From Chryseobacterium suipulveris (GTDB lineage Bacteria > Bacteroidota > Bacteroidia > Flavobacteriales > Weeksellaceae): a DNA stretch of 64,000 nt. Positions 1 through 64,000 of this stretch are shown one piece after another. The stretch lies in NCBI RefSeq assembly GCF_022811685.1, contig NZ_CP094532.1, forward strand, positions 1,389,501 through 1,453,500, written 5' to 3'. Both the position numbers and the translations under genes were made by a program. The stretch's first letter is position 1. Each line of letters opens with the position of its first letter. The notes beneath the pieces are model-generated. The model worked only from the letters and a program-made list of their open reading frames with translations. It was not told the origin of the DNA and did not search any database.

Positions 1-14
1 TCTATTTTATGACA

Positions 15-92
15 GCAAAGTATTATCCGCTAAAGCGAATTGATGAAGCGAACGCTTAATCAGCGGACTAGTTCGCAAGCTTTGCTTTCTCA
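15..92. repeat. Structured intergenic repeat, copy 1
   Basis: About 78 bp that closely match 24398-24479, differing mainly by small substitutions. Both copies have outer arms GCAAAG / CTTTGC and inner arms TCCGCT / AGCGGA around a middle with GATGAAGCGAA, so each can fold as a nested hairpin. It lies downstream of the minus-strand AraC gene. The rest of 1-157 shows no gene. Confidence 0.75.
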
Positions 93-157
93 ATTTGTAA
101 AGTAATAATAAAATCTTTGCGTTTCAAAAATATCCTAAAAAGAATTCTAAAACAGTT

Positions 158-982
158 TTACAAATCCGCCACAACCGAGATCCCCACATCGTCCCGAAAC
201 TGCTTCGGAGAAATTCCCGTATTTTTTTTGAAGTATTTGCTGAAGTAGTATTCGTCCTCAAAATTCATTTCTGCCGCAATTTCCTTGATGGATTTTCGGG
301 TGAGATGAATTTTCTTCTTGGCCTCCAAAACCACCCGTTCCTGAATGATCTGCGATGGAGTTTTATGGAATTCCTTTTTGATTTTCTTGCTTAAAGTATT
401 CGGTGAGATATGCATCAAACCAGCATAAAAAGCTGGACTTTTCTCGTTGAGAAAATGCTGTTCCACCAGATTCTGAAAGGTTTTTAACTCCTCTAAATCT
501 TCGACTTCCTGATTGTGCTCCTTTAGAATTTGGTTCTTCGTCTTACTTGAAAGCGCGAGAATGAGCTGGAGATAGGATCTGAGCACCGCGTTCGAAAATT
601 CTTCGGAAGGATTGGTGTTCTGTATTTTGTTAAAGATTTCGGCGATTTCGTCAAAAGTTTCATCAGCTAACCCGAAATGCGGGAAAAGATAAATGTTGTT
701 GAACAGCAATCCGTTGCAGGCGACTTCTTTTTTATGGTATTCGATACAGTAATAATCACCGTGGAAACTGAGCATTTGAATCTCGAAATTCTTCTTTGTC
801 GAAAAACTGATGTTCTGATAAGGTGCGGTAAAAAGGATGGTTTTTCCCTCAAAATGGTATTCCGCGAAATCGATGGTGATCTTTCCCTTTCCTTCAAAAA
901 GGAAAATATGGTACAGCTCGTCGCTGAAATTTTCGGAGAAATCAGCCGCTCTTTTTTGGTGGATAGAGAAAAGATGTTCCAT
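158..982 (-). CDS. AraC family transcriptional regulator
   Basis: A 274-residue cytoplasmic DNA-binding regulator. The N-terminal half (about 20-150) looks like the cupin-type ligand-sensing fold of AraC proteins. The C-terminal 100 residues carry the double helix-turn-helix: first motif around SPNTLSKKIKKEF, and the second with the family signature IAAEMNFEDEYYFSKYFKK followed by GISPKQFR. The length is normal. It is transcribed divergently from the ECF sigma gene at 1066, so the short gap 983-1065 probably holds both promoters. The ligand and targets cannot be told from sequence. Confidence 0.9.
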   Translation of the reverse strand: MEHLFSIHQKRAADFSENFSDELYHIFLFEGKGKITIDFAEYHFEGKTILFTAPYQNISFSTKKNFEIQMLSFHGDYYCIEYHKKEVACNGLLFNNIYLFPHFGLADETFDEIAEIFNKIQNTNPSEEFSNAVLRSYLQLILALSSKTKNQILKEHNQEVEDLEELKTFQNLVEQHFLNEKSPAFYAGLMHISPNTLSKKIKKEFHKTPSQIIQERVVLEAKKKIHLTRKSIKEIAAEMNFEDEYYFSKYFKKNTGISPKQFRDDVGISVVADL

Positions 983-1065
983 TTTGTAAAAATAATGATT
1001 TTAAGAAAACTGAAAAATCTGTAACAATTCCCCAAATTTGCTACTTACCGATTTGAACTGTTTCA

Positions 1066-1560
1066 ATGGCTGCGCTCGAAAAGGAATTTCTGCAAAAAAT
1101 AGAAAAACACAAAGGAGTGATCTTCAAAATTTCCAAAATGTATATGGACAATTTTGATGATCAGAAAGACCTTTTCCAGGAGATTATTTTTCAGGCGTGG
1201 AAAGCGTTCCCAAGTTTTGAGGGAAGAAGTGCATTTTCAACCTGGCTTTATCGGGTGGCGTTGAACACCGCAATTATTTTCCTGAAATCTGAAAAGAAAA
1301 GGAGTTTCATCCAAAATTCGGAGGTCGGTGATTTCAGGATTAAAAATGAAGATTACAATGATGAGGAGGAGCAGAAACTGAAAATAATGTACGACGCGAT
1401 CCACCGGCTGAACGCAATCGACAAAGCGCTGATTTTCTACTATCTCGAAAACTACTCGGGAAAGGAAATGGCGGAACAGCTCGGAATTTCGGAAGTCAAT
1501 GCAAGAGTAAAGCTGAACCGTGCGAAGGAAAAACTGAAATTATTGATTGGAAATAGTTAG
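1066..1560 (+). CDS. ECF RNA polymerase sigma factor
   Basis: 164 residues with only sigma regions 2 and 4, the layout of group 4 (ECF) factors. Region 2 has DQKDLFQEIIFQAW (core binding) and FSTWLYRVALNTA (-10 recognition). Region 4 has the helix-turn-helix GKEMAEQLGISEVNARVKLNRAK. It probably recruits RNA polymerase to a small stress or envelope regulon. The next gene, 125 bp downstream on the same strand, encodes a membrane protein with a soluble N terminus, the usual place for an anti-sigma partner. The signal that releases it is unknown. Confidence 0.93.
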   Translation: MAALEKEFLQKIEKHKGVIFKISKMYMDNFDDQKDLFQEIIFQAWKAFPSFEGRSAFSTWLYRVALNTAIIFLKSEKKRSFIQNSEVGDFRIKNEDYNDEEEQKLKIMYDAIHRLNAIDKALIFYYLENYSGKEMAEQLGISEVNARVKLNRAKEKLKLLIGNS

Positions 1561-1570
1561 CATTAAGGAG

Positions 1571-1616
1571 AAGCCGAATGGCTTCAATTTGAATAGCCGT
1601 GAATGAAATTCATGGA
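1571..1616 (+). repeat. AATAGCCGTG two-hairpin repeat, copy 1
   Basis: A variable hairpin (AAGCC GAAT GGCTT) followed by the constant AATAGCC core and a second hairpin (CCGTGAAT GAA ATTCATGG). The same design occurs near 53.0, 53.1, 53.8 and 63.3 kb. Here it sits between the sigma factor and its putative anti-sigma gene, so it would lie in their shared transcript. Confidence 0.8.
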
Positions 1617-1685
1617 ACAGAAATAAAAATTTCATGAAGATTTCAACGCAGTTTAGGGAATGTTAAATAAGAAAAATTTTGAACA

Positions 1686-2276
1686 ATGGAAATCGATCAA
1701 TTAAAAGAAATTTGGGAAAAAGATCAGGTAACGGAAACTCCTGAGATTTCGGTTGAAAACCAGGAAAAGCTCAACGATCCCCTGAAAATCGTGCAGCGCA
1801 ACCTGCGTTGGGAATTTTGGAGTATGATTCCTGTTTTTCCCGTTGTCCTATATATTCTGTACCGAACCATCCAAAATCAGGAATTGTTGATGTATGCAGT
1901 TGCTTTGGTTGTGGTTGCGATGATGGTGTGCGCTTTTTATGTCGTTAAGATTTACCGTTTTTATAGGGGGATTTCCAGCCACCAGTTTTCCAGTTACCAA
2001 CATTTGCTGGAGCTGGAGTATAAGATCAAATATTATCGCGACCTTTATCAGTCGTATTACGTTGCGTTTGTTCCCATCTTGTTATGCGAATATTTTTTAA
2101 TAATGGCTTTCGGTAAAGGTTTTCAGCACACCGATTTTCAGCTGCATTTTTGGACACTGATAATTTCGCTTGTTTTCTGTTTGGTGTCGCTTTTCCTTAT
2201 TTGGAAGCTTTGTTATCATTATTTCTACGGAATCCATTTTAAGAAAATTAGAGAGTTGATCAAGCAGATTCGATAA
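1686..2276 (+). CDS. Membrane protein, probable anti-sigma partner
   Basis: 196 residues, not recognised as a named family. Residues 1-40 are charged and soluble (starts MEIDQLKEIWEKDQ), followed by four hydrophobic segments at about 45-62, 68-88, 128-147 and 155-178, and a basic tail. The position directly behind an ECF sigma gene and a cytosolic segment before the membrane helices fit a membrane-bound anti-sigma factor. No zinc-binding anti-sigma motif (HxxxCxxC) is present, so the role is inferred from context only. A strong hairpin terminator follows. Confidence 0.8.
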   Translation: MEIDQLKEIWEKDQVTETPEISVENQEKLNDPLKIVQRNLRWEFWSMIPVFPVVLYILYRTIQNQELLMYAVALVVVAMMVCAFYVVKIYRFYRGISSHQFSSYQHLLELEYKIKYYRDLYQSYYVAFVPILLCEYFLIMAFGKGFQHTDFQLHFWTLIISLVFCLVSLFLIWKLCYHYFYGIHFKKIRELIKQIR

Positions 2277-2281
2277 AAAAA

Positions 2282-2311
2282 ACTTCCCGAAAAATCTTCG
2301 GGAAGTCCTCA
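2282..2311. terminator. Bidirectional terminator between convergent genes
   Basis: A perfect stem, ACTTCCCGA / TCGGGAAGT, with a short A-rich loop. A tracts precede it on the plus strand, giving a U tract on the minus transcript. It lies between the ends of the anti-sigma-like gene and the minus-strand trpB2 gene. Confidence 0.8.
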
Positions 2312-2335
2312 TTAAACCAAATTATAAAACTACGA

Positions 2336-3715
2336 TTACGTGATTGCAACTTCTTGTGGTTGAAGATTTTTGATTTTAGAAATACTGTTTTCAATTTCTT
2401 CTTTGGTCAACTTATGTTCTTCTAAATTTCCATTTTGATAATCCGAATACGCCATCATATCCACAAAACCGTGACCGCTTAGATTAAAGAGAATTGTTTT
2501 GGTAGTTCCTTCCTTTTTTGCGAGTTCCACTTCACGCAAAACCTGTGCGATGGCGTGATTGCTTTCAGGAGCGGGAATAATTCCCTCATATTTTGCGAAC
2601 AGACTTCCGGCCTCGAAACATTCAATTTGAGGAATTGCGTTGGCTTCGATAATTCCGTCTTTCAGAAGTTGCGAGCACAAAACACTTGCGCCGTGGTAAC
2701 GCAAACCTCCTGCGTGAATGGAAGCGGGCTCGAAATTATGCCCCAAAGTAAACATCGGCAAAAGAGGGGTATAACCTTGAGTATCGCCAAAATCGTACAT
2801 AAATTTTCCTTTTGTGAGTTTTGGACAAGAAGAAGGTTCGACCGCAACACAACGCACTTCTTTATTTCCCTGAAGTTTTTCCCTCAGAAAAGGAAACGCA
2901 ATTCCTGCGAAATTTGAGCCGCCTCCTAATGGAGCCACAATTACATCGGGATAATCTTCTGCCATTTCAAACTGTTTCAAAGCTTCTTCTCCAATAATCG
3001 TTTGATGAAGCAAAACGTGATTCAGAACCGATCCTAAAGAATATTTGGTGTGTTCATCCTGCACCGCCATTTCGACCGCTTCCGAAATTGCCATTCCCAA
3101 ACTTCCGCTGCTGTTGGGGTTTTCAGCTAAGAAATTCCTTCCCGCCTGAGTTCTTTCGCTGGGTGATGGAAAAACATTTGCCCCGAAAGTATTCATCATT
3201 ATTTTGCGGTAAGGTTTCTGGTTAAAACTCGATTTTACCATATACACATCGCATTCGATTCCGTACTGTGCGCAAGCGAAACTCAGTGCGGTTCCCCATT
3301 GTCCAGCTCCAGTTTCAGTAGTTATTTTTCTCACCCCAGCTTTTGCATTGTAGTAAGCTTGCGGAATCGCGGTATTCGGTTTGTGCGATCCGCTCGGACT
3401 TCCGCCTTCGTATTTGTAGTAAATTTTACAGTCGGTTCCCAATGCTTTTTCCAGTTCAAATGCTCTGATTAATGGCGAAGGTCTGTAGATTTTGTACTTT
3501 TCGAGAACTTCTTCGGGAATATCGATAAACCTTTCCTCAGAAACTTCCTGCTTGATCAACTCATCTGGAAAAAGTGGTGAAAGCATATCGGGACTAATCG
3601 GTTCCTTGGTTCCTGGGTGGAGTGGTGGCAGTGGTTTGTTGGGAAGATCTGCCACGATATTATACCATTTTTTTGGCATCTGATCTTCGTCGAGAAGAAA
3701 CTTTTTCTTTTTCAT
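2336..3715 (-). CDS. trpB2: TrpB-like PLP enzyme (tryptophan synthase beta, TrpB2 type)
   Basis: 459 residues, longer than the roughly 400 of ordinary TrpB, as in the TrpB2 class. The PLP lysine motif reads SGSHKPNTA, the phosphate-binding loop GGGSNFAG, and GAGQWG and SLGMAISEA are also family-typical. TrpB joins serine and indole to make tryptophan. TrpB2 proteins often lack a TrpA partner and may salvage indole; no trpA or other trp gene is next to it. The upstream leader peptide with tandem Trp codons and a terminator supports control by tryptophan and so supports the assignment. Confidence 0.93.
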   Translation of the reverse strand: MKKKKFLLDEDQMPKKWYNIVADLPNKPLPPLHPGTKEPISPDMLSPLFPDELIKQEVSEERFIDIPEEVLEKYKIYRPSPLIRAFELEKALGTDCKIYYKYEGGSPSGSHKPNTAIPQAYYNAKAGVRKITTETGAGQWGTALSFACAQYGIECDVYMVKSSFNQKPYRKIMMNTFGANVFPSPSERTQAGRNFLAENPNSSGSLGMAISEAVEMAVQDEHTKYSLGSVLNHVLLHQTIIGEEALKQFEMAEDYPDVIVAPLGGGSNFAGIAFPFLREKLQGNKEVRCVAVEPSSCPKLTKGKFMYDFGDTQGYTPLLPMFTLGHNFEPASIHAGGLRYHGASVLCSQLLKDGIIEANAIPQIECFEAGSLFAKYEGIIPAPESNHAIAQVLREVELAKKEGTTKTILFNLSGHGFVDMMAYSDYQNGNLEEHKLTKEEIENSISKIKNLQPQEVAIT

Positions 3716-3755
3716 AATTTTTAATTTAAGATTGATTTTTTTGATTTAAAGAGAC

Positions 3756-3788
3756 AAAAAAAGACCGCCTGAAATACAGACGGTCTTT
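3756..3788 (-). terminator. trp leader terminator (attenuator hairpin)
   Basis: Read on the minus strand, the stem AAAGACCGTCTG / CAGGCGGTCTTT (one G-U pair) with loop TATTT is followed by seven U. It ends about 40 nt before the trpB2 start. Its 5' arm (3782-3775) can pair instead with TACAGGCG inside the leader (3857-3850), which gives an antiterminator. Confidence 0.88.
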
Positions 3789-3823
3789 ACAGATACTTGT
3801 AATATTTTCAATAATTCAATTCA

Positions 3824-3901
3824 TCAAATAATACAACGGGTGTGTAAATCGCCTGTAGAAAACGATTGCCACCACCAATTGTTATTTAAGAATTGTTTCA
3901 T
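3824..3901 (-). CDS. Trp leader peptide (25 codons, WWW)
   Basis: A short open frame, too small for usual gene callers. It starts at ATG 3901-3899 and stops at TGA 3826-3824. It begins MKQFLNNN and residues 9-11 are three consecutive Trp (TGG TGG TGG), a run expected only rarely by chance. It sits 24 nt or more behind a consensus promoter, ahead of a terminator hairpin and then trpB2. This is the classical layout of ribosome-mediated attenuation: stalling at Trp codons leaves TACAGGCG (3857-3850) free to pair with the terminator's 5' arm. The peptide itself probably has no other function. Confidence 0.88.
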   Translation of the reverse strand: MKQFLNNNWWWQSFSTGDLHTRCII

Positions 3902-3920
3902 TATTCGGTTAAATATGTTA

Positions 3921-3951
3921 CAAAAGTAGAAAATTATTTTTACTGACCAAA
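3921..3951 (-). promoter_or_regulatory. Bacteroidota-type promoter of the trp leader
   Basis: On the minus strand TTTG (3951-3948), a 19-nt spacer, then TACTTTTG (3928-3921). This is a full match to the consensus TTTG / TAnnTTTG. Transcription should begin near 3915, giving a short 5' end before the leader ATG. Confidence 0.82.
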
Positions 3952-4002
3952 TTTTTTCAAAAAAAACTTCCCGAAGATTTCGAGATGTTTTTAGGGGTAT
4001 TT

Positions 4003-4056
4003 AAACCACCCCGTCAAAAATTTGTAAAAATTTTTGACACCCCTCCAAAGGAGGGG
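4003..4056 (-). terminator. icd terminator within a dispersed repeat
   Basis: Two hairpins lie just after the icd stop: CCCCTCC TTT GGAGGGG, and GTCAAAAATTT / AAATTTTTGAC. The block CCACCCCGTCAAAAATT is echoed at 48470-48508 in altered form, so this looks like one member of a repeat family that doubles as a terminator. Confidence 0.65.
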
Positions 4057-4060
4057 AATT

Positions 4061-6277
<2,217 letters not shown>

Positions 6278-6312
6278 TTATGTTGTATTTTTTAATGAAA
6301 ATTAAAGAAGTA

Positions 6313-6320
6313 CAAATTTA
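6313..6320 (-). promoter_or_regulatory. Probable icd -7 element
   Basis: TAAATTTG on the minus strand matches TAnnTTTG, about 36 bp before the icd start. A TTG lies upstream, but the spacing (about 14 nt) is shorter than usual, so only the -7 box is convincing. Confidence 0.45.
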
Positions 6321-6480
6321 ATCAAAAAAAACGGCAATTTCTTATGGATTTAGGAGATAAAATGAGAGGTTTTAAAATATGATATTTTCAAACTTTTCCT
6401 TTGAATTGTGTAAGAGAAGTATGAAGCGGAAATTTTATTTTTGAATTATCTTGAGATAATAAACACAAAAAATAAATATT

Positions 6481-6633
6481 ATGGCAGACAAAAAAAATAC
6501 TCCTTCAAAAGGAGTGGTAATTGCAATAGGCGTTATTATTGGATTAATTATTTTCTATTTTATCCTGATGGCAATTTTCCCGGATTTGTTTCAGAATCTG
6601 AATACAGGCGAAGCGCAACCGGTAACCAATTAA
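6481..6633 (+). CDS. Small single-span membrane protein (50 aa)
   Basis: The frame starts MADKKNTPSKG, has one clear transmembrane segment (about residues 12-33, GVVIAIGVIIGLIIFYFIL) and ends QPVTN. A -7-like box TATTTTTG lies at 6434-6441. The function is unknown. Its stop TAA (6631-6633) overlaps the minus-strand stop of the glycosylase gene (6630-6632), so the two convergent genes share the four bases TTAA and leave no room for a terminator between them. Confidence 0.7.
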   Translation: MADKKNTPSKGVVIAIGVIIGLIIFYFILMAIFPDLFQNLNTGEAQPVTN

Positions 6634-7358
6634 GAATACAGTTTCTGAAGGCTTTCCACCAGGAAAGTCTTTCTTTTTATTGCCGGTGAAACATACATTT
6701 TTACATCTTCAGTCTTAAATTTTTCTTTCTGATAAACCGCTGAAGATGATTTCCAGATTCGTTTTTCAATGAGTTCCACCGAACTGATACTGAATTCTCT
6801 GATGTGGTGAATAAGTTCGTCTAATTTTTTGGACGGAATTTTCCCAACCGCACTTTCGGGGTGAATTTTGGCGAGAAACAAAACTTCGTTTCTGATGACG
6901 TTTCCCACACCCGGAAAAATCTCCTGGTTCATCAGCGCATCACCGATTTTTTTCGCAGGGAGTTTCTCAAGAAGCAGTTGTTTCATTTCATCAGACTCAA
7001 AATCTTTTGAAAAAACATCTAACTTCCTGTTGAAATAATCGTCAGCATTTCCATCAATTTTTTTGAGATTCACCACATAAAAATTCACATAATCATCACC
7101 AAAGTGAAGCGTGAAACTGGGGTTTACTTTCTTTTTGTCATTAATCAGATACCTGCCGTAAAGTCCGAAATGAACGGTAACAAAGAATTTATTGAACTGA
7201 AGAATCAGGTATTTCCCAAAAGTATCAACCTTTAAAAGTTTTTTGCCCGAAATGTCTTCTGCAAAAGGATTTCGGTAGCCGCCGCTTTTGGTGACGGTTT
7301 TACCTTCAAATTTTTTGATTTGTTTCTGATGTGCGACGATTGTTGGACCTTCAGGCAT
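6630..7358 (-). CDS. Fpg/Nei family DNA glycosylase, zincless
   Basis: 242 residues starting MPEGP: after Met removal the Pro is the catalytic nucleophile and the next Glu the acid of the Fpg/Nei family. The conserved Lys of the beta-hairpin is in FGKYLIL, and the helix-two-turn-helix is in EIFPGVGNVIRNEVLF. It excises oxidised bases and nicks the strand. The C-terminal region that normally holds a four-cysteine zinc finger (VKMYVSPAIKRKTFLVESLQ) has no cysteine, like zincless-finger members. It starts 3 bp from the topoisomerase stop, so it is probably in one operon with it. Confidence 0.9.
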   Translation of the reverse strand: MPEGPTIVAHQKQIKKFEGKTVTKSGGYRNPFAEDISGKKLLKVDTFGKYLILQFNKFFVTVHFGLYGRYLINDKKKVNPSFTLHFGDDYVNFYVVNLKKIDGNADDYFNRKLDVFSKDFESDEMKQLLLEKLPAKKIGDALMNQEIFPGVGNVIRNEVLFLAKIHPESAVGKIPSKKLDELIHHIREFSISSVELIEKRIWKSSSAVYQKEKFKTEDVKMYVSPAIKRKTFLVESLQKLYS

Positions 7359-7360
7359 TT

Positions 7361-8464
7361 TTACAGTTTTTCGTTTTCCAGAATTTTCATCACCACCTGT
7401 TCCTCTTTGGTAAGTCCTGCTTTCCCGTCGTTGATTTCTATTTCATCCAGTTCATTCAAGTATTTTTCTATGGATGAATTTTCGTAAAGATTGACGATGA
7501 GCGGATGAACATAATATTTCCTGCAAACAGTTGCCGTATTTCCAAGGTTTTCCGCGACTTTTTCCAGGGCTGCCTTTACCTTGGATTTGTAATCTTTATC
7601 ATTTTCGGCAAGTCCGATTTCTTTGAAAGCAATCAGTGCGTTCACCGTTCCGCTCCACGTTCTGAAGTCCTTGGCTGTAAAATCTTCACCGCTGATTTCC
7701 TTAATGTAGGAATTCACCATTCCACTGTCCACAGAATGGCGTTTACCTTCGTCGTCATAATACTGAAAAAGTTCTTTTCCTGGAATGTCTTTACAGTTCT
7801 GAACGGCTTTTGCAAGCCGGCGGTTTTTCAGATCAATATCGTGATAAACTCCTTTCTTGCCTTTGAATGAGAATTTTATTCGGTCACCTTTTACGTCGAT
7901 GTGTTTGTCCTTCAACGTCGTTAAGCCAAATGAACCATAAAGCTTTTCATAAACGCTGTTGCCGATTCTGATATTGGTCCGCTCCATCAAACTTACTATC
8001 ACCGCGAGAACTTTTCTTTCGCCAAGATTTCGTAACGCCAAATCTTGCTCCAACTGTAATCGGATTTTCGGCAGCGCATAACCGAACTGCAGCATTCTGT
8101 AAAATTTGGTGTGATTTCGAAGGGCGTTCCAAACAGGATGATACCGGTATTGTTTGCGCTGTTTCGCATCAATTCCTGTGGCCTGAAGATGTCCGTTGTT
8201 CAAAGCGCAAATCCACACCTGTTCCCAAGCCGGAGGAATGGCGAGCTTGTTAATCCGTGAAATTTCCTCGGTATCACTAATCCGGACACCATCGAGATAA
8301 TAATGAAATTTTTTGCCGTATTTTTTACGGGTGATGCCTTCAAATTCCTTGTCGGTCGTGTAAACAAGTTCCACGGCTTTTGCAGATTTCACGGGGTCTT
8401 TTAAAATCTTCAGAATTTTTGAAGGTTTTAAAGAAGTAACGATTTCATTCGGCTGTAACTGCAT
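7361..8464 (-). CDS. DNA topoisomerase IB
   Basis: 367 residues, the size of bacterial (poxvirus-like) type IB enzymes. It relaxes supercoils through a 3'-phosphotyrosine nick. Recognisable stretches are IPPAWEQVWIC, QATGIDAKQRKQYRYH, LMERTNIRIGN, KDFRTWSGT and the catalytic tyrosine region CRKYYVHP. It starts directly at the end of the 87-aa gene (8464/8465) and is followed after 2 bp by the glycosylase. The tight spacing points to a single repair operon. Confidence 0.95.
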   Translation of the reverse strand: MQLQPNEIVTSLKPSKILKILKDPVKSAKAVELVYTTDKEFEGITRKKYGKKFHYYLDGVRISDTEEISRINKLAIPPAWEQVWICALNNGHLQATGIDAKQRKQYRYHPVWNALRNHTKFYRMLQFGYALPKIRLQLEQDLALRNLGERKVLAVIVSLMERTNIRIGNSVYEKLYGSFGLTTLKDKHIDVKGDRIKFSFKGKKGVYHDIDLKNRRLAKAVQNCKDIPGKELFQYYDDEGKRHSVDSGMVNSYIKEISGEDFTAKDFRTWSGTVNALIAFKEIGLAENDKDYKSKVKAALEKVAENLGNTATVCRKYYVHPLIVNLYENSSIEKYLNELDEIEINDGKAGLTKEEQVVMKILENEKL

Positions 8465-8728
8465 TTATGGGTTCGGTTGATTTAGATAGGTGTGATTTTC
8501 AGAAAAATATTCGGTGAGACTTGCATCTACAGTTTCTTTATTCATTGCGTAGAAATTTTCAACATTTTCGTAATCATCACCGGTTCCGTTTGGCGTGAGT
8601 AGAATTTCACGCTCAAACTGCTGACCATTCATTTCAAAAGTTACATTTCTCTTGTAAACACCGTTATTTTCTGTGGAAGCGCCAAGTTTCACTATAGAAA
8701 CCTCGTTTTCCTGTAGTTTAATTTTCAT
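8465..8728 (-). CDS. Uncharacterised 87-aa protein
   Basis: A small acidic soluble protein without signal peptide or membrane helix, not recognised. Polar and charged stretches alternate with short beta-like segments (KRNVTFEMNGQQFEREILL). It abuts the topoisomerase IB start without a gap, so it is co-transcribed with the repair genes and may be a stress-associated accessory protein. No function can be assigned. Confidence 0.75.
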   Translation of the reverse strand: MKIKLQENEVSIVKLGASTENNGVYKRNVTFEMNGQQFEREILLTPNGTGDDYENVENFYAMNKETVDASLTEYFSENHTYLNQPNP

Positions 8729-8757
8729 AATATTTTTAATTGTTTGATTTTTTAATT

Positions 8758-9618
8758 TTAACCGTTTACGATTTCGCCACCATTTGGATGAAGCACCTGT
8801 CCGGTAATATAAGATGAGTCTTCCGATGCCAGAAACAGAAAACAGGTGGCAACTTCATTGGTTTCACCTGCGCGTTTCATCGGCGTATCACTTCCAAATT
8901 CCGAAACTTTCTTTTTTGAAAAACTTGAAGCAATTAAAGGTGTCCAAATCGGTCCCGGAGCAACGGCGTTAACGCGGATTCCTTTTTCAGCCAGATTTGC
9001 GGAAAGGCTTCTTGTGAAAGATAAAACCGCGCCTTTGGTTGCCGAATAATCAATCAGATGTCCGCTTCCGCGATAGGCAGTAACTGAAACTGTGTTGATG
9101 ATGCAACTGCCTTTTTTCAAGTGCTTCATTGCAAATTTAGTCAACCAGAAAACCGAAAAAACATTAGAGTGAAAAGTGTTCATCAACTGTTCCGTCGTAA
9201 TATCTTCAAGATTTTTGGCTTCCCAGTGATTGGCAGCGTTATTGACGAGAATGTCAATTTTTCCAAATTCAGCAACGGTTTTTTCAATTACTTTTTTGCA
9301 GTGTTTTTCTTTGCCTAAATCACCTTTAATCAAAATGCATTTTTGCCCGAATTTTTCAACTTCCTTTTGGGTGTCTTTAGCGTCCACTGTTTCGCTTAAA
9401 TATGGAATCGCAACATCACAACCTTTCTGTGCGAAAAGTATGGCAGTTGCCTTGCCAATTCCGCTGTCTCCGCCTGTTATGATAGCGACTTTTCCCTGGA
9501 GTTTTCCGCCCGACTGTTTCACAGGTTCACTTTCAGGAACGGGCGTCATTTTTTCTTCAACACCGGGTTTACGCTGCTTCTGTGGCGGACGAACTGCTGT
9601 TTTGGATTTTTTCTGCAT
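8758..9618 (-). CDS. Short-chain dehydrogenase/reductase
   Basis: 286 residues. A basic, proline-rich N-terminal extension (about 40 residues) precedes a classical SDR Rossmann fold: nucleotide motif TGGDSGIGKA, NNAANH, the catalytic Tyr-x-x-x-Lys in YSATKGA, and NAVAPGPIWTPL. It resembles the YghA / general stress protein 39 group of NAD(P)-dependent oxidoreductases, whose substrate is usually unknown. It lies in the minus-strand block with topoisomerase IB and LigD, a common stress-gene neighbourhood in Bacteroidota. Confidence 0.92.
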   Translation of the reverse strand: MQKKSKTAVRPPQKQRKPGVEEKMTPVPESEPVKQSGGKLQGKVAIITGGDSGIGKATAILFAQKGCDVAIPYLSETVDAKDTQKEVEKFGQKCILIKGDLGKEKHCKKVIEKTVAEFGKIDILVNNAANHWEAKNLEDITTEQLMNTFHSNVFSVFWLTKFAMKHLKKGSCIINTVSVTAYRGSGHLIDYSATKGAVLSFTRSLSANLAEKGIRVNAVAPGPIWTPLIASSFSKKKVSEFGSDTPMKRAGETNEVATCFLFLASEDSSYITGQVLHPNGGEIVNG

Positions 9619-9620
9619 GA

Positions 9621-9785
9621 TTATTTTTTACCTCTTCCGAATAAGAAAAAAAGCACGCCAACGATGATGACTGCAATGATAATTCCATACCATTTTCCGG
9701 CTTCAAACACGGTTCCTACTGCTTCACAACTTGTTAAAGATATTAGCAATACTGCTAAAACTGAATAAATGCTAAATCGTTTCAT
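9621..9785 (-). CDS. Small lipoprotein with C-terminal membrane helix
   Basis: 54 residues from the ATG at 9785. This start is chosen because it gives a clean lipoprotein signal, MKRFSIYSVLAVLLISLTSC, while the nine codons upstream do not. After the lipid-modified Cys comes a short linker, one hydrophobic segment (GIIIAVIIVGVLFFLF) and a basic tail GRGKK. It ends 2 bp from the SDR start, so it is in the same operon. The function is unknown. Confidence 0.75.
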   Translation of the reverse strand: MKRFSIYSVLAVLLISLTSCEAVGTVFEAGKWYGIIIAVIIVGVLFFLFGRGKK

Positions 9786-9865
9786 AATTTTATTTGTTTG
9801 GTGTAGAAACACAATATCAAAAATGCAGCCAACGGAATATTAGAGAGAATTTGTGAAAGCGTTGA

Positions 9866-12406
9866 TTATGCTTGAAGGTTGTCGAGCGCTTTCAGCATGT
9901 CGATTCCTTTTTTCAGAGTTGGCAAAAACAAATCGCCTTTTTTCTCGATTCTTGAAAGTGCATTTTCGATATTCCAATCGGTTGGTTTTAGGCCTGATTT
10001 CACTTCGCTCCATTCCAATGGCATTGAAATTGGTGCACCGTTTTTCGGTCTTAAACTGTAGGCGCTCGCCAAGGTTTGTCCGCGGCGGTTTTGTAGATAA
10101 TCTAGATAAATTTTGCCTTTATCACGCTTCTGAAGACTGCGTTCCAAAGTGGTAATTTCGGGAAGTGCTTTCTGAACTTGCTGCATCAGGAGATGACCGA
10201 AATTTTTAACCTGTTCAAAAGAATACTGGCTTCCCATCGGAATATAAATGTGGATTCCTGAACTGCCGGAAGTTTTGGGATAGCCCTCAATTTTGGCTTT
10301 GTCAAGCACTTTTTTTACTTCTTTGGCGGTGGCGATAACGTCTTCAAAAGTATTGTTATCGGAAGGGTCTAGATCAAGAGCTAAATAATCGGGATTTTCA
10401 ATATTGTCGATTCTGCTTGTCCACACGTTCATTTCGATACAGCCGAGATTGTTCAGGTAGGCAAGTGTCGCCGCATCGTTGCAGATGATGTAATTGATGT
10501 ATTTATCGTTGCTGTCGGAGTAGATTTTGTGGGTTTCAATCCAGTCGGGAGTTTCGTCGGCAGCATCTTTTTGGTAGAAACTCATTCCGTCAATCCCGTT
10601 CGGAAAGCGGTTTAAAGACTGTGCGCGGTTTTTGAGATGCGGTAGAATAAATTCGGCAACGCTCTGATAATACGCCACAACATCACCTTTGGAAACATTG
10701 TCTTTTGGGAAATAAATTTTATTCTGATTCGTGAGTTTCACTTCCTGTTTTCCAATTTTGGTTTTGGCCTCGTTTTCTCGTGTGGTTACGGCGGTTTTCA
10801 CAGGTTTGGTTGACTTTTTTTCCATTGGTTGTTCGGGTGTTTGCTGGTCTTCCTTTAAATCGGAAACTTCCTTGTCTTCCCTTAAATGAAGGAAAACGGG
10901 ATGCCTGAAAATTCCGTCTTTGGTTTTTTCGGAATATTTTATTTCTGCAATCAGTTCGGGTTTTAACCAAGTAGCTTTTCCGTTGGTTTTCGGCAACGTT
11001 TTGAAAGGTGATTTTTCTACAATTAAAGGATGCATTACACCGTAAAGTTCCTTTAAAGTTTTGTCTGAAAATCCTGTTCCGATGTGTCCTGAAAATGTCA
11101 GTTCACCATCAATATAATTCCCTAAAATTAAGGAGCCAAAGTGTTTTCTTGATCCTTTAGGTTCGGTAAATCCGCAGATGATGACTTCGTCGGTTTGCTG
11201 TGTTTTTATTTTTAACCATTCAGATGAACGGATGCCGTCGCTGTAAGTGCTTTCGGTTTTTTTGGCGATAATTCCCTCGAGTCCCATCTGTTCAGCAAGT
11301 CGGAAAAATTCTTTTCCTTTTTCCAAAATATGATCACAGAATTTGATGTTTTCGGTTTCTTTTAAAGCATCTTTCAGCAGTTCCTTCCGTTCGAGATACG
11401 TTAAACTTCGGGTTGAATGACCATTCAAAAACAATAAATCAAAAACCTGAAAAATTATTGGGGTATTTGGTTTTTCACCAATATTTTGCAGCCATTGAAA
11501 ATTCGGTTTTCCCATGTTGTCATAGGCAACCAATTCGCCATCCAAAACCATTTCGTGCTGCTGCAAACCGAGTTGATTGACGATTTTCTTAAATTTTGCT
11601 GAAAAGTCCAATCCGTTTCTCGAGTAGAGTTGAATGCCGTCGCGCAAATCTGCAATTGCGCGATAACCATCCCATTTTATTTCAAACGCCCAGTCTTTGC
11701 TGTCGAAAGGTTTATTGTCTGAAGGTTTCGCCAGCATCGGCTCGATAAATTTTTTCAGTTTCTTTTCTTTGGAAAGGGCAGGTGCGTAGTTTTTGTAGGA
11801 TCTTGCTGTATTTTCGGAGACGTCCTTTTCAGATTTTTTTTTTAAAGCTGCTGTAACTTTTGAATTTTCGGAAGTGTTTTCTTCGGCATTGTAAAAATCG
11901 GTGGCAAAATCATCTTTGTGTTTGATGAGCAGCCACGACTTCCCATCATCAGAATTTTTAATTTTCACCAAAGCAAATTCACCCTGAAGTTTTTTGCCGT
12001 GCATTACGAATTTCAAACTTTCTTTGTGCAGTTCAGCGCGCATTACCAAATCATCTGTTTTTCCCTTTATTTTATTCAAAGGTTCATACCAGCCTTCGTC
12101 CCAAATTTCAACTTCGCCTGCTCCGTAATTTCCTTTCGGAATCGTGCCTTCAAAAGTGCGGTAGGAAAAAGGGTGGTCTTCAACCATCATCGCCAAACGT
12201 TTGTCCTTCGGATTAAGCGAAGGACCTTTCGGAATCGCCCAACTTTTTAGCACGCCGTCCATTTCCAGACGAAAATCGTAATGCAGATGCGATGCAGCGT
12301 GTCTCTGAACCACAAAACGAAGTTTCTCGCCCGAGTTTTCAGGAATTCCTGCAGGTTCGGAGGTTTGTTTGAAGTCGCGCTTTTTGTTGTATTCTTTTAG
12401 AGACAT
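9866..12406 (-). CDS. ligD: NHEJ DNA ligase LigD (phosphoesterase-ligase-polymerase)
   Basis: About 846 residues. Domain order: 3'-phosphoesterase (HAASHLHYDFRLE near residue 40), ATP-dependent ligase with nucleotidyl lysine in EIKWDGYRAIA near 245, and a C-terminal primase-like polymerase (PDYLALDLDPSD near 690). This is the Pseudomonas-type order. With Ku it repairs double-strand breaks by end joining. The ATG at 12406 (MSLKEYNKKRDF) is preferred; an in-frame TTG eight codons upstream lies inside the tandem-repeat tract. Ku follows upstream on the same strand at 12585-13364. Confidence 0.96.
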   Translation of the reverse strand: MSLKEYNKKRDFKQTSEPAGIPENSGEKLRFVVQRHAASHLHYDFRLEMDGVLKSWAIPKGPSLNPKDKRLAMMVEDHPFSYRTFEGTIPKGNYGAGEVEIWDEGWYEPLNKIKGKTDDLVMRAELHKESLKFVMHGKKLQGEFALVKIKNSDDGKSWLLIKHKDDFATDFYNAEENTSENSKVTAALKKKSEKDVSENTARSYKNYAPALSKEKKLKKFIEPMLAKPSDNKPFDSKDWAFEIKWDGYRAIADLRDGIQLYSRNGLDFSAKFKKIVNQLGLQQHEMVLDGELVAYDNMGKPNFQWLQNIGEKPNTPIIFQVFDLLFLNGHSTRSLTYLERKELLKDALKETENIKFCDHILEKGKEFFRLAEQMGLEGIIAKKTESTYSDGIRSSEWLKIKTQQTDEVIICGFTEPKGSRKHFGSLILGNYIDGELTFSGHIGTGFSDKTLKELYGVMHPLIVEKSPFKTLPKTNGKATWLKPELIAEIKYSEKTKDGIFRHPVFLHLREDKEVSDLKEDQQTPEQPMEKKSTKPVKTAVTTRENEAKTKIGKQEVKLTNQNKIYFPKDNVSKGDVVAYYQSVAEFILPHLKNRAQSLNRFPNGIDGMSFYQKDAADETPDWIETHKIYSDSNDKYINYIICNDAATLAYLNNLGCIEMNVWTSRIDNIENPDYLALDLDPSDNNTFEDVIATAKEVKKVLDKAKIEGYPKTSGSSGIHIYIPMGSQYSFEQVKNFGHLLMQQVQKALPEITTLERSLQKRDKGKIYLDYLQNRRGQTLASAYSLRPKNGAPISMPLEWSEVKSGLKPTDWNIENALSRIEKKGDLFLPTLKKGIDMLKALDNLQA

Positions 12407-12416
12407 TTTGTTTTTT

Positions 12417-12580
12417 GTTTCTGGTTTCAAGTTTCAGGTTTCAGGTGGTTGCAATGGTTACAGATTGTTGCAGTTGTTGCAATTGTTATACTTGTTACAC
12501 TCAATTACTCATTCACTCAATCACCGACTCTCCAACTCTCCAACTCACCCACACTCCAACTCAATCACACTCCAACTCAA
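12417..12580. repeat. Composite tandem array with 7-, 9- and 8-bp units
   Basis: Three arrays lie back to back between ligD and ku. 12417-12444 is four units of GTTTCwr (period 7). 12448-12500 is six units beginning GTTGCA or GTTACA (period 9, one of 10). 12501-12576 is nine octamers such as TCAATCAC and TCTCCAAC (period 8, one 4-bp slip). Units vary in sequence but keep the period. It covers the whole gap between the two end-joining genes. Confidence 0.85.
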
Positions 12581-12584
12581 AAAA

Positions 12585-13364
12585 TCACCCCGCCTGCTTT
12601 TTCCCCGCTTCCAGACTTGCTTTCAGCTGTGCCATCAAATCACTTGGAGCGCTTTCTTTAGGTTCTTCTTCTGAGATTTTTACCGTTGCGCCTTTGGCTT
12701 TTTGGTTGATGATTTTCATCAAATCATCGTGATAGGTGTCTTTGAATTTCTCGGGTGTGAAGTCAGTGGCGAGTTGTTTGATCAGACTCTCCGCCATTTT
12801 GAGTTCTTCTTCCTTTGGATTTTTTCCTGCGGGAATATTCAAGTCGTCATATTTCCTAAGTTCTTCAGGAAAACGCATTCGGTTGACCATCAGGATTTTG
12901 TCTTCGTAAGGTCGTACCAAACAAAGAATCTCTTTTTCACGTAGAATAAAAGTTCCGATTCCTGCCATTTTGGTTTTTACCAAAGATTTCAGCAGTAGTT
13001 TATACGCTTCTTCACCATTTTTCTGCGGTTCTAGGAAATAGGGCGTTTCAAAATAAGCGGGATCGATTTCGTCGTGTTTCACAAACTGTTTCACCGACAA
13101 GATTTTTGATTTTTCGGGAGCAACGGCTTCGAAATCTTCTTTTTCCAGCACGATATATTTGTCGTCCATTTTATAGCCCTTCACTATATTTTCGTAGGCG
13201 ACTTCTTTACCCGTTTTCTCGTTGACCCGTTTGAATTTGATATTGCTAAAATCTTTGCTGTCGAGCATATCGAGATCAAGCGTGCTTTCTTCGGATGCCG
13301 AGTACAGTTTTATGGGAATATTTACAAGACCAAAGCCAATGGCGCCGCTCCAGATTGCTCTCAT
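12585..13364 (-). CDS. ku: Ku end-binding protein
   Basis: 259 residues, the usual size of bacterial Ku. It starts MRAIWSGAIGFGLVNIPIKLYSA, the hallmark N terminus of the Ku beta-barrel core, and includes KRVNEKTGKEV, KGYKMDDKYIVLEKEDFE and HDEIDPAYFETPYFLEP. It forms a ring on DNA ends and recruits LigD, which lies downstream on the same strand. The C-terminal tail (about 20 residues, ends KASLEAGKKQAG) is short and basic. It is divergent from tpx across a 151-bp gap. Confidence 0.97.
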   Translation of the reverse strand: MRAIWSGAIGFGLVNIPIKLYSASEESTLDLDMLDSKDFSNIKFKRVNEKTGKEVAYENIVKGYKMDDKYIVLEKEDFEAVAPEKSKILSVKQFVKHDEIDPAYFETPYFLEPQKNGEEAYKLLLKSLVKTKMAGIGTFILREKEILCLVRPYEDKILMVNRMRFPEELRKYDDLNIPAGKNPKEEELKMAESLIKQLATDFTPEKFKDTYHDDLMKIINQKAKGATVKISEEEPKESAPSDLMAQLKASLEAGKKQAG

Positions 13365-13481
13365 AATTTTATTTTTTTAAAGGGTGGAAATAGAACATCA
13401 AAAATTGTGACAAATCCTTTCCACAGATAAATTTATGAATTATTTAACCTACCGTTACAAATAATTAAGGATAAAAATGTC

Positions 13482-13489
13482 TATTTTTG
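13482..13489 (+). promoter_or_regulatory. tpx -7 element
   Basis: TATTTTTG, a full match to TAnnTTTG, 26 bp before the tpx ATG. No clear TTTG is seen at the -33 position. Confidence 0.5.
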
Positions 13490-13515
13490 AAAATAACATT
13501 TAACTACAAAATATT

Positions 13516-14013
13516 ATGGCAAATATCACATTAAAAGGGAATGCTGTGAACACTATTGGTAACCTCCCTGAAAACGGTTTATCGGTAAAAGATTTCGCTT
13601 TGGTAAATGAAAAACTGGAGGTGAAAACCTTGGCTGATTACGACGGAAAAAAGAAAATTTTCAACATCTTTCCAAGTATTGATACCGGTGTTTGTGCGGC
13701 TTCTGCAAGAAAATTCAACGAAAGGGCAGGAGAGTTGGATAATACTGTGGTCATCAATGTTTCCAAAGATTTACCTTTTGCTTTGGGCAGATTTTGTGCA
13801 GCAGAAGGTCTGAATAACGTCGAGACACTTTCCGATTTCCGCGGAAGTTTCGGCGACGATTACGGAGTTGCAATTACCGACGGACCGATGAAGGGACTTT
13901 TGAGCCGTGCAGTTATCGTAACCGACGAAAACGACCAAGTTATATACACCGAACAGGTTCCAGAAATCACTAACGAACCCAATTACGAAGCGGCTTTGAA
14001 CGCATTGAAGTAG
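13516..14013 (+). CDS. tpx: Thiol peroxidase (Tpx-type peroxiredoxin)
   Basis: 165 residues of the atypical two-cysteine peroxiredoxin family. The peroxidatic Cys is in [15 protein letters not shown] (near 60), and the resolving Cys is in LGRFCAAEG (near 94). It reduces H2O2 and alkyl hydroperoxides in the cytoplasm using thioredoxin. Next to the repair genes it fits an oxidative-damage theme. A hairpin terminator follows at 14040-14078. Confidence 0.97.
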
Positions 14014-14039
14014 ATTCAAAAAAAATAACAATACTCGTA

Positions 14040-14078
14040 ACTTTGTCAAACTTCAATGATTTGGCAAAGTTTTTTTAA
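14040..14078 (+). terminator. tpx terminator
   Basis: The stem ACTTTGTCAAA / TTTGGCAAAGT (one mismatch), loop CTTCAATGA, is followed by seven T. It lies between tpx and the DUF763 gene. Confidence 0.8.
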
Positions 14079-14089
14079 TTCAAGAATAA

Positions 14090-15310
14090 ATGAAACGCTC
14101 AGGATCTGCAACATTACCGCTACATTACGGCTACGTTCCACAGTGGCTTTATGAGCGTATGTCCAAATTGGGACTTGCAGTGTTTGAAGTGATTTTGGCA
14201 GATTACGGAAAAGACGAAGTCATCCACAGAATGAGCGATCCGTTTTGGTTCCAGTGTTTTGGAGCGGTGATGGGAATGGATTGGCATTCGTCGGGAGTTA
14301 CAACTTCCGTGATGGGTGCGCTGAAAAGAGCAGTGAATCCAAGATCCAGAGAATTGGGAATTTATATCGCGGGTGGGAAAGGAAAGTTTTCAAAAGAAAC
14401 TCCAAACGAACTGCTGAAGATTTCCGAAACTACCGGTCTCAATGGAAATGAACTGATTCGTGCGAGTAAACTTTCCGCAAAGGTTGACAATACCGCCATT
14501 CAGGACGGATACCAATTGTACACCCACAATTTCTTGCTGAGCGACGAGGGAAATTGGGCGGTCATTCAACAGGGAATGAACGTGCAGGACAAAACCGCAC
14601 GACGCTACCATTGGCATTCCGAAAATCTAAAATCCTATGTTGATGAGCCACACACAGGGATTTCTGGAATCAACCAAGGCGAAATTCTTAACCTTACTTC
14701 TCACGGCGCAGCAGAAAACAGAAATGGAATTTTGGAGATTTCGCACGAAGCTCCTGAAAAAATTATGAAGGACATTTCTTTAATTCTTCCTTCACATCAC
14801 GATGTTCAGGCAAGTGACGTCAATTTGAAGCGACTCGGAGCAATGTTGGCAATGACTCGCGAAATGCAACCTGAAAATTTTGAGGATTTATTGTTATTAA
14901 AAGGAGTTGGGCCAAGAACAATGCAGAGTTTGGCTTTGGTTTCAGAAGTGATTCATGGAGCGCCGTCCAGGTTTCAGGATCCTGCAAGATTTTCATTTGC
15001 ACACGGTGGAAAGGATGGACATCCGTTTCCGGTCCCGATTAAGATTTATGATGAAACGATAAACATTCTGCAAAAAGGCATCGAAAAATCCAAACTCGAA
15101 AATAGCGACAAATTGAAATCGGTGGAAAAACTGCATTCCATCATTACCAAAGCGGAAGAAAACTTCACTCCCGATTTCGATATTCAAAATGTCATTACGG
15201 AAGAAAGGAAAAACTCGTGGAAAAACGGTGGTAAAACAGTTTTTTGGGATGCGAAACCACCAAAGAATGACCGCCTAAAAAATGGGGGAATTCAGTTGTC
15301 GCTGTTTTAG
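14090..15310 (+). CDS. DUF763 protein with helix-hairpin-helix and clamp-binding tail
   Basis: 406 residues matching the DUF763 family of unknown function (N terminus RSGSATLPLHYGYVPQWL, then ILADYGKDEVIHRMSDPFWFQ). Near residue 268 is a helix-hairpin-helix DNA-binding motif, LLLLKGVGPRTMQSLALVSE, preceded by a long helical segment. The last residues are IQLSLF, ending exactly at the stop. QLSLF fits the consensus pentapeptide (QLS/DLF) by which DNA-repair proteins bind the bacterial sliding clamp. Inference: a DNA-processing enzyme acting at the replication fork or in repair. It lies beside the Ku/LigD/topoisomerase block. Confidence 0.9.
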   Translation: MKRSGSATLPLHYGYVPQWLYERMSKLGLAVFEVILADYGKDEVIHRMSDPFWFQCFGAVMGMDWHSSGVTTSVMGALKRAVNPRSRELGIYIAGGKGKFSKETPNELLKISETTGLNGNELIRASKLSAKVDNTAIQDGYQLYTHNFLLSDEGNWAVIQQGMNVQDKTARRYHWHSENLKSYVDEPHTGISGINQGEILNLTSHGAAENRNGILEISHEAPEKIMKDISLILPSHHDVQASDVNLKRLGAMLAMTREMQPENFEDLLLLKGVGPRTMQSLALVSEVIHGAPSRFQDPARFSFAHGGKDGHPFPVPIKIYDETINILQKGIEKSKLENSDKLKSVEKLHSIITKAEENFTPDFDIQNVITEERKNSWKNGGKTVFWDAKPPKNDRLKNGGIQLSLF

Positions 15311-15385
15311 ATTTCTTTCAAGAAAAGCAAAAAAAATAGTTGTAATTTGGCTTCTTTCGATTAAATTTGAGAGAAGTTTCCAACG

Positions 15386-15961
15386 ATGTCCGAAGTCCTT
15401 AAATTCGTCTATCAACACCCGTTAATTTCTGAAGCCGATTTGGATAAAATCGCTTCACAGCATCATTTGGTGCAATTCAAAAAGAACGAATTCCTGCTGA
15501 AAGAAGGAGAAACTGCCGACGAATATTATATCTTAACCGAAGGTTTGGTGCGCGCATTTGTTCATGATTACGACAATAATGAAATTACTACCGAATTTTT
15601 TGTGGAAAATGATATTGTGATTATTCCGTCGTCGCTTTTTCAGAAAGTTGCTTCGCAGGAGAATCTGCAGGCGGTTACAGACTGTAGACTTTTGAAAATT
15701 CAGTATGATGATTTTCAGGAATTGTTCCACCAAATCGAGGGTTTCCGCGAATGGGGACGGCTTTGGTTTTCGTACCAGGTTTTTACAATGAAGCAGCGTT
15801 CTTTGGATGTGGTCATGAAAACCGCATCAGAAAGATATTTGAAGCTGATGAAAGAAAAACCTCAAATAATTCAGAATGTACCGCTCAAACAGATCGCCTC
15901 CTATTTGGGGATTACGGATACTTCTTTGAGCAGAATCAGAAGAGAAATTATGCAGACCTAA
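15386..15961 (+). CDS. Crp/Fnr family regulator
   Basis: 191 residues. A cyclic-nucleotide-binding fold (about 15-115, with LLKEGETADEYYILTEGLVRAF) is followed by a long helix and a short C-terminal DNA-binding region (QIASYLGITDTSLSRIRREI). No Fe-S cysteine set of FNR is present. It resembles the many flavobacterial Crp-like regulators of unknown ligand. The final codons ACC TAA belong to a 33-bp palindromic repeat, so the repeat supplies the stop. Confidence 0.9.
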   Translation: MSEVLKFVYQHPLISEADLDKIASQHHLVQFKKNEFLLKEGETADEYYILTEGLVRAFVHDYDNNEITTEFFVENDIVIIPSSLFQKVASQENLQAVTDCRLLKIQYDDFQELFHQIEGFREWGRLWFSYQVFTMKQRSLDVVMKTASERYLKLMKEKPQIIQNVPLKQIASYLGITDTSLSRIRREIMQT

Positions 15962-15986
15962 CAGGTTTCAAAAACCTGTTAGGTCT
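15954..15986. repeat. CCTAACAGG palindrome, copy A
   Basis: A 33-bp near-perfect palindrome, arms AGACCTAACAGG / CCTGTTAGGTCT. It is identical to copy B at 16339-16371 and related by compensatory changes to copies C (18572-18604) and D (19045-19077). It overlaps the end of the Crp/Fnr gene and may act as its terminator. Confidence 0.88.
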
Positions 15987-16024
15987 TGTTTTGTCAATCA
16001 AACTAAATAAAATAATTTAAAAAA

Positions 16025-16326
16025 ATGATTAACGTTACCGTTTCATATACTGTCAAAAAAGATTTTGTTGAAACAAACAAAATATTTCAACATTTTTAAA
16101 CGACTTCAAAAATCTCGATCAGAACCGTTTTTCGTATCGGATTTTGCTAAAAGATGATGGCATTACCTTCGTTCATATTTCCAAGTATTCTGATGAGGAG
16201 ATTCAGACTGAACTTTTAAATACTGCTTCGTTTCTTGAATTTCAAAAACAATGCGATGAAAGCGGGCTAAACGGTTCACACAAAGTTGAAATCCTTGAGT
16301 TCATTGGCGAATCAGGTAGTTTTTAG
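16025..16326 (+). pseudogene. Small protein gene with a -1 frameshift
   Basis: An ATG at 16025 opens a frame (MINVTVSYTVKKDFVETN) that hits a stop after 24 codons. Shifting by one base in the A run at 16079-16082 restores a frame (NISTFLNDFKNLDQNRFSYR) through to 16326, about 100 residues in all. A single lost A explains it. The product looks like a small dimeric alpha-beta barrel protein of the monooxygenase type, but the family is uncertain. Palindrome copies A and B flank the gene closely on both sides. Confidence 0.7.
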
Positions 16327-16338
16327 AATAAATTATTC

Positions 16339-16371
16339 AGACCTAACAGGTTTCAAAAACCTGTTAGGTCT
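16339..16371. repeat. CCTAACAGG palindrome, copy B
   Basis: Identical to copy A (15954-15986). It lies 13 bp after the frameshifted gene and 18 bp before the cupin gene. Confidence 0.88.
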
Positions 16372-16388
16372 CCAAAAAAAATATAATT

Positions 16389-16715
16389 ATGGCAAAGACA
16401 TTTGAAAAAGCAACACTTCTTAATTTCAGGAAGATGATTGATTATTCCGACGGTGGAGTAGTAAGCAAACAAATAATGAAAAATGAGGCGGGAAACATTA
16501 CCCTGTTCTCTTTCGACCAAGGAGAAGGTCTGAGTGAACATTCCACTCCGTACGATGCATTGGTGGAAGTGATCGAAGGTAGGGTAGAAATCACTATAGG
16601 TGGCGAAAAACACACTGTTTCCGAAGGCGAGTCGATCATTATGCCCGCAACGATTCCGCACGCTTTGCATGGTGTTGAAAGATTCAAAATGTTGCTTACG
16701 ATGATCAAGGGATAA
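16389..16715 (+). CDS. Cupin domain protein
   Basis: 108 residues forming a single small beta-barrel. The two cupin motifs are visible: GEGLSEHSTPYDALVEVIEGRVE and the later GESIIMPATIPHALHG, with His and Glu positions suited to binding a metal. The substrate is unknown. Similar genes in Bacteroidota often accompany Crp/Fnr regulators and nitrogen-oxide or redox stress genes, but nothing here proves that. Confidence 0.88.
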   Translation: MAKTFEKATLLNFRKMIDYSDGGVVSKQIMKNEAGNITLFSFDQGEGLSEHSTPYDALVEVIEGRVEITIGGEKHTVSEGESIIMPATIPHALHGVERFKMLLTMIKG

Positions 16716-16783
16716 ATTTCTTGCCATAAGACAAGTGGTTTTGTTTGCATTTCGTTCTAAATTTGTTTTAAAGTTTTAGAGCA

Positions 16784-17239
16784 ATGAAAGCAACCGCACA
16801 CGAATTTTTAAAAATTCAACTCGATTTTAACAACTCCGTTATTTCGAAAAACATTTCGGGCATCATTCACGAAGAATCTATGGTTTTTCCTAATGGTGAG
16901 GTAAACTGCATGAACTGGGTTTTCGGTCACCTTATTTTTGTCCGAAACACGATGATTCAGATTTTGGGTGGTGAAAAAGTGTGGAACGATGATGAATTTT
17001 CGTTTTATGCAAGAGGCGAGAAACCTCTTTTACATCAGGAAAAATTCCCCGATTTTGAAACTTTGAAATCCTATTTCAAAGACACGGAGAACGAACTCAA
17101 CCACGTTTTAGCGAAAACAGAAAACATCAAAGCCGAGAATCTTGAAGATTTGGCTGCATTGATGCTGCACGAAATTTATCATAGCGGACAAATCGGTTAT
17201 CTGCGAAGGATTTTGGGAAAAGAGGGAACGATCAAGTAG
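16784..17239 (+). CDS. DinB family protein
   Basis: 151 residues of the four-helix-bundle DinB/YfiT superfamily. The metal-binding histidines are visible: the His in NWVFGHLIFVRNT (near 49), and the pair in LMLHEIYHSGQIGYLRR (near 127 and 131). Members are damage-inducible or act as thiol-dependent transferases; the true substrate is unknown. It is monocistronic, on the plus strand, in a run of small accessory enzymes. Confidence 0.88.
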   Translation: MKATAHEFLKIQLDFNNSVISKNISGIIHEESMVFPNGEVNCMNWVFGHLIFVRNTMIQILGGEKVWNDDEFSFYARGEKPLLHQEKFPDFETLKSYFKDTENELNHVLAKTENIKAENLEDLAALMLHEIYHSGQIGYLRRILGKEGTIK

Positions 17240-17322
17240 CGTTAAATTTTTGCTAATTAAAAATTCGTTAACAAAAACAGCGGCTGACTTTCGCTATTTT
17301 TAGTAAACCAAAACAGAATAAT

Positions 17323-17688
17323 ATGGATAACAAACAAATCGCAAAACAGTTTATCGACAACCTTTTTGTAGATAACGACAAAGCTTACGAAGTCGTGGCA
17401 GAAGACGTTCGCGTCAATTGGCCAGGTTTCGGAATGGAGGACATTGTGGGAAAGCAAAACCTTCGGAATTTCTTGGATAACGGCGGTCCCGACAAAGTAA
17501 TCTCGCAGAAAATCAACAATCTTATCTGTGAAAACAACACCGTAATCGGTGACGGAACTATTGTGACAGAAAGAAATGGGAAAAAGGAAACCTCACATTT
17601 TGCTGATGTTTACACCATAGAAAACGGAAAAATCACCCACTTGAACTCCTATATGGTGATGGATAAAAACAACGAATCTCAACCTTGA
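17323..17688 (+). CDS. SnoaL-like NTF2-fold protein
   Basis: 121 residues of a cone-shaped NTF2-like fold. It starts with the helical segment NKQIAKQFIDNLFVDND, and the polar pocket strand VNWPGFGMEDIVGKQ is typical of SnoaL-like proteins. It may be a small-molecule isomerase, hydrolase or carrier. A hexamer tract (ACCTTG, ACCTTA, ACCTTT) separates it from the next gene. Confidence 0.8.
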   Translation: MDNKQIAKQFIDNLFVDNDKAYEVVAEDVRVNWPGFGMEDIVGKQNLRNFLDNGGPDKVISQKINNLICENNTVIGDGTIVTERNGKKETSHFADVYTIENGKITHLNSYMVMDKNNESQP

Positions 17689-17711
17689 CCTTAACCTTTA
17701 CCTCTTTTATT

Positions 17712-18152
17712 ATGAAACTCAACCCTTATCTCAACTTCGACGGAACCTGCGAAGAAGCGTTCAATTTTTACAAAAAAGTGTTCAAAACAGAGTTCAACCA
17801 GTTTGGAATCATGCGTTTTGGCGATCTGCCTCCACAGGAAGGAGTGCCGCCGTGTCCCGATGAAATCAAGGATCGCGTGATGCACGTCGGAATTAATTTT
17901 GGCGACCAAATGTTGATGGGAAGCGACATTATGCCAGGATTCGGAAACAGGCCTTTTCAAATCGGCGACAACAATTACGTGAGCATCCATCCCGATTCGC
18001 GTGAAGAAGCCGACCGAATCTTCAAAGAGCTTTCCGAAAACGGCGAAGTTGAAATGCCGATGCAGGATCAGTTCTGGGGCGATTATTTCGGAAGTCTCCG
18101 CGATCAGTTCGGCACTAACTGGATGATTAACTTTAACGCAAACTATAAATAG
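17712..18152 (+). CDS. VOC family protein, PhnB-like
   Basis: 146 residues from the ATG at 17712 (MKLNPYLNFDGTCEEAFNFYKK). The nine codons upstream are repeat-like and rejected. The paired beta-alpha-beta-beta-beta fold and the C-terminal WGDYFGSLRDQFGTNWMIN are typical of PhnB-like proteins of the glyoxalase/bleomycin-resistance superfamily. It is probably metal-binding, with unknown substrate. It ends 2 bp before the next VOC gene, so the two form an operon. Confidence 0.9.
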   Translation: MKLNPYLNFDGTCEEAFNFYKKVFKTEFNQFGIMRFGDLPPQEGVPPCPDEIKDRVMHVGINFGDQMLMGSDIMPGFGNRPFQIGDNNYVSIHPDSREEADRIFKELSENGEVEMPMQDQFWGDYFGSLRDQFGTNWMINFNANYK

Positions 18153-18154
18153 CA

Positions 18155-18556
18155 ATGGAAAATACGCACTTCAACGTCTCGATGTGGTTCGAGATCTATG
18201 TTCAGGATATGGACAGAGCGCAGAGGTTTTATGAGGAAGTTCTGCAGATTAAGATGACGCCGATGTCGGATCCTACCGACGAAAGCATGAAAATGGTAGG
18301 GTTTCCTTCACCGAATTCGATGGAGAAAATGTTTCCCGGTTCATCCGGAAGTTTAGTGCAGATGCATGGTGTTCCAAGTGGCGGAAATTCAACTATTGTC
18401 TATTTCGGTTGCGAAGATTGCAGTGTTGAAGAAGCAAGGGTGGAAAATGCCGGAGGAAAAATCTTCAAGCCAAAAATGTCGATCGGTGAGTACGGTTTTA
18501 TGTCGCTGGTTACCGACACTGAAGGGAATATGATCGGTTTGCATTCGATGAAGTAA
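18155..18556 (+). CDS. VOC family glyoxalase-like protein
   Basis: 133 residues with two glyoxalase-type modules (VSMWFEIYVQDMDRAQRFYEE and VEEARVENAGGKIFKPKMSI, then DTEGNMIGLHS). The His near the first strand is replaced, so metal use is uncertain. It is translationally close to the preceding PhnB-like gene. Substrate unknown. Confidence 0.9.
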   Translation: MENTHFNVSMWFEIYVQDMDRAQRFYEEVLQIKMTPMSDPTDESMKMVGFPSPNSMEKMFPGSSGSLVQMHGVPSGGNSTIVYFGCEDCSVEEARVENAGGKIFKPKMSIGEYGFMSLVTDTEGNMIGLHSMK

Positions 18557-18571
18557 AGTTAACGAACAAAA

Positions 18572-18604
18572 AGACCTAACAAGTTTCCAAAACTTGTTAG
18601 GTCT
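18572..18604. repeat. CCTAACAAG palindrome, copy C
   Basis: Arms AGACCTAACAAG / CTTGTTAGGTCT. Compared with copies A and B, G-C pairs in the stem are replaced by A-T pairs on both arms together. It supplies the stop (ACC TAA) of the minus-strand transposase relic. Confidence 0.88.
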
Positions 18605-19007
18605 CTTTATGGCAAAAAATAAAATTTTCTTTATCATCAAACCAAGAAAGAACTTCCGCTCTCGCTAAAAGAGTTGGATTTTCGCTGACAATGGTGCGGT
18701 AAGAAGAATACCTGTAACGCTCCAAATCATTTGTTATACCGTGTTTTTTTGGATTTTTATGAATGTAAATTAAACTTTCACGCAAGTATTTTTCTTCGGT
18801 AATTCTTTTTCTACCAAAATGTTCCTGAGATAAACTTCCTCTTCTGTCATACTGTTTATTAATGGATTTTGTATAAGAGTTGAACATGTTGGCGAAATGT
18901 TGAAAGATTTTTTTCTTACGCAAATCTTCATGAATGTCATTTTCATCTTTTATCCAACCAAGAGGTGAAAATGGTTTTTCATTAGACAGTAAGCATATAT
19001 TTCGCAT
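18597..19007 (-). pseudogene. REP-associated Y1 transposase, N-terminally truncated
   Basis: 136 residues matching the C-terminal two thirds of REP-associated tyrosine (Y1) transposases: NMFNSYTKSINKQYDRRGSL, then the tyrosine region YIHKNPKKHGI and the closing RYRYSSYRTI. Full proteins are about 180-190 residues and carry an N-terminal HUH metal motif (HxH). That part is missing here, so the enzyme cannot be active. It is bracketed by palindrome copies C and D, the expected substrate-like repeats. It is probably a domesticated or dying relic of the element that spread them. Confidence 0.82.
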
Positions 19008-19044
19008 ACTGGAAGAAGATACTATTAATTATAGTAAAACCGCA

Positions 19045-19077
19045 AAACCTAACAAGTTTTTAAAACTTGTTAGGTTT
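19045..19077. repeat. CCTAACAAG palindrome, copy D
   Basis: Arms AAACCTAACAAG / CTTGTTAGGTTT, with a further compensated pair relative to copy C (AGA..TCT to AAA..TTT). It lies just upstream of the transposase relic, followed by a heptamer tract CATCACC/CATCACT (19078-19098) that runs into the next start codon. Confidence 0.88.
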
Positions 19078-19099
19078 CATCACCCATCACTCATCACTT

Positions 19100-19513
19100 A
19101 TGGAACCAATCAAAATCGACATCACCATTTTAGAACCCGTTCAGAAAGTTTGGGATTACTTCAATGGTCCGAAACATATTGTCAATTGGAATTTTGCCCA
19201 CGAATCGTGGCATTGTCCGGACGCCGAAAACGATCTTAAAGTCGGTGGCAAACTTAAAACCAGAATGGAAGCCAAAGACGGGAGTTTAGGTTTCGATTTC
19301 GTGGGAGTTTATGACGAAATCGTTCCAATGAAACTGATTAAATATCATTTGGAAGACGGCAGAAAAGTCGAAATACGGTTTGAGGAAATTGATCCCACAA
19401 CAACAAAGGTTACCGAAATCTTCGATCCCGAAGCTTCGAATTCTATCGAGATGCAGCGCGACGGTTGGTACGCGATTCTGGACAATTTCCATAAGTATGT
19501 AGAGAATAACTAA
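19100..19513 (+). CDS. SRPBCC (AHSA1-like) protein, paralog 1
   Basis: 137 residues from ATG 19100. Helix-grip fold: EPIKIDITILEPVQKVWDYFNGPKHIVNWNF and the C-terminal helix MQRDGWYAILDNFHKYVE are typical of Aha1-domain proteins that bind hydrophobic ligands. It is clearly homologous along its length to the next gene, so the two are a tandem duplication. The start codon follows directly on a three-unit heptamer repeat. Confidence 0.9.
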   Translation: MEPIKIDITILEPVQKVWDYFNGPKHIVNWNFAHESWHCPDAENDLKVGGKLKTRMEAKDGSLGFDFVGVYDEIVPMKLIKYHLEDGRKVEIRFEEIDPTTTKVTEIFDPEASNSIEMQRDGWYAILDNFHKYVENN

Positions 19514-19566
19514 CGGATTCCCCGAATCCGAAAATATTCCGTAATTTTAGGGGAAATTTAATAGTT

Positions 19567-19983
19567 ATGACCGACCCGATTACGATCAAGATCACGATTC
19601 TTCAACCTGTACACAAGGTTTGGGATTATTTCTATAACCCGAAACATATCGTTAAATGGAATTTTCCGACCACCAACTGGCATTGTCCGAAAGCGGAAAG
19701 TGATTTTCAGGAAGGTGGAAGATTTAATTACCGACTGGAGTACAAAGACAAGAGTTTTGGCTACAATTTTTCTGGCTATATCGATGAAATTGAGGTTTTG
19801 AAATATGTGAAAAGCCATTTGGACGACGGTCGGAAAGTGGAAGTTCATTTCAATAAAATTGATGACAATACCACCGAAATTATCGAAATCTTTGAACCCG
19901 AAATCCAGAACAGCCGCGAAATGCAGCGTGTTGGTTGGTACGCAATCCTTGACCGATTCCATAAGTACGTGGAGAAGCATTAG
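19567..19983 (+). CDS. SRPBCC (AHSA1-like) protein, paralog 2
   Basis: 138 residues, collinear with the preceding gene (ITILQPVHKVWDYFYNPKHIVKWNFP, then MQRVGWYAILDRFHKYVE). It is a tandem duplicate that has diverged in the ligand-facing middle (YKDKSFGYNFSGYIDEI). A ligand-binding or transferase-like role is unproven. Confidence 0.9.
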   Translation: MTDPITIKITILQPVHKVWDYFYNPKHIVKWNFPTTNWHCPKAESDFQEGGRFNYRLEYKDKSFGYNFSGYIDEIEVLKYVKSHLDDGRKVEVHFNKIDDNTTEIIEIFEPEIQNSREMQRVGWYAILDRFHKYVEKH

Positions 19984-20012
19984 GATTAAATCGCAAGATC
20001 AGGATAAAACCG

Positions 20013-20449
20013 ATGAAAATCCAGAGACTAAAAACAGGCGACGCTTCTAAAATGATGAAGTTGTCGGCATTGTTCAAAGACGTTTTTGAACTGGATCACA
20101 CTGAACCTGCTTCAGAAAACCATTTGGAGCGGCTTCTGAAAAATGAAAATTCGATCTACTTGGCTGCCGAGGAAAATGGTGAGATTGTAGGAGGACTTTC
20201 CGCTTTTTTATGTCTTTTGTTCATGGGAATTCCGAGGTGTTTGTTTACGATTTGGCGGTGGTTAATCACTTGCAAAGACGCGGAATCGGAACACGCTTAC
20301 TGGGAAACTCAAAGAGATTTCACAAGAAACGAATGCAGACGGAATACTGATCCCTGCGGAAAATGAGGACGATCATGCGATAAAGTTTTATCAAAAAACC
20401 GGTGGTGATCCTAAAACGAGGTAACACTGTTCTGGTACGAACTGAAATG
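20013..20449 (+). pseudogene. GNAT acetyltransferase broken by three frameshifts
   Basis: Translation in successive frames gives one collinear GNAT protein: MKIQRLKTGDASKMM..EIVGGLSAF, then SFVHGNSEVFVYDLAVVNHL and the acetyl-CoA loop QRRGIGTRLLG, then LKEISQETNADGILIPAENE..AIKFYQKTGGDPKT, then EVTLFWYELK. The shifts fall near 20203-20213, 20300-20312 and 20412-20421. Each is consistent with one lost base. It resembles aminoglycoside 3-N-acetyltransferase-like GNAT proteins of the AAC(3)-I type, but that is uncertain. Its original stop overlaps the next start (ATGA). Confidence 0.85.
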
Positions 20450-21097
20450 ACAGCAACAGAAAAACACATTAATTGTTTTCCGAAGGATGTTCAGGAAATC
20501 CTTCGCAGAATTAGAACAATTTTTTTGGAGGAAGTTCCTGATGCAACTAAGATAATCATGGTTGTAGGTTTGTTCATTTTTACATCCTGCCAAAAAACTG
20601 AAGCTGTAAAAGAGCAAAACACTGAACCTACGAGAACTGAAGAAAGCTTGCCGCCAGTACAAAAGCCGACAACCTACAAACAATTCAGCGGTGCGTGGTT
20701 CGATATAGAATATCCATCAAATTTCAAAGCTGAAAATTCTCAGAAATCTTCAACCAATTCCGAAGGTTTCGACAGTGCGGTTTTCACTTCGCCCGATGGA
20801 AAAGTTCAGTTTTATGTGTTCTCTCCGCAATGGAGCGGGAATCCATTGGATATAAAAGTGACTTCATGTGAAAAAATAATTGAAACCTCCCAACAAAAAG
20901 AAAACGACATTTTTGTGAAAAGATGGACAGTTGCAGCCGATGACGGAACTTATTTTCGTTCCTACGAAGAAACCGCAGAAACGCTCAGCAATATCAACAA
21001 AGTTTTTGGAATTAAATATGCCTCAAAAGCTGATTTAGAAAAATACAGAGAAGAATATCTTCATTTCAAAAAGTCGCTGAAACAGTATGCGGACTGA
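20447..21097 (+). CDS. Chimeric ORF: DUF1801 start fused to a lipoprotein
   Basis: The first 37 residues (MTATEKHINCFPKDVQEILR, then IRTIFLEEVPDATKII) match the N terminus of DUF1801 proteins, which normally run about 120-140 residues. The frame then continues as MVVGLFIFTSC (Cys about residue 48) and a typical periplasmic lipoprotein body (FSGAWFDIEYPSNF, FVKRWTVAADDGTYFRSYEE). The lipoprotein's basic signal start is missing. A deletion has apparently joined two genes near 20555. Either the fusion or a shortened protein from ATG 20558 could be made; neither has a good signal peptide. Confidence 0.75.
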   Translation: MTATEKHINCFPKDVQEILRRIRTIFLEEVPDATKIIMVVGLFIFTSCQKTEAVKEQNTEPTRTEESLPPVQKPTTYKQFSGAWFDIEYPSNFKAENSQKSSTNSEGFDSAVFTSPDGKVQFYVFSPQWSGNPLDIKVTSCEKIIETSQQKENDIFVKRWTVAADDGTYFRSYEETAETLSNINKVFGIKYASKADLEKYREEYLHFKKSLKQYAD

Positions 21098-21133
21098 AAG
21101 CGATATTCTTCACCTAAACCTCAATTTCAATTT

Positions 21134-22000
21134 ATGAACAACGATATTTTCCCGTGTCTTTGGTACGACGGAGACGCGAAGCAATCAGCAGAATTCTACT
21201 GCCAAGTTTTTGATGGAAAAATTACGGTCGATACGCCGATGGTGATCAACCTCGATCTTTTTGGTCAGCGAATAATGCTTTTGAACGGAGGTCCGCATTT
21301 TCAGAAAAATGCGTCGATCTCGTTTATGGTTTTGTGTGAAACTGAAGCGGAAGTTGAAAAATATTGGAAACTACTTTGTGACGGTGGAATAGTGCTGATG
21401 GAACTTGGCGAATATCCGTGGAGTAAGAAATATGGCTGGGTTCGCGATAAATTCGGGGTGACTTGGCAAGTTTATCTGGGCGAAAAAAAAGACGATCAGA
21501 AAATTATCCCAACATTGATGTACATCCATAAGAACAATGGGAAAGCGATGGAGGCGATGGAATTGTACACCAAAATTTTCCCGAATTCGAAGATTGGCGG
21601 AGTGCTGAAATACGGTCAAGGTGTCGGAAACGAAACCCACGAAGTTCCCGAAAATGTGCAGCACGCAGATTTCGAAATCGATGGATTTACAATGTTCTGT
21701 ATGGACAATTCTTATGACCACCAATTTGATTTCAGCGAGGGAATCTCGATTGTGGTGATGACCGATAACCAGGAGGAAACGGATCATTTGTGGAATTCTT
21801 TAACTGCCGATGGTGGCGAAGAATCGATGTGCGGTTGGCTGAAAGACAAGTTCGGCGTAAGTTGGCAAATCACTCCGAAACGTTTATTGGAACTGATGAA
21901 CGATTTCGAGGATACGGAACGTGCGCAAAGAGTTTTTCAGGCAATGCTGAAAATGCGCAAAATTGTGATTGCGGATTTGGAAAGTGCTTACAAATCATAA
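21134..22000 (+). CDS. Two-domain PhnB-like VOC protein
   Basis: 288 residues with two tandem PhnB-like modules: 1-130 (FPCLWYDGDAKQSAEFYCQVF ... GWVRDKFGVTWQVYLG) and 135-260 (PTLMYIHKNNGKAMEAMELYTKIF ... GWLKDKFGVSWQI). Databases often call the family 3-demethylubiquinone-9 3-methyltransferase-like, but it lacks an S-adenosylmethionine-binding fold, so that name is misleading. It ends MRKIVIADLESAYKS; a fragment of a second copy of this end lies 200 bp downstream. Confidence 0.9.
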   Translation: MNNDIFPCLWYDGDAKQSAEFYCQVFDGKITVDTPMVINLDLFGQRIMLLNGGPHFQKNASISFMVLCETEAEVEKYWKLLCDGGIVLMELGEYPWSKKYGWVRDKFGVTWQVYLGEKKDDQKIIPTLMYIHKNNGKAMEAMELYTKIFPNSKIGGVLKYGQGVGNETHEVPENVQHADFEIDGFTMFCMDNSYDHQFDFSEGISIVVMTDNQEETDHLWNSLTADGGEESMCGWLKDKFGVSWQITPKRLLELMNDFEDTERAQRVFQAMLKMRKIVIADLESAYKS

Positions 22001-22195
22001 TTAATCAACCACAAAAGGAACAAAAGCTTTATGTCAAATAATGATTATGTTGAACTAAAGCAAGCTAAAAGGACGCAAAAGTTTAAAAAAATTGAAGATT
22101 TTTTCTTTTGTTTTCTTCAATAAACAATAATTTGAGTTAAATAAATTATTGTTTTAAGCAGCATTCTTTTGTGACTTTTATGGTTAATTTTTTTG

Positions 22196-22255
22196 CAAGT
22201 ATTAGAGCGCAAAATCGCGATCGCCGATTTGGAGACGGCTTATAATGCTAAGTGA
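22196..22255 (+). pseudogene. Remnant of a second PhnB-like gene (last ~19 codons)
   Basis: The frame reads QVLERKIAIADLETAYNAK then TGA, clearly matching the C terminus of the preceding gene (MLKMRKIVIADLESAYKS). No other part of a second copy is visible. A tandem paralog has been almost completely deleted. Confidence 0.75.
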
Positions 22256-22288
22256 CAATACAATATTTGCTAATTCCTTAATCTCTTA

Positions 22289-22447
22289 GAGCCTGTTTAA
22301 ATTTTACCAAATAAATCTGAATTTGTTTTCCCCAACCCTAAAAGGAGCACATTCAGGTTTATTTGGAAGGAAATTTCCCTCCCTTTAGGGACGGGGTAAA
22401 GAAAATTTCCGATATAATTTTTTTTTGAATAAAATTTAAACAAGCTC
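22289..22447. mobile_element. MITE-like element, 159 bp, with TTA target duplication
   Basis: The terminal inverted repeats GAGCCTGTTTAAATTTTA (22289-22306) and TAAAATTTAAACAAGCTC (22430-22447) match at 17 of 18 positions. The 3-bp direct repeats TTA flank them (22286-22288, 22448-22450). Inside, CCAAATAAATCTGAA and TTCAGGTTTATTTGG form a second inverted pair. There is no coding capacity. GAG ends and a TNA target fit IS5-group (IS1031-like) transposition. The element splits an octamer tract (CTTAATyy units on both sides). Confidence 0.8.
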
Positions 22448-22475
22448 TTAATTTCTTAATCCCTTAATTATTAAT

Positions 22476-22886
22476 ATGAAATATTTAGAATATCAAACCC
22501 AAATCAACGCCACTCCCGAAAAGATTTGGGAAACGTTGACTAAGAATGAACATTACACCCAATGGACGAATGGAAACCGTTTTGAAGGCAATTGGGAAAC
22601 AGGAAGCGAAATGAAATTTTTCGATCCGAAGAATAACGGAATGTACAGCGAAGTAGTAACCAATCTTCCAAAGCAGGAATTGAAGATGAAACATCTCGGC
22701 TGGATTTACGATGGGAAATTGGATCCGCAAGATTTTGGCGGTTCAGATGTTGCTTATCTTTTAGAACCGATAGAAAACGGAACTGTTCTAAGAGGAAAAG
22801 TAAATTCAATGGATGAATTTGAAGATTTTTATAACAGTTATTTCCCAAATATTTTTCAAAAAATCAAGGAGATTTCTGAAGGATAG
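22476..22886 (+). CDS. SRPBCC / activator of HSP90-type protein
   Basis: 136 residues, helix-grip fold: YQTQINATPEKIWETLTKNEHYTQWTN, then FDPKNNGMYSEVV and the C-terminal helix DFYNSYFPNIFQKIKEISE. Likely a hydrophobic-ligand-binding protein of unknown substrate. The ATG directly follows the octamer tract interrupted by the MITE. A strong terminator hairpin follows. Confidence 0.88.
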   Translation: MKYLEYQTQINATPEKIWETLTKNEHYTQWTNGNRFEGNWETGSEMKFFDPKNNGMYSEVVTNLPKQELKMKHLGWIYDGKLDPQDFGGSDVAYLLEPIENGTVLRGKVNSMDEFEDFYNSYFPNIFQKIKEISEG

Positions 22887-22892
22887 TTTTTC

Positions 22893-22929
22893 AACTTTGC
22901 CAAAGATTTCAACTTTGGCAAAGTTTTTT
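22893..22929 (+). terminator. Terminator after the SRPBCC gene
   Basis: A 13-bp perfect stem, AACTTTGCCAAAG / CTTTGGCAAAGTT, loop ATTTCAA, and a T tract. Confidence 0.85.
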
Positions 22930-22954
22930 CCGAACGAGAAACTGATAATTCTTT

Positions 22955-23095
22955 CTAGCCCCGATTGTAACGATTACCCCGCAGCAAGCCCTTCGGCAAG
23001 CTCAAGGACAAGCTTTGGGAAAAGCGTTGGCGCGAGGAGTAAAAGTGGAAAGCGGGACCGAAATCTCAGAGAAGCGAAAATTTTGTTGCTCCTAA
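22955..23095. repeat. Long dispersed flavobacterial repeat (AGCCCCGATTG type)
   Basis: Begins CTAGCCCCGATTGTAACG, is GC-richer than its surroundings, contains AAGCCCTTCGGCAAGCT and GGAAAGCGGGAC, and ends TTGCTCCTAAGAAA. From memory this end-to-end layout is shared by a common dispersed element of flavobacterial genomes. No second copy lies in this window, so the call rests on that recollection. No coding capacity. Confidence 0.5.
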
Positions 23096-23150
23096 GAAAT
23101 ATTTTGATAAAGTTTTAAAGTAAAATAATATTTCGCTCGTCATACCCAGT

Positions 23151-23726
23151 ATGGAACTGGAATTAACCCATATGCCACAACATGAAAAGGACAGCATTAT
23201 CGCACAAACCGTGAAAAATTACGGCGGGAAACTGATGTCCTTCATTCGGCCGAAAGTGCGCACTACCGAGGATGCGGAAGATATTCTGCAGGAGGTGTGG
23301 TACCAGTTCAGCAACCTGACCAATATTGGCGACATTGCGAATATCGGCGTTTGGCTTTACAGGGTTTCGAACAATAAAATCATCGATAAATACAGAAAGA
23401 AAACGACGGAAAACCTTGAGGATTTCGTGTATGAAGATGACGACGGAAGTTTTTCGGTAAAGGATATTCTGCTTTTGGATGATTCTGAAAACCCGGAACT
23501 TCTGGCATTTCGGGAAGAGGTTTGGAAGCAGCTTTTCGCCGCACTTGACGAGCTGCCCGAAAAACAGCGGCTCGCTTTTGTTGAGACCGAAATCGAAGGC
23601 AAAAAACTACAGGAGATTGCCGACGAACAAGGCGAAAATATTAAAACCATCATCAGCCGAAAAAATTATGCGGTGAAGCATTTGCGGAAGAGGATGGCTG
23701 GTTTGTACAAAGATTTGAAAGAGTAA
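23151..23726 (+). CDS. ECF RNA polymerase sigma factor
   Basis: 191 residues with regions 2 (TEDAEDILQEVWYQF; IGVWLYRVSNNKIIDKYRKK) and 4 (ALDELPEKQRLAFVETEIEGKKLQEIADEQGENIKTIISRK, with its recognition helix). An acidic linker of about 35 residues (VYEDDDGSF) separates them. A second in-frame ATG seven codons in (23172) is an equally possible start. It is followed after 4 bp by a small membrane protein, so the pair forms an operon. Confidence 0.92.
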   Translation: MELELTHMPQHEKDSIIAQTVKNYGGKLMSFIRPKVRTTEDAEDILQEVWYQFSNLTNIGDIANIGVWLYRVSNNKIIDKYRKKTTENLEDFVYEDDDGSFSVKDILLLDDSENPELLAFREEVWKQLFAALDELPEKQRLAFVETEIEGKKLQEIADEQGENIKTIISRKNYAVKHLRKRMAGLYKDLKE

Positions 23727-23730
23727 GGTT

Positions 23731-24075
23731 ATGAATAATAGATTTAAAGCAAAAATTGCACTGTTTGTTTTGGGCGGAATCGCAATGTTCTTTGCGGTGA
23801 CGGGAATTGTGATGTTGCTCTGGAATTTGTTGCTGCCCGAAATTTTGGGAGTTAAGCCGATTAATTTTTGGCAGGCGATGGGAATTCTGGTTCTAAGCAA
23901 AATCCTTTTTGGCGGTTTCGGCGGTAAAGGCGGAAAAGGTTGGAAGGGAAAGGAAAAACTCCGACAGTTTAAGGAAGAACACTGCAACCCCATGAGTGAC
24001 GAGGAAAAGGAACGGCTGAAAGAAATCTGGAAGAAACGCTGCGAACAAGGAGGTTTCTTCAGGAAAAACCAATAA
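23731..24075 (+). CDS. Small membrane protein behind the sigma factor
   Basis: 114 residues. There are two hydrophobic segments (about 10-35 and 45-62), a glycine-lysine linker (GGFGGKGGKGWKGKEK) and a charged C-terminal helix with Cys near both ends (EEHCNPMSDEEKERLKEIW, KRCEQGG). Position 4 bp behind an ECF sigma suggests a regulatory partner, but the fold is unlike known anti-sigma factors. A weak analogy exists to heavy-metal-sensing small membrane proteins because of the Cys and His. Function unknown. Confidence 0.8.
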   Translation: MNNRFKAKIALFVLGGIAMFFAVTGIVMLLWNLLLPEILGVKPINFWQAMGILVLSKILFGGFGGKGGKGWKGKEKLRQFKEEHCNPMSDEEKERLKEIWKKRCEQGGFFRKNQ

Positions 24076-24076
24076 G

Positions 24077-24103
24077 GCGGACAGTTTTTGTTCGCTTTTT
24101 TTT
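24077..24103 (+). terminator. Terminator of the second sigma operon
   Basis: The stem GCGGAC / GTTCGC (one G-U) with loop AGTTTTT is followed by eight T. Confidence 0.65.
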
Positions 24104-24134
24104 GGCTGAAAGACCTTAGAGAATTATTGGTTTT

Positions 24135-24263
24135 TCTCGCAGAGACCGCGGATTGCACAGATTTATGGGGATGAAAAAAAACGAAAATTTGCGAAGCTCC
24201 GTAGGAGCTTAAAGTTTGTAGAGAATCAACGGCCAAGTTTGGTGCGCTCCGTAGGAGCGCAAT
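24135..24263. repeat. 129-bp direct repeat, copy 1
   Basis: Matches 24542-24670 at all but about one position. Each copy contains two hairpins with a GTA loop: AAGCTCC/GGAGCTT and GCGCTCC/GGAGCGC. Together the two copies and the spacer fill most of the 777-bp gene-free stretch 24076-24852. Confidence 0.92.
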
Positions 24264-24397
24264 CTAAATTCCAATTATGGGAATCGTTTTCGCGCAGTAA
24301 GATATTCAAGGCCATTCGTGCATTAGTGGCAAAAAATTCTTCACAGTTCGTTGCAAAACAATCTGCACAATCCGCGCAATCTGCGAGCGAAACTATC

Positions 24398-24479
24398 GCA
24401 AAGATTTTGTCTCCGCTAAAGCGGATTGATGAAGCGAATGCTTAATCAGCGGATTGATCCGCAATCTTTGCTTTCTGAA
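24398..24479. repeat. Structured intergenic repeat, copy 2
   Basis: The counterpart of 15-92, with better preserved arms: GCAAAGATT / AATCTTTGC outside, TCCGCT / AGCGGA inside. It lies between the two copies of the 129-bp repeat. The remaining spacer has phrases such as CCATTCGTGCATTAGTGGC that recur imperfectly at 24719-24739. Confidence 0.8.
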
Positions 24480-24541
24480 ATTAAATGCTATAAATGAAGA
24501 CTTTGCGTTTTTTTTTGGATGATTATTAATTCACTAAAAAC

Positions 24542-24670
24542 TCTCGCAGATACCGCGGATTGCACAGATTTATGGGGATGAAAAAAAACGAAAATTTGCG
24601 AAGCTCCGTAGGAGCTTAAAGTTTGTAGAGAATCAACGGCCAAGTTTGGTGCGCTCCGTAGGAGCGCAAT
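24542..24670. repeat. 129-bp direct repeat, copy 2
   Basis: Second copy, offset 407 bp from the first. The near identity implies a recent duplication or gene conversion. No gene is seen between the copies or in 24671-24852. Confidence 0.92.
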
Positions 24671-24852
24671 GTCAAATAACATTTCAAGAATCGCATTTCT
24701 GTATAAACATTTTAAAACCATTCGTGAATTTGTGGCAAAAAAATCATTGCAATTCGCGGCAAAAAAGAATCAAAATAATTAAAGTAAATCCAGCTCCTCT
24801 TCGTCTTAACTAAAAGCAATATTGTAAAACGTAAAATTTAAAATTTAAGAAA

Positions 24853-25116
24853 ATGAAAAATTCAGGTTTAAAAGGTGCATTAGGTGCACTTGCTGTAGTA
24901 GGAGTAGCTTTGGCTGCGAAAAAGATTTCCGAAAGAAGAAAATTTATGAAAGGAATCTTTGAGGAATACGATATCAAGGAAAGAAACCCTTTCGGTTTTG
25001 CCGACAAAATCCGCGAATTGGATGACGAAAAATACGCGGAGCTGAAAGAGAAATTCAGAAACGAGTTTGCTTCTAAATGTTGCAGAAAAAGCAGCTGCTG
25101 CAAAACGGAAGCTTAA
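24853..25116 (+). CDS. Small protein with N-terminal helix and Cys-rich tail
   Basis: 87 residues, unrecognised. A hydrophobic glycine-alanine segment (about 6-22, LKGALGALAVVGVALAAK) precedes a charged helical region and a cysteine-rich end (ASKCCRKSSCCKTEA, four Cys in two pairs). The tail could bind metal or be a redox switch. The start is supported by an A-rich upstream region without an alternative ATG. Confidence 0.7.
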   Translation: MKNSGLKGALGALAVVGVALAAKKISERRKFMKGIFEEYDIKERNPFGFADKIRELDDEKYAELKEKFRNEFASKCCRKSSCCKTEA

Positions 25117-25143
25117 AAAATCCCCTAACTAATCACTTTTGTG

Positions 25144-25173
25144 CGGGACGAAGAAATTCGCTCCGTTTTTTTT
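25144..25173 (+). terminator. Probable terminator
   Basis: An imperfect stem, GGGACGAA / TTCGCTCC, with a GAAA loop and eight T, between the Cys-tail gene and the cytochrome gene. Confidence 0.5.
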
Positions 25174-25235
25174 GGATTTTGGAAAGGTGTTTGTATCGAA
25201 CAAAATTATTGATACCTTTACTCAAAACGAAAGCG

Positions 25236-26156
25236 GTGAGAATCAGTTATTTATTTTTTTTATGGCTTCTATTTTCCTGTCAGAAAAACCACGAACCAGT
25301 GAGCAAAGTTTCTATGCCAACTCATCCAAATCCTGAAGTTGCAGAAGAAATTGCCTACGGAAAGGAACTTATTCTCCACACTTCTGATTTTTTTGGTCCG
25401 AAAGGAAGTATTGCCAGAACTTCAAACGGGATGAATTGCACTAACTGTCATCTTGATGCAGGAACCGTCGATTATGGGAACAATTATAGAGCTGTTTTTG
25501 CTAACTATTCGAAGTTCCTTGAAAGAAGCGGTACATTAGAAAATCTCGAAAAAAGAATCAACGACTGTTTTCAGCGGAGCTTGAACGGTGATTCGTTGAG
25601 AAGTGGCAGCAAAGAATTGCGGTCGATGGTTTCCTATATCAATTTTGTTGGAAATGATGTTCCGAAAAACACGGTTCCAAAAGGAAGCGGGATCTATAAG
25701 TTGAAACTTCTTGACCAAGCTGCAGATCCGAAAAAAGGTCATAAAGTCTATACCGATAACTGTATGCGTTGTCATGGTGAAAATGGTGAAGGTTCGCTCA
25801 GCGGCGGCTATTCTGCGGATTATTTTGAGGTTCCGCCACTTTGGGGAAATGAATCCTTCAACACTTCGGCTGATTTGAACAGGATTATTAACCTCGCCGG
25901 ATTTATTTACACCAATATGCCGCACAAAATTGCAAGCTCAAAAGAACCTGTGCTTACGCAGGAAGAGGCGTGGAATGTCGCGGCATACATTATTTCTAAA
26001 CCACGCCCCCAAAAATTTTTCAAAGAAGATTGGCCAAATCTGAAAACAAAACCTGTCGATTACGCTTTCGGACCTTTTGCCGATGATTTTTCAGAAAACC
26101 AGCATCGATACGGTCCGTTTCAACCGATTATCGATTTTAGGAAAAAGAATCACTGA
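25236..26156 (+). CDS. Di-heme c-type cytochrome lipoprotein
   Basis: 306 residues from a GTG start at 25236, chosen because it gives a proper lipoprotein signal (VRISYLFFLWLLFSCQKN). Two heme-binding CxxCH motifs: CTNCHLDAG (about residue 68) in the first domain and CMRCHGENGEG (about 180) in the second. Layout and the N-terminal sequence GPKGSIARTSNGMNCTNCH resemble SoxX/thiosulfate-dehydrogenase (TsdA-like) cytochromes. It is an envelope electron carrier; the partner is unknown. It overlaps the convergent DsrE-like gene by 7 bp. Confidence 0.88.
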   Translation: MRISYLFFLWLLFSCQKNHEPVSKVSMPTHPNPEVAEEIAYGKELILHTSDFFGPKGSIARTSNGMNCTNCHLDAGTVDYGNNYRAVFANYSKFLERSGTLENLEKRINDCFQRSLNGDSLRSGSKELRSMVSYINFVGNDVPKNTVPKGSGIYKLKLLDQAADPKKGHKVYTDNCMRCHGENGEGSLSGGYSADYFEVPPLWGNESFNTSADLNRIINLAGFIYTNMPHKIASSKEPVLTQEEAWNVAAYIISKPRPQKFFKEDWPNLKTKPVDYAFGPFADDFSENQHRYGPFQPIIDFRKKNH

Positions 26157-27282
26157 CGTTGAGCATCGATTTTATGGAGAATGTAACCCTGTTTTTGGTA
26201 GGAAGTAAGCGCGGTTTTTGCGGAAAATGCCTCTTTCACGTCCTCTGTAAAATCTGAAAGTTTCCATCCTTGCCAAGTCATACTTTGTCCGCACACGACA
26301 AATTTCGCCCCCTTGCTTTGCAGCTGTTTGATGAGTGCCAGATTCGGATTGTCAACCTTGTATTTTTTCTTGTAGTTGTCGTTGTTCATCAGAATGTCCA
26401 TCGCGTAACTGTGCAAAACATAAACGGGTTTATTTCTATCCGTTGGAATTCCAGAACCTGCGTGCAGATTAAGGATTCTCGTGGTTTCCACTAAAAAGTA
26501 ATTTTCATTTTTATAGGCGGTTTCCTTGTCGCTTTTCCAATTGAAATCGGTGAGCTCGAAAAGGAGTTTGTAATCTTTAGTTAAATCGGGGAAATCATTT
26601 ACTTCCTTTGGTTTGGTAACGGATGCCCACAAAGAGCCCGTAATAAACGGTTGCGAATATTCAGGAATATATCCTTTCACAATTGGTTGTCCGATTTCCA
26701 AGGTTTTTTCGGTAAACTGTTTCGCCAGTTCGAACGAAAGCAATGAACCTGCATCTTTAAAAGAAATAGAATCACTTTTTTTTAGCGTAAGTTTTTCTAC
26801 AAACTCATCTTTTTGTTTGGCGAGTTCCTTAACTATTTTTGGGTCGAAAAAATACATCGCGCCCATCGTTCTGTCGGATTCAGGTTTCGACTTAAAGTCT
26901 TTTGCGAATTCCTCCGTAAATTTCTTGCGGAAAGTGTCGCCACCATTAGGATCTGCCTTCATCGCTTTTGCGTAGGAAACGAACGGGAAGTACAATTTCG
27001 GGAATTTTTCGTTGGCGGCATATTTTACCATTCCGTCATAATTTTTTGCAGGAGTAGGACTTCTGTCGCATCGTTCCCATATTTGCCATTTTTTTCGTCA
27101 ATGGAATAGGGAGCCATCGCATCGATCAGTTTCGGCAAACTTGCTTTGTAGAGTTCACTGTTATTGAAAGCCGCGATGGGAAAATAAAATTTAAGGTTGT
27201 CCTTGTTCGCATCCACTTTCGATTGGGAAAAGCAGTTCAGTCCCATTAAGAGAAAGAAAGTCAATAATAATTTGATTTTCAT
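26150..27282 (-). pseudogene. Secreted DsrE-like protein, one frameshift
   Basis: Two overlapping minus-strand frames are one gene. Residues 1-80 start MKIKLLLTFFLLMGLNCFSQ (signal peptide) at 27282. The frame then shifts in a run of six A (27042-27047), where one extra A would restore LQKNYDGMVKYAANEKFP and the remaining 290 residues. The C-terminal 110 residues (ILNLHAGSGI, KPVYVLHSYAMDILMNN, LQSKGAKFVVCGQSM) look like the DsrE/DsrF fold used in sulfur transfer. Convergent with the cytochrome gene. The role is unclear, possibly extracytoplasmic sulfur chemistry. Confidence 0.75.
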
Positions 27283-27398
27283 AGCATTAAAATTTATTTT
27301 AATCAAAGTTAAATTATTTTTTTGCGAGGTAGTAAGCGTTTTTAACCCATTTTATCTTCATTTTAAAAAGATTAATTTTGTCGGGCAAAAAAAATCGT

Positions 27399-28052
27399 GT
27401 GAAAGATTACTATTACTTTCTTGGTGTTAAAGACAATGCTTCCGATGAGGAAATCAAAAAGGCATACCGAAAACTGTCTTTAAAATACCATCCCGATAAA
27501 AATCCCGGAGACGTTTTTTTTGAGCAGCGGTTCCGCGAAGTTCAGGAAGCTTACGAAATGTTGAGTGAACCCGAAAAGCGCAGGATTTATGATGAAAATC
27601 TCGCTAATCAGCAGCGAAGTTACCGCCCACATTTTCCGCCGTCGATTAAGAGTTTTACTTCGAATACAATCCGTGCAAAAAAAGGAGAGGAGGTCATCAT
27701 CAACTGGAATACCCAGAATGCGGATGTTGTGAAAATCCTTCCTTTCGGTTTAGAAAAAGGATATGGCGAAAGGATTTTCCGCATTACCGAATTCAAGGAA
27801 GGAAAATTTCACCTGCTTCTTCACGCAACCAATACTTTGCTGAACAAAACTGTAGTTCAGGGAATTACCATTACCGAGACTTTTGAAAATGAAAAAGAAC
27901 AGCTGAAAAGTGATGTTCAGGATTTCTTCAAACCCCAAAAACCTTCGAGAATGAATCCAGGAGGTCAGTCGCGCGGATTGAGAATTGTGTTGGCGGTACT
28001 GTTTTTCATTATCGCAATCCTGCTTTTAATTAAGACGTTTTCGGGGAATTAG
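27399..28052 (+). CDS. J-domain (DnaJ-like) membrane protein
   Basis: 217 residues from GTG 27399 ([15 protein letters not shown]); a TTG seven codons upstream (27378) is possible but less natural. The J domain (1-65) has the HPD motif in YHPDKNPGD, needed to stimulate Hsp70 ATPase. The middle (95-170) is beta-rich ([20 protein letters not shown]). A single C-terminal transmembrane helix (about 193-212, [16 protein letters not shown]) anchors it, so the J domain should face the cytoplasm. A membrane-tethered DnaK co-chaperone is likely. Confidence 0.9.
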
Positions 28053-28059
28053 CAAAGAG

Positions 28060-28132
28060 TTTGAGATTTGAGGTTTGAAGTTGAAGTTTGAAGTTTGATG
28101 AATCTTGAATCTTGAATCTTGAATCTGACATC
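28060..28132. repeat. Heptamer tandem tract
   Basis: Ten units, mostly 7 bp: TTTGAGA, TTTGAGG, TTTGAAG (x2), TTTGATG, then TTGAATC three times and TGACATC. One unit is 6 bp, and a 4-bp slip precedes the second phase. It lies between the J-domain gene and gcvP. Confidence 0.85.
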
Positions 28133-28220
28133 TAAAAACGCCTGATTAAAATCAATTGCATCATTGCCTAAAAATCCGTATTTTTACGAACCTTTTTTCT
28201 AAAATAAATCAAGTAAAAAT

Positions 28221-31079
28221 ATGGACACCACCCAATTTGTAAACCGCCACATTTCGATGAACGAAGCCGATAAACAGGCAATGTTGAAGAGAGTGGGCGT
28301 TTCTTGTATGGATGAACTTGTTTCCCAAACCATTCCCAATGCAATCCGTCTGGAAAAAGAACTGAATATTTCGGCGCCGCTTTCGGAATTCGAAATGCTT
28401 GCACACTCGAAAGACCTTGCTTCGAAAAACCTTTCTTTCGACAACTATATCGGTTTCGGCTACCACAACACGATTTTGCCGAGCGCAATCCAGAGAAATA
28501 TCTTAGAGAATCCATCGTGGTACACCGCCTATACTCCTTACCAAGCGGAAATCGCACAGGGAAGATTGGAGGCGTTGCTGAATTTCCAAACGGTAATTGT
28601 GGATTTAACTGGGCTTCCGTTGGCAAATGCTTCTCTTTTGGATGAAGGAACCGCCGCTTCTGAGGCGATGCACATGTTTTTTGAAAGCAGAACCAAAGAA
28701 CAGAAAAAGGGTGGAGCAATCAAGTTCTTTGTTTCTGATTTGGTTTTCCCGCAAACCATCGCGGTGTTGAAAACAAAAGCGGAAGGATTGGGAATCGACA
28801 TCATCGTCGGAAACCACAAAAACCATCAGTTCAACGATTCCTATTTTGGCGTGCTGTTGCAGTATCCTGGGAAAAATGGAATCATTTTAGACTATACCGA
28901 AAACATTAAATATTATAAGGAACATCAGCTTCAGGTTGCAGTTGCTTGTGATCCGCTTGCTTTGGTGAAACTGAAATCACCTGCTGAAATGGGTGCAGAC
29001 TGTGCCGTTGGAACCACGCAACGATTTGGAATTCCGATGGGTTATGGTGGTCCTCATGCAGCATTCTTTGCCTGTAAAGAAGATTACAAAAGAGATATTC
29101 CCGGAAGAATTATCGGGGTTTCCCAAGATGCGTACGGAAAGCGAGCACTGAGAATGGCGCTCCAAACCCGTGAACAGCACATCAAGAGAGAAAAGGCGAC
29201 TTCGAATATCTGTACTGCACAGGTTCTTTTGGCAGTAATGGCGGGAATGTACGCTGTTTACCACGGTCCGAAAGGTTTAGCTTTTATCGCCGACCAAATC
29301 CATTTCAAAGCAAACGGATTGCGCGACGGATTGAAAACACTTGGCTATGACGTTGTAGAAGAGCCGATTTTCGATACGGTGAAGTTCAGAATTCATGAGG
29401 AGGAAAAAAATGCATTGATGAGAATGATGCGCGACCACAAAATCAACCTGAATTATTTTACCGAAGGTTTTGTGAGCATCTCCATTAATGAATCTTCGAC
29501 CGTTGAAAAATTGCAGAACCTGTTTGACGCGTTGGCAAATTTCAAAGATAAACAGAGTTTCGTGCTTCAGTTTAAACAGGAAATTGAAATTCCGAAAGAG
29601 CACCTCAGAACCGACGAAATCCTTAAAGACGAAGTCTTCAACAAATACCATACAGAAACCGAATTGATGCGCTACATCAAGCGTTTAGAAAGAAAAGACC
29701 TTTCTTTGACCCACTCGATGATTTCGCTCGGCTCGTGTACGATGAAGCTGAACGCCGCGACAGAAATGCTTCCGCTTTCCTGGGCAGAATGGGGAAGTGT
29801 GCATCCATTCGTACCGACAGAACAAGCAGGAGGTTACCAATTTATGATTAAGGAACTTGAAAAAGACTTGGCAGAAATCACAGGATTTGCTGGAACTTCC
29901 TTACAGCCAAATTCTGGAGCTCAAGGCGAATATGCTGGTTTGATGGTCATTCGCGAATATCATAAATCACGCGGTGAATCACATAGAAATATCGTACTGA
30001 TTCCACAGTCTGCGCACGGAACCAATCCGGCTTCTGCTGTGATTGCAGGAATGAAAGTGGTGGTAGTGAAAAACCTTGAAAACGGAGAAATCGATTTCGA
30101 AGACCTGAAAACAAAAGCTGAACAGCACAGCGAAAACCTTTCTGCGGCGATGATTACTTATCCTTCGACTTACGGATTTTTTGATTCCAATATCAAGGAA
30201 ATTACTCAGCTCATCCACCAACACGGAGGTCAGGTTTATATGGACGGCGCGAATATGAATGCACAGGTTGGCTTTACTTCGCCTGGAAATATCGGTGCAG
30301 ATGTTTGTCACCTGAACCTTCATAAAACGTTCGCGATTCCTCACGGAGGAGGCGGTCCTGGAGTTGGCCCGATCTGTGTTGCGGAACATTTGGTGAAATT
30401 CCTTCCTTCAAATCCGAACATCAGAATCGGTTCGAAAGAAGCGATCGAAGCCATTTCGGCCGCTCCTTACGGTTCGTCTTTGGTGCTGAATATTTCTTAC
30501 GCTTACATCAAAATGTTGGGAACTGAAGGATTGAAAAAAGCAACGGAATACGCGATTCTGAACGCGAATTATCTGAAAGAAATTCTTGCCGAGCATTTCC
30601 CAATCCTTTACGCCAACGAAAATGGAAGAGTGGCCCACGAATGTATCGTCGATTTCCGCCAGTTCAAATCTTTGGGAATTGAAGTTGCCGATGTTGCAAA
30701 ACGTTTGATGGATTATGGTTTCCACGCACCGACGGTGAGTTTCCCGGTTGCAGGAACTTTGATGATCGAGCCGACCGAATCAGAAAGCAAAGCAGAAATC
30801 GACCGTTTCGCTGAAGCACTGATTTCCATTAAAAAAGAAATCGAGGAAATCGCCGAAGGAACTGCCGATGCCGAAAATAACGTGTTGAAAAATGCGCCAC
30901 ATACCGAACAAGTGGTGATTTCCGAATCGTGGGATAAACCTTATTCTCGCGAAAAAGCTGCGTATCCTTTGGATTGGGTTCGTGACCATAAATTCTTTGC
31001 ATCCGTTTCGCGAGTTGACGAAGCGTATGGCGACAGAAATTTAATCTGTACCTGTGCACCGATCGAAGAATATATGTAA
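28221..31079 (+). CDS. gcvP: Glycine dehydrogenase (decarboxylating), P protein
   Basis: 952 residues, the full length of the fused GcvP type. It decarboxylates glycine and passes the aminomethyl group to lipoyl-GcvH in the glycine cleavage system. The PLP lysine is in HLNLHKTFAIPHGGGGPG (near 705). Other family segments are YTPYQAEIAQGRLEALLNFQ, LGSCTMKLNAATEMLP and the C-terminal RDHKFFASVSRVDEAYGDRNLICTC-like region. It stands alone; gcvT and gcvH are not nearby, as is common in Bacteroidota. No glycine riboswitch is seen upstream. Confidence 0.98.
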   Translation: MDTTQFVNRHISMNEADKQAMLKRVGVSCMDELVSQTIPNAIRLEKELNISAPLSEFEMLAHSKDLASKNLSFDNYIGFGYHNTILPSAIQRNILENPSWYTAYTPYQAEIAQGRLEALLNFQTVIVDLTGLPLANASLLDEGTAASEAMHMFFESRTKEQKKGGAIKFFVSDLVFPQTIAVLKTKAEGLGIDIIVGNHKNHQFNDSYFGVLLQYPGKNGIILDYTENIKYYKEHQLQVAVACDPLALVKLKSPAEMGADCAVGTTQRFGIPMGYGGPHAAFFACKEDYKRDIPGRIIGVSQDAYGKRALRMALQTREQHIKREKATSNICTAQVLLAVMAGMYAVYHGPKGLAFIADQIHFKANGLRDGLKTLGYDVVEEPIFDTVKFRIHEEEKNALMRMMRDHKINLNYFTEGFVSISINESSTVEKLQNLFDALANFKDKQSFVLQFKQEIEIPKEHLRTDEILKDEVFNKYHTETELMRYIKRLERKDLSLTHSMISLGSCTMKLNAATEMLPLSWAEWGSVHPFVPTEQAGGYQFMIKELEKDLAEITGFAGTSLQPNSGAQGEYAGLMVIREYHKSRGESHRNIVLIPQSAHGTNPASAVIAGMKVVVVKNLENGEIDFEDLKTKAEQHSENLSAAMITYPSTYGFFDSNIKEITQLIHQHGGQVYMDGANMNAQVGFTSPGNIGADVCHLNLHKTFAIPHGGGGPGVGPICVAEHLVKFLPSNPNIRIGSKEAIEAISAAPYGSSLVLNISYAYIKMLGTEGLKKATEYAILNANYLKEILAEHFPILYANENGRVAHECIVDFRQFKSLGIEVADVAKRLMDYGFHAPTVSFPVAGTLMIEPTESESKAEIDRFAEALISIKKEIEEIAEGTADAENNVLKNAPHTEQVVISESWDKPYSREKAAYPLDWVRDHKFFASVSRVDEAYGDRNLICTCAPIEEYM

Positions 31080-31085
31080 ATCCTC

Positions 31086-31110
31086 GTAGAGACGCGATTT
31101 ATCGCGTGTC
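31086..31110. repeat. GTAGAGACGCG repeat, copy 1
   Basis: 25 bp, GTAGAGACGCGATTTATCGC then GTGTC; the centre GCGATTTATCGC can fold. A second copy with GCGATTCATCGC lies at 45181-45205. The two differ at two positions. Confidence 0.8.
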
Positions 31111-31122
31111 GCTAAATACAAT

Positions 31123-31150
31123 AATCCCGAATTTTTTTCGGGATTTTTTT
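31123..31150. terminator. Terminator between gcvP and the TSP3 lipoprotein
   Basis: The stem AATCCCGAA / TTCGGGATT with an all-T loop, then a T tract. The complementary A tract on the other side is short, so it mainly serves gcvP. Confidence 0.75.
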
Positions 31151-31154
31151 ATGT

Positions 31155-32255
31155 TCAGACACCAAAGGTAATCGTGTATTTTTTAGTGATATTCCATTTA
31201 CCGTCTTTAAATTCTGCGGAAATGGTTCCATCTCCCGTCACATCGGAAAAGTCGGTGAAATACACTTCGGGGAAGTCTTTGTTGGTGCTCATTTTACTGT
31301 ATTTTCTTGGGAAAAAATTGTCGAGCACATCTTCTTTTAGCGGGAGTTTTTCTTCCGTGGTGTAAATGAGGACTTTTCTGTTTTTCGGATTAATTTTTTG
31401 AAAGTATTCGCAGTCGGTAAGGATTTCGGTAAAAGTGTAGAAAAGTTTCGGCGAAGTTTCATCGGCAATCGCTTCGTACATTTCGGTGAACTTCGAGGTT
31501 TCGGATTTGAATTTCGGATTGCTGTCTTCGAAGTCATCGATTCCATCGCCATCGGTGTCTTTAGCGTTTGGATTCAGACCGACGAATGCTTCGAAAAGGT
31601 CGTTGTAACCATCACCGTCGGTATCTTTCCGAATCTCGTCTAAATGAATGGAGAACTCAATTCCATCCTTAATCACATCATATTTCGGAAGCATCGGAAC
31701 CCTTGAAAGCCGCTGCACATTAACAATTGTTCCATTTGCAACAAACTGATTGTCTTTAATAAAATGTTGGTCTTTATTATAGAAATCGTTCAAATAGAAA
31801 TTCTGCGTAATTCCCAGAAAATATGGTTTATACTGGTTTTGAACATTCTCCACAATCCAGAGTCCGTATTTGTTTTTTGCCAATGCAAAGTTTTCATTTA
31901 TAGAGAGATAACTAAATTCTGGAAGCGCTTTGATCCATTCCTGAAATTTTGATCTATAACCGTCCGAATCGAAATATGCTATTTCCTTTTTTTGCAATTC
32001 TTCGGTTTGTATCTTATCATAACTGAATTTCTGAAACTCGGTGAGCTGTTTCTGTTGAATGTGTTTAGGCAAAGAATTCAGGATATCTTCGTTGGTCGGC
32101 GCAATGTAAGTGGTTTTGGTATTGTCGAAATTGATTCCCTGATTGGTGATAAAGCAGTTTTGCTCTATATTTTTTTTGGGAGCGGAAGTCGCCGGATTCT
32201 CTTTTTTATTACAAGCTGCCAAAACGATTAGCGCGAATAAATATTGAACTTTCAT
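31155..32255 (-). CDS. Lipoprotein with TSP3 calcium-binding repeats
   Basis: 366 residues from ATG 32255 (MKVQYLFALIVLAACNKKEN), chosen for its lipoprotein signal and lipobox LAAC. Near residues 218-250 are two thrombospondin type 3 calcium loops, DTDGDGYND and DTDGDGIDD, and a third DSDGYRSKF-like loop sits earlier. The rest is an unassigned envelope domain (GLWIVENVQNQYKPYFLGI). It is presumably a surface or periplasmic protein stabilised by Ca2+. It is divergent from mazEF. Confidence 0.85.
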   Translation of the reverse strand: MKVQYLFALIVLAACNKKENPATSAPKKNIEQNCFITNQGINFDNTKTTYIAPTNEDILNSLPKHIQQKQLTEFQKFSYDKIQTEELQKKEIAYFDSDGYRSKFQEWIKALPEFSYLSINENFALAKNKYGLWIVENVQNQYKPYFLGITQNFYLNDFYNKDQHFIKDNQFVANGTIVNVQRLSRVPMLPKYDVIKDGIEFSIHLDEIRKDTDGDGYNDLFEAFVGLNPNAKDTDGDGIDDFEDSNPKFKSETSKFTEMYEAIADETSPKLFYTFTEILTDCEYFQKINPKNRKVLIYTTEEKLPLKEDVLDNFFPRKYSKMSTNKDFPEVYFTDFSDVTGDGTISAEFKDGKWNITKKYTITFGV

Positions 32256-32308
32256 AACCAAATTTTTCAATAAATTTACGGAAAAAATGGATGATATCGG
32301 GAATGATA

Positions 32309-32340
32309 TTTGTTGATGTTATAATAATGTTATAACTTTG
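32309..32340 (+). promoter_or_regulatory. mazEF-dgt promoter with operator palindrome
   Basis: TTTG (32309-32312), a 20-nt spacer and TAACTTTG (32333-32340) match the Bacteroidota promoter. Within it, GTTATAA-TAATG-TTATAAC (32318-32336) is a perfect 7-bp inverted repeat overlapping the -7 box. This is where an autoregulating antitoxin would bind. Confidence 0.75.
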
Positions 32341-32356
32341 ATAAAACTTTTTTGTG

Positions 32357-32608
32357 ATGACTACGCGAATCAGAAAAATAGGGAACTCCTCAGGAATCAT
32401 CATCAGCAAAGCGATGCTTGACCAATTGAATATCGAACCAAAAGACGAACTCGAACTTTATGTGGAGGGAGATAAAATCCTTATTAAGAAAGTGAAGCAA
32501 CCGAGAGAAGGTTGGGAAGAACAGTTCAAGAATGCTGATCTTCTGGAAGGTGAGGAGGATTTAATGGATTTCAATAACCAATTTGATGACGAAGAATGGA
32601 CTTGGTAA
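32357..32608 (+). CDS. mazE: MazE-like (AbrB-fold) antitoxin
   Basis: 83 residues. The N-terminal 50 residues are a swapped-hairpin AbrB/MazE DNA-binding domain (TTRIRKIGNSSGIIISKAMLDQL; LELYVEGDKILIKK). The C-terminal 35 are acidic and probably disordered until bound to the toxin (ADLLEGEEDLMDFNNQFDDEEWTW region). ATG 32357 is preferred over the adjoining GTG. It overlaps the toxin start by 13 bp. It neutralises MazF and probably represses the promoter through the upstream palindrome. Confidence 0.92.
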   Translation: MTTRIRKIGNSSGIIISKAMLDQLNIEPKDELELYVEGDKILIKKVKQPREGWEEQFKNADLLEGEEDLMDFNNQFDDEEWTW

Positions 32609-32922
32609 AACGTTTTGAAATCTACTTTATTGAATTGGATCCTACAAAAGGAAGCGAAATCAACAAAACGAGACCTGCCGTAATTATTTCACCTGCCGAA
32701 ATGAACGTTTCGTTGAACACCGTGATTGTTGCACCTTTGACTTCTACAATCAAGAACTATCCGTCGAGGATAAACACTGTAGTAAACAATAAAATTGGGC
32801 AAATTGCGCTCGACCAAATCAGAGCTGTGGATAAATCCCTAATCAAAAATAAACTCGCAGTTCTCCCCGAAAAAAGCCAAAACACTTTATTAGAAGTATT
32901 ACAGGAAATGTTCTCGAAATGA
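32596..32922 (+). CDS. mazF: MazF/PemK-type endoribonuclease toxin
   Basis: 108 residues with the CcdB/PemK barrel: FEIYFIELDPTKGSEINKTRPAVIIS (Arg of the catalytic pair), VIVAPLTSTIKNYPSRI (Ser/Thr) and IALDQIRAVDKSLI. MazF toxins cut single-stranded mRNA. Its start lies inside mazE and its stop overlaps the dgt start (ATGA), so the three genes are translationally coupled. Confidence 0.93.
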   Translation: MDLVKRFEIYFIELDPTKGSEINKTRPAVIISPAEMNVSLNTVIVAPLTSTIKNYPSRINTVVNNKIGQIALDQIRAVDKSLIKNKLAVLPEKSQNTLLEVLQEMFSK

Positions 32923-34277
32923 CAGATTTAAACCACCTCTTCACCAACCAACGCACAGGAAACCACGGTGCAACTTCCGCATCGAGAACTGATTTCCAAA
33001 GGGATTTTGACCGAATCATCTTTTCATCGGCATTTCGGCGGCTGCAGAATAAGACGCAGGTTTTTCCATTGCCTGGAAGTGTTTTCGTGCACAATCGACT
33101 AACACACTCGCTCGAGGTTTCTTCTGTGGGACGAAGCTTGGGAAACGCGGTTGGTGAATTCATTGTCAACAATTTTGAGAAAGAACTGGGTGAAGATTCA
33201 AAAAGTTTTTATCTCCACAATCTTCACAATGTCATCGCTGCTGCGTGTTTGTGCCACGATGTCGGGAATCCCGCTTTCGGACACTCTGGTGAAGATGCGA
33301 TCGCGAGTTTTTTCGACAAAAACGAAAAAGATCTAAAACATAAATTCTCGGAAAAAGAATGGGCCGATTTGGTGAATTTCGAGGGAAATGCCAATGCAAT
33401 CCGTGTTCTCACCAATCAGCAAATCGGAAAGGATGAAGGCGGAACCCAACTTACCTTCACCACTTTGGCGAGCATCGCTAAATATCCCTGTGAAGCGGTT
33501 GCCAAGAAAAAGGGAGTGATCCACCGGAAGAAATTCGGTTTTTTCCAAAATGAAAAGGAAACTTTTTTAGAAATTGCAAGATCGGTCAATATCACGCCGG
33601 AAAGCGATGAACCGACGATTTTTAAAAGACATCCTTTCGTGTGGCTTGTTGAAGCAGCAGACGATATCTGCTACAACATCATCGATATGGAAGATGCGCA
33701 CCGACTGGGAATTGTTTCGACATTAGATTGCGAGAATCTATTCTTTGAACTTATTAAGTCTGAAAATCAAAATACGAAAAGGGTAGAAGAGAAGCTCTCT
33801 ATTTTGACCAATCCAAACGAAAGGATTTCGTATTTGAGGGCAAAAGTCATCAATGCCTTAATCAATAAGTCAATTGAAATTTATCAGAAGAATTTTGATA
33901 AAATTTTAGATGGAAATTTAGACAAAGCACTTTTGGACATTTACAAATCTGAAAACAAAACTTTACAGGAAATCGAAAGCTTTTCCATCGAAAAAATCTA
34001 CGGACACAAAGCTGTCGTGGAAATTGAAAACGCTGGCTACAACGTGATGTACGAATTGTTGAACCATTTCATTCAGCCGATATTAAAAGACAAAAACGAA
34101 ATAAAATCCTACGACAAAATGGCTCTGAAACTTCTGCCGAAACAGTTTGTGTACGAACACGGAAGCGATTACCAGAAAGTTTTGGGCGTGATCGATTTCG
34201 TTTCGGGGATGACCGACAATTTCGCCACCGACCTTTACCGAAAAATCAAGGGAATCGATATCGGAATGACGATGTAG
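32919..34277 (+). CDS. dgt: Deoxyguanosinetriphosphate triphosphohydrolase (dGTPase)
   Basis: 452 residues of the HD phosphohydrolase superfamily. Metal ligands are in NRLTHSLEVSSVG (H) and CLCHDVGNPAFGHSGED (HD), then WLVEAADDICYNIIDMED (D). It splits dNTPs, classically dGTP, into nucleoside and triphosphate. It shares a 4-bp overlap with mazF. This arrangement could couple nucleotide depletion with RNA cleavage, as in some antiphage systems, or be simple readthrough of a housekeeping gene. Confidence 0.95.
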   Translation: MTDLNHLFTNQRTGNHGATSASRTDFQRDFDRIIFSSAFRRLQNKTQVFPLPGSVFVHNRLTHSLEVSSVGRSLGNAVGEFIVNNFEKELGEDSKSFYLHNLHNVIAAACLCHDVGNPAFGHSGEDAIASFFDKNEKDLKHKFSEKEWADLVNFEGNANAIRVLTNQQIGKDEGGTQLTFTTLASIAKYPCEAVAKKKGVIHRKKFGFFQNEKETFLEIARSVNITPESDEPTIFKRHPFVWLVEAADDICYNIIDMEDAHRLGIVSTLDCENLFFELIKSENQNTKRVEEKLSILTNPNERISYLRAKVINALINKSIEIYQKNFDKILDGNLDKALLDIYKSENKTLQEIESFSIEKIYGHKAVVEIENAGYNVMYELLNHFIQPILKDKNEIKSYDKMALKLLPKQFVYEHGSDYQKVLGVIDFVSGMTDNFATDLYRKIKGIDIGMTM

Positions 34278-34348
34278 AGTACTTGGACAAATCGAGATTT
34301 GTTCATGAGTTTTGATTAGTATCAATATAATTTCATATCTTCGTACAG

Positions 34349-34363
34349 TTAATACTATATTAA
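34349..34363. promoter_or_regulatory. Candidate operator of the second toxin-antitoxin pair
   Basis: A perfect inverted repeat, TTAATA-CTA-TATTAA, lies directly before the antitoxin ATG. A promoter-like pair TTTG (near 34313) and TATCTTCG (34336-34343, one mismatch) precedes it. Confidence 0.5.
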
Positions 34364-34364
34364 A

Positions 34365-34676
34365 ATGGTAGTAGAAATTGTAAACTATATTAAGGTTTTA
34401 GAAAATATCGATGTCGCTCTGAAAAGTTCACCCTTCAAACTTAACTATATCATTGAAAAATTGGGGTATAAGGAAAATACGTTTTTCAAGAAGTTAAAGG
34501 AGAAAAGGTTTACTCCAGAAGAACTTTTGAGCATTTCTGAAATTATAAGACCAGAAGAATATCGCGAATATGAGATCAACAAAATGATCGAGGAGGGCTT
34601 CAAAGATATGGAGGAAGGTCGTGTAAGAAATTTCAATGAGTTAATGGAAGAAAAGCGCAGAAAGTATGCTGATTGA
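34365..34676 (+). CDS. Antitoxin of a RelE/ParE-type pair
   Basis: 103 residues. The first 65 look like a small helical DNA-binding domain (FKLNYIIEKLGYKENTFFKKLKEKRFTPEELLSI region, helix-turn-helix-like). The last 30 (EEGFKDMEEGRVRNFNELMEEK) have the charged helix that ParD/RelB-type antitoxins wrap around their toxins. The stop overlaps the toxin start by 11 bp. The family name is uncertain, but role by position is likely. Confidence 0.75.
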   Translation: MVVEIVNYIKVLENIDVALKSSPFKLNYIIEKLGYKENTFFKKLKEKRFTPEELLSISEIIRPEEYREYEINKMIEEGFKDMEEGRVRNFNELMEEKRRKYAD

Positions 34677-34965
34677 GATTACCGAAAAGGCAGAACTCGA
34701 CTTAGAGAAAATAGACGAATATGTCTTAGAAAGATGGAGTAAGAAGATTCTGCTGGACTTCTACAAAAAATTTGAGAAAATAATTGACAATATCGCAAAC
34801 GGAAAAGTAGTTTATCAAAAACACGAGAACTCAAATTATCATAAAGCATTAATTACTAAGCACAACACGCTTGTTTATCATCTAACCGAAGATAAACTCA
34901 CCATTATCAGAGTAATCAACAATTTTCGGTCAGAAGATAATAAAGAAGGTAGATTGATTTTCTAA
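34666..34965 (+). CDS. RelE/ParE superfamily toxin
   Basis: 99 residues of the RelE/ParE fold: two N-terminal helices (TEKAELDLEKIDEYVLERWSKK) and a beta sheet with the typical LVYHLTEDKLTIIRVINNFRS end. These toxins either cleave ribosome-bound mRNA (RelE) or poison gyrase (ParE); the lack of a clear basic catalytic cluster leaves this open. Overlaps its antitoxin gene. Confidence 0.85.
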   Translation: MLIEITEKAELDLEKIDEYVLERWSKKILLDFYKKFEKIIDNIANGKVVYQKHENSNYHKALITKHNTLVYHLTEDKLTIIRVINNFRSEDNKEGRLIF

Positions 34966-35007
34966 GACAAAAGAAAAAAGGCAAAAGGCAAAAGACAAAA
35001 GATAAGC
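34966..35007. repeat. Heptamer tandem tract
   Basis: Six 7-bp units: GACAAAA, GAAAAAA, GGCAAAA (x2), GACAAAA, GATAAGC. It begins two bases after the toxin stop. The remaining 35008-35235 holds a short ACCTAAGGT palindrome and a second small heptamer tract (35205-35226) just before the SPFH gene. Confidence 0.8.
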
Positions 35008-35235
35008 TCTCAACATCTATTTCGGTTTCATCGCGACGAATAATATCTAAACCTAAGGTTTCAACCTTATGGAAAAACCATCCTCAAATTCCCCGATTTT
35101 TTGTAACTTTAGACAATAGATTTCGACTGATAAAGTAGAAAATCAAAACACCTTTTTTAGCTATTAAATAACATCTCTGCTTGCAGCAGGCAAGAAACTT
35201 TAAACGTCAAACCTCAAACTTCAAATTTATTTACC

Positions 35236-36165
35236 ATGGGATTTTTAGGAATTATTATCTTTTTCGGACTGGTCGTATTGTTTGCGTCCTTTTTTACGGT
35301 GAAACAGGCGACTGCGGCAATTGTGGAGCGTCTCGGCAAATTTCACTCCACGCGTCACGCGGGACTTCACTTGAAGATTCCGTTTATTGATCAGGTTGCA
35401 AAACGTATGAACCTAAGAATTCAGCAGTTGGATGTGATTATCGATACTAAAACTTTAGACAATGTTTTTATCAGGATGAAAGTTTCGGTACAGTATCAGG
35501 TGATCAAAGATCAGGTTGCTGACGCTTTTTACAAACTCGAAAACCCTGAGAACCAAATTACGTCTTACGTTTTCGACGTGGTTCGTGCGGAAGTTCCGAA
35601 ACTGAAACTCGACGATGTTTTCGTACGTAAGGACGATATCGCGATTGCTGTGAAAGGCGAACTTCAGGAAGCGATGCAGAGTTATGGTTACGACATCATC
35701 AAAGCGTTGGTTACCGACATCGATCCCGATGAACAGGTGAAACACGCAATGAACAGAATCAACGCTGCAGAACGTGAGAAAACTGCTGCAGAATACGAAT
35801 CCGAAGCTCAGAAAATCAGAATCGTTGCCGTAGCAAAAGCAGAAGCGGAATCCAAAAAACTTCAAGGTCAAGGTATTGCCGACCAAAGGAGGGAGATTGC
35901 TAAAGGACTTCAAGAATCCGTGGAAATGCTAAACGCAGCAAACATCAACGCACAGGAAGCATCGGCACTGATTGTGGTAACGCAGCACTACGACACTTTG
36001 CAGGCAATCGGGGGAAACAACAGGAGCAACCTTGTTCTCTTGCCCAATTCGCCAAGTTCAGCGAGCAACCTTCTAAATGACTTGATGGTTTCAATGGCCG
36101 CAACTCAAAGTATGGAGGATATTACGAAAGGCAAAGTTCCGCCACCACCGACGAATACTTTTTAA
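35236..36165 (+). CDS. SPFH/Band 7 membrane protein (stomatin-like)
   Basis: 309 residues: N-terminal membrane helix (GFLGIIIFFGLVVLFASFF), then the SPFH domain (about 25-185, VKQATAAIVERLGKFHSTRHAGLHLKIPF at its start), a long coiled coil rich in Ala/Glu (NAAEREKTAAEYESEAQKIRI) and a C-terminal oligomerisation segment. It matches the stomatin/paraslipin subgroup, which builds large membrane scaffolds, often with a NfeD partner; none is next to it. A terminator follows. Confidence 0.94.
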   Translation: MGFLGIIIFFGLVVLFASFFTVKQATAAIVERLGKFHSTRHAGLHLKIPFIDQVAKRMNLRIQQLDVIIDTKTLDNVFIRMKVSVQYQVIKDQVADAFYKLENPENQITSYVFDVVRAEVPKLKLDDVFVRKDDIAIAVKGELQEAMQSYGYDIIKALVTDIDPDEQVKHAMNRINAAEREKTAAEYESEAQKIRIVAVAKAEAESKKLQGQGIADQRREIAKGLQESVEMLNAANINAQEASALIVVTQHYDTLQAIGGNNRSNLVLLPNSPSSASNLLNDLMVSMAATQSMEDITKGKVPPPPTNTF

Positions 36166-36174
36166 GACAAACTG

Positions 36175-36200
36175 AATCCCGATATTTTCGGGATTTTTTT
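36175..36200 (+). terminator. Terminator of the SPFH gene
   Basis: The stem AATCCCGA / TCGGGATT, loop TATTT, then seven T. Confidence 0.82.
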
Positions 36201-36510
36201 ATGGATTAAATTTTTGTCGTCCGATAAGTAGTTCGAAAAATAATCTGAAATCTGAAATCAGCGACCAAATCGGATATTTGAAAGTGGCAGGTTTGTTCTT
36301 CTCGAAAACTGCATGCGAAAATCAGGCAAAACCGTAACCGAAAATAGGGAGGTACCACAGAAATCTTTCCTTCCCCGATTTCACCACATAGAAAATCACA
36401 GCGAAAACCAGCAAAGTACCGATGAAGTGGAAAATCCTCGTCCACATTTTGCTGTGTTCCGTTAAATAAAATTGGTAAAACTCGCTGAAGTTTTTGATTC
36501 GATCTGCCAT
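36199..36510 (-). pseudogene. DUF962 (Mpo1-like) protein with in-frame TGA
   Basis: The N terminus reads MADRIKNFSEFYQFYLTEHS and a membrane helix FHFIGTLLVFAVIFYVV, then LPIFGYGFA followed by TGA (36322-36324). The same frame continues FSHAVFEKNKPATFKYP and WSLISDFRLFFELL to a stop at 36199, exactly what intact DUF962 proteins have after a Trp at that position. One G-to-A change (TGG to TGA) explains the break. Mpo1-like proteins are membrane dioxygenases of fatty acids in yeast; the conserved His residues are in TEHSK and IFHF. Confidence 0.82.
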
Positions 36511-36516
36511 AAAACT

Positions 36517-38205
36517 TTAGTTTAAATCACCGTTCAGATCAGCATTGAGCTTGCTGTTTCTGTACCCGTATGAGAAATAAATAACCATACCGATCGTAAA
36601 CCAAAGAATGAACCAAAACCAGTTATTGTGGCTCATTCCTGTTAAAAGATAAAGACATGAGCTTAAACCAATCAGCGGAATTAAGGAAAGGTTTCTTACA
36701 AACGCCAAAATACAAAGTATCAAATTAATGACAAGGAAAAAGAAAATTGAAATCCTAAACTCGCCTTCGTTGGGATCGTGCCACTCGAAAAGGTGCTCAA
36801 AAAATGAGGGTTGCCAGAAATAGAAAAATGCGAGTCCGCCCAAAAACAGCACTGGGAAAATAATTTTCGCGTTGATGTAGGGAAGGTGGAACCTGCCTTT
36901 CAGTTTTTCTTTTGTAGGTAATAGCAAAACTCCGCCACAAACGAGAACAAACGCGAAGATCGTTCCGATACTTGTGAAATCCAAGATGAAGGATTTATCG
37001 GTAAAAAGAATCGGGATTCCCACCACAATTCCCGTGATGATCGTTGCAAAAGAAGGCGTATTGTTTTTCGGGTGAATCTCCATAAACTTTTTCGGCATCA
37101 AACCGTCGCGGCTCATCGCATACCAAATTCTCGGCTGTCCCATTTGGAAAACCAGCAATACCGTGGTAATCGCGATAATCGCACCGAGTGAAACCACAAA
37201 TTCCATCCAAGGAATATTGGCATTGGATTTTTCGAAGATGAAGGAAAGCGGATCACCGACACCGTCAAACTTTCTGTAATCGACCAATCCCGTCAAGACC
37301 AAGGTCAAAGCAATATAGATTGCGGTACACAGAATCAGGGAAATAATCATTCCTCGGGGTAAGTTTCTTTGTGGATTCTTGGTTTCTTCCGAAAGCACAC
37401 TCAATGCATCGAAGCCGATATACGCAAAGAACACTCCCGAAACCGCGCTCATCACTCCCGAAAATCCATTCGGCATAAACGAACTTTCGCCCGTAATTTT
37501 ACTCACCGGAAACCAGTTTCCAGTATTTATATACGCGACTCCAACTGCGATGACCAGAAGTATGATGAAGAGTTTCAGCAACACAAAAAGGTTGTTGAAG
37601 TTTTTCGACTCGCGCACTCCCACATAACAAAGCCAGGTGATCAAACCATTAATGACTAAAGCCGGAATATCGACGATGAATTTCAGATTTCCTATCAATG
37701 GTGCGTTTTTCCAGGCATTGATCAATTCAGCGTTGATTGACTGTCCCTCGAACGCCTTTCTTGCTTCGGTGTAGCTGCAGGTGAGATAATCCGGAATGTG
37801 GATTCCGATGCGGCCCATAAAACTGGTAAAATAATCACTCCACGAAAACGCCACATAAATATTTCCGAACGAGTATTCCATAATCAAAGCCCAACCGATA
37901 ATCCACGCGATCAGTTCACCAAAACTTGCGTAAGCGTAGGTGTAGGCGGAACCTGCGGTAGGAATTCTACTCGCAAATTCTGCGTAACAAAGCGCGGTGA
38001 ATCCGCACGCGAAACCACAGATCACATACAACACGATCACACCTGGACCGCCACGGAAAACGGCTTCACCCAAACTGGAGAAACTTCCCGCACCGATGAT
38101 CGCGGCAATCCCGAAGAAGACAATATCCCAAACTCCTAAAACCCGCAGCAAACCCGATGAATGGTCGCTTTCGCTGTAATGTTTTCTTCTGAAAAGCTGG
38201 TTCAT
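36517..38205 (-). CDS. APC family amino-acid permease
   Basis: 562 residues with about 13-14 hydrophobic segments. The first helix region carries the APC signature GIAAIIGAGSFSSLGEA, and PTAGSAYTYAYASFGELIAW matches the cationic amino acid transporter (CAT/YfnA) branch. It imports amino acids by proton symport or exchange across the inner membrane. A -7 box TACTTTTG lies at 38229-38222. It runs tandem with the broken DUF962 gene 6 bp downstream. Confidence 0.93.
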   Translation of the reverse strand: MNQLFRRKHYSESDHSSGLLRVLGVWDIVFFGIAAIIGAGSFSSLGEAVFRGGPGVIVLYVICGFACGFTALCYAEFASRIPTAGSAYTYAYASFGELIAWIIGWALIMEYSFGNIYVAFSWSDYFTSFMGRIGIHIPDYLTCSYTEARKAFEGQSINAELINAWKNAPLIGNLKFIVDIPALVINGLITWLCYVGVRESKNFNNLFVLLKLFIILLVIAVGVAYINTGNWFPVSKITGESSFMPNGFSGVMSAVSGVFFAYIGFDALSVLSEETKNPQRNLPRGMIISLILCTAIYIALTLVLTGLVDYRKFDGVGDPLSFIFEKSNANIPWMEFVVSLGAIIAITTVLLVFQMGQPRIWYAMSRDGLMPKKFMEIHPKNNTPSFATIITGIVVGIPILFTDKSFILDFTSIGTIFAFVLVCGGVLLLPTKEKLKGRFHLPYINAKIIFPVLFLGGLAFFYFWQPSFFEHLFEWHDPNEGEFRISIFFFLVINLILCILAFVRNLSLIPLIGLSSCLYLLTGMSHNNWFWFILWFTIGMVIYFSYGYRNSKLNADLNGDLN

Positions 38206-38334
38206 AAAAAAAATCTTTACACAAAAGTAAAAGAAAATTTCAGAAATTGTATTTTTTTACGTTGTAGAATAGATGGATTGGCAATATTTTAGCTACCATT
38301 AATTGCGTTATTTTTTAAAATTACAAGCGAACTC

Positions 38335-41300
38335 ATGCGCAAGATTTCTCTTTTTGTTTTTACATTTTTTTATTGTTTTTTCTTTGGGCAAAATATCCCG
38401 ATATTAAATCCTGGTAATGGTAATGCTGCTTATGGTGCAACTCAGTATTTTTGCCAAGGTCAGCAATTTAGTTTTGAGATAAATATAAATGCGACTTCAA
38501 CAGGAGGATATGGTATTGCATCAACAAATTTTTCTTTACCCGCAACAACAAACTTTATCCCTTTTACTAACACTTTAGGAAATGACCATTTTAGTAAACC
38601 AATCACATTGCCGTTTGCTTTTGATTTTTATGGTAAGGTTTACGATAAAGTTGTGGTAGGTTCTAATGGACGGCTGATTTTTGGTAAAGGAAGTGATTTT
38701 GAAAATCTACATTTAGCATCAATCGATAAAACGCATAGTGGAAATGATGATTCATCAACAAATATAAAATTAGCTAGTGATGAATATCACAAACTAGATC
38801 CTTCTGATCCAAACAGAATCTTAAGTTTTTCGCAAATTTTTTTTGGTTTTACAGATCTCGGTTATTATAACGCGAGCGATTACAATAAACTGACTTATGG
38901 AAATGTGAATTATAACGGAAAGCAAGGTCTCTTATTTAATTTTGACCAGATTAGGGAGCGAACAGTAGCGGGTGGTTACTCTACCACTGTGACGAGTCAG
39001 GTGTTACTTCTGAATGACAATACTTACATCGTAAAAATAATAAAAGCTGACAGTCGAGGAAATGCTATTATTGGAATTCAAAATGAAAATGGAACAAAAG
39101 CACAGTGGCCGCCAAATTCAGAACAAACTTCTCCCTATAATAATGGAAAGTGGTCAAATAGTAGTAATGCCTGGCTTTTCACGCCCAATCAAACCTTGAC
39201 GCCACAGTTTAAATGGTTTCTAAACGGTGCGCAAATTGCGGGACAAAGTGGAAATACATATTCTGGGTTTACCCCAATAAATGATGGAGATAAGATAAAG
39301 GTCGAAGTAACCTATCTTGAAGATCCAACAAAAATAGAAACTGGTGAAGTCATTTTCAGGAAAGTTCAAACCCCGGTAATTGAAGGAACTTTGAGTTGCG
39401 CGTATGAAATGTCAGTTAATGCCGCAACTTTTGATCCAGGAATGCGATATACATGGTATAGAGTAGGTGAAGCCACTCCGGTTGCAACTGGTAGAACTTT
39501 TTCTATCCATCGGTCGGGAGGAACGGTTGGTGATTATTATGTAAAAATGACAAACCAGGATGGCTCTGCAATTTGTCCTGGATTTGATGAAAGCAACAGA
39601 TTGCGGTATGAAAAACAGCGTTTTCCAGGAATTATAAAGACAGACTATTACTTTTGTGATAATTCTGTTTCTCCTGCTGCAACGAAAACAATCAATCTTT
39701 ACGAAGAATTTTATCCTAAATACAACGTTTCTTCGGGATTGGAACCATACCAAATCATTTTTGCTGCTAATGGTACACCGCTTTCTGATGCAGATGCTCA
39801 AAATTTTCAGCTTCCTGCAAATCAGAACGTTCTTATTCTTTATCAGGTTAAAGATGGTGCAGGTATTTACACTTGTCAAAACGGTCCGATGCACGCATAT
39901 TTCTTAAGCATGAAAGCTGCTGAAACGATCACTGTTTGTGCATCAGCAAATACTTTTGATTTGAAAACTTACTTTGAAAAACCGAGTTATCCAACTAATT
40001 ATAGGTACACTTATACATATTCTGACGGAACAGGTGCAGGAAATGGGAGTTCTGTAGATGTTACTAAAATTGTAAATATAAAAACTACTATTGGAGGCGC
40101 GAACTGCTCTACAACGACTACGGTTAATTTTGTTCATGGTTCAGCCATGACGTTGCCCGATATTCCCGTTCAGGAGAGATGTTCCGGAGCAGATACCAAC
40201 GCCAACCGTTTTGATTTCAACCATATCAAAAATTTGCTGGATCCTTCAAATCAGTACGATGTGGAATTTTACCGAAAGGATAATAACCAACAAATTCTTC
40301 CCGGTCCAAGCGGAAGCTTTGCTAACCTGAACGCGGCTGGTTATTTCTGGACAAATGCTCAAGGTGACTTTGTGATTTATGCGAAAGTGATCAATAAAAC
40401 CGATCCAACCTGTTTCGCGGTTTCCAGCGATATTGTCTTGCGGGTATATGTGCGTCCTACAAAATCTTCAGGTGCAGATGCCATTATGAAAAGAAAAGCA
40501 TGTGGATCAACGGCGGTAAATCTTGAGATTCAGAATGTTTTTGATGTAGTGAATAACAACAATTTCGAGCAGATTCCAGTATTGAAATATTATGATGCTG
40601 CAGGAATTCAGCTTACCGCTTCAGAAGTTTCTGCGTATGCAATTTCTCGTGGAACTCCTTATGTTTTGGTTCAAAACGGAGCATGCGTTCCGCCTTTGAG
40701 AATTGATTTTAACTTAATCACCGCTCCGATTCCATTATTAAATCCATTACCGGAGACGCTTTGCGATGATTCCGACGGAAGTTTGGACGGAAAAATTAAA
40801 ATCAAAATAGCGTCCGATAATTATAAAGCCAAATTTACATCTTCCTTTTCGGGGGCTACATTCAAGTATTATGTTGGGAGCACTTTAATTCATACAAGTA
40901 CGCAATCAAGTGACAATTTCGAGTTTGAGATTTCAAATAATACCAAAATTACGGTTGCTGTTTCTCACCCAGATTTCTGTGATAATAATTCTGACATTAC
41001 CTTTATCATTAACACGCCAAACCCGGTTCAGATTTCCGGAAATGTAAATCTTTGCTACGATGATTATTTGTTGATGAATGTTACCAACGCAGCAGATTAT
41101 TTGCAAATTGAATGGTTCGATGCACAAGGAAATTTTATCGTAAAGGCAGACTCGCTGAACGTTCCTTACAAAGATGTAAAGTTTGAAACCCAATACAAAG
41201 TAGTTGCAACGGATATTGACGGTTGCATTTCACAAATAACTTTCACTCCATCAAAGAAAAATCAACCTGTAATTACTGCTATCAACCAAACCGATTCTTC

Positions 41301-41781
41301 GATTGAAGTCATTGCTACAGGCGGAAGTCCTCCGTACAAATATTACTTTAATGGTGTGAAGCAAAGTTCAAACATTCTCTACAATCCGACCGCTTCTTCT
41401 TATATTGTTCAGGTTGCGACTGCGGACGGCTGTCTCGGTGAGCCGAAAACGGTTTATCTCATTAAAGTCAATAATGCATTTACTCCAAATGCTGATGGAA
41501 TCAATGATTTCTGGACGATAGAGAATCTTGGGAGAATGCAGAATATCACCGTGAAGGTTGCCGACCGCTACGGAAATATCGTTTATGAGTATGGCAGAGA
41601 AATGTCGATAACTTCAACCAGTCCAGGTTCATCGGGAAGTAATGATCCGGTTTGGGACGGTAAATTTATTGGAAAAGCATTGCCAACTGCAACTTATTGG
41701 TATATCGTTTCCTGGTTCGATCCTGTCGCTCAAAAGAACGAACAGCGACAAGGTTGGGTTTTTTTGAAGAACAGGGATTAA
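38335..41781 (+). CDS. Large T9SS type B cargo protein
   Basis: 1148 residues. A signal peptide (MRKISLFVFTFFYCFFFGQ) is followed by several beta-sandwich, Ig/PKD-like modules rich in Gly, Asn and Thr. The last ~95 residues are the gliding-motility-associated CTD: VNNAFTPNADGINDFWTIENLG, then VKVADRYGNIVYEY and YWYIVSWFD. That domain directs export through the type IX system and anchoring at the cell surface. The middle has paired cysteines (for example VCASANTFDLKTYF). Probable adhesin or matrix protein; no enzyme domain is recognisable. Confidence 0.93.
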   Translation: MRKISLFVFTFFYCFFFGQNIPILNPGNGNAAYGATQYFCQGQQFSFEININATSTGGYGIASTNFSLPATTNFIPFTNTLGNDHFSKPITLPFAFDFYGKVYDKVVVGSNGRLIFGKGSDFENLHLASIDKTHSGNDDSSTNIKLASDEYHKLDPSDPNRILSFSQIFFGFTDLGYYNASDYNKLTYGNVNYNGKQGLLFNFDQIRERTVAGGYSTTVTSQVLLLNDNTYIVKIIKADSRGNAIIGIQNENGTKAQWPPNSEQTSPYNNGKWSNSSNAWLFTPNQTLTPQFKWFLNGAQIAGQSGNTYSGFTPINDGDKIKVEVTYLEDPTKIETGEVIFRKVQTPVIEGTLSCAYEMSVNAATFDPGMRYTWYRVGEATPVATGRTFSIHRSGGTVGDYYVKMTNQDGSAICPGFDESNRLRYEKQRFPGIIKTDYYFCDNSVSPAATKTINLYEEFYPKYNVSSGLEPYQIIFAANGTPLSDADAQNFQLPANQNVLILYQVKDGAGIYTCQNGPMHAYFLSMKAAETITVCASANTFDLKTYFEKPSYPTNYRYTYTYSDGTGAGNGSSVDVTKIVNIKTTIGGANCSTTTTVNFVHGSAMTLPDIPVQERCSGADTNANRFDFNHIKNLLDPSNQYDVEFYRKDNNQQILPGPSGSFANLNAAGYFWTNAQGDFVIYAKVINKTDPTCFAVSSDIVLRVYVRPTKSSGADAIMKRKACGSTAVNLEIQNVFDVVNNNNFEQIPVLKYYDAAGIQLTASEVSAYAISRGTPYVLVQNGACVPPLRIDFNLITAPIPLLNPLPETLCDDSDGSLDGKIKIKIASDNYKAKFTSSFSGATFKYYVGSTLIHTSTQSSDNFEFEISNNTKITVAVSHPDFCDNNSDITFIINTPNPVQISGNVNLCYDDYLLMNVTNAADYLQIEWFDAQGNFIVKADSLNVPYKDVKFETQYKVVATDIDGCISQITFTPSKKNQPVITAINQTDSSIEVIATGGSPPYKYYFNGVKQSSNILYNPTASSYIVQVATADGCLGEPKTVYLIKVNNAFTPNADGINDFWTIENLGRMQNITVKVADRYGNIVYEYGREMSITSTSPGSSGSNDPVWDGKFIGKALPTATYWYIVSWFDPVAQKNEQRQGWVFLKNRD

Positions 41782-41807
41782 GGTATTTGTTTATGGGAAT
41801 TTTTGGT

Positions 41808-42053
41808 GAGTTGGTGAGTTGGAGAGTTGGAGCGTTCGTAAGTTGGTGAAAAAATTTTCCTCCCTTTAGGGATGGGGTAAAGAAAATTTTTGAGTCGGTC
41901 AGTCGGAGAGTTGGAGTGTAGGTGAGTTTCAAAGTTGGTGAGAAAAATTTTCCTCATTTAGGGATGGGATAAAAAAAGTTTTCGAGTTCCAAGTTTGAGC
42001 GTGAAACCTGAAACTTCCAAGAACATCAAACCTCAAACTTCAAACCTCAAACT
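41808..42053. repeat. Cluster of octamer and heptamer tracts
   Basis: Two octamer arrays (41808-41847 GAGTTGGT/GAGTTGGA type; 41892-41939 similar) alternate with two copies of a block CCTCCCTTTAGGGATGGGG-like (41857-41890 and 41950-41980; another copy is inside the MITE at 22371-22410). A heptamer array TGAAACC/TCAAACC/TCAAACT follows (42002-42053). It fills the 402-bp gap 41782-42183; no gene is seen there. Confidence 0.85.
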
Positions 42054-42183
42054 CCCGTAGTTTTCCACATTTCCACAATATGCAACTTTTCTTGTGTGAG
42101 CAATAACTTTTCTCTATTTTCGTTGATTAAATGTGGAAAGCGAAAAGCGTTCACCGACCGCTCCTAAAACAAAACCAGATTCA

Positions 42184-45144
42184 ATGAATTCCAAAAAAAT
42201 TATCATTGCAGCCGCAATGTTCTATTACGGATTTTCCGAGGCACAACAGTCGCAATACTTCAATGACCGCGAAAATTACCGCCTCAATCTTGCCGAAAAT
42301 CTCTACAATTCTAAAATCTATAACGCATCCCAGTTCGAGTATTCCCGACAGTATTTCTACAACCAGTCGCTTTCTTCATCCAAGAAAGAGGCAGCACAGT
42401 TTTTTGACAACGTGATCGGAGTGATTTTACGCAAGAACCATGCAGAACAGGGATTGGAGGCGTTCATTAAGGAATATCCGAACTCCGCTTATTTTGCGCA
42501 GGCGAATCTTCCTTTGGCGGATTATTACCTTGCCCAAAAGGATTTTGAGAAAGCACTGGAAACTTTGAAAAACGTGAACCAGTACCAACTTTCACGCGAA
42601 GAAAACACGCAGTATGTGATGAAGCTGGGTTATGCGAAATTCATGACGGGCGATTCCAGAGGAGCGATCGACGCGCTGGAAGAAGCTCACAAAACCGCCG
42701 TGGATTCCGACAGAAACGATATTGCCTATATGTTGGGACACCTTTATTATGCCGATAAGCAGAATGACAAAGCGTTCAACTATTTTGACCAGATCAAGGA
42801 TCAGGATAAATATGCGCGTTTGGTGAAGCCGTATTATGTGCAGATGTACTTCAACAACAAGGATTATGACCGTGCCATTTCTGAAGGAAATTCGTTGCTG
42901 AACGAATCGCTTTCCAAGGAATACAGTGCCGAAGTTCACAAGATTATCGGCGAAAGTTATTTTATGAAGGGAGATTACAGTTCTGCGTACCCACATCTGA
43001 AAATTTATTTGGAAAGCAAGAGTTCGCCATCAGAAAGTGATTTGTATGAAATGGGGTTTGTCTCCGCACAGCTGAAAAAATACGACGAGGCGGTTTCTTA
43101 CTATAACCAGCTGATTAACAGTAATTCAGCTACTTCTCAAAATGCTTATTACCAGTTGGGAAATGCATACCTCGAAGTGGGGAAGAAGCAGGAAGCGCTT
43201 TCGGCGTTTCGTTCTGCTTATCAAATGAGTTATGACCCCAAAGTGCAGCAACTTGCTCATTTACAATATGCTAAGCTGAGCTACGACATTGGGAATCCGT
43301 TTGAATCTCCATCAAATGTGATCCAGAATTATCTTACGAAATACCCGAAAAGTACCGAAGTTGTAGAGTTGAAATCGCTATTGCTAAAGTCTTATCTCTA
43401 TTCGGGAGATTACAAAGGAGTTTTGGCGGCGATCGACAAAATGCCAAATTCCACTCCAGAAACCAACAAAATTGATCAGGAAGTTTCTTTCCTTGTGGGG
43501 ACCGAGGAATTTAACAAAGGAAATTTCAACGAGGCAGAAAAATATTTCCTGAGAAGTTTGGAGTTCAACATTAATAAAGAATTCAATACCCGAGCTGTTT
43601 ACTGGTTGGCTCAAACCTATTATCATAAAGAAAATTATCCGTCAGCGATTGTGCGTTTCGAGAAAATCCTCAATGAGAATTTTCCTGAAAAACAGCAGCT
43701 GAACTACGATTTGGGTTATGCTTATTTTAAGTCGAAAAAATTCGATCAGGCAAAAAAATACTTCACCGAATATTTGAAAAACCCTAAACCTGAATTTAAG
43801 AATGATGCAGAACTTCGATTGGCAGATACTTTCTATGCCAACAACGAACTGAACGAAGCCATCGCAATCTACGACAAAACTGAAAATGCGAACGATTATA
43901 CACTGTTTCAAAAAGGAATGGCTTTAGGTTTCAAGGGTGATACTGAAGCGAAAATCACCATGTTGAAAAAGCTCATTTCGCAATACAAAAATTCGGAATA
44001 TGTGGATGATGCTCAATATGAAATCGGCGTTGCCTACGCAGCTCACGACGATTATGCGAATTCCAACGAGTATTTTACACAAGTGATCAAATCCAGTCCC
44101 GACAAAGATTTGGTTGCCAATGCGCAGATTTACCGTGCGCAGAATTATATTGACCTGAACCAGCACGACAAGGCGCTTTCCGAACTGCGCTCACTTGGAA
44201 ATCAGTACAGAAATACCGCGTTTGCGGCGAAGATTGTTCAGGCGTCCCGACCGATTTTTATGAAAAACGGCGATGTTGCGGGTTATCAGAGTTTTGCCCA
44301 AAGTTTTGGCGTAAGAATCGACGCTTCCGAAATTGATGAGATCAACCTGAACTCGGCAAGAAATTATTTTGCCCAGAAAAACTATAAAGCCGCAATTCCA
44401 CTTTATGAAAAGTATCTGACCCAAAATCCGACAGGTGACGGACTTTATCAGGCGCAATACCAGTTGGGAGAAAGTTATTACCAAACCCAGAATCCGACTA
44501 AAGCTTTGCTTGTTTTGCAGGAAGTAGCCAATGTACAGAATGATTATCAGGAGGATGCGCAAACCAGAATCGCCCAAATTTACTTGAGTCAAAACAATAC
44601 CAATGAGGCGAAAAAATACCTGGAACCACTTTCTGCATCAGAAAATGTTACGCTCAGAAATTTTGCCAACCTCGAACTGATGAAGATTTTCGCCGAGGAA
44701 AAGGATTTCAGAAAAGCCGAAAATTTTGCGGACCTCGTTCTGAAAAATTCCAAAAACTCAGTTACGGTAATCGAACAGGCGAAAGTAATCAAAGCCAGAA
44801 GTTTGATGAACAACGGCAAAGACAACGATGCGAAAACTGCTTATGCCGCTTTGGAAAAATCATCCAACACCGAAGTTGCCGCGGAATCCCTTTATGCAAA
44901 GGCATTTTATCAAAACAAGGCAAAAGCGTTTAAGAATTCCAACGAAACCATTTTCAAATTGGCCAACAATTACGCTTCGGAAGAATATTGGGGAGCAAAA
45001 TCACTTCTGCTGATGGCGCGAAACTATATCGGTCTGAAAGACAATTATCAGGCGAGCTACACGGTGGACCAAATCATCAACAATTACCAGGATTTCCCTG
45101 AAATTGTGGCCGAAGCGAAGGAGATTAAAAAGACGATTAGATAA
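42184..45144 (+). CDS. Tetratricopeptide-repeat periplasmic protein
   Basis: 986 residues from ATG 42184 (MNSKKIIIAAAMFYYGFSEA), chosen because it gives a signal peptide; the 17 codons before it do not. The whole body is helical TPR repeats (for example NAYYQLGNAYLEVGKKQEALSAF, AQYQLGESYYQTQNPTKALLVLQ), about 20 or more. It is followed by a beta-barrel gene on the same strand. Such TPR giants in flavobacteria are thought to serve envelope assembly or nutrient uptake; the substrate is unknown. The stop codon lies in an octamer tract. Confidence 0.93.
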   Translation: MNSKKIIIAAAMFYYGFSEAQQSQYFNDRENYRLNLAENLYNSKIYNASQFEYSRQYFYNQSLSSSKKEAAQFFDNVIGVILRKNHAEQGLEAFIKEYPNSAYFAQANLPLADYYLAQKDFEKALETLKNVNQYQLSREENTQYVMKLGYAKFMTGDSRGAIDALEEAHKTAVDSDRNDIAYMLGHLYYADKQNDKAFNYFDQIKDQDKYARLVKPYYVQMYFNNKDYDRAISEGNSLLNESLSKEYSAEVHKIIGESYFMKGDYSSAYPHLKIYLESKSSPSESDLYEMGFVSAQLKKYDEAVSYYNQLINSNSATSQNAYYQLGNAYLEVGKKQEALSAFRSAYQMSYDPKVQQLAHLQYAKLSYDIGNPFESPSNVIQNYLTKYPKSTEVVELKSLLLKSYLYSGDYKGVLAAIDKMPNSTPETNKIDQEVSFLVGTEEFNKGNFNEAEKYFLRSLEFNINKEFNTRAVYWLAQTYYHKENYPSAIVRFEKILNENFPEKQQLNYDLGYAYFKSKKFDQAKKYFTEYLKNPKPEFKNDAELRLADTFYANNELNEAIAIYDKTENANDYTLFQKGMALGFKGDTEAKITMLKKLISQYKNSEYVDDAQYEIGVAYAAHDDYANSNEYFTQVIKSSPDKDLVANAQIYRAQNYIDLNQHDKALSELRSLGNQYRNTAFAAKIVQASRPIFMKNGDVAGYQSFAQSFGVRIDASEIDEINLNSARNYFAQKNYKAAIPLYEKYLTQNPTGDGLYQAQYQLGESYYQTQNPTKALLVLQEVANVQNDYQEDAQTRIAQIYLSQNNTNEAKKYLEPLSASENVTLRNFANLELMKIFAEEKDFRKAENFADLVLKNSKNSVTVIEQAKVIKARSLMNNGKDNDAKTAYAALEKSSNTEVAAESLYAKAFYQNKAKAFKNSNETIFKLANNYASEEYWGAKSLLLMARNYIGLKDNYQASYTVDQIINNYQDFPEIVAEAKEIKKTIR

Positions 45145-45178
45145 TTTGATAATTAGATAATTTGGAAATTTGGAAATG
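45139..45178. repeat. Octamer tandem tract at the TPR gene end
   Basis: Five octamers: AGATAATT, TGATAATT, AGATAATT, TGGAAATT, TGGAAATG. The first unit contains the last codon and the stop (AGA TAA) of the TPR gene. Confidence 0.85.
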
Positions 45179-45180
45179 AT

Positions 45181-45205
45181 GTAGAGACGCGATTCATCGC
45201 GCGTC
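45181..45205. repeat. GTAGAGACGCG repeat, copy 2
   Basis: GTAGAGACGCGATTCATCGC then GCGTC; related to 31086-31110. Confidence 0.8.
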
Positions 45206-45252
45206 ACGTAAAGACGACACATAAAACAAACCCGAATCCCGCAACAACAAAT

Positions 45253-47025
45253 ATGAACTCAACAATAAAAATATTGCCATTACTATTCCTTGGAATTTCA
45301 CAGGTCGCATTTTCACAGATCAAGGAAGAAAAACTCATCCTCGACAAAAAACGCGAACCCGAGGTAAAGAAAATAGAGAAGAAAAAAACTTCAATAGAAA
45401 AAGAAAAAAATTATCCACCCGAAGAAAAATCGCAGGTTCCCGTGAATTACGACATTACCAACGTTCCCGCTGCTTCGGATTTCAAAACTTCAACCATTCA
45501 AGGTGAAGATATCTCGCCAAAGTTTGACGCAGAGTACCAGAACAACTATTTCCAACTCGGAATGGGGAACTACGGGAAAATTTTGGCCGATGGAAATATT
45601 TCGACCACGCTCGAAAACAAGATGGAAGTGGGAGCAGATCTGCATTACCTTTCCACATCGGGTTTGAAGAAGGAATATGATTGGACTTCGAAACAGAGTT
45701 CCGCCAATCTCGGAGCTTACCTAACTTCTTACGGTGATTTGGGGAAATTCAGCATCAATGCCGATTATGGGCTCAATGACTACAACTATTACGGAATCTA
45801 TGCGCTGCAACCTTCGGCAGATGTAGATTTACAGCAGAAAGTGAACCGATTTAAAGTGAACGGATATTACGATTTTTATTCGAATGAAATCTTGAATGAT
45901 GTGCGCGTAAAATCTTCATTTTTGAGTGACAGGTTTGGAGCGAAGGAAACTCAGGCGGCGATTTTGCTCAACCTTTCCAAGCACCACTTGATGATTCCGA
46001 ACCTGAACGATATTCGTCTGAATGCTGATTTAGGGTTGGGTTTAGAAACATTGAAATCGACTTTCGATCTTTTGGATAAAAATACTTCAAATGTTTTCAA
46101 CACCACACTTTCACCGAAATTATCTTTTTTTAAGGACAAATCTTATTTGATGATCGGCTCGGATTTTTCCTTCTATAATGGAAAGAACAACAGTTTGGCT
46201 TTACCGGAGGAAACTAAGACCAACAAAATATATTGGTTCCCAAAAGCAGAAGTTCAGATTGCAACATCTGATGAGTTCAAGTTTTATGGCGGTGTTGACG
46301 GCGGTTTGAAAATTAATTCCTATTCGGAGCTGCTTCAGGAGAATCCGTACCTCGTTTCGGATCAGCAGTTGCGCGCGACAGAAACAAAGTACAGACTTTA
46401 TTTCGGATTACGTGGTGATATTGATCAAAACATTAAATACGACATCAATGCGGGGTTTGCGAAGATGAACGATATTCTGTTCTTCAAAGCCAATGATCTC
46501 TTCAACCACGAGTTAACGCTTGACCGACCTGCTTATGATTTTGCGAACACGTTTTCCGCAGCTTACGATAACGGCACGGTGAGCGAAGTTAGGGGAAGTG
46601 TTCAATATTTCCCCTTGGCTAATCTTGCTTTGGATGGCGAACTTGGTTTTGCAAAATACAAACTGGATCGTTACGAGAATATTTTCAATAAGCCATTGAT
46701 AAAGGCGAGTTTGGGTGCGAAATACACGATGCTCGACAAGAAACTGAACTTGGGTGCAAAAGCCATTTTCGCTTCGGATATGACGACTAATTCGTTTTCC
46801 ATTAATGATGGAGTTACTGTTCCGCCAACTTATGTTTCCACTGAGAATTTAAACGACAAAGTCGGTGGGTATGCGGATTTAAATTTGTCGGCGGAGTATA
46901 AAGTTCACAAAAATTTCAGTATTTTTGCGCTCGGAAATAATTTACTGAACACCAAGTATCAAACTTTCAAAGCATACAAAGTTTTGGGAGCGCAGGTTTT
47001 GGGAGGAGTGAAAATTACTTTCTAA
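45253..47025 (+). CDS. Outer-membrane beta-barrel protein (TonB-receptor-like)
   Basis: 590 residues. A signal peptide (MNSTIKILPLLFLGISQVAFSQ) and a lysine/glutamate-rich linker (IEKKKTSIEKEKNYPPEE) precede a barrel of alternating strands ending in a C-terminal Phe (GGVKITF), the usual outer-membrane sorting end. There is no plug domain, so it is not a full TonB-dependent receptor. It forms a likely operon with the TPR protein 108 bp upstream, which suggests a joint periplasm-to-surface function. Confidence 0.85.
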   Translation: MNSTIKILPLLFLGISQVAFSQIKEEKLILDKKREPEVKKIEKKKTSIEKEKNYPPEEKSQVPVNYDITNVPAASDFKTSTIQGEDISPKFDAEYQNNYFQLGMGNYGKILADGNISTTLENKMEVGADLHYLSTSGLKKEYDWTSKQSSANLGAYLTSYGDLGKFSINADYGLNDYNYYGIYALQPSADVDLQQKVNRFKVNGYYDFYSNEILNDVRVKSSFLSDRFGAKETQAAILLNLSKHHLMIPNLNDIRLNADLGLGLETLKSTFDLLDKNTSNVFNTTLSPKLSFFKDKSYLMIGSDFSFYNGKNNSLALPEETKTNKIYWFPKAEVQIATSDEFKFYGGVDGGLKINSYSELLQENPYLVSDQQLRATETKYRLYFGLRGDIDQNIKYDINAGFAKMNDILFFKANDLFNHELTLDRPAYDFANTFSAAYDNGTVSEVRGSVQYFPLANLALDGELGFAKYKLDRYENIFNKPLIKASLGAKYTMLDKKLNLGAKAIFASDMTTNSFSINDGVTVPPTYVSTENLNDKVGGYADLNLSAEYKVHKNFSIFALGNNLLNTKYQTFKAYKVLGAQVLGGVKITF

Positions 47026-47095
47026 ATGTTGGAGTGTGGGAGAGTTGGGGTGAAGCTCCTTTTCTCACCGACGCACCGACACCTCTACACAACAA

Positions 47096-47169
47096 GGCCC
47101 GATAGTTCAACTGGATAGAATATCAGATTTCGGCTCTGAGGGTTGAGGGTTCGAATCCTTCTCGGGTCA
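47096..47169 (+). tRNA. tRNA-Arg (anticodon TCG)
   Basis: A full cloverleaf: acceptor GGCCCGA / TCGGGTC (one G-U), D arm GTTC..GAAT, anticodon stem TCAGA / TCTGA with loop TTTCGGC (anticodon TCG at 34-36), variable GGGTT, T arm GAGGG TTCGAAT CCTTC. The discriminator is A. CCA is not encoded. It reads CGA and related Arg codons. Confidence 0.93.
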
Positions 47170-47173
47170 CTGA

Positions 47174-47200
47174 AAAGTCGCTGTAATGGCGACTTTTTTT
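47174..47200 (+). terminator. tRNA terminator
   Basis: The stem AAGTCGC / GCGACTT with loop TGTAATG and seven T, right after the tRNA. Confidence 0.85.
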
Positions 47201-47319
47201 GTTTGATTTGCTATTTTCTGCATCGCAGGTTTTCAACAAATAGATTTTCGCAGCTCATTTCACCTAAGTTGCTAAACTTATTCTCATTTTGTAATATTTA
47301 TTTATAAATTTGTTACGAA

Positions 47320-47558
47320 ATGCCAACACTCTTCACATTTTTTGGTTTTCTATTCGAATGACCATGAACCATTTCATGTTCATGTATAAGGGCAGTGGCT
47401 TAGCGAAGTTTCAGGTTTCTCCAGAAATTATTTTGTTGAGCAGCAAAAATATGAAGCCAAGAGATCTGATTTTAGCCGAGGAGATTGTTGAGGATAAAAA
47501 GCAGGAAATAATAGATAAATGGAATCAATTTTTTAATAAAGAAGGAGATGAAAATTAG
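47320..47558 (+). pseudogene. DUF4160 protein gene with two frame breaks
   Basis: Three frames together spell a DUF4160 protein: MPTLFTFFGF from 47320, then YSNDHEPFHVHV from 47351 (with the family HVHV), then YKGSGLAKFQVSPEIILL through KKQEIIDKWNQFFNKEGDEN to the stop at 47558. Breaks lie near 47350 and 47384. DUF4160 genes usually sit next to DUF2442 genes in small mobile modules thought to be toxin-antitoxin-like; the next remnant fits that. Confidence 0.75.
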
Positions 47559-47656
47559 GAATACATTGGTCAGAGCTTGATGAAGATTTGAGTTTGAAAG
47601 GATTTTATACTTACAAAGTAAATTTGAGATCTGAAGATATTTATGAAAAGATATAG
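47550..47656 (+). pseudogene. DUF2442 remnant with internal deletion
   Basis: An ATG-AAA-ATT start (47551) overlaps the DUF4160 end, as is usual for this pair. It is followed at once by the frame GIHWSELDEDLSLKGFYTYK, which matches the C-terminal signature of DUF2442 proteins, and stops at 47656. The 40-50 residues in between are gone. Confidence 0.65.
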
Positions 47657-47663
47657 AAACATG

Positions 47664-47688
47664 AAAGCCACCAGAATTGGGTGGCTTT
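47664..47688. terminator. Bidirectional terminator
   Basis: A perfect stem, AAAGCCACC / GGTGGCTTT, with T on the plus side and A on the other, between the DUF2442 remnant and the minus-strand aldolase gene. Confidence 0.75.
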
Positions 47689-47710
47689 CTATTAGTCGAC
47701 TAATTCTTTC

Positions 47711-48364
47711 TTAACTCATCTTCTTCGCATCCGCAACAAACTGAGCCAGACCTTTGTCGGTTAACGGGTGGTTCAGGAGATTCAGGATTGAAGCGAGTGG
47801 GGAAGTCACCACATCTGCGCCGATCTTCGCACAGTTGATGATGTGCATCGGCGAACGGATCGACGCTGCAAGGATTTCGGTATCCAGCATATAGTTATCG
47901 AAAATCACGCGGATTTCCTCAATCAAGTTCATCCCGTCCACAGAAATATCATCGAGTCGTCCAAGAAAAGGGGAAACGTAGTTTGCTCCCGCTTTTGCTG
48001 CGATGACCGCCTGTCCTGCAGAAAAAATCAGGGTACAGTTGGTTTTGATTCCTTTATCGGCAAAATATTTCAAAGCTTTAACACCGTCTTTAATCATCGG
48101 GATTTTCACCACGATATTCGGGTGGATCGCCGCCAGCTCTTCTCCTTCCTTAATCATTTCATCATAAGTGGTGCTGAGAACTTCCGCCGAAATATCGCCG
48201 TCAACGATTTCGCAAATGGTTTTGTAATGGTTCAGGATCGCGTCTTTCCCGCTGATTCCTTCTTTCGCCATTAGTGACGGGTTGGTTGTAACACCATCAA
48301 GGATTCCTAAATCCTGTGCTTCCCTGATCTGGTCTAGATTTGCCGTGTCGATAAAAAATTTCAT
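47711..48364 (-). CDS. Transaldolase/fructose-6-phosphate aldolase family protein
   Basis: 217 residues, the short TalC/FSA type. The Schiff-base lysine is in NIVVKIPM (near 86). Other family marks are [48 protein letters not shown] and SPFLGRLDD. It moves or cleaves C3 units of sugar phosphates; in Bacteroidota it usually serves as transaldolase of the pentose phosphate pathway. A -7 box TACCTTTG lies at 48388-48381, followed by AAAGGA before the ATG. Confidence 0.94.
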
Positions 48365-48429
48365 GTCCTTTTTATTTTTTGCAAAGGTAAGGTTTTGTGC
48401 AGGATTCTGAAAACGGTTTGTTTAATGAA

Positions 48430-48455
48430 AAAACCTTGCGTTTCAGCAAGGTTTT
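48430..48455 (-). terminator. acs terminator
   Basis: The stem AAAACCTTGC / GCAAGGTTTT, loop GTTTCA, about 85 bp after the minus-strand acs stop. Confidence 0.7.
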
Positions 48456-48470
48456 TAATAAAGAACTAAA

Positions 48471-48533
48471 CCACCTCGTCTTCAAAAATTTTCATTTTTG
48501 AATCCACCCAGAGATTGCTTCGTTCCTCGCAAA
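48471..48533. repeat. Two adjoining dispersed repeat blocks
   Basis: CCACCTCGTCTTCAAAAATT with a following inverted half is a diverged relative of 4003-4042. It is followed by AGAGATTGCTTCGTTCCTCG and CAAAGAC, which resembles a repeat phrase widespread in Bacteroidota genomes from memory. It lies between acs and its terminator. Confidence 0.5.
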
Positions 48534-48539
48534 GACTTT

Positions 48540-50447
48540 CTAAATCTTCTCATTTTTAATTTCCTCTACAATTTCAGGATTAAGAAGTGTGGATGTATCC
48601 CCGAAATTATTGAAATCTCCTTCGGCAATTTTTCTTAAAATTCTCCGCATAATCTTTCCAGAACGCGTTTTCGGCAATGCGGAAACAAACTGGATTTTGT
48701 CGAGTTTCGCAATCGGACCGATCGTGTCGGTAATCAGCTGGTTGATTTCCTTGCGGAGATTGTCTCTGTCGCGGCTTTCACCGATGTCTTTGAGCATCAC
48801 GTAACCGTAGAGTGCGCTTCCCTTGATGTCGTGCGGATAACCGACAATCGCGGATTCAGCAACTGCAGGGTGTTGGTTGATGCTGTCTTCAATCGGCGCG
48901 GTTCCGAGGTTGTGTCCCGATACGATGATCACGTCGTCAACACGTCCGGTGATTCTGTAATAGCCGGTTTCATCTCTCAAAGCGCCGTCACCAGTGAAAT
49001 ATTTACCGGGAAATGCCGTAAAATAAGTTTCCTTATACCGTTGATGATCACCCCAAATCGTTCGTGCAATTCCAGGCCATGGAAAACGGATGCAAAGATT
49101 TCCGTCCACCTGATTTCCCGTGATCTCGTTTCGCTTATCGTCCATCAATACGGGCTGAATTCCAGGAAGCGGGAGTGTAGCATAAGTCGGCTTAGTCGGC
49201 GTTACGAAAGGAATTGGCGAGATCATAATTCCACCCGTTTCGGTTTGCCACCATGTGTCAACGATTGGGCATTTTTTCTTTCCGACGTGGTCGTTGTACC
49301 AGTGCCACGCTTCGTCGTTAATTGGTTCGCCAACGGATCCGATTACCCTTAAACTCGACAAATCGTGCTTTTCAACCCAGGAAGTGGATTCTTTTGCCAA
49401 AGAACGGATCGCGGTTGGAGCGGTGTAGAATTGGGTAACTTTATGTTTCTCAATGACTTCCCAGAATCTGTCCGGTTCGGGATAAGTCGGAACTCCCTCA
49501 AAAATAACTGTGGTTGCACCATTTGCGAGCGGACCGTATAGAATATACGAATGCCCAGTAATCCAGCCGATATCGGCAGTACACCAGTAAATATCGTTTT
49601 CTTTATAATTAAAGATATTCTTGAAAGTATAAGCAGTGAACACCAGGTAACCCGCAGTGGTGTGAAGCATTCCCTTCGGTTTTCCTGTGGAGCCCGATGT
49701 GTAAAGGATGAACAGCGGATCTTCCGCATCCATAATTACCGATATGAAATCTGATGGTGCTTTTTCATAAAGCGGTTCCAGCCAAAGATCGCGGCCTTCC
49801 TTCATTTTTACTTCACCGCCGGTTCTTTTCACTACCAAAACTTTTTCCACGGTTGGGCATTTTTCCGCAGCTTTGTCGATGATTCCTTTCAGGTCGATGG
49901 CTTTGTTTCCGCGGTAGCTTCCGTCGGAGCAGATGATGATTTTCGCTTCGCAGTCATTCACTCTGGAAGAAACCGCAGTGTCAGAAAATCCCGCAAAAAT
50001 CACGGAGTGAACAGCGCCCAATCTCGCACAAGCCAACATCGAAACGGCGAGTTCGGGAATCATCGGAAGATAAATGCAAACGCGGTCGCCTTTCTGCACG
50101 CCCAAATCCCGCAGAACATTCGCCATCTTGCAAACTCTCTCATGAAGTTCTTTGTAGGAAATATGCTGCGCTTCTTCCTTCGGATCGTTCGGTTCCCAAA
50201 TTATAGCGGTTTTGTCTCCACGCACCGAGAGGTGTCGGTCAAGGCAATTCTTGGTAACGTTCAATTTCGCGTTTTTGAACCACTTTATTTTGGCTTCCTG
50301 CATGTCATATTCTACCACTTTAGACCAGCGTTGGTACCACACGAAACCTTCGTCTGCGATTTTGTCCCAGAATTTTTTAGGATTTTTGATCGACTTTTTA
50401 TACTGCTTGAAATAATCAGGCAAATCGTCGATATACAAGTTCTTCAT
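48540..50447 (-). CDS. acs: Acetyl-CoA synthetase (AMP-forming)
   Basis: 635 residues of the ANL superfamily. Acetate plus ATP gives acetyl-AMP, then acetyl-CoA. The P-loop-like motif is YTSGSTGKPKG, the motif for adenine DTWWQTETGG, the hinge YRITGRVDDVIIVSGHNLG, and the C-terminal catalytic lysine KTRSGKIMRR, the site usually acetylated for control. Its partner upstream in the same direction is a propionyl-type synthetase. A ten-unit heptamer tract precedes it. Confidence 0.97.
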   Translation of the reverse strand: MKNLYIDDLPDYFKQYKKSIKNPKKFWDKIADEGFVWYQRWSKVVEYDMQEAKIKWFKNAKLNVTKNCLDRHLSVRGDKTAIIWEPNDPKEEAQHISYKELHERVCKMANVLRDLGVQKGDRVCIYLPMIPELAVSMLACARLGAVHSVIFAGFSDTAVSSRVNDCEAKIIICSDGSYRGNKAIDLKGIIDKAAEKCPTVEKVLVVKRTGGEVKMKEGRDLWLEPLYEKAPSDFISVIMDAEDPLFILYTSGSTGKPKGMLHTTAGYLVFTAYTFKNIFNYKENDIYWCTADIGWITGHSYILYGPLANGATTVIFEGVPTYPEPDRFWEVIEKHKVTQFYTAPTAIRSLAKESTSWVEKHDLSSLRVIGSVGEPINDEAWHWYNDHVGKKKCPIVDTWWQTETGGIMISPIPFVTPTKPTYATLPLPGIQPVLMDDKRNEITGNQVDGNLCIRFPWPGIARTIWGDHQRYKETYFTAFPGKYFTGDGALRDETGYYRITGRVDDVIIVSGHNLGTAPIEDSINQHPAVAESAIVGYPHDIKGSALYGYVMLKDIGESRDRDNLRKEINQLITDTIGPIAKLDKIQFVSALPKTRSGKIMRRILRKIAEGDFNNFGDTSTLLNPEIVEEIKNEKI

Positions 50448-50471
50448 ATAATAGATTTTTAGTTAATTTTT

Positions 50472-50541
50472 GTTTCAAGTTTCAAGTTTGAAGTTTGAAG
50501 TTTGAGGTTTGAATTTCGTATTTCGTATTCTGTCCTTCGTA
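50472..50541. repeat. Heptamer tandem tract, ten units without slip
   Basis: GTTTCAA (x2), GTTTGAA (x2), GTTTGAG, GTTTGAA, TTTCGTA (x2), TTCTGTC, CTTCGTA: ten consecutive 7-bp units between acs and the second synthetase gene. The strict period with drifting sequence is the clearest example in the window. Confidence 0.9.
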
Positions 50542-50560
50542 ATTTATTAATTCTTCATTA

Positions 50561-52447
50561 TTAATTTTTATAAAATTCGTATTTTTCCTGAATTTCACTG
50601 ATGATTTGCTCATCGTCGATGGTGGACGGAATTTGGAATTCCTTTCCGTCGAGCATTGTGCGAATGAGTTTTCTTAGAATTTTTCCAGAGCGGGTTTTCG
50701 GTAACCGGTTCACGATCATCACATTTTTCAATGAGGCAACCGCGCCGATTTTTTCTCTGACTAAAGAGATTATTTCCTTTTCAATTTCGGTATCTCCTTT
50801 AGTTACTCCTGCTTTGGTCACTGCGACTGCAAAAGGAATCTGACCTTTCAGCTGGTCCTCAATTCCGACTACTGCGCATTCGGCGATTTCAGGGTGCGAC
50901 GAAACTACTTCCTCCATTTCAGAAGTGGAGAGGCGGTGTCCCGCAACATTGATGACGTCATCAACTCTTCCTGTCACGAAAATGTAGCCGTCCTCATCTT
51001 TAATGGCGCCATCTCCCGAAAAATAATATCCGGGAAACTGCGAAAGATAGCTCTTCTCAAATCTTGGGAAATCGTTCCAAATTCCCTTCATTGCACCTGG
51101 AGCGAGCGGAAGTTTGATTACGAGATAACCTTCGTGGTGAGCGTCGAGTTCATAACCGTTTTCATCAAATACCTTGATGTCATAACCAGGAATCGGTTTT
51201 CCGGCAGAAGCTCTTTTAATCTTGAAATCGTCGAAATAGGTGAGGAGTCCCAACATCGGAGAACCCGATTCAGTTTGCCACCAGTGATCCACTGCAGGAA
51301 TCCCGATATGCTCATCAAACCAGTCGAGGGTTGCAACATCGCATCTTTCACCAGCAAGAAACTGTTTTTTGTAATGGGAAAGGTCGTACTTCTTGATGAG
51401 TTCGCCGTTCGGATCTTCTTTCTTAATTGCACGAATCGCCGTTGGAGCCGTAAACATCGTGTTTACTTTATGCTCAGAAATTACCCGCCAAAAAGTGCCC
51501 GCATCGGGTGTCATTACAGGTTTTCCTTCAAAAACAATGGTGGTGTTTCTGTTGATCAGGGGACCATAAACCATGAAGGAATGTCCAACCGCCCAACCAA
51601 AATCGGAAGCTGCCCAGAAAGTTTCACTTGGCTCCATTCCGTAATGGTATTTCATCGAAAATTTTAGAGCAGTGGCGTGTCCACCGGTGTCGCGTTCCAC
51701 ACCTTTCGGTTTTCCTGTGGTTCCCGAAGTGTAAAGCAAATAAAGTGGATGTGTAGATTCCACGGATACATAATCTGCAGGTTGCGACCGATCGACAAGT
51801 TCCTGATAATCAATAGTTCCCTCAAAATATTCGTGTTTGTTGTCGATCAACTGCCGGTCAAAAACTATTACGTGATCCACTTTGTCCTGAGCAAGCCGAA
51901 TCGCTTCCTCAACAAGCGGTAAGTACGGAATTCGCTTTGCAATCTCGACTCCCGCTGTGGAAGTAATGAGCACTTTCGGTTTGCAGTCGTCGATTCTCAC
52001 CACCAGTTCGTTCGGAGCAAAACCACCGAAAACCACATTGTGGATCACGCCGATTCGCGCGCAAGCCAACATGGTGAAGAGTGTTTGCGGAATCATCGGC
52101 ATATAAACTACTGCGGTGTCGCCTTTCTTTAAGCCAAGAGAAAGTAGTCCGCCTGCAAGTTTAGAAACCTCGACTTTCAGTTGGTTGAAGGTGTATTTCT
52201 GCTGTTTTCCAGTGACTGGCGAATCGTATATTACAGCGACCTGCTCACCGAATCCGTCCTCGATATGTTTGTCGATACAGAGGTATGACATATTCAGCTT
52301 TCCATCGGCAAACCATTGCGGATAGCCGTTTTCGTCATCAGAAAGAATGGTTTTCGGGAATTCAAACCATTTGATATTTTCTGCCTGTTTAGCCCAGAAA
52401 CCTTCTCGGTTTTCTATGCTTTCCTGAAACATTTCCTGTGCTTTCAT
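50561..52447 (-). CDS. prpE: Propionyl-CoA synthetase-like AMP-forming ligase
   Basis: 628 residues, homologous to acs along its length: YTSGTTGKPKGVERDTGGHA (the RDTGGH stretch is typical of PrpE), HWWQTESGSP, YIFVTGRVDDVINVAGHRLS and the catalytic lysine region KTRSGKILRK. It activates propionate or another short acid to its CoA ester. Together with acs it forms the metabolic end of the carboxylate module. The exact acid preference is inferred from the RDTGGH motif. Confidence 0.9.
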   Translation of the reverse strand: MKAQEMFQESIENREGFWAKQAENIKWFEFPKTILSDDENGYPQWFADGKLNMSYLCIDKHIEDGFGEQVAVIYDSPVTGKQQKYTFNQLKVEVSKLAGGLLSLGLKKGDTAVVYMPMIPQTLFTMLACARIGVIHNVVFGGFAPNELVVRIDDCKPKVLITSTAGVEIAKRIPYLPLVEEAIRLAQDKVDHVIVFDRQLIDNKHEYFEGTIDYQELVDRSQPADYVSVESTHPLYLLYTSGTTGKPKGVERDTGGHATALKFSMKYHYGMEPSETFWAASDFGWAVGHSFMVYGPLINRNTTIVFEGKPVMTPDAGTFWRVISEHKVNTMFTAPTAIRAIKKEDPNGELIKKYDLSHYKKQFLAGERCDVATLDWFDEHIGIPAVDHWWQTESGSPMLGLLTYFDDFKIKRASAGKPIPGYDIKVFDENGYELDAHHEGYLVIKLPLAPGAMKGIWNDFPRFEKSYLSQFPGYYFSGDGAIKDEDGYIFVTGRVDDVINVAGHRLSTSEMEEVVSSHPEIAECAVVGIEDQLKGQIPFAVAVTKAGVTKGDTEIEKEIISLVREKIGAVASLKNVMIVNRLPKTRSGKILRKLIRTMLDGKEFQIPSTIDDEQIISEIQEKYEFYKN

Positions 52448-52453
52448 CGATTT

Positions 52454-52492
52454 TAATTTTTGTCCCCCTTTCCCCCAAAGGGGGAGCGGTGG
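52454..52492. repeat. CCCCAAAGGGGG repeat, copy 1
   Basis: CCCCCTTTCCCCCAAAGGGG: a G/C hairpin just upstream of prpE. Its inverted copy lies at 52597-52619 inside the end of the receiver gene. Confidence 0.75.
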
Positions 52493-52582
52493 TTGTGTTA
52501 GTATTATTTTTTAGATTTTCAAAAGTTATTTTTCATCTATTGCATTACTCAGCAAAGTCCCGTTTTTTAGTTGATTCAATTT

Positions 52583-52972
52583 TTAAGAATTGTTCTCCCC
52601 TTTGGGGGAAAGGGGGATCAGTTCTTCCACCTTTTCCATCAGTTTTTTAATGGAGTAGGGTTTTGTGACATAAGCGTCTGCTCCCAGTTCCAATCCTTTT
52701 TTAATGTCTTCTTCTCCTGTCTTCGCGGAGAGGAAAATGACTTTTACTTTGTTCAGTTTTTCATTTTTCTTGATTTCGGCAAGGGTAGTGTAACCGTCGA
52801 CATTTGGCATCATAATATCGAGCAAAATCAGGTCGGGAATTTCCGTTTTCAAAATTTCCAGGACTTCCGCGCCATCGCGTGCAATAAAAACTTCGTAACC
52901 TGCTTTGCGAAAGCTGTATTCCAAAGTCATTATGATTTTGTGTTCGTCGTCGGCGATGAGTATTTTTTTCAT
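52583..52972 (-). CDS. Single-domain response regulator (receiver only)
   Basis: 129 residues from ATG 52972 (MKKILIADDEHKII). CheY-like: acidic pair DD near 8-9, phospho-acceptor Asp 52 in LLDIMMPNVDGY, Lys near 102 in FLSAKTGEED. No DNA-binding domain follows. An in-frame upstream extension to 53044 is rejected because it is encoded by the AATAGCCGTG repeat. The last 11 residues (IPLSPKGENNS) are encoded by a CCCCAAAGGGG repeat. The likely partner is the symporter-type kinase upstream. Confidence 0.9.
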   Translation of the reverse strand: MKKILIADDEHKIIMTLEYSFRKAGYEVFIARDGAEVLEILKTEIPDLILLDIMMPNVDGYTTLAEIKKNEKLNKVKVIFLSAKTGEEDIKKGLELGADAYVTKPYSIKKLMEKVEELIPLSPKGENNS

Positions 52973-52984
52973 TTTTTTCTTTTT

Positions 52985-53211
52985 CCCGCAGATTTTATCT
53001 ACGGCTATTCGTATTGAACTCTTCGAGTTCCTTTGTCGTTTCATCTGTTCCCGAGGATTTCATCCACGGCTATTTATATTAAACCCTTCGGGTTTTTCTT
53101 GCTTTCAGACTCTTGCAGGTCCACGAAGTGGACAAATTTGAATAGCCGTGAATGCAATTCACGGAATCCATTTTCGTCACGATTTCGCAACCGCGAAGCG
53201 GTTGAATTTTT
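52985..53211. repeat. AATAGCCGTG two-hairpin repeats, cluster downstream of the Y1 gene
   Basis: Three full copies: 52985-53033 and 53050-53097 (both minus) and 53121-53166 (plus). A half copy, AACCGC GAA GCGGTT, lies at 53189-53203. The variable first stems are AACTC/AGTT, AACCC/GGTT, GTCCAC/GTGGAC. The second stems covary (CCGTGAAT..ATTCACGG; CCGTAGAT..ATCTGCGG; CCGTGGAT..ATCCTCGG). This fills the gap between the receiver gene and the transposase pseudogene. Confidence 0.88.
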
Positions 53212-53243
53212 TCTTCCATCTTCCATCTTCCATCTTCCATCTT
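53211..53243. repeat. Heptamer tract TCTTCCA
   Basis: TCTTCCA repeated about four times, then TCTTAAA. It runs into the 3' end of the Y1 transposase reading frame. Confidence 0.8.
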
Positions 53244-53685
53244 AAAGCAGATATTTTTCATCATAATCAACATTGTTTTCTTTTAGCAACCTTTTGATTT
53301 CTTCTTCGAAGGTTTCAATTTTGTGATGCTCTTTTTAATTTTTCACATAATTGATGATCATGTCTTTTTCCCGTTCAGAGTATGGGAAAGCGCTGTAACT
53401 TTCCTGCCATTCTTCAAAATCTGGAAACAATCCACTTTTTTTCATCCAAAGATTACTTGCAACTTTAATATCTTTTACAAAATCACTTAGGCAAACTGTC
53501 GGATGTAAATCTGAAAAAATATGAATATGGTCATGCATTCCGTTTATCCTGTAAAGTTTACATTTTTTGTTTCTGATAATTCCCCAAATGTATTTATAAA
53601 GTTCTGCATCGTGTTCCAAATTCAGAGTGGTTTTTCTGTACTTGGTTGTAAAAATAATCTGATAATAAATTTGTCTGTAAGGCAT
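53242..53685 (-). pseudogene. IS200-like Y1 transposase interrupted by one stop codon
   Basis: The frame starts MPYRQIYYQIIFTTKYRK, has the HUH motif in NGMHDHIHIFSDLHPT, and the catalytic Tyr region MIINYVKN. TAA then follows at 53335-53337. The same frame continues KEHHKIETFEEEIKRLL to YLL and a natural stop at 53242, where intact relatives have Gln at the stop position (CAA to TAA). About 147 codons in total. Copies of the AATAGCCGTG hairpin repeat flank it on both sides (52985-53211 and 53706-53815), as expected for a transposase with its cognate repeats. Confidence 0.88.
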
Positions 53686-53705
53686 TCTTATTTATTCTTT
53701 TTCGA

Positions 53706-53815
53706 GGGTTCTGTCCCCAACAATTTATATGGATCTCTTCGAGTTCCTTTCCTGTTTCTATTTTTTCCGGGGATTTCGTCCACGGCTATTCACATTAAAT
53801 CTTTCGGGTTTCCAC
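53706..53815 (-). repeat. AATAGCCGTG repeats upstream of the Y1 gene
   Basis: One full copy (about 53768-53815) has AACCCGAAAGATT then AATAGCCGTGGACGAAATCC. One degraded copy (53712-53750) has AACTCGAAGAGATCC. The full copy overlaps the last codons of the histidine kinase gene. Confidence 0.8.
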
Positions 53816-56458
53816 ATCTTCCGTCTTCAAATAAATCTCAAAACTAACCCCAATGTCCTTGTTCTTTACCGCGATTTCTCCGCCATGTGCATCAATAATT
53901 TTCTTACAGATGGCTAAACCAAGTCCGCTTCCGACGGGTTTCTGGAGGTTTTGGTTTCTGCTTTGGTAAAACTTGTCGAAGATGTATTTCAGATCTTCTT
54001 CAGGAATTGTTTTTCCTGTATTGAAAATTGAGATTTTCAGTCGGTTTTCTTTCTGCTGAAACTTTGTCTGGATCATTCCCTGTTCGTTGGTGAATTTCAG
54101 TGCGTTTCCTAAAATATTTTGAAACACCTGAATAATCCGCTGTTCGTCGAATTCATAAAACTCATTCTCCAAGAGATTTACTTCCGAATGGTGGAGGTTT
54201 CTTTGCTCGAAAAGGTGTATCAGAGGTTTCACCGCTTTGTGAAAAGTGTCGATGATATTGTTACGCTGAATTTGGAGCGGGAATTCACCTGTCTCAAGTT
54301 TGTCGAGGTAGAGGATGTCGTTGATGATTTCATTGAGACGGTCGGATTCAGTGATGATGTTTTCCAGAAAGTCTTTTCTAATTTCCAAAGGCATTTCGTC
54401 ATCGTCCATCAAAATTTCGCTCGTCGCGCGGATTGCGGTGAGCGGAGTTCTCAACTCGTGTGCAACAGTATCTAAGAACTCGTCTTTTTCCTTGTCTTTA
54501 ACCAAGAGATTCTGATTGGCGCTTTGCAGCTCCGATGAGAGTTTGGTGAGTTGTCTCGACTGTTCGGTGAGCTGTTTGTTGAGCGTGATGTTCTCTTTGG
54601 ATTCCTCCAGGATTCTCAGCACTTCGGGGAGCGAGATTTTGTCTTCTTTGGTTACGCCCTCAATTAAAATTTTTGCTGAAGCTGTGCCGATTCTTCCGCT
54701 CAGTAAATTTTCTGAAAACTTGATGAACCTTGAATCCGCGGTATCGTTTTCGTCGCTGATATTGTATTTTAGGTTAAAGATTTTCAGTGCCTGTTCCGTC
54801 TTTTTTTCACCGAGAAAACGGGTGAGAATCTTTCTGATATCTGAAATATTGGCGGTTCCTTTCCAGATATAGGCATTTTCGTGGCTTCGGATGTAGTCGT
54901 TGATGTCCACAAAAAGTTCCGCGAAATTTCTTTCCCGATAATGAGCGACAACATTGGTGGAGATCATGATGAAAAGTCCCGCATTGACCAACAAACTCCA
55001 GAAAAAGGTATTGGCAACTGGCGACAGATACGGAATCGTGAAAAATTTGAAGAGTCCCGAATTTTGATAAGTGGTGTCAAAGTAATTGGGAAGGATCAGA
55101 TTGAGGTAGCAGATCAAAACTCCCGCAATAATTCCCACAACCGCACCCGAAAAACTACCGCGTCGCCAGAAAATCGCCCCGAAAAATGAAGGCGCAAGTT
55201 GAGCCGTCAATTCAAACGCGATGAGCCCAACCGAAAAGAGCGTTGAATCCGAAATCAGATATTTGTAAAAGATGAAGCCCGTGATAATCATCGAGAAAAT
55301 GCTGAACTTTCTGATGTTCATAATCGTTTTGTTGTTGGCGTTTTCCGTTTCCGTTTTGAAATTGTCCAACCATCCGTAAGGAATGATGATATTGTTGGAA
55401 AGCATCACCGAAAGGGAAATACTCGAAATGATGATCATTGAAATACAGGCGCTTAACCCACCAAAAAAAACCATCGCCGTAACGAGAATATTGCCAAGTT
55501 TTTGCGGAATCAAGATAGAGTAGAACTCGGGATTTACATTTTCGTTCAGAAACAGAACTTTTCCGCCCCACGCAATTGGGAACACGAATACATTCATCAG
55601 CAAGAGATAAAGTGGAAACAACCAGATTGCAGTTTTCAGATGTTTCTCCGTTCTGTTTTCGATAATCGTGGTGTGAAACTGTCTTGGTAAAAGGAAAATC
55701 GCCGTCATCGAAAGGATCGACATCAGGAACCAGTTGAAGCCGCCATCTAAACCGTTAATGGTGTTCTTCTGAGCGAAATCCGGAAGTTTTGACGCCCTTT
55801 CATAAATGTCATCAAAACCATTAAATACACCATAAACCACAAAAAATCCGAGAACGATGAAGAAGATCAGCTTCAGAAAACTTTCAAATGCCAAAGCCGA
55901 TACAATCCCGATTCTCTTTTCGGAGGCATCAACATATTTTGTTCCATAGTAGGCGGAGAAAAGTGCGATAATGAGTACCACATATGTTGCGCTGTCCAAC
56001 AGGATATTGTCTGAATTTTCGGTAAGCGTCACCAGATGAAACGTCTCCGAAATCGCCTTGATCTGCAAACCGATATAGGGAATCACCGCCAAAATGCAGA
56101 CTGTAGCGACCAAAGCTCCCAGAAAACGGCTGTTTCCGTACCGAAGGGAAATAAAGTCGGCAATGCTTGAGATTTTATTAACCCGGGAAATTCTGATGAT
56201 TTTGGTATTGATGTAAATCCACGACGGAATGATGATTACGGGTCCGATATAGACTGCGAGAAACTCCAGACCTTGGTTTGCTGCAACACCGATGCTTCCG
56301 TAGTAAGTCCACGCCGAACAGTACACCGCCAGTGAAAGCGAGTAGATGTAGGGATTGTTGACCCAGAAATTGCTTTTCTTCTTTTCTGCCAAAAAGGCGA
56401 TGAAAAACAAAAGTCCGAGGTAAATGACAACCAAAATAAACAACAGCGGACTACTCAT
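53795..56458 (-). CDS. Sodium:solute symporter-type sensor histidine kinase (CbrA/CrbS-like)
   Basis: 887 residues. The N-terminal ~480 form an SSS (SLC5) transporter domain with about 13 membrane helices (YSLSLAVYCSAWTYYGSIG; ISLRYGNSRFLGALVA). A linker follows, then the H box AHELRTPLTAIRAT (His near 664), N box IQVFQNILGNALKFT and G boxes YIFDKFYQ, GSGLGLAICKKI. CrbS/CbrA proteins of this design sense or transport carboxylates or amino acids and control acs in other bacteria. Here acs, prpE and a receiver lie downstream. The last residues (VETRKI) come from a hairpin repeat. Confidence 0.94.
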   Translation of the reverse strand: MSSPLLFILVVIYLGLLFFIAFLAEKKKSNFWVNNPYIYSLSLAVYCSAWTYYGSIGVAANQGLEFLAVYIGPVIIIPSWIYINTKIIRISRVNKISSIADFISLRYGNSRFLGALVATVCILAVIPYIGLQIKAISETFHLVTLTENSDNILLDSATYVVLIIALFSAYYGTKYVDASEKRIGIVSALAFESFLKLIFFIVLGFFVVYGVFNGFDDIYERASKLPDFAQKNTINGLDGGFNWFLMSILSMTAIFLLPRQFHTTIIENRTEKHLKTAIWLFPLYLLLMNVFVFPIAWGGKVLFLNENVNPEFYSILIPQKLGNILVTAMVFFGGLSACISMIIISSISLSVMLSNNIIIPYGWLDNFKTETENANNKTIMNIRKFSIFSMIITGFIFYKYLISDSTLFSVGLIAFELTAQLAPSFFGAIFWRRGSFSGAVVGIIAGVLICYLNLILPNYFDTTYQNSGLFKFFTIPYLSPVANTFFWSLLVNAGLFIMISTNVVAHYRERNFAELFVDINDYIRSHENAYIWKGTANISDIRKILTRFLGEKKTEQALKIFNLKYNISDENDTADSRFIKFSENLLSGRIGTASAKILIEGVTKEDKISLPEVLRILEESKENITLNKQLTEQSRQLTKLSSELQSANQNLLVKDKEKDEFLDTVAHELRTPLTAIRATSEILMDDDEMPLEIRKDFLENIITESDRLNEIINDILYLDKLETGEFPLQIQRNNIIDTFHKAVKPLIHLFEQRNLHHSEVNLLENEFYEFDEQRIIQVFQNILGNALKFTNEQGMIQTKFQQKENRLKISIFNTGKTIPEEDLKYIFDKFYQSRNQNLQKPVGSGLGLAICKKIIDAHGGEIAVKNKDIGVSFEIYLKTEDVETRKI

Positions 56459-56645
56459 CGTATTTCTTGAAAACTAAAAATGATGCTACCGAAGCAAAAA
56501 ACCAAACCCCGAAAATGTAGGTGTAGATCATTGGTAAGCCGAACAGTTTTTCGTGCTTATTGAACAAAAGCAAAAACGGCGCATTAAACATCACGAATAA
56601 AATGATGCTGATGATGACCAGTTTTTGCTTATGTCTTTTTTTCAT
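56451..56645 (-). CDS. Small two-helix membrane protein overlapping the kinase
   Basis: 64 residues: basic start (MKKRHKQK), two membrane helices (about 9-27 and 38-58), end FKKYDE. Its stop overlaps the kinase start by 8 bp. The position matches the small subunits that accompany SSS symporters such as acetate and pantothenate carriers, so it is probably a partner of the kinase's transporter domain. Named family not recognised. Confidence 0.8.
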   Translation of the reverse strand: MKKRHKQKLVIISIILFVMFNAPFLLLFNKHEKLFGLPMIYTYIFGVWFFASVASFLVFKKYDE

Positions 56646-56651
56646 TTTGTT

Positions 56652-56798
56652 AGATATCAGATTTCAGATATCAGATTTCAGTTTTTTTTCTTTTGAAACT
56701 GTAAATCTTTAATTATTATTAGATTTCATCTACGTTCTTACGGCGACAATTTTCTTTGAATTGTCTGAAATCTGAAATCTGACATCTGAAGTCTATAA
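56652..56798. repeat. Two heptamer tracts
   Basis: 56652-56681 is AGATATC/AGATTTC alternating; 56764-56798 is TCTGAAA (x2), TCTGACA, TCTGAAG, TCTATAA. Both lie in the gap between the two small membrane-protein genes. No gene is seen in between. Confidence 0.85.
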
Positions 56799-56801
56799 AA
56801 A

Positions 56802-57029
56802 CTACATTTTTTCCTGAGAATATTCACCTTTCAGCGCGTACCAACCGAAAACCGCCATTCCACCGACAACTATCGGAAGTAGAATGAACACGATGATGAT
56901 CCCAAAAACCAAATCCTCCTGTTTTCCAGACACCAGTTTCGGGATTCCCATTACGGTAATTCCGAGGTAGAGTACCGCTGCAGCGATGGCGAGCCAAACA
57001 ATTCCTAATATTTTTTTTATTGAATCCAT
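56802..57029 (-). CDS. Small membrane protein beside the MFS carrier
   Basis: 75 residues with two membrane helices (about 8-28 and 42-66) and a charged tail (KGEYSQEKM). It lies downstream of the MFS gene on the same strand. Similar small proteins accompany this carrier in flavobacteria from memory, which suggests an auxiliary subunit. No function known. Confidence 0.75.
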   Translation of the reverse strand: MDSIKKILGIVWLAIAAAVLYLGITVMGIPKLVSGKQEDLVFGIIIVFILLPIVVGGMAVFGWYALKGEYSQEKM

Positions 57030-57061
57030 TTTTTTGTTTTTTAAAGTTAAGAAATTTTTTA

Positions 57062-57141
57062 AAGTCGGAAGTCAGAAGTCGGAAGTGGGTTTCGTGTCCT
57101 TAGTTTCTTCGGACCTCCGTCTTCCGACTTCCATCTTTTAA
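57062..57141. repeat. Heptamer tracts at the MFS gene end
   Basis: 57062-57089 is AAGTCGG, AAGTCAG, AAGTCGG, AAGTGGG; 57114-57141 is roughly CTTCCGA/CTTCCAT, its complement. The second tract includes the MFS stop codon, so the tail of the gene is repeat-derived. Confidence 0.75.
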
Positions 57142-58727
57142 TCCGTGACTTCTTTGTCTTTTCCGTTAAGGTAAATCAACCCGATCACGAAACAGATTCC
57201 CGCAACAACGATCGGATACCAAAGTCCTTCAAGATACCATTGAGCGTGTCCCGCATCTTTTCCGCTGGTTACGAGATACGTAGCAACTGCAGGTAAAAGT
57301 CCGCCGAAGACACCGTTTCCGATATGGTAAGGAAGCGACATTGAAGTGTAGCGAATCCTTACTGGGAACATTTCAACGAGGAACGCCGCAATCGGCCCAT
57401 AAACCATCGTCACGAAAATCACCTGGATGAAAACCAGCAGAATTAGTAGCCATCTCGTATCGGAATTTACCGTAATCGCCGTTTTCAAAGTTGCAGGTTC
57501 AGGTTTTCCGTCTTTGATGATCGGACCGCTTGGTGACCAGTGCACGATGCTGTCTTTCTTCATCGAAGTTCCGTCGGTAAATATTTTTTCGGTATGGAAG
57601 GTGATTAAACTGTCGGTTGTAATTTTTTCGTGAAGTTTTGCGGTACGCTTTTCGGTAACTCCATTTTTCTCAAGGGTTTTTTCGGTTATTCCCACTGATT
57701 TAAACATCTTGTCGTAAATCGGTCTGTAAGCCAAAATCGCAATCAGCATTCCCAGAAGGATAATCGGTTTTCTACCCACTTTGTCGGAGAGCCAGCCGAA
57801 AAATACGAAGAACGGTGTCGCAAGGAACAGAGCGAGTGCCATCATCGTATCCACTTGTGCAGAGTCGATGTTCATTACTTTCTGCATAAAGTTCATCGCG
57901 TAGAACTGACCAGTGTACCAAATCACACCTTGTCCCATCACCGCACCAAATAGCGCGAGTAGAACGAATTTGAAATTGTAGCGGTTGCCGAAAGATTCCT
58001 TTAATGGATTTGATGAAGTTTTTCCCTCTTTTTTAGCTTTTGCGAAGAGTGGGGATTCCTTCATATTTCTTCTGATGACGTAGGAAACTCCAACCATCAA
58101 AATTGAAATCCAGAACGGGATTCTCCATCCCCAATTGTCAAATTCTTCGGCGGTTAATGATGTTTTTGTCACCAAAATTACGATGAGCGAAATAAATAAT
58201 CCGGCAGTTGCAGTCGTTTGAATCCACGATGTCCAGTAACCTCTTCGTCCTGGTTGCGCGTATTCTGCGACATAAGTTGCGGCTCCTCCGTATTCGCCGC
58301 CGAGTGCCAAACCTTGAAGCAATCTCAAGATCAGAACCAAAACTGGCGCGATGAATCCGATGGTTTCATAAGACGGAACGCAACCGATCAGGAATGTTGA
58401 GAATCCCATAATTAAAAGTGTAACCAGAAAGGTGTACTTTCTGCCGATCATGTCGCCCAATCTTCCGAAGAACAGTGCGCCGAAAGGTCTCACCACAAAT
58501 CCCGCCGCAAAAGTTGCCAAGGTGGAGAGAAACGCCGCAGTTGGATTATCTGCAGGGAAAAACTTGGTGGCGAGAACCACTGCCAAACTTCCGAAAATGT
58601 AGAAGTCGTACCACTCAATCAGAGTTCCGAGGGACGAAGCCATGATTACGCCCCAAATCGTGCTGTTTTTTTTCTTTTCTTCAACGTAAGCGTCGTGCTC
58701 CTGCTGAGAATTAAAATGTTGACTCAT
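57138..58727 (-). CDS. MFS transporter, metabolite:H+ symporter type
   Basis: 529 residues, about 12 membrane helices. MHS signatures: GTLIEWYDFYIFGSLA in helix 1, GRLGDMIGRKYTFL in loop 2-3, RLLQGLALGGEYGGAATYVAEYA in helix 4-5, and the second-half motif WLSDKVGRKPII. A soluble insertion of about 85 residues (KMFKSVGITEK to VNSDTRW) interrupts the second half, unlike most MHS carriers. It sits between a porin and the kinase, so probably carries the carboxylate or osmolyte that feeds acs/prpE. Confidence 0.93.
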   Translation of the reverse strand: MSQHFNSQQEHDAYVEEKKKNSTIWGVIMASSLGTLIEWYDFYIFGSLAVVLATKFFPADNPTAAFLSTLATFAAGFVVRPFGALFFGRLGDMIGRKYTFLVTLLIMGFSTFLIGCVPSYETIGFIAPVLVLILRLLQGLALGGEYGGAATYVAEYAQPGRRGYWTSWIQTTATAGLFISLIVILVTKTSLTAEEFDNWGWRIPFWISILMVGVSYVIRRNMKESPLFAKAKKEGKTSSNPLKESFGNRYNFKFVLLALFGAVMGQGVIWYTGQFYAMNFMQKVMNIDSAQVDTMMALALFLATPFFVFFGWLSDKVGRKPIILLGMLIAILAYRPIYDKMFKSVGITEKTLEKNGVTEKRTAKLHEKITTDSLITFHTEKIFTDGTSMKKDSIVHWSPSGPIIKDGKPEPATLKTAITVNSDTRWLLILLVFIQVIFVTMVYGPIAAFLVEMFPVRIRYTSMSLPYHIGNGVFGGLLPAVATYLVTSGKDAGHAQWYLEGLWYPIVVAGICFVIGLIYLNGKDKEVTD

Positions 58728-58748
58728 AGTATATTTGATTTTTTTGTA

Positions 58749-58870
58749 TTAGATATTAGATATCAGATATCAGATGTCAGGTTTTCTTATTTTTGCTTTC
58801 TTAATTAGTTTGTTCTTCAACCTCAAACCTCAAACCTCAAACATTGAAACCGTCTGAAATCTGACGTCAG
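58749..58870. repeat. Heptamer tracts between MFS and porin genes
   Basis: 58749-58776 is TTAGATA (x2), TCAGATA, TCAGATG; 58822-58842 is CTCAAAC three times; 58853-58870 is TCTGAAA, TCTGACG, TCAG. It fills the 150-bp gap. Confidence 0.85.
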
Positions 58871-58877
58871 TTGTCTT

Positions 58878-60197
58878 TTAAAAGGAGTACATTACTCTCA
58901 CCATTCCACGGAAGTTTCCAACGTCTTTGCTATTGTTTCCGGCGGTTGCATCGGGATTCAGGTCACCCCATTTTGCTGCGGTGTATTCCAGTTCGGGTGC
59001 GATGTTGAATTTATTTTGTTTGAATTCGACTCTTGCGGAAGCTCTCCACACATTGTCGAGCACTCTTGTTCCTGAAACTCCTCTCATATAAAGGTTTTTG
59101 AAACCTGTGTCGACTCCAGAATTCTTGGTGTATCCAAAGAAAACTCCAGGAGCAATTTTCGCGTGGTTGCTTGCAACATCAATCCAGAAAGCGGAGGTCT
59201 TGGTCGGTTTGTAATATTCGATTCCGCTGGGTTCGGTGTATCCCGCGAAACCGCCGATCATTACGAGATGGTGAAGGTTTCCGCCCGTAATTCCGTAAAG
59301 TTTGGTGATGATCTTGTCGTTGGAATATTTGAAGTAGCCGAGGAAATTGGCAGAATTTACTTTTTGGTCGGAAGCAAGTCCGCCGGATTCGATCACGGGT
59401 TGTAGCGATTGGTATTCTCCCGCGATTCCCGCGACGATATTTTTATTCTTGTACTGAAGTTGTCCATGGAAAGTTGGGAGTGCAGAGTTGAAGGTCGCAC
59501 TGTTTGCCGAAGCTCCGGTCGCATTTGCGGTTTGGAATTCACGATCCTTATAAACGACTCCGATAAAGGAAAGTTCAGGAGTGAATCTTTGCTGAACCCT
59601 GATTTGTCCCGCCCAACCAAACGGATTAAACATAATTCCCGTATTGAAATTGGCAACTCCAGGGAACACTTCGGGAATAAAGGATGGATACCAAGTCTGC
59701 CCGAAAGTCACAGCGGTTTTTCCCCAATCGAGTGTCGCGGTTGCGTGACGGAGCCGTAAAAGTCCAGTGCTTCCCGTTCCAGCTGTAGTTTTATTGAGTT
59801 CCGTGTTTCCGAAGAAGTCGGCTTCTATTTTTCCGGTAGCTTTTGCGCCCCAAACATCTGGTCCCTTGAAATTAATTCCTACTCTTGAAGTAATCGCCAG
59901 AAAATTGCTTGCTCCCGCTGAGTTGATGTCTTTTCCATTCGCGTCGAGTTTTTCGTCTAAAGGATATAGGTTCAGATTGTACTCGCGCGAATAGGAAGAT
60001 TGTCGGCTGTCGAAATTGTATTCGGTTCGAACCCAGCCGTAAATGGAGGCGTCCCATTCTTTCGGTTTGGATTTTTCGGCTTCCAGTTTTTCAATTCTTT
60101 TGAGAAGTTCTTCGTTCGAAGGTGTTTCCTGAGCTCGTGCGCTTTGTGAAACGATTGTTGAAAATGTGATTCCCAACAAAACTACAAATCTCTTCAT
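58878..60197 (-). CDS. DcaP-like outer-membrane porin
   Basis: 439 residues. A signal peptide (ending QSARAQ) is followed by a short coiled coil (NEELLKRIEKLEAEKSK) that trimerises such porins. A barrel follows, with typical strands (SIYGWVRTEYNFDSRQ, TAVTFGQTWYPSFIPE, LRLRHATATLDWG) ending in Phe (VRVMYSF). DcaP-like porins pass small organic acids, in line with the transporter and synthetases downstream. It starts the minus-strand module. Confidence 0.9.
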   Translation of the reverse strand: MKRFVVLLGITFSTIVSQSARAQETPSNEELLKRIEKLEAEKSKPKEWDASIYGWVRTEYNFDSRQSSYSREYNLNLYPLDEKLDANGKDINSAGASNFLAITSRVGINFKGPDVWGAKATGKIEADFFGNTELNKTTAGTGSTGLLRLRHATATLDWGKTAVTFGQTWYPSFIPEVFPGVANFNTGIMFNPFGWAGQIRVQQRFTPELSFIGVVYKDREFQTANATGASANSATFNSALPTFHGQLQYKNKNIVAGIAGEYQSLQPVIESGGLASDQKVNSANFLGYFKYSNDKIITKLYGITGGNLHHLVMIGGFAGYTEPSGIEYYKPTKTSAFWIDVASNHAKIAPGVFFGYTKNSGVDTGFKNLYMRGVSGTRVLDNVWRASARVEFKQNKFNIAPELEYTAAKWGDLNPDATAGNNSKDVGNFRGMVRVMYSF

Positions 60198-60288
60198 GGG
60201 TTGATAATTTTTAGTTCGTTTTTTTGATGAAACGAAATTGAAACTAAAAATTTAACTGAAGAAATTTAATATATATATGTGTAAACAG

Positions 60289-60330
60289 GATACAAGATAC
60301 AAGAGACAAGTAAAAAGAAACAGGATAAAA
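60289..60330. repeat. Heptamer tract
   Basis: GATACAA (x2), GAGACAA, GTAAAAA and further degenerate units. The gap 60198-60445 otherwise holds only another degenerate stretch (60402-60448). Confidence 0.7.
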
Positions 60331-60445
60331 GTAAAATGACAAAAGGACTGTATGAAGAAAATATCTATACAGTTCATAAGATTCTCATTTACTTTGCCTT
60401 ATCCTAAACCTCAACCTTGTTTCTTTTGCCTTGTATCTTGTGTCT

Positions 60446-60862
60446 TTACTTTTTAAACCTTTCCCATTTAATCATCATATACTTGTCGCCAAACTCGGTG
60501 ATGATGATTCCCGATCCTTTGATATTTGCTTCGTTTTGCATGAATTCGATCAGCTCGCTTTGTTTAAAAACTTTATACACAGGATGGAAATCGGAATGGG
60601 GCGGTCTTTTGATATTGTATTTTCTGATCCAAGAACTTACCGTAACGTGTGAAACGCCGATGATTCTTTCGATTTCGCGGTAGCTTAAACCTTCCAGATA
60701 GAGTTGGAGCGCCTTCGTTACAAAGTAGTCGTCGATTTGCTTCCCAAGCTTTTTTACAGTGAAATAATAATTGCAGTCTTTGCAGTAGAACCGCTGTCTT
60801 TCGTTGATGATACCGCTTTTAACAATGTTTTTCTCGTTGCATTTCGGGCAGGAATTGGGCAT
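60446..60862 (-). CDS. InsA-like zinc-ribbon/HTH protein, possibly domesticated
   Basis: 138 residues. A zinc ribbon CPKCNEKN..YCKDCNYYF (Cys 5, 8, about 26, 29) is followed by a helix-turn-helix (LYLEGLSYREIERIIGVSHVTVSSWIRKYNI), the architecture of IS1 InsA and related transposase N-terminal regulators. No catalytic DDE part is encoded nearby and no terminal repeats are seen. An extra C-terminal domain ends with GDKYMMIKWERF. This makes it a candidate domesticated regulator, positioned upstream of the carboxylate module. Confidence 0.82.
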   Translation of the reverse strand: MPNSCPKCNEKNIVKSGIINERQRFYCKDCNYYFTVKKLGKQIDDYFVTKALQLYLEGLSYREIERIIGVSHVTVSSWIRKYNIKRPPHSDFHPVYKVFKQSELIEFMQNEANIKGSGIIITEFGDKYMMIKWERFKK

Positions 60863-60936
60863 AACTATATTATTTTAGCAAAGATATATTAATTTAGCAA
60901 TAAAGTAGTTTTTTTAATTTCAATGTTAAAGAAAAT

Positions 60937-60966
60937 TTTGTGGTTCAACTTATTTTCCTAATTTTG
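60937..60966 (+). promoter_or_regulatory. pyrB leader promoter
   Basis: TTTG (60937-60940), 18 nt, TAATTTTG (60959-60966): a full Bacteroidota consensus. The leader ATG starts 7 nt after the box, so the mRNA probably begins at or within a few bases of the start codon. Confidence 0.8.
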
Positions 60967-60972
60967 CAGCTA

Positions 60973-61044
60973 ATGAAAAATACCCATTTTTTCTACGATA
61001 CTTATGGAAGCGGAAACGCTGACGAATATGATATTTATTATTAG
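60973..61044 (+). CDS. pyr leader peptide (23 aa), probably leaderless
   Basis: A frame from ATG 60973 to TAG 61042-61044, too short for usual callers. It starts MKNTHFFYDTYGSG; five of 23 residues are Tyr and three are Asp, and it ends DIYY. The stop codon abuts a terminator stem (61045). A ribosome reaching the end would cover the stem's 5' arm. This is the geometry of the E. coli pyrBI attenuator, where UTP-dependent coupling of ribosome and polymerase decides readthrough. The mechanism is inferred. Confidence 0.8.
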   Translation: MKNTHFFYDTYGSGNADEYDIYY

Positions 61045-61075
61045 AACGAAGTCAAAACCGACTTCGTTTTTTTTT
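61045..61075 (+). terminator. pyrB attenuator terminator
   Basis: A perfect 9-bp stem, AACGAAGTC / GACTTCGTT, loop AAAACC, and a run of nine T; it ends 28 bp before pyrB. Confidence 0.88.
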
Positions 61076-61103
61076 AATTTTATCGGACTAAATTCTTAGA
61101 ATT

Positions 61104-62000
61104 ATGATCAAGCTATCAAGAATAAGCAAAGAAGACATCGAGAAAATACTGAATGCCGCGCTGGAATTTGCCGACGGAAAAGTGTGTAAGGCGAAATCGG
61201 ACGTTTTTGTTTCCAACCTCTTTTTTGAAGACAGTACCAGAACAAGGGTAAGCTTCGAGGTGGCCGAAAGAAAACTGGGACTCCACGTCATTCCTTTCGA
61301 TGTGCAGACAAGTTCCGTGAATAAAGGCGAATCGTTATACGACACCATCAAAACTATCGAGTCGATCGGGATTGACCTTGCTGTAATCAGACACAGTAAG
61401 GACCGATATTACGACGAACTGATTGACGCAGATTTAGCGCTGATCAACGCAGGTGACGGAATCGGCCATCATCCGAGTCAGAGTTTGCTGGATCTGATGA
61501 CCATTAAGCAAGAATTCGGAAGCTTTGAAGGACTCACTGTCGGAATTGTAGGCGACGTAAAGCACAGCAGAGTTGCCAATTCCGATGCGGATGCATTGCG
61601 AAGATTGGGAGCAAAAGTTCACTTCTCTGGTCCTGAAGATTGGTTCGGACAAGGTGAAATGATGAACGGAACTTACCGGAACCTCGACCACCTTATTCCT
61701 GAAGCCGACGTAATTATGCTGTTGAGAATTCAGCACGAAAGACACAGCAGCGAAATGCAGATCAGCGATTATCTGAACAAATACGGAATGACCAAGGAGC
61801 GCGAGAAAAGAATGAAACCAGGTGCAATCATTATGCATCCTGCACCGATTAACCGCGGTGTGGAGATCGACAGCGACTTGGTGGAATGCGAACGTTCGAG
61901 AATTTTCAAGCAAATGGAAAACGGCGTTTATGCGAGAATGGCGATTCTGAAAGATGCGCTCGAAAAGAAGGGCTTCGAATTCGAAGAAATCAAGAAATAA
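61104..62000 (+). CDS. pyrB: Aspartate carbamoyltransferase, catalytic chain
   Basis: 298 residues. It condenses carbamoyl phosphate and aspartate in pyrimidine synthesis. The carbamoyl-phosphate motif is [13 protein letters not shown], then [22 protein letters not shown] and [12 protein letters not shown]. No pyrI regulatory chain is next to it. carA, which provides carbamoyl phosphate, follows after a terminator, so expression is probably separate but both serve the same pathway. Preceded by its own leader peptide and terminator. Confidence 0.96.
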
Positions 62001-62005
62001 TGATC

Positions 62006-62030
62006 AATGGGCTTTTTGCCCATTTTTTTT
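62006..62030 (+). terminator. pyrB terminator
   Basis: The stem ATGGGC / GCCCAT, loop TTTTT, then eight T. Confidence 0.82.
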
Positions 62031-62044
62031 AAGTTAAATTTTAG

Positions 62045-62079
62045 TCAGATGTCTGAAATCTGACATCTGAAATCTAATA
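62045..62079. repeat. Heptamer tract before carA
   Basis: TCAGATG, TCTGAAA, TCTGACA, TCTGAAA, TCTAATA: five 7-bp units ending 6 bp before the carA ATG. Confidence 0.85.
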
Positions 62080-62085
62080 AAAAGA

Positions 62086-63168
62086 ATGAAAAAGAAATTA
62101 ATTTTAGAATCTGGTGAAGTTTTTCACGGTACGGGTTTCGGAGCAGATACCGATACGGTAGGAGAAGTAGTTTTCAACACAGGAATGACGGGTTATCAGG
62201 AACTGATTTCCGATCCGTCGTACAGCGGACAGTTGGTTTGTATGACATACCCGCTCATCGGAAACTACGGCATCAACCGGGACGACTACGAAAGTATGGA
62301 ACCTGCGATGAAAGGATTGATCGTGAAAGAACTCTGTGATTTCCCTTCCAATTTCAGGAACCAGATGACGGTCGACGAACTGTTTAAAAAGAAAAACCTT
62401 TCCGGAATCCAGGGAATCGATACCCGCAAACTGACGAGAATCATCAGAAATAAAGGCGTTGTTCGCGGAAAGATAGTGAACGAAAATGTCGATGAACAGG
62501 AAGTTGTGAATTTTCTCAACAATTTCGAAGTCCCTTCAAACCAGGTCGAAAGCGTCTCCACCAAAACAGCGTACGCTGCTCCTGGAAGAGGTTTCAAAGT
62601 AGTATTGGTAGATTTCGGGTCGAAGTTGGGAATCATCCGCGAACTTTCTCAAAGAGATTGCGATATCACGGTCGTTTCGCAGGACACCACCGCTGACGAA
62701 ATCCTTCTGATGAATCCCGATGGAGTGATGCTTTCCAACGGTCCTGGAAATCCGGAAGATGTGAAAGGCGCTAAAGAAATGATCAACGGAATCATCGGTA
62801 AAGTCCCTGTTTTCGGGATTTGCCTCGGTCATCAGTTAATCGGTTTGGCGTGTGGTGCGAAAACCTTCAAACTGAAATTCGGTCACCGCGGAGGAAACCA
62901 TCCCGTTCTCGATATTGCAAGAAACCGTGTAGAAATCACTTCCCAAAACCACGGTTATGCCATCGATTCTGAAAGCTTAAAATCTACAGATTTAGAGGAA
63001 ACCCACATCGCACTGAACGACAGAACAAACGAAGGTTTCCGACATAAAGTTCACCCTTGTTTCTCGGTGCAGTACCATCCGGAGGCAAGTCCAGGTCCTG
63101 AAGACACCAATTATCATTTTGAAGAGTTTATTGATCTAATGTATCAATTTAGAAATGGGACAATGTAA
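62086..63168 (+). CDS. carA: Carbamoyl-phosphate synthase, small (glutaminase) chain
   Basis: 360 residues. The N-terminal domain (about 1-150: LESGEVFHGTGFG, FNTGMTGYQELISDPSY) is followed by a class I glutamine amidotransferase domain with nucleophile Cys in VFGICLGHQLIGLACG, and His/Glu in VQYHPEASPGPED. It feeds ammonia to CarB. carB is not within the window. The last codons (RNGTM and stop) lie in an octamer tract. Confidence 0.96.
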   Translation: MKKKLILESGEVFHGTGFGADTDTVGEVVFNTGMTGYQELISDPSYSGQLVCMTYPLIGNYGINRDDYESMEPAMKGLIVKELCDFPSNFRNQMTVDELFKKKNLSGIQGIDTRKLTRIIRNKGVVRGKIVNENVDEQEVVNFLNNFEVPSNQVESVSTKTAYAAPGRGFKVVLVDFGSKLGIIRELSQRDCDITVVSQDTTADEILLMNPDGVMLSNGPGNPEDVKGAKEMINGIIGKVPVFGICLGHQLIGLACGAKTFKLKFGHRGGNHPVLDIARNRVEITSQNHGYAIDSESLKSTDLEETHIALNDRTNEGFRHKVHPCFSVQYHPEASPGPEDTNYHFEEFIDLMYQFRNGTM

Positions 63169-63185
63169 CAATGTAACAAAGTAAC
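63154..63185. repeat. Octamer tract at the carA end
   Basis: AATGGGAC, AATGTAAC (x2), AAAGTAAC. The carA stop TAA is in the second unit. Confidence 0.82.
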
Positions 63186-63344
63186 AATTTCTGGTAATAA
63201 TAGCGATTTATTAAGTCTTGAAATTTTAAAACTGTCGATTTCGACGGGTTTAAAGAAAGGTAAAATAAATGTCCGATTTTTTCGGACGATTGAGAAACAC
63301 AGATGACTACATATTATTGTCAATTGAAAAAATAAGTTTAACGA

Positions 63345-63387
63345 AGCCGAAAGGTTCAATTTGAATAGCCGTGAATAAAATTCACGC
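63345..63387 (+). repeat. AATAGCCGTG two-hairpin repeat, last copy
   Basis: AGCC GAAA GGTT first hairpin, then AATAGCC and CCGTGAAT AAA ATTCACGC. Further on, GGGCTTTAGCCC and TTGGCTTTAGCC (63415-63452) are two short related palindromes. The gap 63169-63469 has no gene. Confidence 0.78.
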
Positions 63388-63469
63388 AATTAGAAGGCAA
63401 AACATCAATAGAAATGGGCTTTAGCCCGTTTAATAAAAGAAAATACAATTGGCTTTAGCCTAAATTTAT

Positions 63470-64000
63470 ATGAAAAAACTGTCAGGATTTATTTTCCTTT
63501 TTGTGGTTTTAATATCATTAATGAGTTGCACATCAAAAAAAAAGCTGAGCAATAAATCCATTTTTTCTAAAATTGACATTTTGATTCAATCCACCAATCC
63601 CCGAACTTTCAGTGGAGTAGTTTTTATTTCCGAAAATGGAAAAACAATCTATCAAAAAACTAAAGGTTTCTCGGAAGAAGAGAAAAAAGTGTCTTTAAAA
63701 ATTGATGATAAATTTTCATCAATGTCTATTGCAAAGCAGGTTACTTCAACTTTGGTCATGCTTGAGGCAGAAAAAGGAAATATCAATCTTGATGCTCCCA
63801 TTAATCAAAATCTGAAAGACATCCCATATTCTTGGGCATCAAAAGTAACAGTTCATCATTTGCTGAATAACACTTCGGGAATAGATTCTTGGGAACTCAA
63901 GGAAAATCTCTTATTTGAACCAGGAACTCAATTCAAATATTCAAATATTGGTTATGGACTTTTAAGCAAAATTTTAGAAAACGCTTCAGGTAAAAAATAT
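63470..64000 (+). CDS. Serine hydrolase, beta-lactamase superfamily (partial, cut by window end)
   Basis: 177 codons are present and the frame is open to the end of the window. It begins with a lipoprotein signal (MKKLSGFIFLFVVLISLMSC). The penicillin-binding-protein-like fold shows the nucleophile motif SxxK in SMSIAKQ and the second motif YSN in FKYSNIGYGLL. The third motif would lie beyond the window. It may be an envelope esterase, peptidase or beta-lactamase-like enzyme. Start chosen for the signal peptide. Confidence 0.88.
   Translation, partial: MKKLSGFIFLFVVLISLMSCTSKKKLSNKSIFSKIDILIQSTNPRTFSGVVFISENGKTIYQKTKGFSEEEKKVSLKIDDKFSSMSIAKQVTSTLVMLEAEKGNINLDAPINQNLKDIPYSWASKVTVHHLLNNTSGIDSWELKENLLFEPGTQFKYSNIGYGLLSKILENASGKKY

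Follow-up and report, generated by a model that had tools for sequence, protein, structure and literature searches.

The window analysed here, a stretch of 64,000 nucleotides of Chryseobacterium suipulveris DNA, carries the gene trpB2 on its minus strand, preceded by a short leader element whose parts are listed in Table 1. The 459-residue product of the gene scores 623.9 bits against TIGR01415 (trpB_rel), over the cut-off of 518.85, and 153.2 bits against TIGR00263 (trpB), under the cut-off of 392.45, and it is therefore assigned to TrpB2; solved homologues of this protein, among them 6hul, 4qys and 6hte, are by name nearly all tryptophan synthase beta chains. Because the upstream neighbour on the same strand encodes a monomeric isocitrate dehydrogenase and an ORF of 196 aa (window 1686–2276, plus strand) faces trpB2 from downstream, trpB2 looks like a single-gene unit. 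The 196-aa ORF, for which no Pfam or NCBIfam match was found, adjoins a gene with ECF-type sigma-70 regions (1066–1560).

Table 1. Features of the trpB2 leader element and of the gene behind it, in window coordinates.
Feature	Position	Strand	Remarks
Promoter	3921..3951	−	TTTG 3951–3948, 19-nt spacer, TACTTTTG 3928–3921; Bacteroidota-type, from sequence reading
Leader ORF	3824..3901	−	ATG at 3901, TGA 3826–3824; 25 codons + stop, MKQFLNNNWWWQSFSTGDLHTRCII
Three tandem Trp (TGG) codons	3869..3877	−	TGGTGGTGG; proposed stall site; WWW invariant in 9/9
1:2 hairpin	3847..3867	−	AATCGTTT 3867–3860 with AGGCGATT 3854–3847; predicted to lock strand 2; RNAalifold
Strand 2	3850..3857	−	TACAGGCG; putative antiterminator arm, 11 nt beyond the final Trp codon and still within the leader ORF
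Antiterminator partner	3775..3782	−	CGTCTGTA; strand 3 + loop start
Intrinsic terminator (strands 3:4) + T run	3756..3788	−	stem 3788–3777 / 3771–3760, loop 3776–3772, T run to 3756
trpB2	2336..3715	−	459 aa; TrpB-like PLP enzyme, proposed controlled gene; TIGR01415

When the sequence was read again, the promoter, the 25-codon leader and the three TGG codons described in the initial annotation were recovered at exactly their coordinates, base for base. The promoter has the form TTTG-N19-TACTTTTG, which we take to be the Bacteroidota-type consensus, and transcription would start near position 3914. The same motif lies 6–22 nt 5' of the leader ATG in 8/8 trpB2 leaders that have enough upstream sequence (the window included; L058 was too short and was left out), whereas it occurs in 66 of 8000 mononucleotide shuffles. 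A terminator is present as had been claimed, although the span first given to it takes in the T run and the stem itself ends at 3760. The alternative pairing of TACAGGCG with CGTCTGTA also holds over its full length, all eight bases being paired, one of them as G-U. For the leader stretch of 186 nt the computed folding energy is −49.5 kcal/mol, whereas shuffles average −30.5 (z −4.95; 0/200 shuffles equal), and in the window alone the competing pairing is modestly unusual, its score being equalled by 28/1000 shuffles. Judged by sequence comparison, it is conservation in relatives, not the window alone, that makes this pairing secure.

Nine distinct trpB2 leaders were aligned: those of the window, of L031 (Chryseobacterium koreense, cultured) and of L002, L003, L032, L004, L005, L006 and L058. 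The reading of the initial annotation implies a Trp run and two competing stems that persist in relatives; N-x-N-WWW is kept in 9/9 of the aligned leaders, and compensatory changes preserve the competing stems. It was found that RNAalifold, run on the nine with no structure supplied, returns two helices, namely the terminator (3:4) and a hairpin immediately downstream of the Trp codons (1:2); the latter, which would hold strand 2 in the off state, had been missed in the initial annotation. Over the nine leaders, 168 of the 180 cells of 1:2 and 3:4 are paired (93.3%), with 5 pairs and 10 cells changed on both sides, and 0/500 shuffles were as high for paired cells, double-changed cells or covariation; double-changed pairs were equalled in 2/500 shuffles, and further pair types showed no excess over shuffles (430/500). 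Taken singly, the 1:2 hairpin has 93.1% of its cells paired and 2 pairs changed on both sides, and the terminator has 3 such pairs among the 12 counted. The competing 2:3 helix has 94.4% of its 71 cells paired (12/500 shuffles as high), a covariation of 0.233 versus 0.157 (9/500) and three cells changed on both sides (21/500), with no excess over shuffles for its one double-changed pair (392/500) or for further pair types (183/500). The pair at columns 47 and 139 of this helix is seen as AU, UA and GC, and when the partner is slid by 1–3 columns, pairing falls to 26–45%. Strand 2 begins 8–13 nt beyond the last Trp codon in 9/9 leaders, and the weakest single-leader 2:3 pairing among the nine is that of L058, with 214/1000 shuffles as high. 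As a side observation, the 5' arm and loop start of the terminator before trpB2 in L004 contain GCCGTCTGAA, which equals the Neisseria DNA uptake word and is taken here as a coincidence.

A promoter, an ORF and a terminator would alone suffice for a complete small gene, so the leader ORF could be read as a small protein gene of the usual sort that ends in a terminator of its own, trpB2 then being expressed from another promoter or by leak. Conservation, however, follows the RNA and not the peptide: the strand-2 word CAGRYGA (TAGACGA in L032) falls in frame 1 in seven leaders, in frame 2 in L003 and in frame 0 in L058, that is, in all three frames, and it is therefore the RNA that is kept, together with the competing stems. 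After WWW, the only residue kept in 9/9 is a Ser two residues on, the codon of which falls within strand 1, and the terminator starts 58–94 nt before trpB2 in all nine. A separate small gene is, against this evidence, highly improbable.

The element is very probably a transcription attenuator of the ribosome-mediated type, with Trp-tRNA as the signal sensed and trpB2 as the gene under control. From parts and a conservation that can be read directly in the alignment, we infer the working of the switch, including stalling at the Trp codons and the switching of trpB2. With no ribosome on the leader, or after the ribosome has read it and gone, the long hairpin would form and its tip (1:2) would hold strand 2, whereupon the terminator would form and trpB2 would be off. 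Under a shortage of charged Trp-tRNA, the ribosome would stall on WWW, and its front edge would cover strand 1, which starts just after the Trp codons, and stop short of strand 2; the freed strand 2 would pair with strand 3 while strand 4 has yet to be transcribed, blocking the terminator and allowing trpB2 to be transcribed.

These states were folded with the transcript ended before strand 4 and with assumed lengths of the ribosome footprint. With no ribosome, P(1:2) is 0.75–0.94 and P(2:3) at most 0.06 in 9/9 leaders, and when the A site of the ribosome sits at Trp codon 1 or 3, P(2:3) is 0.71–1.00 in 9/9. With the ribosome at the stop codon, P(2:3) is 0.78 in the window, 0.93 in L004, 0.77 in L058 and 0.56 in L006, and 0.23 or less in the other five; from the values of these four of the nine leaders, some read-through is therefore predicted in the Trp-replete state, and complete shut-off probably depends on departure of the ribosome, after which the long leader hairpin can form. 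Once strand 4 is present and the transcript is full-length, the terminator prevails in all of the states computed; as its completed form is the more stable fold, the switch would have to be kinetic. Capture of the terminator arm by upstream RNA is modestly above shuffles, ranging from 0/300 shuffles (L004) to 36/300 (L003), with 15/300 for the window.

The genetic background of the controlled gene was read from the genome of the same organism, which is one contig and 99.88% complete. No match to trpA, trpC, trpD or trpF was found in it, each of these being found in 14/14 control genomes; nor was there a match to a second TrpB (trpB1), in a search made without control genomes. The same-genus genomes G026 and G048 have trpB1, trpC, trpD and trpF. 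Outside the window (L147/L148), the genome encodes a tryptophanase (NF053783, 833.3 bits versus a cut-off of 750) and a tyrosine phenol-lyase (TIGR02618, 765.1 versus 720.7). Because none of the other trp genes searched for (trpA, trpB1, trpC, trpD and trpF) was found, TrpB2 is read as a maker of Trp from indole, and it is probably the sole route to Trp in this organism, a salvage reaction that would join indole to serine. A Trp switch placed before TrpB2, in a genome where no other searched trp gene was found, points to the making of Trp as the use of this enzyme. The indole would most likely come from neighbours or from the cell's own tryptophanase, and a leader of this kind together with trpB2 would give a mark of indole salvage that can be read from a genome.

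A tryptophanase in the genome and Trp residues in the leader also bring TnaC to mind, in which the nascent peptide stalls the ribosome on free tryptophan, and the leader could in principle stall in this way and not on uncharged tRNA. The peptide after WWW is hardly kept, however, and the direction would be wrong, since stalling would turn the gene on and the gene makes Trp, so that a stall induced by Trp would call for more of it. Such peptide-mediated sensing is extremely improbable; this reading and that of a small protein gene were both weighed and rated low.

A scan of a species-genome collection gave the best 80 of 95 loci encoding a relative, and searches at family and order level added more. 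Close homologues of trpB2 are rare near home, being found in 8/148 family genomes (own genome included) at identities of at least 59%. A Trp-rich leader lies before trpB2 in 28 of the 85 distinct loci with upstream sequence, as counted from ORFs with ATG starts and two or more Trp within 450 nt, with labels assigned by hand; ten loci with such an ORF were by hand counted as having no leader (L033, L037, L064, L067, L070, L071, L079, L105, L107 and L108), and leaders with non-ATG starts may be missed; L007, for instance, has an ORF with WRW that starts at TTG. Although the sequence upstream in L058 is just 219 nt long, this locus was counted since its leader is seen. Copies with the same protein were dropped (L034 = L006, L036 = L005, L086 = L004, L110 = L002, L141 = L062, L142 = L064), as were L102 (too short) and L101 and L146 (no upstream sequence).

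Where the leader occurs, trpA is mostly absent: trpA is lacking in 22/28 loci with a leader versus 10/57 without one (Fisher p 1e-7, kinship ignored), whereas a tree-aware sign test gave a median p of 0.375 over 7 independent pairs. In these counts trpA was taken as present when a match exceeded 100 bits, the partial match of 27.3 bits in G877, just over the family cut-off, being counted as absent, and many of the trpB2 loci are in metagenome bins of unknown completeness. A proven link between the leader and the loss of trpA was rejected, Fisher's test ignoring kinship and the tree-aware median p being 0.375. On a quick TrpB2 tree, the nine aligned leaders belong to one clade of 11 (SH-aLRT 100), in which L068 and L069 are nested without a leader, trpA being found for L068 and not for L069. 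That the leader is a general feature of trpB2 was also rejected, since 57 of the 85 loci show none and since L068 and L069 have none within the clade that bears it. Other leader types form other clusters on the tree, a pattern that suits repeated gain and falls short of proving it.

Among these other types, 11 loci under the label B24 have a Trp-rich leader and a terminator; 2:4 pairing of at least 8 bp is present in 6/11 (L081, L083, L084, L085, L087 and L094; 116/1000 shuffles as high in L081) and is weak in the other five. In eight Bacteroidales-like bins (L089–L093 and L096–L098) a Trp-rich leader precedes trpB2 and no U-tract terminator was found, so that the output there may be translational or of another termination kind. 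The leader peptides of these eight read, for example, SWSWWWP or WWRSSR, and hairpin-like sequence follows them by eye. Other outputs may therefore exist in the wider set, which would favour control at the level of trpB2 translation or by way of Rho, the hairpin serving as no more than a brake. A strong terminator with a T run is, however, kept in the window and in each of its eight aligned relatives, and for the element studied here such control is very unlikely, transcription attenuation remaining the preferred reading. A broader proposal is that Trp attenuators have been placed before stand-alone trpB2 repeatedly, with differing antiterminator geometries, in Bacteroidota that have lost the trp operon and salvage indole, strand 2 in the present case being locked by a hairpin behind the ribosome; we give this about equal weight for and against.

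Leaders of related design stand before trp operons in the same family. The Rfam family RF01692 (Bacteroid-trp) aligns to the element over model positions 1–131 of 131, with the UGG run within a long hairpin, at 31.5 bits (E 0.05 in 231 bases), under the cut-off of 49; there is no match to it in the own genome at E 0.001 and none in the window at the cut-off. Filing the element as RF01692 was rejected, its score lying under the cut-off. Among the 11 Rfam matches listed up to E 1 in the same 231 bases, none was to a T-box family. At E 0.01, RF01692 has matches in 44 of the 146 family genomes, those in 26 exceeding the cut-off, and is present in 14 of the 19 other same-genus genomes listed. Eight of these 14 trp-operon leaders were fetched, six being distinct; they read like MKTINNTNWWWPQNFQSLEHCSFV and lie about 155 nt before an ORF whose best family is TIGR00564 (anthranilate synthase component I), at 418.3 bits on the 459 residues given and under the model cut-off of 517.7. 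In G048 this ORF is followed by trpD, trpC, trpF and trpB in that order, and on the sequence evidence we call it trpE.

The six distinct same-genus trpE leaders (L125, L128, L131, L133, L136 and L137) and one from another genus (L124, genome G045) share WWW with the trpB2 leader. In all seven, the ORF likewise contains strand 2, TCAAAGTCTT, 11 nt beyond the final Trp codon, and this strand forms 10 bp with AAGACTTTGA of the terminator, that is, with strand 3 (0–8/200 shuffles as high). An antiterminator strand inside the leader ORF had been called unusual in the initial annotation, a view that does not hold, since the six same-genus trpE leaders do likewise. In all seven, the stop codon lies 39 nt past the last Trp codon. 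These leaders differ from the trpB2 leader in the letters of strands 2–4 (TCAAAGTCTT / AAGACTTTGA), and they head a trp operon, whereas no such operon was found in the own genome. In many other trp-operon leaders, strand 2 lies at 17–18 nt, at or just before the stop codon (21–27 nt), its partner being the loop of the terminator together with the 3' arm, mostly over 7–9 bp; a few fit neither geometry well. This second geometry was noted in most of L111–L123, L126–L132 and L160–L175, not in L119, L127, L128, L131, L161 or L174.

A model built from the nine trpB2 leaders (R1) has the window element as its sole match in the own genome (E 9e-27) and matches five further trpB2 leaders with E values of at most 1.3e-17; these six strong family matches are all the model's own input sequences and so no independent test. 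Among its weaker matches (E 1.3e-7 and up), 23 places were fetched, of which 21 have a trpE homologue downstream and 22 an ORF with WWW; at E 0.1, the model matched 126/146 family genomes, most of them weakly. Since a model made from trpB2 leaders also finds trpE leaders, the two are by sequence of the same broad kind, and perhaps of common descent. Together they would make up a naturally occurring collection of attenuators, with one sensing run coupled to two or more RNA geometries.

The E. coli trpL attenuator has tandem Trp codons and the pairings 1:2, 2:3 and 3:4, and the trpB2 leader is like it in parts and logic. In trpL, strand 2 is covered once the ribosome has reached the stop codon, whereas the stop codon of the nine trpB2 leaders lies 39–57 nt past the last Trp codon; because of this distance, it is more likely that strand 2 is locked by the 1:2 hairpin re-forming behind the moving ribosome than that it is covered by a ribosome at the stop codon. 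In Corynebacterium diphtheriae, attenuators before trpB2A are described in the excerpts of PMC1262725, likewise Trp attenuators before a second trpB, although that trpB2 sits in an operon with trpA and the likeness is by gene name. For Bacteroidota, available extracts of Weinberg et al. 2010 (PMC2864571) present Bacteroid-trp as a cis-regulatory candidate, those of PMC6414381 place it before the trp operon of F. psychrophilum, and those of PMC9723704 give clues to leader-peptide attenuation before amino-acid operons of that species. Excerpts of PMC4833913, PMC7366714, PMC1854888 and PMC2965389 hold nothing on a TrpB2 attenuator, and literature searches, partly among the best 10 to 25 of hundreds of results, returned no attenuator of a stand-alone TrpB2 in Bacteroidota.

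The Trp attenuator reading of the initial annotation is thus supported by the conservation of the Trp run and of the competing stems, and its kind, trp attenuation, is already known and catalogued in Bacteroidota for trp operons (RF01692); the controlled gene, a stand-alone trpB2, and the link to trp-operon loss seem new. RF01692 and the trpB2 leader share their occurrence in Bacteroidota, UGGUGGUGG inside a long leader hairpin and the start of a terminator downstream. They differ in that RF01692 controls a trp operon, whereas the present element stands before a stand-alone trpB2, and in that strand 2 of the trpB2 leader pairs with strand 3, whereas in many of the relatives' trp-operon leaders it pairs with the loop and 3' arm. 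As far as sequence can tell, the element is most likely a genuine attenuator whose kind is known and whose location is new, apparently tied to the absence of the trp operon.
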